A stretch of DNA of 20,933 bases from a virus. Under the pieces are notes generated by a model. It saw only the letters and a list, made by a program, of their open reading frames with translations, was not told the DNA's origin and did not search any database. The stretch lies in the IMG/VR virus record IMGVR_UViG_3300048580_000027, positions 1 to 20,933 of that record; one strand, written 5' to 3'. Positions 1 through 20,933 of the stretch are shown here, one piece after another. The stretch's first letter is position 1. The number at the start of each line of letters is the position of its first letter. The position numbers were made by a program, and so were the translations under genes.

Positions 1-654
1 CGCCGTGGCTCGTACTACTGGACCGGAATCCACCCAGAAGTTTCACACGACCTCCGTGCGGAGTCGGGTAACCTCGGATGGAACTTCGTCCACGCACAGA
101 GCGCACCAGCCGTAGACAACATCTGGGCTGGAGAGATCGGCGACTACGAAGGCGCGTTCTTCGTTGAGTCACCACGTCTCTACAATGCAAAGACTGGTGC
201 AGACCAGACTCCTCTCGCTACAACCGCTGTAACTGTTGCTGGTACTTCCGGTGGCTTCACCCTCGGTGTTGCTTCTTCGGCTGTTATCGCAACCCGTGCT
301 GAGGTTGGCGACAAGATCTCCGGAACTGGCATTGCAACAGGCGCGTTGATCTCCGCGATCAGCACCTCTGGCAATACCACAACCTTCACGGTCAGCATCG
401 CTCACACTGCTCCTGTCACAGCGACAACTGTTGTCACGGTAACTCCTGTTACCCGTGTCTTCAACACCATCGTATGCGGTGCTCAGGCAATGGCAGAAGC
501 TGTTGCTGAAGAGCCACACGTCGTTATCGGTAACGTCACTGACAAGTTGATGCGCTTCCGCCCAATGGGCTGGTACGGCGTTCTCGGCTTCGCAGTCTAC
601 CGCGACGAGGCACTCTTCCGCATTACCTCTGGTTCCTCAATCGCTGCTCTCTAG
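1..654 (+). CDS. Major capsid protein, N4-gp56-like, C-terminal part
   Basis: The frame is open from the first base, so this is the last 217 residues of a gene starting upstream. The visible motif order IHPEVSHDLRAE (residues 10-21), GEIGDYEGAFFVESPRL (44-60) and a late VCGAQAMAEA (158-167) matches the C-terminal half of the N4-gp56 family of HK97-fold major capsid proteins, as I recall that family. The protein would form the icosahedral shell. Between the ESPRL segment and the GAQA helix sits about 80 residues rich in Thr, Val, Ala and Gly (about 70-152), longer than I expect for the family and resembling an inserted beta-sandwich. It heads the head and tail operon and is followed by a stem-loop. 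The family call is from recalled motifs, not a search. Confidence 0.78.
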   Translation, partial: RRGSYYWTGIHPEVSHDLRAESGNLGWNFVHAQSAPAVDNIWAGEIGDYEGAFFVESPRLYNAKTGADQTPLATTAVTVAGTSGGFTLGVASSAVIATRAEVGDKISGTGIATGALISAISTSGNTTTFTVSIAHTAPVTATTVVTVTPVTRVFNTIVCGAQAMAEAVAEEPHVVIGNVTDKLMRFRPMGWYGVLGFAVYRDEALFRITSGSSIAAL

Positions 655-661
655 TTGATTG

Positions 662-693
662 ACTGGTGGGCTAGGGCAACCTAGCCTACTGGT
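662..693 (+). promoter_or_regulatory. Long stem-loop with GCAA tetraloop after the capsid gene
   Basis: The core is a perfect 7-bp stem GGCTAGG/CCTAGCC closed by the loop GCAA (676-679), a GNRA tetraloop. The stem extends outward to about 14 pairs with several G-U wobbles. No T-tract follows, so it is not a classical intrinsic terminator. It lies in the 62-base gap between the capsid gene and the next gene, where a stem-loop could protect the capsid mRNA 3' end or dampen read-through. Confidence 0.65.
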
Positions 694-716
694 AAGTTCA
701 CTAGAAAGGGACTGAT

Positions 717-989
717 ATGGCCGAATGGCTTTTTACAACTCCAACTGTGGAGGAAGGTCCTGCTGGGACGCATCGACTGTTTGAGTTTTTCAAGATCGAC
801 AGAGGCATCACCATCGTCCTCAAGCCTACTGGTGGATACGCACAGATTCGATACCCAGAAGATGAAGACCTAACATTCTACCCGGTTGCATACCGAGGTG
901 GATATGAATACACGGTGGACGATACAACCAAGGCGAATCTTATCGCCGGTGGTGTAGGTGTAACGGAGGCTAACTTTCAAGAACTATGA
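717..989 (+). CDS. Hypothetical phage protein, head region
   Basis: This gene encodes 90 residues and starts at ATG, with AGAAAGGGA upstream as ribosome binding site. The protein is soluble and acidic in its second half, with alternating short hydrophobic and polar stretches that suggest a beta-rich fold (ITIVLKPTGGYAQIRYP at about 31-47). I see no catalytic motif, membrane segment or metal-binding cluster. It is the first gene after the capsid protein and overlaps the next gene by four bases, so it belongs to the head-completion operon. A small virion component is plausible from position alone; the function is unknown. Confidence 0.72.
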   Translation: MAEWLFTTPTVEEGPAGTHRLFEFFKIDRGITIVLKPTGGYAQIRYPEDEDLTFYPVAYRGGYEYTVDDTTKANLIAGGVGVTEANFQEL

Positions 990-1297
990 AGCACTGGGAA
1001 GCCCATCCTGAGTATGTAGAGGGGTGCTTTGGATGCAAGGGTTTGACCCTCAGTATGAATGCCGGTGACGCTGATAGTCGTCGAGTGATGACTAACAAGA
1101 AGTTCAACCGGGAGCTTGAAGCTTACAAGGAAGCTAGAGCTCAAGGTATCCAGCCAGCTGGTACCTCGATGGGAAAGATCGAAGAAGCTGTAAAAGCGTC
1201 AGAGACATTGGGCAGAGCATACGATGCTCAGAAGATGCCTCCGGCAAAGCACATCAACAAAAAATCAGCAGAGGTAATGAAAGAACTAGGAGTATAA
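986..1297 (+). CDS. Small phage protein with Cys pair near the N-terminus
   Basis: This gene encodes 103 residues and begins inside the previous stop codon through an ATGA overlap, so translation is probably coupled. The N-terminus holds HPEYVEGCFGCKG, a CxxC pair preceded by a histidine at residue 7, which could bind a metal or form a disulfide. The rest is Lys/Glu/Ala-rich and probably helical (residues 30-100). Similar small proteins beginning 'HPE-VEGCFGCK' sit next to structural genes in actinophages, as I recall, but I know no function. The next gene starts one base after its stop. Confidence 0.72.
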   Translation: MKHWEAHPEYVEGCFGCKGLTLSMNAGDADSRRVMTNKKFNRELEAYKEARAQGIQPAGTSMGKIEEAVKASETLGRAYDAQKMPPAKHINKKSAEVMKELGV

Positions 1298-1298
1298 A

Positions 1299-1445
1299 AT
1301 GCCAATGGTAGGCGATAAGAAGTTCCCATACACAGCCAAGGGTAAGAAGATGGCGAAGATGGAAGAGAAGCGAATGGCTAAGAAGGCACCAGTAAAGAAG
1401 ATGGCAAAGAAGGCTGTCGCTAAGAAGATGGGCAAGAAGAAGTAA
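1299..1445 (+). CDS. Tiny Lys-rich protein of the 'FPYT' type
   Basis: This is a 48-residue reading frame from ATG 1299 to TAA 1445. The protein begins MPMVGDKKFPYTAKGKK and continues as a repeated MAKK/KKMAK pattern, with close to half of its residues Lys. The opening resembles tiny proteins often found beside head genes of aquatic phages. It has no hydrophobic core and is probably disordered and nucleic-acid binding. It lies between two coupled genes; its stop overlaps the next ATG by one base (TAATG). The regular start and stop overlaps on both sides are the best evidence that it is real. Confidence 0.7.
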   Translation: MPMVGDKKFPYTAKGKKMAKMEEKRMAKKAPVKKMAKKAVAKKMGKKK

Positions 1446-1642
1446 TGATGCGCTCAACACGTATTGGCGAGATGAAAGAATCTCGATCAAGCGCCAATAG
1501 AGCCAAGGAGCTTGAGATGGCTCGCCGAGCAGAAGAAGCTTTCCGCAAAAGAATGGAAAGTGGAAAAGTGAAGGACATCAACAAGCTTCGCAAGAAGATT
1601 GCTGACAGATATGGCTACTGGCCGAATGGAATGACTGACTAA
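1445..1642 (+). CDS. Small basic helical protein
   Basis: This gene encodes 65 residues and begins at the ATG sharing a base with the preceding stop (TAATG). A second in-frame ATG follows at once, so either Met can be the start. The sequence is highly charged and probably helical (RAKELEMARRAEEAFRKRM at about residues 19-37), ending with RYGYWPNGMTD. I recognise no family. Its place in a chain of single-base overlaps with other basic proteins suggests a structural or DNA-associated role, which is inference. Confidence 0.68.
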   Translation: MMRSTRIGEMKESRSSANRAKELEMARRAEEAFRKRMESGKVKDINKLRKKIADRYGYWPNGMTD

Positions 1643-1824
1643 TGAAAAAGAAAGCAGCAGCCAAGAAGGTTGCCAAAGTTATGCGAGAGTATAAGGCAGG
1701 GACATTGCACGCTGGGAAGGATCCTAAGGGTCCAAAGAAAGCTCCTATCGTCAAGTCTCGCAAGCAGGCTGTTGCTATCGCACTAAGTCAAGCAGGGATG
1801 GCTCGACGTGGAAAGAAAAAGTAA
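1642..1824 (+). CDS. DUF6496-like Lys-rich protein
   Basis: This gene encodes 60 residues and starts at the ATG of a TAATG overlap. The order KVMREYKAGTLHAGK, then KKAPIVKSRKQAVAIALSQAG, matches the DUF6496 pattern as I recall it: a conserved vM-EfK-G-LHSG followed by VkSRKQAiAIALSeAG. The family is small, basic, of unknown function, and occurs in phages and bacteria. The flanks are Lys-rich (MKKKAAAKK and RRGKKK). The next gene starts at a GTG inside its last 17 bases. Confidence 0.75.
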   Translation: MKKKAAAKKVAKVMREYKAGTLHAGKDPKGPKKAPIVKSRKQAVAIALSQAGMARRGKKK

Positions 1825-2104
1825 GAAGGATCCTCGCCTAGAGCGAGCTGGCGTTTCCGGGTTCAACAAGCCAAAGCGCACACCGAACCACCCAAAGAAG
1901 TCACACGTAGTTGTGGCGAAGGTGGGGAGCCAAGTCAAGACTATTCGATTTGGTGAACAGGGCGCAAAGACTGCCGGTGCTCCAAAGGCTGGGGAGTCTG
2001 AAAGAATGAAAATGAAGCGCAAGAGCTTCAAGGCTCGTCACTCAAAGAACATTGCCAAGGGCAAGATGAGTGCGGCTTACTGGGCTGACAAGGTGAAGTG
2101 GTAA
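1808..2104 (+). CDS. Basic phage protein with RHSKNIAKGKMSAAYWA motif
   Basis: This gene encodes 98 residues and starts at GTG 1808, overlapping the preceding coding end by 17 bases; no ATG lies between it and the first conserved residues. The middle has a short beta-like segment (KSHVVVAKVGSQVKTIRFGEQG at about 30-51). The C-terminus (FKARHSKNIAKGKMSAAYWADKVKW) looks like a conserved motif that I recall in phage proteins of unknown function. The protein is strongly basic. Its stop overlaps the next ATG (TAATG). It is likely virion-associated, judged from position and from company with the other basic mini-proteins. Confidence 0.73.
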   Translation: MERKSKKDPRLERAGVSGFNKPKRTPNHPKKSHVVVAKVGSQVKTIRFGEQGAKTAGAPKAGESERMKMKRKSFKARHSKNIAKGKMSAAYWADKVKW

Positions 2105-2499
2105 TGGCATACACAAAGCCAGCACTTCGTGAGTCTATCAAGAAGCGCATACTCGCAGGCACAAAGGGTGGCAAGGCAGGTCAATGGTCTGCCCGAAAGG
2201 CTCAGCTTGTCGCCCAAGCCTACGAGAAAGCAGGTGGCGGTTACACCGGATCTAAGACCAAGAAGCAAGCCTCACTGTCCAAGTGGACAAAAGAGGATTG
2301 GGGTACGAAGTCCGGCAAGCCTAGCACTCAAGGCAAAGAAGCCACAGGAGAGCGCTACCTTCCCCGCAAGGCACGTGAGGCTATGTCTGCATCTGAGTAC
2401 GCAAAGACATCAGCCAAGAAGCGAGCTGACCTCAAGAAGGGTAAGCAGTTCTCCAAACAACCAAAGTCTATCGCAAAGAAAGCAGCAAGGTTTAGATAA
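2104..2499 (+). CDS. DUF5872-like protein
   Basis: This gene encodes 131 residues. I chose ATG 2104, which overlaps the preceding stop by one base; a GTG two codons earlier is in frame but less likely. The pattern LRESIKKRILAGTKGGKAGQWSARKAQL, then YEKAGGGYTG, then SLSKWTKEDW, with a YLPRKA segment later, matches DUF5872 as I recall it, a small basic family of unknown function in phages and giant viruses. The C-terminus is Lys/Ala-rich and probably disordered. It belongs to the run of basic genes between capsid and adaptor. Confidence 0.78.
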   Translation: MAYTKPALRESIKKRILAGTKGGKAGQWSARKAQLVAQAYEKAGGGYTGSKTKKQASLSKWTKEDWGTKSGKPSTQGKEATGERYLPRKAREAMSASEYAKTSAKKRADLKKGKQFSKQPKSIAKKAARFR

Positions 2500-2774
2500 T
2501 GGCCACAGGCACAGCAGGTAGTTCATTTGCTAGCGAGCTCAATAGGCTCGCCAATGGTGGGACATATCCGGCTATCTCGGCATACCTCGCTCCTACTCAG
2601 GCAGCTAATGTCTACGCAGGAACTACTGGTCTTGCCCTTATCGGAGCCCTCAACAAGAAAGCAGATGCCAATCGTCAGCCTAATGAATACAAGGCTCTTG
2701 GCGGAATCTGCAACGAACTAGCAGGAACAACTGGACTTTCCCCTGTCGATGCCCTAAGGAGTATCAACCTATGA
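2499..2774 (+). CDS. Small Ala/Asn-rich phage structural-region protein
   Basis: This gene encodes 91 residues and starts at the ATG of a TAATG overlap. Unlike the five genes before it, the protein is not Lys-rich. It has FASELNRLANGGTYP at about residues 10-24 and AANVYAGTTGLALIGALN at about 35-52, probably helical with a glycine turn. Similar short proteins occur just before head-tail adaptor genes in aquatic phages, from memory. Its last bases carry AAGGAG, the ribosome binding site for the next gene, which it overlaps by four bases. The function is unknown. Confidence 0.72.
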   Translation: MATGTAGSSFASELNRLANGGTYPAISAYLAPTQAANVYAGTTGLALIGALNKKADANRQPNEYKALGGICNELAGTTGLSPVDALRSINL

Positions 2775-3691
2775 GTGCTACACTAGGCACGATGATCGAT
2801 GAGGTTATGATCAACCTCGCTGGGTACACTATCAACCAAGATCGCAGCACCTACCTGACTGCTGCCGTTACAAGCCTCACCTCGCCTTCTTCCGACCCAA
2901 CCATCCTCAGCCTCCACTCTACCGACAACGTCGGAAAGGGAATTATTGAGATCGGAACCGAGTTGATGTGGGTAGACTCGTTTGACCGTGTGGCGAACAC
3001 GGCAACGATTGCGCCATTTGGTAGGGGGTACCTTGGCACCAGTGCAACAACTCACGCTGTTGATGCTCGCGTTACCGTTTCTCCGACTTTCCCAAAGTCC
3101 ACAATCCAAAAGGCTATCAATGATACTATTGGTGCTATGGGTGGGTCCATCAGCGCTGTGAAGCAGACCACATTTACCTGGAACGCAGCGGTCAACACTT
3201 ATGGCTTCAATGGACTTGGAATCGAAAACATCCTCCGTATGATGTGGCAAGACATAGGTCCGTCCGAAGAGTGGATCAACATCCGCCGATGGGACTTTGA
3301 CCCACAGGCAGATACCACAACGTGGGGAGCCGATGCTCAGACTGTTACGATTTATGACTACATTACTGCTGGTCGTACTGTCAAGGTGATGTACGCCACA
3401 GAGCCTAGCACGATGTCTAGCACCTCAGATGTATTTACAACAACCACGGGCTTGCCAGCCTCCTGTCGAGATGTAGTCACCATTGGTGCAGCCTATCGAC
3501 TGATCTCCTACCTTGACCCTGCCCGGGTCTCTCAGACCAGCCCACAGGCTGATGAGATTGACACCAAGCGTCCATTCGGTTCATCCGCAAACGCTACGCG
3601 TCAGCTTTACGCATTGTATACGCAGCGCCTAAACGAAGAGGCAAAGCGTCAACAAAACCTCTATCCCCCACGCGTTCACTATACTCGATAG
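2771..3691 (+). CDS. Head-tail adaptor (connector) candidate
   Basis: This gene encodes 306 residues, with AAGGAG ten bases before the ATG. Residues about 26-112 form a beta-rich module with a recognisable IIEIGTELMWV segment and a GRGYLGTSATTHAVDARV segment, which I recall in virion proteins of actinobacterial phages. The rest alternates helical and beta stretches and ends with an Arg/Gln-rich helix (ALYTQRLNEEAKRQQNLYPP), typical of connector-ring adaptors. Its position after the capsid and before the fibres fits a protein completing the portal vertex. The exact family cannot be settled without a profile search. Confidence 0.6.
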   Translation: MSATLGTMIDEVMINLAGYTINQDRSTYLTAAVTSLTSPSSDPTILSLHSTDNVGKGIIEIGTELMWVDSFDRVANTATIAPFGRGYLGTSATTHAVDARVTVSPTFPKSTIQKAINDTIGAMGGSISAVKQTTFTWNAAVNTYGFNGLGIENILRMMWQDIGPSEEWINIRRWDFDPQADTTTWGADAQTVTIYDYITAGRTVKVMYATEPSTMSSTSDVFTTTTGLPASCRDVVTIGAAYRLISYLDPARVSQTSPQADEIDTKRPFGSSANATRQLYALYTQRLNEEAKRQQNLYPPRVHYTR

Positions 3692-3699
3692 GAACCTGA

Positions 3700-5757
3700 A
3701 TGACAACACGCCAATACTCATCCCGCTCTCAGCAGTCGACGCTGACTGGCACAGTTACTGCTGGTGCTTCGTCGATTACTGTTGTCTCTGGCACAGCCCT
3801 CCTTGGTGGTGTTACCATCCCAGCAGGGCGTACCTTCACTTTGGTCATTGACCCTGATACAGCCCTCGAGGAGATTGTTGATGCTACTGCGGTCTCTACA
3901 AACACTTTCACGATCACGCGTGCTATCGATGGTTCCTCGGCGCAGTCTCACTCGGCTGGTGCAGTTGTTCGCCATATGGCTATCGGTAGAGATTATCGTG
4001 ATGCTAACCTTCACGCAGAAGCTGATGCCTCTTACAATGATGGCAGTGGTAATGCTCACACAATGCACGGCATTGGTGCTGGAGAAGGCGTTGTCGTCGG
4101 TACTCTCAAGACGCAAACTCTAACTAACAAGACTCTTACTGCTCCTACAATCTCTGACCCAGTATTTACTGGTACGCCTACGGCTCCATCCTCAATCGTC
4201 TTCGAGGGTACCAATGCTGACCCATTTGAGACTACCCTTACGGTGGCTGAGCCAACTCAGGACAACACCATCACCTTGCCAGATGTAACTGGTACGGTGA
4301 CAATCAACTCTGCTACCCAGACCCTGACCAACAAGACCCTGACAAGCCCTGTTATCTCTGGCACACCGGTCATCACCGGTTTGTCCTCAGCAGGTATGGT
4401 CTCATCTTCGGCTGCTCCAAAGGACTATGTAGATTCTATCCTTGGCTCCGCTACGGCTGCTTCTACCTCTGCAGCTGCTGCTAATACCTCAGCGATTGCT
4501 GCTAGCACCAGCGCAGCCAGTGCCTCTGCTAGCGCCTCTGCTGCCTCTACAAGTGCTGCTGCAGCCAATACAAGTGCTATTGCTGCTACAACATCTGTCG
4601 CTGCAGCCAACACCTCTGCTATCGCAGCCAGCACTTCCGCAGCGTCTGCTCTAGTTAGTGCTACCTCTGCTAGTGCCTCAATGGCTGCAGTCGCAGCAAA
4701 TGCTGCTTCGGCTACCACATCTGCTGCTGCCGCTAATACATCTGCCATAGCAGCCTCGACTTCTGCAGCAAGTGCATCTGCTTCCGCTGCTGCTGCTAAC
4801 ACGTCTGCTATCGCTGCGTCTACCGCTGTGGCCAATGTTGCTGCTGCATCGACCAGTGCTGCTGCTGCGAATACCAGCGCAGTCAATGCTTCTACCTCGG
4901 CAGCAAGTGCATCGGTATCGGCTGCTGCAGCCTCTACCTCTGCTGCCGGTGCTTCGGTTAGCGCAAGTTCTGCTACCGCAGCAGTAGCCTCTATCGAGGC
5001 GTTCTCGATTGCTGCATCTACATCTGCTGCTAGCGCAGCTGCCTCAGCATCTGCTGCAAGTACCAGTTCCGCTAGTGCAAACACTTCGGCTGCTAACGCC
5101 AACACTTCGGCTGTGGCTGCTAGCACTTCTGCTGCTAACGCTGCTGCATCCTACGACTCATTTGATGACCGATACCTCGGAGCAAAGTCAACTCCCCCAT
5201 TAGTAGACAACGACGGCAATCCGCTTCTTACGGGTGCTCTGTACTGGAACACGGTAGATAATCAGATGTACGTCTGGTCAGGTTCTGCCTGGGGTGGTAT
5301 CTCATCTACTGCTCAAATCTTCCGATACAAGTATACCGCTGCTGGAGGAGAAACCTCTGAGTCAGGTCCAGACGACAATGGTCTGACCCTTAGCTACATT
5401 GTTGGCAAGGAGCAGGTCTACCTCAATGGTGTTCTATTGGTGCGCGGTACTGATTATGTGGCTACCAATGGAACCTCTATCGCATCTCTTAGCCCAGCAT
5501 TGGCTGCTAGCGACATCCTTGAGATTATCACCTTTACAGCATTTGACCTGACCACAGCACTCGATATTGACTTGCTAGAGGCTAAGGGTGACCTTATCTC
5601 AGCTAGCACTGCTGGTACTCCAGCACGTCTAGCACTTGGAACAAACGGGTACTTCCTCAGCGTTGATATCTCTACGGCAACAGGATTGGCTTGGGCAGAA
5701 GTGCCTGAACCAGATTTAGACTCAGTTGAAATCAAGTCCATTATGGGCGTCTACTAA
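3700..5757 (+). CDS. Tail fibre protein with long Ala/Ser/Thr heptad repeat
   Basis: This gene encodes 685 residues. The N-terminal part (about 1-110) has the beta-rich attachment module seen in many phage fibres. It is followed by two copies of a TLTNKTLT motif (about residues 137-144 and 207-214), common in aquatic phage fibres. Residues about 248-486 are an uninterrupted low-complexity stretch of units such as NTSAIAA and STSAASA with a seven-residue period, typical of phage tail fibre repeats that form a trimeric shaft. After the shaft come FDDRYLGAKS, a small beta domain with ALYWNTVDNQMYVWSGSAW, and a C-terminal domain. It most likely reaches for the host receptor. Confidence 0.85.
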   Translation: MTTRQYSSRSQQSTLTGTVTAGASSITVVSGTALLGGVTIPAGRTFTLVIDPDTALEEIVDATAVSTNTFTITRAIDGSSAQSHSAGAVVRHMAIGRDYRDANLHAEADASYNDGSGNAHTMHGIGAGEGVVVGTLKTQTLTNKTLTAPTISDPVFTGTPTAPSSIVFEGTNADPFETTLTVAEPTQDNTITLPDVTGTVTINSATQTLTNKTLTSPVISGTPVITGLSSAGMVSSSAAPKDYVDSILGSATAASTSAAAANTSAIAASTSAASASASASAASTSAAAANTSAIAATTSVAAANTSAIAASTSAASALVSATSASASMAAVAANAASATTSAAAANTSAIAASTSAASASASAAAANTSAIAASTAVANVAAASTSAAAANTSAVNASTSAASASVSAAAASTSAAGASVSASSATAAVASIEAFSIAASTSAASAAASASAASTSSASANTSAANANTSAVAASTSAANAAASYDSFDDRYLGAKSTPPLVDNDGNPLLTGALYWNTVDNQMYVWSGSAWGGISSTAQIFRYKYTAAGGETSESGPDDNGLTLSYIVGKEQVYLNGVLLVRGTDYVATNGTSIASLSPALAASDILEIITFTAFDLTTALDIDLLEAKGDLISASTAGTPARLALGTNGYFLSVDISTATGLAWAEVPEPDLDSVEIKSIMGVY

Positions 5758-5773
5758 GAAAGGGCAGTAACTA

Positions 5774-6088
5774 ATGGCTGTCGTATCACAAGCGCTGGCA
5801 AGAACAGCAGCATCAACAGCAGAAACCGACCTCTATACGGTCCCTAACTCAACAACCACAACGGTGGTTACCGATATTGTTGTAACTAATACAACTACTT
5901 CGGCTGCTACATTTACTATCAAACTTGATACAGTTAGCATTGCTCAGGGTACTTCCGTACCGGCATCTGACTCAGTATTCATTACTCTCAAGCAAGTACT
6001 TCCCGCTAATGCTACGCCAAAGAAGATTCGTGGAAATGCATCTACTACTGGTGTCAACTTCCACATTTCAGGAGTGGAGATTAGCTAA
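5774..6088 (+). CDS. Small beta-rich accessory tail protein
   Basis: This gene encodes 104 residues. The sequence is almost entirely Thr/Val/Ser beta-strand-like (TTTTVVTDIVVTNTTT and TFTIKLDTVSI), with the feel of a single beta-sandwich domain. Related proteins that start with 'LYTVP-STTT' accompany tail fibres in phage genomes, as I recall. It starts 16 bases after the fibre stop, with a weak AAAGGGC ribosome binding site, and its own stop overlaps the Gly-rich adhesin start (TAATG). A fibre tip, collar or decoration role is inferred from context only. Confidence 0.7.
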   Translation: MAVVSQALARTAASTAETDLYTVPNSTTTTVVTDIVVTNTTTSAATFTIKLDTVSIAQGTSVPASDSVFITLKQVLPANATPKKIRGNASTTGVNFHISGVEIS

Positions 6089-6924
6089 TGACTCCCGTCT
6101 ATAAAGCATCTCAAGCCGGAACTTTTGTAACTCCAAAATTTCTTTACGCCAGGGCTAGTGCTACACCTACATATCAACTTCCTGAGCTAACGGTTGATTT
6201 TCTTGTTATTGCCGGAGGAGCAGGAGGGGGAAGCGGATATCCTTGGGGTCCAGCTGGAAATGGTGGTGGAGGAGGCGCTGGTGGACTTAGAACAACAGTT
6301 GGAACATCCGGAGCAGCATCTACGTCTGAAAGTCGTATTAGCATAGTTTCTGGAACTGCGTATACGGTAACCGTTGGCGGTGGTGGGGCCGTAAACACAA
6401 ATGGTGGAAATAGTATATTTTCGACAATTACATCTACTGGCGGTGGACGCGGTGGTAGTAGTTATTCTACTACTCCAAATACTGGTGGTTCCGGAGGTGG
6501 TGGTTCGCAAGAACCGCAAAGCGGAGCAGGTGGAACCGCTAATCAAGGAAGAAGTGGCGCTTCTGGAGTGTATGATGGTTACTCTGGCGGAGGTGGTGGT
6601 TCTAATACTGCTGGTTCTGCCTCTAATGGAGGTTCCGGTACCAATTGTTCTATTGATGGTGTAACCCGGGCGGCTGGCGGCGGAGGTGGAAATGGTTCTA
6701 GCGCTTCTGCAAATACTGGAACTGGCGGAGGTGGAGGCGGCTCATATGAGTCACCAAGCGCAAAAGCAGGTGGTTCTGGAATTATTATACTTCGGTATCC
6801 AAACGTTTATACATTGGTAACATCAAATGGTATTACTCAAACTACAAGCACTACAGCAAATTTGAAAATAACTACAATTACGGCAGCCGGTACAACCGAC
6901 ACGGTTACCTGGCAAGTAGCATAA
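6088..6924 (+). CDS. Glycine-rich adhesin-like tail protein, copy 1
   Basis: This gene encodes 278 residues. A short N-terminal lead is followed by FLVIAGGAGGGSG (about 33-45) and repeated runs of Gly separated by Ser/Thr/Asn (about 40-225), then a short C-terminal beta domain after SGIIILRYPN. This is the architecture of Gly-rich phage tip adhesins, in which polyglycine-II helices pack in a sandwich and the loops bind the receptor, as known for the gp38 adhesin of phage S16. The codons used for Gly vary, so it is not a simple nucleotide repeat. The next gene begins 12 bases downstream. A second Gly-rich gene follows at 7810-8619. Confidence 0.78.
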   Translation: MTPVYKASQAGTFVTPKFLYARASATPTYQLPELTVDFLVIAGGAGGGSGYPWGPAGNGGGGGAGGLRTTVGTSGAASTSESRISIVSGTAYTVTVGGGGAVNTNGGNSIFSTITSTGGGRGGSSYSTTPNTGGSGGGGSQEPQSGAGGTANQGRSGASGVYDGYSGGGGGSNTAGSASNGGSGTNCSIDGVTRAAGGGGGNGSSASANTGTGGGGGGSYESPSAKAGGSGIIILRYPNVYTLVTSNGITQTTSTTANLKITTITAAGTTDTVTWQVA

Positions 6925-6936
6925 GAAAGAAAGACA

Positions 6937-7302
6937 ATGGCACACTACGCATATCTTGATGAAAATAATGTAGTTCAAGGAGTATTCGTAGGTAAGGACG
7001 AGCACGAAGTAGTCGACGGCATCTCTGATTGGGAAGTCTATTACGGAGCCAAGCGTACTTCCTACAACACGGTTGGTGGCGTACACGCTACTGGTGGCAC
7101 ACCATTCCGCAAGAACTATGCTGGCATCGGTTATACCTATGACCCAGCACGGGATGCGTTCATCCCACCAAAGCCTTATGAGTCTTGGCTACTCAATGAA
7201 GACTCTTGCCTTTGGGAAGCACCTGTTGCTTGTCCTACTGATGGCAAGCAATATACCTGGGACGATGAAACCCTATCCTGGAAAGAGGTAGTAGATGACT
7301 AA
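6937..7302 (+). CDS. Cyanophage-type 'MAH' tail protein, full length
   Basis: This gene encodes 121 residues: MAHYAYLDENNVVQGVFV at the start, then RTSYNTVGGVHATGG, FRKNYAGIGYTYDPARDAF and IPPKPYESWLLNEDSCLWEAP, ending in YTWDDETLSWKEV. This order is highly characteristic of a small tail protein family found repeatedly in marine T4-like and other aquatic phages, where it is annotated as tail or hypothetical. It follows the Gly-rich adhesin directly, so an accessory role in tip assembly or capping is reasonable. Its last eight bases overlap the next gene. A shorter relative is encoded at 8619-8864. Confidence 0.78.
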   Translation: MAHYAYLDENNVVQGVFVGKDEHEVVDGISDWEVYYGAKRTSYNTVGGVHATGGTPFRKNYAGIGYTYDPARDAFIPPKPYESWLLNEDSCLWEAPVACPTDGKQYTWDDETLSWKEVVDD

Positions 7303-7801
7303 AGCTAGAACCAACGCAGATAATGCGGATGATGGCGTAACACTGACAGGCTCAGAAACGGTTAGCAACAAGACAATGACTGCTCCGTTGCTCAACAACG
7401 CTATTGTCGTAGCTCCAGAGGAGCGCTGGACTACATCTGCTACTACTGCAACTGGAACAATCAACTTTGATGCTGTGACCCAGGGCGTTCTTTATTACAC
7501 CAGTAGTGCTTCGGCAAACTGGACTTTGAATATTAGGGGTAACAGCACAACAACCCTCAACTCAATCCTTGCTGTGGGCGATACCATTACGGTCAACTTC
7601 CTTGTTACCAATGGTGCTACTGCCTACTATCAGACTGGGTTTCAACTAGACGGTTCTTCACAGACTATTCGTTGGTCTGGTGGAACTGCTCCTGCTGCTG
7701 GCAACGCATCCTCAACTGATGCCTATTCATTTACCATCGTAAAGACTGCAGCAACTCCGACCTATACGGTCTTTGGTGCCGGTCCAGTCAAATACGCCTA
7801 G
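7295..7801 (+). CDS. Beta-rich tail fibre-associated protein
   Basis: This gene encodes 168 residues. The N-terminus (NADDGVTLTGSETVSNKTMTAP region, about 8-29) echoes the TNKTLTAP segment of the large fibre, suggesting a shared attachment element. The remainder is beta-rich with Thr/Ala/Asn content and a DTITVNFLVTNGATAYYQ segment at about 97-114. Similar proteins sit among fibre genes of marine and freshwater phages, as I recall. It overlaps the preceding gene by eight bases and ends eight bases before the second Gly-rich adhesin. It is probably a structural or receptor-binding accessory; the precise role is unknown. Confidence 0.7.
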   Translation: MTKARTNADNADDGVTLTGSETVSNKTMTAPLLNNAIVVAPEERWTTSATTATGTINFDAVTQGVLYYTSSASANWTLNIRGNSTTTLNSILAVGDTITVNFLVTNGATAYYQTGFQLDGSSQTIRWSGGTAPAAGNASSTDAYSFTIVKTAATPTYTVFGAGPVKYA

Positions 7802-7809
7802 GAGATACA

Positions 7810-8619
7810 ATGCCATTTTTCAATCTTGTCAGTGCTGGCGGTGTGCCACTGGCAACCGTTACTGGTACTACTGGTTCACCCAACATTGACACCACTAGCC
7901 GTGCTGGTAAAACTATTTACAACTTTACTGGTTCGGGTTCTATTACCATCGGTACGGGTGGTACTGCTGAGGTATTGATTGTCGGTGGTGGTGGTGGTGG
8001 TGGAAAAACCAACGGTGAGGCAGCATCTGGTGGTGGTGCTGGTGGAGTGTTGTATGCCGCCAGTCAATTTTTACCATCCGGAACATTGACAGTTACTGTT
8101 GGTGGTGGAGGCGGGGGAGGAACATCAAACACCGACCAAGGTGGTAAAAATGGAACTTCATCCTTGATTGGTAATTTAGTATCAGTTGGCGGTGGTGGTG
8201 GACAAGCGGGAAACAGCACCTCAATAGGACTCAATGGTGGTTCCGGAAGTGGTGGCGCCGTTAGACAAGGCGTTGGTGGTACTGCTGGCTCAGGAGTGTC
8301 TGGGCAAGGAAACGCCGGTGGAGCAGGTTCTACTGTAAATGGCGGCGGAGGCGGTGGTGCTGGTGCTACTGGTTCAACTCCAAACGGCGGAAACGGAGCA
8401 GCCTATTCCATAACTGGAACATCTGTTACATACGGTGGCGGAGGAGGCGGACAAGGCACCACAAATGGTACGGGCGGGACTGGTGGTGGCGGGGCTGGCA
8501 ACAACAATGCAAACGCAACAAATGGAACTGCTAACTCTGGCGGTGGAGGTGGAGCAACTGGTGGTGCTGCGGTTGCTGGAAATGGTGGCTCTGGTCGAGT
8601 GATTGTGGTGATTGGATAA
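7810..8619 (+). CDS. Glycine-rich adhesin-like tail protein, copy 2
   Basis: This gene encodes 269 residues, with AGGAGA upstream of the ATG. The order mirrors the first Gly-rich gene: a beta lead, then VLIVGGGGGGGKTNGE (about 55-70), GGAGGVLYAASQFLPSGTLTVTVGGG, a long set of Gly runs spaced by Ser, Asn and Ala, and a closing SGRVIVVIG. It lacks the extra C-terminal domain of copy 1 and ends right after the closing strand. The polyglycine architecture points to a receptor-binding tip adhesin. Its stop overlaps the ATG of the following 'MAH' protein. Confidence 0.78.
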   Translation: MPFFNLVSAGGVPLATVTGTTGSPNIDTTSRAGKTIYNFTGSGSITIGTGGTAEVLIVGGGGGGGKTNGEAASGGGAGGVLYAASQFLPSGTLTVTVGGGGGGGTSNTDQGGKNGTSSLIGNLVSVGGGGGQAGNSTSIGLNGGSGSGGAVRQGVGGTAGSGVSGQGNAGGAGSTVNGGGGGGAGATGSTPNGGNGAAYSITGTSVTYGGGGGGQGTTNGTGGTGGGGAGNNNANATNGTANSGGGGGATGGAAVAGNGGSGRVIVVIG

Positions 8620-8864
8620 TGGCACATTTTGCACGAATTGAAGATGGTTTCGTTAGAGAAGTTATTGTTGTCAGCAACGATGTAATTATTGACCAAGATG
8701 GAATTGAGCAGGAACAGCTAGGTGTTGACTTCTGCAAGTCTTTATACGGTCAAAATACCGAGTGGGTCCAAACATCCTACAACGGCAACATTCGAGGTAA
8801 GTATGCAGGAGCTGGAGATAAGTGGGATGGTGAGAACTTCACCTATCCCGTAATCGAAGAATAA
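8619..8864 (+). CDS. Short 'MAH' tail protein, relative of 6937-7302
   Basis: This gene encodes 81 residues and starts at a TAATG overlap. It opens MAHFARIEDGFVREVIVVSN and includes WVQTSYNGNIRGKYAGAGDK, matching the TSYN...YAG.G core of the longer protein at 6937-7302. It stops shortly after, so the Pro/Trp-rich C-terminal half is absent. The ending (FTYPVIEE) looks like a natural terminus rather than a frameshift. Each Gly-rich adhesin is thus directly followed by one such protein, which argues for a functional pairing. Confidence 0.75.
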   Translation: MAHFARIEDGFVREVIVVSNDVIIDQDGIEQEQLGVDFCKSLYGQNTEWVQTSYNGNIRGKYAGAGDKWDGENFTYPVIEE

Positions 8865-8881
8865 CATAGCAAGGGGACACT

Positions 8882-9820
8882 ATGGAAATGCCATTCAACT
8901 ACGCCAAGGATGTATACGGCGGAACTGAATATATGGCTAGGACCTGGGAGAAGTTAGTCCTTCCCCATATGGTCAATATGGATAAGTACCTTTGTATGAT
9001 AGCCCCAGGCGTCACTCCTGACGCTGAGGGCATCATCAAGGATGGAAGACCGGTTATCCTCTGGCTCCACAATACCAAGTCACAGTTCAATCCTGACTAT
9101 GTGGCTAAGGTGCTGGGACATCAGTCAGTCATCGACAGGATTGCCTACATCATCGTGCCGAGTATGTGGCACAAGCTGTGGACAGCAGAGGAATTCAACA
9201 TCTCTCTGGATAGAATCAAGGTTATCCCTAACGCTATCCATCCTCTGTCCTACAACGCAGAGAAGTTCAGCAACATCAAGCAAGTCAAGATAGTTCACAC
9301 ATCAAGTGCCTACCGCGGTCTGCCTATCCTGATGAACAGCCTCAAGCATATTGACGCTGACTTCAGGCTAGAGGTCTACAACGACTACAACCCTGACCTG
9401 CACTACCACGATGACCAGGACACCATCGACAAGCGTGTGCGGTTCTTCTGGAAGACTCCACGCAGGACTGTGATGGAGGCGGTAGAGAGCGCACACATCC
9501 TCGCCTATCCGTCTATCTACCTCGAGACATTCTGCCTATCGCTGGCTGAGAGCCAGTCTGCTGGCAACCTAGCCGTCTATCCCGAACTCGGTGCTCTTAC
9601 CGAGGTAGGCGATATGCGTGGTGTGGTCTACGAGTATGACGAAGATATGGCAAAGCACGAAGCCATCTTTACTGGAGCCTTGACCCTAGCCATACAGAAG
9701 GTGCTGGCAGGGGAATGGAATCCAGCAGAACAGGTTGAATCTATCAACAGCAGGTATTCCTGGGAGAAGGTTACTCAGGATTGGATTGAGTTCGACAAAC
9801 AACTACAGGGGGACAAATGA
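8882..9820 (+). CDS. Glycosyltransferase, GT-B fold, GT4-like
   Basis: This gene encodes 312 residues, with AAGGGGA six bases before the ATG. The N-terminus has YGGTEYMA, the glycine loop typical of the acceptor side of GT4 enzymes. It continues with VILWLHNTKSQF, IIVPSMWHK and IKVIPNAI, and carries an E-x7-E motif in ETFCLSLAE followed by GNLAVYPELGALTEV, the nucleotide-sugar binding region of the C-terminal domain. The N-terminal Rossmann domain is short, as often in phage enzymes. It transfers a sugar from an activated donor to an unknown acceptor: virion protein, DNA base or host glycan. It is coupled to the next gene by an ATGA overlap. Confidence 0.82.
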   Translation: MEMPFNYAKDVYGGTEYMARTWEKLVLPHMVNMDKYLCMIAPGVTPDAEGIIKDGRPVILWLHNTKSQFNPDYVAKVLGHQSVIDRIAYIIVPSMWHKLWTAEEFNISLDRIKVIPNAIHPLSYNAEKFSNIKQVKIVHTSSAYRGLPILMNSLKHIDADFRLEVYNDYNPDLHYHDDQDTIDKRVRFFWKTPRRTVMEAVESAHILAYPSIYLETFCLSLAESQSAGNLAVYPELGALTEVGDMRGVVYEYDEDMAKHEAIFTGALTLAIQKVLAGEWNPAEQVESINSRYSWEKVTQDWIEFDKQLQGDK

Positions 9821-10584
9821 TACAAAAGCAGGAGACTGTCGCTATCGGCTGGTGCGACAACGGACTAACAGACGGCAAGTTTACAGAGGGTCTGATGACA
9901 GCAGTCATCGCAGGACCTGGCAACGGTATGCCGATTCATACCAGCATTCGAGTACAAGGTAACCAGATTGGGCGTCAGCGCCAGGTGCTCTTCGACCACT
10001 GGGCAGACAAGATGAAGACGGACTGGTTGCTCTGGGTGGACTCAGACATTGTTCTGACCCTTGATGCAATGGCTAAGCTCTGGAAGACAGCAGACAAGAT
10101 TGCTCGTCCTGTTGTATCCGGTGTCTACTTCATCTCCAAGGAGAATGAGGGAACGCTAATGCGTCCCTTCCCAGCACTCTTCAACAACGTATCTGAGTTC
10201 GCTATTCAGTACGTACACCCACTACCAGATAACGAGGTTATCCAGGTAGACCAGGCAGGCTTTGGCTTCACCCTGATGCACCGCTCTATCATCGCCAAGA
10301 TGCGAGAGAAGCACGGCAACGTCTCGTTCTTCACTGAGACTGCTGCTAGCAACGAGGATGACCACTTCGTGGGTGAGGACATTATCTTCTTCCGTAAGAT
10401 GAAAGAGGCTGGTGTTCCGCTTCACGCACACACCGGTGCGCTGGTCAAGCATATGAAGCGCTTCAGCCTTGACTTCGACTACTACGCATTGTATTGGGCG
10501 CACGAACACCTCAGGAATCAACTAAAGGAACAGCAGGAACGTGAGTCTGCAAGCGGAGATATTTCCAGTAATAAGAACGATTGA
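9817..10584 (+). CDS. Glycosyltransferase-like protein, GT-A fold with DxD motif
   Basis: This gene encodes 255 residues. WLLWVDSDIVL at about 70-80 contains the metal-binding DxD motif (Asp75, Asp77) of GT-A glycosyltransferases. It is preceded by IGRQRQVLFDHWADKMKTDW, the usual helix before the DxD strand. Further on, VDQAGFGFTLMHRSII and GEDIIFFRKMKEAGVPLHAHT resemble the acceptor loop and late His motif of GT2-like phage enzymes. It starts within the previous stop codon, so the two transferases are probably made in fixed ratio and may act one after the other on one substrate. Confidence 0.8.
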   Translation: MIQKQETVAIGWCDNGLTDGKFTEGLMTAVIAGPGNGMPIHTSIRVQGNQIGRQRQVLFDHWADKMKTDWLLWVDSDIVLTLDAMAKLWKTADKIARPVVSGVYFISKENEGTLMRPFPALFNNVSEFAIQYVHPLPDNEVIQVDQAGFGFTLMHRSIIAKMREKHGNVSFFTETAASNEDDHFVGEDIIFFRKMKEAGVPLHAHTGALVKHMKRFSLDFDYYALYWAHEHLRNQLKEQQERESASGDISSNKND

Positions 10585-10651
10585 CGATCATATCGACGAA
10601 CTCGACGGTATTGGTGTCATACAACTAAGGGAGCATAATGGCAGGTCGTGA
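10541..10651 (+). CDS. Possible small overlapping protein bridging two genes
   Basis: A 36-residue frame runs from GTG 10541 to TGA 10651, overlapping the glycosyltransferase end by 44 bases and the next gene by 14. It covers the 53-base gap in between. The peptide (IFPVIRTIDDHIDELDGIGV and onward) reads like a normal acidic amphipathic helix. AGGA repeats lie just upstream. It sits in the +1 frame relative to the upstream gene. In an operon where gaps are otherwise 0-17 bases, a coding explanation of this gap is attractive but unproven. Confidence 0.4.
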   Translation: MSLQAEIFPVIRTIDDHIDELDGIGVIQLREHNGRS

Positions 10652-12848
10652 TATTACCGAAGGTCGCGCCACGCGTGCGATTGCGGTTGACGTTGGTGTT
10701 GTCAGCTCTGATGCCATCTGGCAGAATACCAATGAGGCTTATGACATAGCTATTGGTGGGCAACCATTCTTCTATGCTATGAATGATCAGAACCCTTATA
10801 TCCGACAGACCGCTCCATTCCGTAAGGATCAGTTCGACAATGGCAAAGAGCCAGGCGAGCAGTCCCTGACCGGATGGTGGATCCGAAGCCAGTCATCCTT
10901 CCACAATGGTGACGGCATCATCTTTTATGATACCAATACTGGCGAGAACAATGTTGACTATCGCTATGCCGATAGCAAGGGTGTCAATGTATGGACCAAG
11001 GGCGAAGTAACAATGCTCAACGAGTCCAACACGGCACACGTTACTACGCACCCCATCGAATCCAACAAGCGCTCCTTCCAACAACTACGGTCTATCCAAT
11101 GGACTACTGGCGGTGTGGTCTACAACGGAGCATTGCTTCACGATGGGTACGATGTAGACAAGATCGATAGCAACGGTGTCGAGACACATTTCGTCGACTA
11201 CAACGCTGGAGCAGACGACAAGGTATACGCCATATGCGATGATGGAAGCAGTGCATTCTGGGTTACCAACGACACTGGTCCATCCGGTAAACTGGAAGTT
11301 TTCAAGAAGTCTCTTGATCTAAACTCAACCAATGCTGCGACCTCTATGTTTACGTCAGCCAGCATTACGGTTACAGCTGCTGCTATGGAGTATGTCAAAG
11401 AGCGTATCGTGATGTGTGTCAACAATTCCATCTACGAATTCTCTGCAAATACCACTTCTTTGCCGACTGCTGTCTATAGTCACGGCGATACCGATCACGT
11501 ATTTAGTAGCATCACCGCATCGGGTCCGGCTATTTATGTAGCAGGCTACGGCGGTATTCAGTCAAATATCTACAAGTTTACACTGAATACTTCTGGTGCT
11601 ATGCCAACATTGTCTCAAGCCGTTACGGCTGCCGAAATGCCAACTGGTGAGATCATCCATAAGATCTACTACTACCTTGGCTATATGATGATTGGCACAA
11701 GCAAGGGTATTAGAGCAGCACTTGTTAGCGACCAAGACGGCTCACTGCAATATGGACCACTTATCGTTGAGACAAGCCAGCCTTGCTACGACTTCGCTGC
11801 ACGTGACCACTATGTGTGGTGCGCCACATCGGTTGCTGGTGAGCCTGGTCTTATCCGCATTGACCTTTCTTCCCAGATCGATGACCTGGTTTTTGCTTGG
11901 GCTAATGACTTGTACTACCCAGGAGTGACAGGGGTCGAGACCACATCCTGCGCGTTCCTGGGTGATACCGACAGGTTGATCTACTGCACTGAGGCAAAGA
12001 GCCAGTTCTCTGTAATAACCAAGGCTAGAACATCCAACGTTGCTACCATCACCACATCAACGACTCACGACATTACAGTTGGAGAATCTATATACACCAT
12101 TGGCATTGATTCAACGTTTGATGGTGGTCCATTTACGGTTACCGCAGCTACAACTAACCGTATTTCCTACACAACCGCAACGACTGGAACCATAGCATCT
12201 ACCTCTGCTACTGGATTTACCGGTGTTGCAGGGTATAGTTACATCCAACACGCAACTAACAAGATCCCAACTGGGTATCTAACCACGGGCTTTATCCGAT
12301 ACAACACCCTTGAGCCGAAGAACTTCAAGCGTGTTATTGGTCGAGGAGACTTCACCAAGGGATCACTCACTCTCGAGATTGTAGACAAGAACAATACCGA
12401 GTACGACCTTATCACATACGACTCATCGGTTCCATCCACAGAGGTAACGACCAACGTACCAGCGGGCGCTCAAGAGTACGTAGCCTACAAGTTCCTCTTT
12501 GCCCGTGATGCTACCGACGCAAGCCAAGGTCCCATCTTCAAGGGCTATCAGGCTAAGGCGACCATCGCCACCCCACGCCAACGCGTTCTTAGATTTCCTG
12601 TGTTCAACTTCGATACCGAGACGGACAGATACAATGTCCAGACCGGCTACGAGGGAAGGGCTCAGGACCGTCTACTCTCGCTAGAGAGTGTTGAGGAAGA
12701 CGGCGATGTATTGACCTGGCAGGACTTCACTACTGGTGAGTCTAGGCAGGTAGTCATCGAAGAGATATCATTCACCCGTGAGACACCACCAGACAAGCGA
12801 TTCAGCGGATTTGGTGGCATCATCACTATGACCATTAGAACCGTATAA
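10638..12848 (+). CDS. Large virion protein, possibly tail hub or nozzle-like
   Basis: This gene encodes 736 residues, with AAGGGAG before the ATG. Repeated short beta units with turns (YAICDDGSSAFWVTNDTGPS, ERIVMCVNNSIYEFSAN, GPAIYVAGYGG, YYLGYMMIGTSKGI) suggest a beta-propeller core at about 185-420. A separate Thr-rich beta-sandwich module (TKARTSNVATITTSTTHDI to about residue 532) looks inserted; similar modules occur in many phage structural proteins. The C-terminus has a conserved-looking RFSGFGGIITMTIRTV. A propeller protein placed here would fit a short-tailed phage nozzle (compare T7 gp12), but this is structural analogy; a distal tail protein is an alternative. Confidence 0.55.
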   Translation: MAGRDITEGRATRAIAVDVGVVSSDAIWQNTNEAYDIAIGGQPFFYAMNDQNPYIRQTAPFRKDQFDNGKEPGEQSLTGWWIRSQSSFHNGDGIIFYDTNTGENNVDYRYADSKGVNVWTKGEVTMLNESNTAHVTTHPIESNKRSFQQLRSIQWTTGGVVYNGALLHDGYDVDKIDSNGVETHFVDYNAGADDKVYAICDDGSSAFWVTNDTGPSGKLEVFKKSLDLNSTNAATSMFTSASITVTAAAMEYVKERIVMCVNNSIYEFSANTTSLPTAVYSHGDTDHVFSSITASGPAIYVAGYGGIQSNIYKFTLNTSGAMPTLSQAVTAAEMPTGEIIHKIYYYLGYMMIGTSKGIRAALVSDQDGSLQYGPLIVETSQPCYDFAARDHYVWCATSVAGEPGLIRIDLSSQIDDLVFAWANDLYYPGVTGVETTSCAFLGDTDRLIYCTEAKSQFSVITKARTSNVATITTSTTHDITVGESIYTIGIDSTFDGGPFTVTAATTNRISYTTATTGTIASTSATGFTGVAGYSYIQHATNKIPTGYLTTGFIRYNTLEPKNFKRVIGRGDFTKGSLTLEIVDKNNTEYDLITYDSSVPSTEVTTNVPAGAQEYVAYKFLFARDATDASQGPIFKGYQAKATIATPRQRVLRFPVFNFDTETDRYNVQTGYEGRAQDRLLSLESVEEDGDVLTWQDFTTGESRQVVIEEISFTRETPPDKRFSGFGGIITMTIRTV

Positions 12849-12857
12849 GGAACACAA

Positions 12858-13061
12858 ATGTCACCTGCTGATTGGGCTGGATTAGCCGTAGCCGTAATGA
12901 CCCTCGTAGCTGGATTCGCAACTGCAGTACGATGGCTAGTAAAACATTACCTCAACGAACTGAAACCCAATGGCGGGTCATCACTCAAGGACAAGGTAGA
13001 TAAGCTCGACGAGAAGGTCGAGTTCCTGACAGAGATGGTAATACAAGCACTCAAGAAGTAG
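12858..13061 (+). CDS. Small membrane protein with coiled coil, holin-like
   Basis: This gene encodes 67 residues, with AAGGAA before the ATG. One hydrophobic helix (about 5-25, LAVAVMTLVAGFATAV) is followed by a basic segment, a Gly/Ser turn (NGGSS) and an amphipathic charged helix (KDKVDKLDEKVEFLTEMV at about 44-61) with a heptad pattern. It opens the lysis cassette, directly before the mini-gene and endolysin, so a holin or holin-partner role is likely. The topology is that of a single-span membrane protein with a cytoplasmic coiled coil, as in several actinophage lysis genes. Confidence 0.65.
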   Translation: MSPADWAGLAVAVMTLVAGFATAVRWLVKHYLNELKPNGGSSLKDKVDKLDEKVEFLTEMVIQALKK

Positions 13062-13068
13062 GGACGCT

Positions 13069-13155
13069 ATGAGTATCTTAGATAACCCCTGGCTGATGCC
13101 GATCAGCCCTAACATTCCAGACGACGACCTATATGAGGACGAGGATGATGAATGA
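13069..13155 (+). CDS. 28-residue acidic mini-gene in the lysis cassette
   Basis: The frame runs from ATG 13069 to TGA 13155. It is preceded by AGGGACGCT as a likely ribosome binding site, and its stop overlaps the endolysin start codon by four bases (ATGA). The peptide begins MSILDNPWLMPISPNIPDDD and ends in an acidic tail of Asp and Glu. It fills the whole space between the holin-like gene and the endolysin, and the overlap suggests coupled translation of the lysin. It may be a leader that sets endolysin translation, or a functional peptide. Confidence 0.5.
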   Translation: MSILDNPWLMPISPNIPDDDLYEDEDDE

Positions 13156-13631
13156 GCAAGAAGATAACTGTTGCAAGGACAGCACAACCTGCTGCAATCG
13201 CACTGCTCCGGCAAGCGACAGCTCTGTGGCCGAAGCGCGAGAAAGCCTCCGATGGACTCCTGCCGTCCCGAGAGCACTTGGCTCAGAGTCCTAACTCAGA
13301 CCACAACACAGGCTTTGCTGTCGACCTGACACACGATGTGTTCAAGGGACCGGACTGCGCTAAGATCTTCAAGGAATTACGCAAGGATGAGCGAGTCAAG
13401 TACCTGATCTTCCGTGGTGTGATTTGGTCACCCGAAAAAGGAGCCCGTGCATACACTGGCAAGAACCCACATATGAAACACTTGCACGTATCCATCAAAG
13501 ATGGCTATGGTAAGGATACATCTGACTGGTTCCCGTGGGTCGGTCAGAACAAGAGATGGCTACACCTCAAGAGCAAGTTCGTCCGTGTCAAACGGAGGAA
13601 GACAGAACCATCCAGTCCTAAGGAGGACTAA
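13152..13631 (+). CDS. Endolysin, M15-type peptidoglycan peptidase
   Basis: This gene encodes 159 residues. SDHNTGFAVDLTHD (residues 49-62) is the SxHxxGxAxD zinc motif of family M15 peptidases, with ligands His51 and Asp58. PHMKHLHVS (106-114) supplies the later His, most likely His110 and His112. The enzyme would cut peptide cross-bridges of the host cell wall (L-Ala-D-Glu or D-Ala-D-Ala type). The C-terminus after about 140 is a short basic tail (KSKFVRVKRRKTEPSS), not a recognisable wall-binding domain. No signal peptide is seen, so release depends on a holin. It lies between two small membrane protein genes. Confidence 0.85.
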   Translation: MSKKITVARTAQPAAIALLRQATALWPKREKASDGLLPSREHLAQSPNSDHNTGFAVDLTHDVFKGPDCAKIFKELRKDERVKYLIFRGVIWSPEKGARAYTGKNPHMKHLHVSIKDGYGKDTSDWFPWVGQNKRWLHLKSKFVRVKRRKTEPSSPKED

Positions 13632-13816
13632 TGAAAGAACAACTCAAGCAAATCTCATTGACTTGGTTCCGTGCCGCTGCTGCTGCAGCCATCGCACTCT
13701 ACCTCGCAGGTGAGACAGACCTCAAGGTTCTCGGCACTGCAGCCCTGGCTGGGTTCCTCGGACCAGTCCTCAAGTGGCTAGACCCATCTGCCCCTGAATT
13801 TGGCAGGAAGAAGTAG
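13631..13816 (+). CDS. Small membrane protein, probable holin
   Basis: This gene encodes 61 residues, with a strong AAGGAGG five bases before the ATG, overlapping the endolysin stop by one base. Two hydrophobic stretches are visible, about 12-27 (WFRAAAAAAIALYLAG) and about 33-49 (VLGTAALAGFLGPVLKW), followed by a charged tail. Size, two spans and position immediately after the lysin fit a small holin of the type common in actinophages. With 12858-13061 it gives two candidate membrane proteins for lysis; one may be holin, the other antiholin or partner. It is the last gene of the late operon. Confidence 0.72.
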   Translation: MKEQLKQISLTWFRAAAAAAIALYLAGETDLKVLGTAALAGFLGPVLKWLDPSAPEFGRKK

Positions 13817-13866
13817 GGCTCAGAATACCCCCTAAAACGCCCTAGAAGGCCCCTAGGAGCCACGAT

Positions 13867-13904
13867 ACCCCCCGACTTGGTGTGATTACATCAGGAAGGG
13901 GGGT
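13867..13904 (+). terminator. Strong terminator hairpin after the late operon
   Basis: The outer stem ACCCCCC (13867-13873) pairs with GGGGGGT (13898-13904). An inner stem CTTGGTGT (13876-13883) pairs with ACATCAGG (13888-13895), with two wobbles, around the loop GATT. The two stems are separated only by a small internal loop. The tail is T-rich but broken by C and G (CTTTCGTCGTTTCTT). It lies 50 bases after the last lysis gene and should end late transcription. A weaker CCTAG/CTAGG hairpin (13841-13857) precedes it. Confidence 0.75.
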
Positions 13905-13937
13905 CTTTCGTCGTTTCTTGGGGTCAGTTATCTGGCT

Positions 13938-13948
13938 ATAACTTGCGA
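13938..13948 (+). repeat. Direct repeat ATAACTTGCGA, copy 1
   Basis: This 11-bp sequence occurs again, identical, at 14040-14050 on the same strand. The two copies flank the TA-rich tract. The TTGCGA part could serve as a -35 element, with TATAAT at 13968-13973 (19-base spacer) or TATATA at 13966-13971 (17-base spacer). It could alternatively be a binding site for a replication or regulatory protein. Confidence 0.6.
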
Positions 13949-13950
13949 AC

Positions 13951-14043
13951 CTATATATATAAATATATATAATAGGACCCCAAAGGGGTCCTTTATATAA
14001 TATATAATTATATATATAATATATATATATATATAAATAATAA
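13951..14043. other. TA-rich low-complexity intergenic tract
   Basis: Apart from the embedded GC hairpin, this stretch is almost wholly A and T, with long alternating (TA)n runs, in a genome whose genes are of balanced base composition. It carries no credible reading frame. It lies exactly at the border between late and replication genes and is flanked by an 11-bp direct repeat. Easily melted DNA here fits a replication origin or a strong promoter region; neither is proven. It accounts for most of the only intergenic gap over 200 bases. Confidence 0.7.
13974..13992. terminator. Perfect hairpin AGGACCCC-AAA-GGGGTCCT
   Basis: This is an 8-bp perfect GC-rich stem with a 3-base loop, followed by TTATATAATATATAA. 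A-T pairs in the flanks could lengthen the stem by about seven pairs past a single bulged T. Being symmetrical and AT-flanked on both sides, it could stop transcription from either direction or extrude as a cruciform. It is the second strong hairpin after the late operon. Confidence 0.65.
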
Positions 14044-14050
14044 CTTGCGA
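14040..14050 (+). repeat. Direct repeat ATAACTTGCGA, copy 2
   Basis: Identical to 13938-13948, 102 bases apart and in the same orientation. Here the TTGCGA half is placed as a possible -35 element for the replication operon. Confidence 0.6.
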
Positions 14051-14080
14051 GTAAATTACAGGTGTGTCATAGTTCAGCTA
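14045..14080 (+). promoter_or_regulatory. Possible promoter for a leaderless replication transcript
   Basis: TTGCGA (14045-14050) and CATAGT (14068-14073) are spaced by 17 bases and partly match -35 and -10 consensus. The first base of the gene's ATG (14080) lies seven bases past the -10, where transcription would begin. No Shine-Dalgarno sequence precedes this ATG, unlike most genes here, which fits leaderless translation, common in Actinobacteria. The -10 match is only 4 of 6. Confidence 0.35.
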
Positions 14081-14271
14081 TGGCTATTGACATATCAGGA
14101 TACAGACTACCAGAGCATATCTCATACTCTGCTCTGACCACATACATTGACTGCGGTTATATGTACTATCTCGGACGGCTGATGGAGTTCCCTGAGGAAT
14201 CTTCTGTCTGGTCGTTCGGTGGCTCCGCATTCCACCAAGCAACCGAGGAGTACGACCGTGCAACCTGCTGA
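14080..14271 (+). CDS. Cas4/RecB-like nuclease, N-terminal fragment (frame broken)
   Basis: This piece encodes 63 residues from ATG 14080 to TGA 14271; an in-frame GTG at 14062 is an alternative start. HISYSALTTYIDCGYMYYL and FGGSAFHQATEEYDRA form the usual N-terminus of Cas4/AddB-like PD-(D/E)XK exonucleases. Cys24 is a candidate for the first ligand of a 4Fe-4S cluster, and GSAFH contains the conserved histidine. The frame ends at TGA just where the same protein continues in the +1 frame (next entry). Alone it lacks catalytic residues. The full enzyme would process DNA ends during phage recombination or replication. Confidence 0.7.
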   Translation: MAIDISGYRLPEHISYSALTTYIDCGYMYYLGRLMEFPEESSVWSFGGSAFHQATEEYDRATC

Positions 14272-14887
14272 TCAAATACTTATCGAAGCAACCAAACTCT
14301 TCAGCAAAGAGTGGGCTGACCTGACTGCTGGCGTTGACCTGAGCAAGGCTAGAGTCGGCGGTCGTGCTACCAAAGAAAACCCTAACAAAGAAGATGCCAC
14401 CTTCTGGGCTCGCAAGGGACCTGAGTGGGTCAAGGGTTACATCGAGTGGCGTCAGAACAATCCTGACTGGAAGATTTGGATGAACGGCGAAGTCCCTGCT
14501 ATCGAGTTGGGTCTCGTCCCTGAGTTTGCTGGCGTGCCAGTCAAGATGGTTATCGACCGGGTGTTCGAGGTGAATGGGGAGTTGGTCGTGGTTGACCTCA
14601 AGACTTCACAGAGCACACCGTCCAGTTCTCTGCAACTCGGGTTCTACCGGGCAGGGTTGAAACAGGTGCTTGGCATTGATGTCAAGTGGGGCGCATACTG
14701 GATGGCACGTCAGTCTGGAACTACATCGCTGATCGATCTGACTCATTACGATGACGACAAGATCGAATACCTTGTGGCTGGCTTCGACAAAGCACGCAAG
14801 GCTGGAGTTTTCTTACCTAACCTAAACAACTGCAATAGATGTGGATTGACAGAGTTCTGCCAGTTCACGACGAAAGGAAAGCAATGA
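14219..14887 (+). CDS. Cas4/RecB-like nuclease, catalytic C-terminal fragment
   Basis: The frame is open from about 14219 (a GTG) to TGA 14887, but homology-like sequence begins only near 14270 (DQILIEATKLFSKEW), right where the upstream fragment stops. VKMVIDRVFEV and LVVVDLKTSQ contain the Asp and D-x-K of the PD-(D/E)XK core (codons at 14555, 14594 and 14600). LQLGFYRAGL gives the QxxxY motif. The C-terminal CNRCGLTEFC supplies three cysteines for an Fe-S cluster whose fourth ligand is in the other fragment. The two pieces are therefore one gene interrupted by a +1 frame change. The GTG start is not likely to be used biologically. Confidence 0.75.
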   Translation: MAPHSTKQPRSTTVQPADQILIEATKLFSKEWADLTAGVDLSKARVGGRATKENPNKEDATFWARKGPEWVKGYIEWRQNNPDWKIWMNGEVPAIELGLVPEFAGVPVKMVIDRVFEVNGELVVVDLKTSQSTPSSSLQLGFYRAGLKQVLGIDVKWGAYWMARQSGTTSLIDLTHYDDDKIEYLVAGFDKARKAGVFLPNLNNCNRCGLTEFCQFTTKGKQ

Positions 14888-15276
14888 CAAACAACGACGA
14901 CTGGAAAGTGCAAGTCTCGTACAAGACACCAAGCGGAGATATGATCAATGTCCGAGCAAACACGGTGGAAGAGATGAGCATCCTTCTTGAAGGTGTTGGA
15001 GACTACGCGACACAGATCGCATCGACTGCACAGTTGGTAGGTATTGCCTATACGGCGATCCCTTTATCGACGTCGCGTTCCACTCCAAGCACAACGCCCT
15101 CGCCCTCCTTGCCTCCGACCCCGGTATCGGATCTTTCCGGTACAGCAGCGCCAACGTGCAAGCACGGCGCCCGTATCCACAGGTCAGGCATAAGTAAGAA
15201 GACGGGTCAACCGTACTCGTTCTGGGCTTGCCCAACACCACAGGGTACGCCTGATCAATGCAAGCCAGCTAACTAA
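14884..15276 (+). CDS. Zinc-ribbon protein with Pro/Ser/Thr linker
   Basis: This gene encodes 130 residues, starting with an ATGA overlap on the nuclease stop. The N-terminal part (about 1-60) is a small alpha/beta domain (WKVQVSYKTPSGDMINVRAN). Residues about 60-85 form a Pro/Ser/Thr-rich linker. The C-terminal part has Cys-x-His (TCKHG), then GISKKTGQPYSFWACPTP and QCKPAN, giving three cysteines and a histidine that could bind zinc, with a Trp/Phe pair suited to stacking on bases. A role as DNA-binding partner of the nuclease or primase is inference from operon position. Confidence 0.65.
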   Translation: MTNNDDWKVQVSYKTPSGDMINVRANTVEEMSILLEGVGDYATQIASTAQLVGIAYTAIPLSTSRSTPSTTPSPSLPPTPVSDLSGTAAPTCKHGARIHRSGISKKTGQPYSFWACPTPQGTPDQCKPAN

Positions 15277-15285
15277 GGAGTACTA

Positions 15286-16068
15286 ATGCGAACACTTGTC
15301 CGCTCAGTCGGGCGTGCAAGTATAGGTGGGGAGCCTCTTCCGTCCTGCTTCAAAGCTTTCGAGTCGAATAAGATTATCCTTAGACGCTCAGAAGTTTCGA
15401 TGTTCGCTGCTGCGCCTGGGGTGGGTAAGTCCACCCTGGCGCTAGCCTTAGCACTCAAGATGAGAGTTCCCACGCTGTACATCAGCGCCGATACTAACGC
15501 ACATACAATGGCTATGCGATTAGCCTCAATGATTTCGGGTAAATCACAGGGTGATGTTGAGAATCTACTCACCACCGATGTTGGCTGGACGAAGGCTACC
15601 CTTGCTAGATCGAGCCACATTGTGTGGTCATTCGAGTCAGCACCAAGCCTTCAAGATATTGATGAAGAAGTCCAAGCATTCGAGGAACTATGGGGTACAC
15701 CACCGGTTCTGATTGTAGTGGATAACTTGATGGATGTTGCCACAGATGGTGGCGAAGAGTTCGCATCTATGCGTGCGATTATGAAGGAGTTGAAGTATCT
15801 TGCTCGTGCTACGAATGCTGCAATTCTTGTGCTACATCACACTAGTGAGGCTGTTCCGGGTACCCCTTGTCAACCGCGTAGTGCCATCCAGGGTAAGGTT
15901 GCTCAGCTACCTGCACTTATATGCACACTGGGTGTTGTTGGAACGAGTATGGGAGTCGCACCTGTCAAGAATCGCTACGGAAGAGCCGATGCTAATGGGA
16001 CTCTGATGACTTGGATCTCGTTCAACCCTGAGTATATGTTCGTCGAGGACATCCCGGAGAACGTATGA
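15286..16068 (+). CDS. RecA/DnaB-like ATPase, probable replicative helicase or loader
   Basis: This gene encodes 260 residues, with AAGGAG before the ATG. Walker A is APGVGKST (43-50) and Walker B is VLIVVDNLMD (141-150). LVLHHTSE (182-188) matches the sensor region of RepA/DnaB-type hexameric helicase ATPases. The protein is shorter than DnaB and lacks its N-terminal primase-binding domain, so it is either a RepA-like helicase or a RecA-like recombinase domain. Its place between nuclease, resolvase and primase genes supports a job at the replication fork. The next gene starts within its stop codon (ATGA). Confidence 0.78.
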   Translation: MRTLVRSVGRASIGGEPLPSCFKAFESNKIILRRSEVSMFAAAPGVGKSTLALALALKMRVPTLYISADTNAHTMAMRLASMISGKSQGDVENLLTTDVGWTKATLARSSHIVWSFESAPSLQDIDEEVQAFEELWGTPPVLIVVDNLMDVATDGGEEFASMRAIMKELKYLARATNAAILVLHHTSEAVPGTPCQPRSAIQGKVAQLPALICTLGVVGTSMGVAPVKNRYGRADANGTLMTWISFNPEYMFVEDIPENV

Positions 16069-16421
16069 GTGCCGCCAACAAGCGCAAGGGCGCACAGTTC
16101 GAGACTGATGTACTCAAGTGGCTACGCCAACAAGAGACTGTCCGCTCTGCTGAACGCTTGTCTAAGGCAGGAGCAAAGGACGAAGGTGACATAGTTGTTC
16201 AGGATATGGGTACGCTGAACTATATCCTTGAGTTGAAGAACCGCCAGAAACTAGATCTACCTGTGTTTTGGGAAGAGGCACAGGTTGAGGCAAAGAACTA
16301 TGCGAAGGCAAGGGGTATTGGGGAAGTACCTCCTGCCTTCGTTATAGTCAAGCGCCGTGGATTAGGAATCGGAAAGTCGTGGGTTATACAGGATTTGGAA
16401 CAATGGGTAAAAGGAATTTAG
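16065..16421 (+). CDS. Holliday-junction-resolvase-like PD-(D/E)XK nuclease
   Basis: This gene encodes 118 residues. KRKGAQFETDVLKWL carries the conserved Glu (Glu13). RLSKAGAKDEGDIVV supplies the Asp (Asp42), and YILELKNRQKLDL gives E-x-K (Glu56, Lys58). FWEEAQVEA follows as the usual helix with conserved Gln. This order fits the archaeal Hjc-like family of small structure-specific endonucleases used by phages to cut branched DNA before packaging or during recombination. It overlaps the ATPase stop by four bases and the primase start by 19 bases. Confidence 0.77.
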   Translation: MSAANKRKGAQFETDVLKWLRQQETVRSAERLSKAGAKDEGDIVVQDMGTLNYILELKNRQKLDLPVFWEEAQVEAKNYAKARGIGEVPPAFVIVKRRGLGIGKSWVIQDLEQWVKGI

Positions 16422-16786
16422 ACAATGACCTACCGAATATCGGAGACGTCCTCACATACTACGGAGCAAAGCTTCGACGCACTTACGGGCAGACAAACCT
16501 CAAGTGTCCATTCCACTCAGATACACATCAAAGTGGAACTGCCAACCTTGACACCAACGTCTTTATCTGCTTTGCCTGCGGAGTTCAGGGAAACAGTCTA
16601 CAGATTATTGCAGGACAGGAAGGAATAGATATCCGTGAAGCAAAGAGATTCGCAGAAAGAATTACTGGGACAAGCTTCGAAGAAGTACAATCAAAACATC
16701 TATCAGGCAGAAGATTACCTCAGAAGCAGGGGTATAACAATGGAAGTAGCACGTCTGGCGCGATTAGGCGTAGTCGTGGAGCCTGA
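16403..16786 (+). CDS. DNA primase, CHC2 zinc-finger part (frame broken)
   Basis: I chose ATG 16403, preceded by AGGA nine bases upstream; a GTG at 16379 is possible. The frame encodes 127 residues. LKCPFHSD (Cys35, His38) and FICFACGVQG (Cys56, Cys59) form the CHC2-type zinc ribbon of bacterial and phage primases, which recognises single-stranded template. REAKRFAERITG (about 79-90) is the helix after the ribbon. From about residue 97 the sequence loses family character (SGRRLPQKQGYNNGSS), while the adjacent +1 frame picks up primase-like sequence, so the true product probably changes frame near 16680-16710. Confidence 0.75.
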   Translation: MGKRNLDNDLPNIGDVLTYYGAKLRRTYGQTNLKCPFHSDTHQSGTANLDTNVFICFACGVQGNSLQIIAGQEGIDIREAKRFAERITGTSFEEVQSKHLSGRRLPQKQGYNNGSSTSGAIRRSRGA

Positions 16787-17252
16787 GGTTGGTCACGAAA
16801 TTTACCAAGGAAGGTTGAGTATTCCGTATGTTACTAAGTCTGGTGTTGTTGATCTGCGCTTTCGTAGTCTCAATCCTGCGGTGGAACCAAAGTATATGGG
16901 GCTCACGGGAGCTGATACTAAGATGTACAATGTTCTTGACGTGGAGCGGGCTGGGGATTTCATTGCTATCTGTGAGGGAGAACTGGACACACTTACTCTT
17001 AGTGCCTGCGTGGGCATTCCTTGCATCGGTGTTCCTGGTGCGAACTCTTGGAAGAAACATTATACCCGGCTTCTTGCTGACTTTGAGCGAGTATATGTCT
17101 TCGCAGACGGAGACCAGCCCGGAAAAGAATTCGCAACCTCCCTCTCCAGAGAACTCCCAGTCACCATTATAAACTTTCCAGACGGCGAGGATGTCAACTC
17201 CTACTACATCAAGTATGGAGCGGATGCCATTAGAGAGAAGGCGGGGCTATGA
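16635..17252 (+). CDS. DNA primase, TOPRIM part (frame broken)
   Basis: The frame is open from GTG 16635; family-like sequence begins near YNQNIYQAEDYLRSRGI (about residues 18-34). The TOPRIM catalytic features are visible: AICEGELDTL with Glu114 and VYVFADGDQPGK with Asp158-x-Asp160. Upstream, GRLSIPYVTKSG and DLRFRSLN are typical of primase catalytic cores. Together with the CHC2 part in the other frame this makes one primase of about 280 residues that synthesises RNA primers. It is either expressed by a +1 frameshift, made as two proteins with internal initiation at GTG 16635 or ATG 16740, or broken by an indel. Confidence 0.75.
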   Translation: MKQRDSQKELLGQASKKYNQNIYQAEDYLRSRGITMEVARLARLGVVVEPEVGHEIYQGRLSIPYVTKSGVVDLRFRSLNPAVEPKYMGLTGADTKMYNVLDVERAGDFIAICEGELDTLTLSACVGIPCIGVPGANSWKKHYTRLLADFERVYVFADGDQPGKEFATSLSRELPVTIINFPDGEDVNSYYIKYGADAIREKAGL

Positions 17253-17602
17253 TGACAGAGAAGTTCAACGAAGAGGTTCCCCCTTGTGATTTATGTGGGA
17301 TGCACTTCAGCAATGGGTTTGATTATGTAGACCATATGATGGAGGATGACGAGGAGTTCAATCCATATCTCCTCTTGCCCAATGGCTATCGCCTGATGGT
17401 AGGCGCTGTGCTGCGGACTTTATTTGAAAACGCTGGTGATCCTGACACCATACGCCAAGTATGCGAGTCAACTTATATGACTCTCTACACGGCAGAGACG
17501 GCTCCGCACTTGTTGGATGAAGTAATCACAGACCTCATAGTAGAAAGCTCAGTGGCAGACTTAGATGATAGCCTTCGAAGAATACTCGAGAATGGAGAAT
17601 GA
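17249..17602 (+). CDS. Small zinc-finger-like acidic protein
   Basis: This gene encodes 117 residues, starting at the ATG of an ATGATG that overlaps the primase stop by four bases. CDLCGMHFSNGFDYVDHM (about 13-30) holds a CxxC pair followed at a distance by a His, similar to half of a C2H2 finger; the fourth ligand may be Glu or Asp. The rest is acidic and helical (LLDEVITDLIVESSVADLDDSL). I know no function. Its context in the replication operon suggests a nucleic-acid or regulatory partner. Confidence 0.65.
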   Translation: MMTEKFNEEVPPCDLCGMHFSNGFDYVDHMMEDDEEFNPYLLLPNGYRLMVGAVLRTLFENAGDPDTIRQVCESTYMTLYTAETAPHLLDEVITDLIVESSVADLDDSLRRILENGE

Positions 17603-17608
17603 AGAACT

Positions 17609-17983
17609 ATGGCAGATTATAGAGACTATATCAGGCATCGGACTGAAGATAAAAACAGTCACCCCGCATATGGGAAGGGTGGAGATAGTTATCGACGTCC
17701 CTCTCTTGACTTCGACGATGAAGTAAGGATCGTCTACGACGAGTTGATGTCCTTGCTCCTCAAGAAGCACAAGGATTATGGACCGAAGAATATTGCGGAT
17801 GCCCCGGGTGGTCCGATCAATGGACTGCGTGTGCGTATTCACGACAAGACTGCTCGTATCAATAACCTAATCGATTCAGGTAGCAACCAACCAGAGTACG
17901 AATCCCTTGAGGATTCATTCAAGGACCTAGCTAACTATGCCATCATAGGATTGCTCGTACTCCGAGGGAAGTGGGATAAGTAA
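17609..17983 (+). CDS. Nucleotide-modification-associated protein, DUF1599 (Nmad1) type
   Basis: This gene encodes 124 residues. LLLKKHKDYGPKNIAD (about 49-64), GLRVRIHDKTARINNLI (72-88) and ESLEDSFKDLANYAIIGLLV (98-117) match the DUF1599 family, also called nucleotide modification associated domain 1. That family is found near enzymes making modified bases and is structurally related to all-alpha pyrophosphohydrolases, in which the Glu, Asp and Lys residues of these segments bind metal and nucleotide. It might clear or supply a dNTP during phage replication. No base-modifying enzyme is visible in this window, so the substrate is unknown. Confidence 0.8.
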   Translation: MADYRDYIRHRTEDKNSHPAYGKGGDSYRRPSLDFDDEVRIVYDELMSLLLKKHKDYGPKNIADAPGGPINGLRVRIHDKTARINNLIDSGSNQPEYESLEDSFKDLANYAIIGLLVLRGKWDK

Positions 17984-18726
17984 TGAAGGTTATCGTCTGC
18001 GTATCTGACTTACAGATACCATATCACTCACAGCGTCACGTCGATGCGCTGGCTAACTTTATCAAACGATACAAGCCAGATGAGGTGGTATCGGTGGGCG
18101 ACGAGATGGATATGCAGACCATCAGTCGTTGGGCTAAGGGTACTCCGCTTGAGTATGAAGGCAGTATCGCCAAGGATAGGGACGAGACAACTCGCACCCT
18201 TGAACTGTTGAAGGTGGATCATATGATTCGCAGCAACCATACTGACCGCTTGTACAACACAGTAATGCTACGCAACCCCGGACTCTTGGGACTACCAGAG
18301 CTAACCCTTGAGCGGTTCCTTCGCCTCGATGAAATCGGTGTTGAATACCACACCAAGCCATATGAACTGGCTCCAGGCTGGCTACTCTTTCACGGCGATG
18401 AGGGTAATGTCCAGCCTACATCCGGCGCTACTGCGTTGGGATTGGCGAAGCGGGCAGGAATGAGCGTGGTCTGTGGTCACACGCATCGTATGGGCTTGAC
18501 ACACTTCACGCAGTCATACTATGGGTCTACCCCAAGAACTGTATGGGGTATGGAAGTGGGATGTTTGATGGACTTCAAGCACGCCAAGTATATCAAGGGC
18601 GGTCTGTTCACGTGGCAGGTTGGCTTCGGAGTTCTCTTCGTAGATGGGAAGAAGGTAACGCCTTCTATTGTTCCGATGAATATGGATGGCTCATTCGTAT
18701 TCGAGAGTAGGGTTTGGAAGCCATAA
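17983..18726 (+). CDS. Calcineurin-like metallophosphoesterase
   Basis: This gene encodes 247 residues and starts at a TAATG overlap. Motif I is SDLQIPYH (Asp9, His15), with Gln in place of the usual DxH His, a variant I recall in phage enzymes. Motif II is VGDEMD (Asp40). Motif III is RSNHTDR (Asn85, His86). Later come LFHGDEG (His137) and CGHTHRM (His166, His168). All metal ligands but the DxH histidine are present. Phages use such enzymes on nucleic-acid or nucleotide phosphates; whether this one acts as nuclease, phosphatase or cyclic-nucleotide esterase cannot be told. It is coupled to the next gene by a one-base overlap. Confidence 0.82.
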   Translation: MKVIVCVSDLQIPYHSQRHVDALANFIKRYKPDEVVSVGDEMDMQTISRWAKGTPLEYEGSIAKDRDETTRTLELLKVDHMIRSNHTDRLYNTVMLRNPGLLGLPELTLERFLRLDEIGVEYHTKPYELAPGWLLFHGDEGNVQPTSGATALGLAKRAGMSVVCGHTHRMGLTHFTQSYYGSTPRTVWGMEVGCLMDFKHAKYIKGGLFTWQVGFGVLFVDGKKVTPSIVPMNMDGSFVFESRVWKP

Positions 18727-19382
18727 TGGATTGGTCGCGCATCGAACCTTGGGATTATGTCGTTGTCTCTGTGGCTAATGAGTACCACAAGAAGTTCGAT
18801 ATGGTTGAGAGAGAAGATATCAAGCAAGCACTCTACAAGTGGTTCGTTGAGCACCCGAATAAGTTAGACCAATGGGAAGCGCTTGGCGAGAAGGATGCCA
18901 AGAACCTGATCTATCGGTCGTTGCGTAATGAAGCGTTGGATTATTGCCAGAGATGGAAAGCTAAGTCCGTTGGCTATGATGTATCTGATGTGTATTATTA
19001 TGATGCGGATTTGGTAGAAGCCCTGCTCCCTCCTGTGTTACGAGGTGAGTATGGGCGTACACATAAGTTGAATCTCGGTAAGTTGTCGGGGACTCAAGCC
19101 CCATCCGAGGGTGGTAATCTAATGGTGATGATGTTAGAAGTAGACTCTGCGTATTGGAAGCTTTCCAAGGAGGATAGAAAGATATTATTCTTCCGCCACG
19201 CAGAGTCTTTGGAGTTCGCAGAGATAGCGAACTATATGTTTCTAGGCACAGATAGCGCTGCACGGATGCGCCATAAGCGTGCCGTCAAGCGACTTATCAA
19301 CAAGATAGGTGGCTTCCGTCCGTATGTGGACGAAGACATTGATAAGCCTGAGCAGGAGGAAACCGAAGACTACCACGAATAG
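18726..19382 (+). CDS. Sigma-70-like transcription factor
   Basis: I chose ATG 18726, overlapping the preceding stop by one base; another ATG four codons earlier is in frame. The protein has 218 residues. Residues about 10-80 (VANEYHKKF, VEREDIKQALYKWFVEH, RSLRNEALDYCQRW) resemble sigma region 2. A linker follows, and 144-196 (WKLSKEDRKILFFRHAESL, then FAEIANYMF, SAARMRHKRAVKRLINKIG) matches a region-4 helix-turn-helix. The C-terminal tail is acidic. It likely directs host RNA polymerase to phage promoters. It is the last plus-strand gene and ends 13 bases inside the convergent gene. Confidence 0.7.
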   Translation: MDWSRIEPWDYVVVSVANEYHKKFDMVEREDIKQALYKWFVEHPNKLDQWEALGEKDAKNLIYRSLRNEALDYCQRWKAKSVGYDVSDVYYYDADLVEALLPPVLRGEYGRTHKLNLGKLSGTQAPSEGGNLMVMMLEVDSAYWKLSKEDRKILFFRHAESLEFAEIANYMFLGTDSAARMRHKRAVKRLINKIGGFRPYVDEDIDKPEQEETEDYHE

Positions 19383-19900
19383 TGCTTCGGTTCCCCTAGA
19401 TCCTGCTCCATTGGGTCAACCCACGCATCCTCGGCATAGAACTTGTCGAAGTTATCGACGAACCATTCGTCCTCGGGCGTAAGGGATTCGGGCCAGTCAG
19501 GAAACAAGTTCTTTCCGGCAGTTATAGGCAGGAAGCCTACCATTTTATTGACCCTTTCTTTATTATCGAACTGGGTGGTAGCAGGGAGATTGGACTGCTC
19601 AGCCCATTCGATCTTGAGGATATCTAGGTTGAACTCCCAGATACCCTCCGGTGTGGAACAGATGTAGATAGGCAAGTAACCTCTAGCCTTTGCCTGTTCC
19701 CTGAGCCTGTCGTACTTGAGTTTTTCGATCATCAGCGAATCGTAGTGCGTTTGACGGCACTTGAGTTCGATGTATATCTCGAAGTCATCAGAGTAGCAGT
19801 CGCTTGGAGAGTAGGTATCACCGGCTAGGGTAAGGTCTGGATAATACGAATCACGAAGGATGTTGTACAGTTCCTTCTCTGTGATGTTATACAGTTCCAC
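19370..19900 (-). CDS. PD-(D/E)XK-like nuclease candidate
   Basis: This gene encodes 176 residues from GTG 19900, with GGAG five bases upstream. SDDFEIYIELKCRQTHYDS (about 37-55) contains E-x-K (Glu45, Lys47) after an Asp-rich turn. It is followed by LMIEKLKYDRL, ARGYLPIYICSTPEGIWEFNL, an order I recall in small phage and cyanophage nucleases of the restriction-endonuclease fold. The C-terminal third is acidic. It may degrade host DNA or act in recombination. Its 3' end overlaps the plus-strand sigma-like gene by 13 bases; no terminator separates them. Confidence 0.6.
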   Translation of the reverse strand: MELYNITEKELYNILRDSYYPDLTLAGDTYSPSDCYSDDFEIYIELKCRQTHYDSLMIEKLKYDRLREQAKARGYLPIYICSTPEGIWEFNLDILKIEWAEQSNLPATTQFDNKERVNKMVGFLPITAGKNLFPDWPESLTPEDEWFVDNFDKFYAEDAWVDPMEQDLGEPKHYSW

Positions 19901-20081
19901 TCTTGCTCCAATCTACATCTATCCTTACATTGTATTCCGTATCATTCTCGACAGTAAAGAACCAGTAGCGAACCACAGTCTTGTCTTCGAATGCGTTGGA
20001 CAGTTGCTCAATCTCTGATGGCGTCAGAGTGAGAATCAGTATCTTGTTTCCGTTGTCGAGAGTGTTCTCCTTGACTCTCAT
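19887..20081 (-). CDS. Small hypothetical protein
   Basis: This gene encodes 64 residues. The ATG at 20081 is preceded by a strong AGGAGGATAA, and the upstream stop touches it (TAAATG). The sequence suggests one small alpha/beta fold (ILILTLTPSEIEQLSNAF, RYWFFTVENDTEYNVRIDV). It overlaps the downstream nuclease start by 14 bases. I recognise no family or motif. It is probably real because of the ribosome binding site and tight packing. Confidence 0.68.
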   Translation of the reverse strand: MRVKENTLDNGNKILILTLTPSEIEQLSNAFEDKTVVRYWFFTVENDTEYNVRIDVDWSKSGTV

Positions 20082-20258
20082 TTATCCTCCTGTCTTGTAG
20101 AATCCAGTCCCCTTGAACTGAATCCCGGGTGCGTGGTACACCCTGCTTGTCTTGAGATCACACTTGGGACAGATGATGTCTGTCTCCCTCTCGGTATATG
20201 AGCGTGTGACTTGTATCAGCGACATACAGTTGTTACATCTGTATTCGTATAGTGGCAT
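20082..20258 (-). CDS. FmdB-type zinc-ribbon protein
   Basis: This gene encodes 58 residues from ATG 20258, chosen because it shares a base with the upstream stop and follows AGGAGG; longer in-frame starts would run through the upstream gene. MPLYEYRCNNCMSLIQV opens exactly like the FmdB family. A second CxxC (ICPKCD) completes a four-cysteine zinc ribbon, and GIQFKGTGFYKTGG is the characteristic family ending. FmdB-like proteins are putative regulators of unclear function and are common in actinobacteria and their phages. Confidence 0.85.
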   Translation of the reverse strand: MPLYEYRCNNCMSLIQVTRSYTERETDIICPKCDLKTSRVYHAPGIQFKGTGFYKTGG

Positions 20259-20485
20259 TAGTCTACCTCCTCTAATGGTACTGGTGCTGTGGCAAGTGTA
20301 CCACATTGAGCACACTCCATATCACGGAAGTAAAGAACGACCTCGCCTGTCTCTGGATCGAACACAGTCTTGACGTTCCATATCTCGCAACCACAAGGAC
20401 AGGTAGCGGTGGGTTCGCCACGAACATCCATAGCAGACTTGTAGTCTGGTCTAAGCTCTGTGATGTCCATAGGTTCTTCCTCCAT
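20258..20485 (-). CDS. Second small zinc-ribbon protein
   Basis: This gene encodes 75 residues, with AAGGAGAG seven bases before the ATG at 20485; an internal Met at residue 6 is less well placed. CPCGCEIWNV (about 29-38) and MECAQCGT (about 55-62) give five cysteines around a beta-hairpin (VKTVFDPETGEVVLYF), a zinc-ribbon arrangement. Its stop overlaps the FmdB-like gene start (TAATG), so the two ribbon proteins are made together. Its function is unknown; DNA or protein binding is likely. Confidence 0.72.
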   Translation of the reverse strand: MEEEPMDITELRPDYKSAMDVRGEPTATCPCGCEIWNVKTVFDPETGEVVLYFRDMECAQCGTLATAPVPLEEVD

Positions 20486-20494
20486 TATCTCTCC

Positions 20495-20902
20495 TTAGTG
20501 GTAGTTGTTTTCCTTGAAGAACTTCCAAGCGTTACAGGGTGTGTCGTAGCGATGGTAGATATAGGCTAGCCCTCGCTCGATCTGCCGTGTTGCCGGAGTC
20601 TTAGGGTCTAAGCCTAGCAGTTGTGGGATACCACCAGCGTTGCGACCCATTACCTTGATCTTATTGTAGGCTTTCGGGTTCCACGCTGATTCCTTACCCC
20701 ATAACTTTGCTAGGCAAGACCATTGGCGATTAGTCCACTTGACCAGTTGGTCACGGGCATACGCCTTGCTATCCATCACAGTCCATATACGCTTCTCGAC
20801 CTTTGGTATCTGTGGTGTCGGTGCTATTGCGACTCGATGGAATGCGAATACGCCAAGCAGTATGGCGATGGTGATTACGACTGTTCCTCTCCGAGTAATA
20901 AT
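20495..20902 (-). CDS. Secreted lytic-transglycosylase-like protein with apparent ATT start
   Basis: From ATT 20902 the frame encodes 135 residues. Residues 1-28 form a classic signal peptide or anchor: Arg4-Arg5, then VVITIAILLGVFAF. The remainder resembles the lysozyme-like SLT fold: CLAKLWGKESAWNPKAYN with a likely catalytic Glu71, AGGIPQLLGL, QIERGLAYIYHRYDTPCNAWKFF. It would cleave host peptidoglycan outside the membrane. No ATG, GTG or TTG exists between the upstream in-frame TGA (20908-20906) and GTG 20779, which would remove the whole signal segment. AAGGGAGG lies seven bases before the ATT. Starting at GTG 20779 gives 94 residues and keeps the catalytic part. Confidence 0.65.
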   Translation of the reverse strand: MITRRGTVVITIAILLGVFAFHRVAIAPTPQIPKVEKRIWTVMDSKAYARDQLVKWTNRQWSCLAKLWGKESAWNPKAYNKIKVMGRNAGGIPQLLGLDPKTPATRQIERGLAYIYHRYDTPCNAWKFFKENNYH

Positions 20903-20933
20903 CGCTCAGCCTCCCTTACTTGTTTGGCGAATG
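20875..20933 (-). CDS. C-terminal end of an unknown gene (runs off the window)
   Basis: An open frame enters from the window edge and ends at TAA (20877-20875), giving the residues FAKQVREAERLLLGEEQS. The segment is helical and charged. Its frame is +1 relative to the transglycosylase-like gene, which would start inside it. With only 18 residues no family can be named, and the call rests on the tight gene packing of this operon. Confidence 0.4.
   Translation of the reverse strand, partial: FAKQVREAERLLLGEEQS
20910..20917 (-). promoter_or_regulatory. Strong ribosome binding site pointing to an ATT start
   Basis: AAGGGAGG on the minus strand lies seven bases before ATT 20902 and about 17 bases inside the end of the upstream gene's coding sequence. 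No other usable start codon lies at a suitable distance in any frame of a visible gene. It is the main support for the unusual start of the transglycosylase-like gene. Confidence 0.5.

Follow-up and report, generated by a model that had tools for sequence, protein, structure and literature searches.

The primase of this virus is very probably made as two polypeptides. In the window, by which we mean the whole 20,933-base virus record analysed here, we predict a DnaG-type primase whose zinc-binding and catalytic subunits would each be translated from a start codon of their own. Translation of the zinc-binding subunit would begin at ATG 16403 and end at that gene's stop codon at 16786; the catalytic TOPRIM subunit would be initiated independently at GTG 16635, a codon that lies inside the zinc gene but is read in the +1 frame. 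The point of division would correspond to the linker that joins the zinc and polymerase domains in ordinary DnaG. The overlap would have two coding roles: one frame would specify a disordered basic tail on the zinc protein, the other the opening helices of the catalytic protein. At the level of sequence, we show conservation of the arrangement, retention of the internal start codon, constraint on both frames and a conserved form in which the two genes do not overlap. What appears to be a broken frame can thus be read as real biology, carried by overlapping genes.

The reading frame of the zinc protein (primase subunit 1, CHC2-type, 127 amino acids) is open from 16379 to 16786 on the plus strand, as are the TOPRIM, resolvase, helicase and exonuclease genes given here, with ATG 16403 as its likely start. 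Domain searches matched it to PF01807 Zn_ribbon_DnaG (E 2e-10) and phrog_360 (E 2e-21). The TOPRIM frame (16635–17252; primase subunit 2, a DnaG-type RNA polymerase core of 205 amino acids) has its own GTG start and matched PF13155 Toprim_2 and the DNA primase family phrog_849 (E 1.5e-46). A likely ribosome-binding site, AGGAAGG at 16617–16623, precedes the GTG, the two together spanning 16617–16637, and an in-frame TAG at 16626–16628 closes the TOPRIM frame upstream. The frames differ by +1 and share 152 nt (16635–16786) in which synonymous variability is reduced in both; open reading frames and domain searches agreed on this relation, which an earlier note had read as one primase gene broken by a frame change without a stop at the junction. 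The junction indeed contains no stop. The same note placed the switch of family-like sequence at about 16680–16710. We saw it near 16645–16690: about residue 90 (about 16672) is where the folded part of the zinc protein ends, and residue 5 (16647) is the start of the TOPRIM fold.

The zinc gene overlaps the 3' end of the preceding gene by 19 nt. That gene encodes a member of the RusA-like Holliday junction resolvase family (16065–16421; phrog_244, E 1e-20) and is itself preceded by a DnaB-like replicative helicase (15286–16068; phrog_243, E 3e-73), the probable partner of the phage primase. The split primase pairs of actinobacteriophages have DnaB-like helicase and resolvase genes close by, as does the window, and the helicase neighbourhood matches that of annotated Streptomyces and Propionibacterium phages. 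The nearest relatives in the phage collection were two uncultured Caudovirales records with about 72% DNA identity. Elsewhere in the window, a long low-complexity Ala/Ser-rich repeat region (4400–5130) lies within ORF 3700–5757, which probably encodes a tail-fibre-like protein.

Structure prediction agreed with the division into two proteins. The AlphaFold model of the TOPRIM protein had a mean pLDDT of 92.6, with a confident helix at residues 5–19, and its best Foldseek matches were DnaG catalytic cores (E 7e-12), including E. coli DnaG cores and the Aquifex primase. The TOPRIM protein by itself was therefore modelled as a DnaG-like catalytic core. Its EGE and DxD-type motifs, which hold the catalytic acidic residues (E114-G115-E116, D118 and D160), are invariant in A1 and A3. 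In the zinc protein, the ligands of the CPFH ... C..C motif (C35, H38, C56 and C59) are invariant in 35 sequences; residues from about 8 to 90 fold, with pLDDT of about 90 at residues 10–80 and below 55 in the tail. According to the model, residues 91–127 form a disordered basic tail that ends in IRRSRGA and coincides with the overlap.

We examined the conservation of the overlap in 82 fetched close relatives: the two Caudovirales records plus 80 loci from IMG/VR. Every one of the 82 carries the +1 overlap, and their zinc stop lies at, or a few codons from, 16784–16786. With identical copies removed, 72 unique junctions remained, and their 650-nt alignment contained no gaps. Stop codons counted near 16406–16412 were an artefact of a scan that began in the variable zinc N-terminus and do not represent gene breaks. 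A wider sample, assembled by sequence search and not exhaustive, comprised 235 non-duplicate loci, including phages of Mycobacterium, Streptomyces, Gordonia, Rhodococcus and Propionibacterium. The +1 overlap was present in 197 of these and the genes were separate in the other 38; not one of the 235 had a primase in a single fused frame. A scan of genome contigs with one protein recovered one relative. The +1 overlap that marks the split primase pairs of actinobacteriophages is one of about 150–190 nt, and the 152 nt of the window fall within this range.

These comparisons dispose of the suggestion in the earlier note that an assembly problem lay behind the split. A sequencing or assembly indel inside one intact primase gene might seem to account for two neighbouring genes split in the same direction, yet the identical arrangement recurs across independent assemblies and isolate genomes, the 72 unique junctions contain no indels, and a search of sister phages for the same split found it repeatedly without finding an uninterrupted frame. 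We regard such an error as exceedingly improbable. Equally improbable is a true frameshift mutation that would have left a pseudogene or a decaying primase: although the domains of one enzyme do sit in two frames, both frames are under purifying selection, and they are conserved down to protein identities of about 29–50% in phages that belong to several genera of actinobacteria.

Evidence that both frames are used came from the pattern of variation within the 72 junctions. Across the overlap, variability by codon position passes from that of the zinc frame to that of the TOPRIM frame. At fourfold sites of the TOPRIM frame, variability was 0.30 inside the overlap versus 0.53 after it (rank test, p = 5e-4), and at those of the zinc frame 0.10 inside versus 0.51 before it (p = 2e-7). 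The zinc frame was open to 16783 in 70 of the 72 junctions and ended three codons early in the remaining two, whereas it stayed open that far in only 1.7% of trials in which TOPRIM codons were shuffled synonymously. The third frame was open in none (0/72). Since the sequences share ancestry, all these numbers show constraint and do not represent independent trials. Judged from these sequences, the overlap exceeds chance and both frames are used.

The start of the TOPRIM gene is retained with compensation. The codon at 16635 is GTG in 43 junctions, ATG in 18 and GAG in 11, and each of the 11 with GAG has an ATG at 16638; in other words, every junction that loses the first start through an AGA codon in the zinc frame has the second ATG to replace it (11/11). 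Where the zinc frame uses a CGN arginine codon at this site, it is CGT in every case (41/41), which creates the GTG, and on the sequence evidence the zinc frame itself does not require CGT there. Even in distant phages, only several codons separate this start from the beginning of the conserved TOPRIM N-terminus, S.QK..L..A...Y. The ribosome-binding site is weak in part of the window's lineage, being reduced to AAGG in 41 of 72 junctions. Deliberate splitting into two proteins, with the second started at GTG 16635, had been one option in the earlier note, and it gained support from this compensated retention of the start codon, from the constraint on both frames and from relatives in which the genes are separate.

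Those relatives form the second line of comparison. In 38 of the 235 loci the zinc and TOPRIM genes are separated by a spacer of 13, 14 or 15 nt, which yields each of the frame relations 0, 1 and 2; nearly all have AAGGAGG in the spacer, and the TOPRIM gene starts with TTG. They include the Streptomyces phages phiELB20 and Spernnie together with metagenomic relatives. A midpoint-rooted tree grouped the separated loci in a single clade (support 0.99) that branches from within the overlapping relatives, and the sequences therefore indicate that the separated arrangement is the derived state. The zinc tail was kept after separation, ending in NYVPAWRRR in an overlapping sister (L264) and in GYVPAWKRK in the separated clade; hence the tail looks like a selected protein feature rather than a by-product of the overlap. 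A sequence-duplication remnant was considered as the origin of the separated genes and was not convincing. The clade offers a natural experiment in which two overlapping genes were parted and both protein ends kept, useful for studying both the mutual constraint of overlapping genes and the zinc and polymerase domains as separate primase subunits.

The more serious alternative is programmed +1 ribosomal frameshifting within 16635–16783, which would yield a fused zinc–TOPRIM primase and, from ribosomes that do not shift, the zinc protein as a shorter product. Sites of +1 frameshifting of the prfB type carry a Shine-Dalgarno-like site just upstream. Such a site is present here too, both frames are open through the conserved overlap, and in some mycobacteriophages the second frame has no standard start codon. 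Against this, inspection of the overlap consensus by eye showed no stop in the zinc frame and no slippery or otherwise shift-prone motif; within the window's lineage all 72 junctions retain a TOPRIM start, with compensation; and the catalytic part folds alone in the AlphaFold model. Nor is the frame relation fixed, and the occurrence of all three relations in the separated clade means that frameshifting cannot join the two genes there. Programmed +1 shifting, which the earlier note had proposed as a control of replication enzymes, is thus unneeded and poorly supported in the window's lineage, and we consider it very unlikely, even if a minor fusion product made by frameshifting may accompany the separate proteins. 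Apart from a gene table, no published account of frameshifting or splitting in this primase was found in the literature searched, nor any paper there that weighs overlapping genes against a frameshift.

About ten loci of the mycobacteriophage type require another mode of starting, because no ATG, GTG or TTG stands near the conserved beginning of their catalytic frame. They are mostly isolate mycobacteriophages and have ATC or ATT (in ACT ATC or GTT ATT) at good spacing after a strong, GAGGAGG-like ribosome-binding site, suggesting a rare AUC or AUU start codon in some of them. Loci lacking ATG, GTG and TTG at the TOPRIM beginning include L132, L135, L136, L142, L143, L158, L165, L172 (near 2501) and L094 (near 1495). 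It is conceivable, if improbable, that the internal ribosome-binding site has two jobs, setting the start of the catalytic subunit and, in several GAGGAGGTGAACTATC mycobacteriophages, promoting either an AUC/AUU start or a +1-shifted fusion; split and fused forms of the primase would then coexist in the phages without ATG, GTG or TTG. Annotation of the primase pair in general calls for caution, as gene callers often shorten or miss one half of the split primase. In public records, the annotated TOPRIM start is apparently too late in L085, L270 and L271, and the overlapping zinc ORF is missing from L092, L095, L096, L097 and L269.

A second replication gene, 2.5 kb or less away, had been described as broken in the same direction. 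This exonuclease does consist of two ORFs, an N-terminal piece of the PD-(D/E)XK type (14080–14271; phrog_1870) and a catalytic piece with a probable GTG start (14258–14887; phrog_1870, E 4e-39) that overlap by 14 nt. The shared direction is a coincidence, however, since the frame relation between the exonuclease halves varies among relatives (0, 1 or 2, with short overlaps in +1 or +2). The gene is split in every relative covering both parts, the halves having their own starts and being joined by stop–start overlaps or parted by a spacer, and an Rfam search gave no match to an intron. The sequences make this look like natural splitting with independent starts. In a subgroup of relatives, L010 (~1871–2090), L016 (~3404–3611), L027 and L032, the halves have between them a small ORF, about 65 codons long, that encodes MISIVNEEGG...MQWETYN.IMR.RY. 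The intergenic DNA just upstream of the exonuclease in the window (13930–14060) is very rich in AT and contains the inverted repeat GGACCCC...GGGGTCC; it is a possible terminator, promoter or replication region.

How might a primase in two pieces work? In DnaG, the zinc domain of one molecule can serve the polymerase domain of a second one in trans (discussed in PMC6783573), which makes separate primase subunits mechanistically plausible. We infer that the subunits of the two-polypeptide primase would likewise work in trans, at the lagging strand and next to the phage DnaB-like helicase, where the zinc subunit would choose the template site, perhaps tethering itself by its tail. Like the window, bacterial DnaG and T7 gp4 combine a CHC2 zinc domain with a TOPRIM RNA polymerase domain, and the core structure matches, but both have the two domains in one polypeptide. 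The phage TOPRIM core, at about 205 amino acids, is shorter at its C-terminal end than the DnaG core of about 310, and a helicase-binding C-terminal domain was not found in the phage primase pair.

Zinc ribbon and TOPRIM also occur as separate proteins in jumbo phages, which encode a free-standing primase zinc ribbon alongside DnaG; these belong to other phage groups, and the passage describing them mentions no overlapping genes (PMC7824862). PhiELB20 and Spernnie encode the same two proteins in the same order as the window, and differ from it in that a strong ribosome-binding site lies in a short spacer between the genes. In conclusion, the split pair is in itself already known, as many actinophage records label each half "DNA primase"; the parts of interest are the evidence for dual coding and the apparent AUC/AUU starts in some mycobacteriophages. 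Such paired genes include gp63/gp62 of Mycobacterium phage Blue7, 58/57 of Streptomyces phage Immanuel3, 67/66 of Gordonia phage Soups, 49/48 of Rhodococcus phage UhSalsa and gp31/gp30 of Propionibacterium phage SKKY, and for phages of P. acnes a gp32/gp31 pair was listed with overlapping coordinates in 2011 (PMC3094311). The actinobacteriophage pairs are like that of the window in domains, order and +1 overlap, and differ from it only by sequence divergence (TOPRIM proteins 29–43% identical) and, slightly, in overlap length and start codon.
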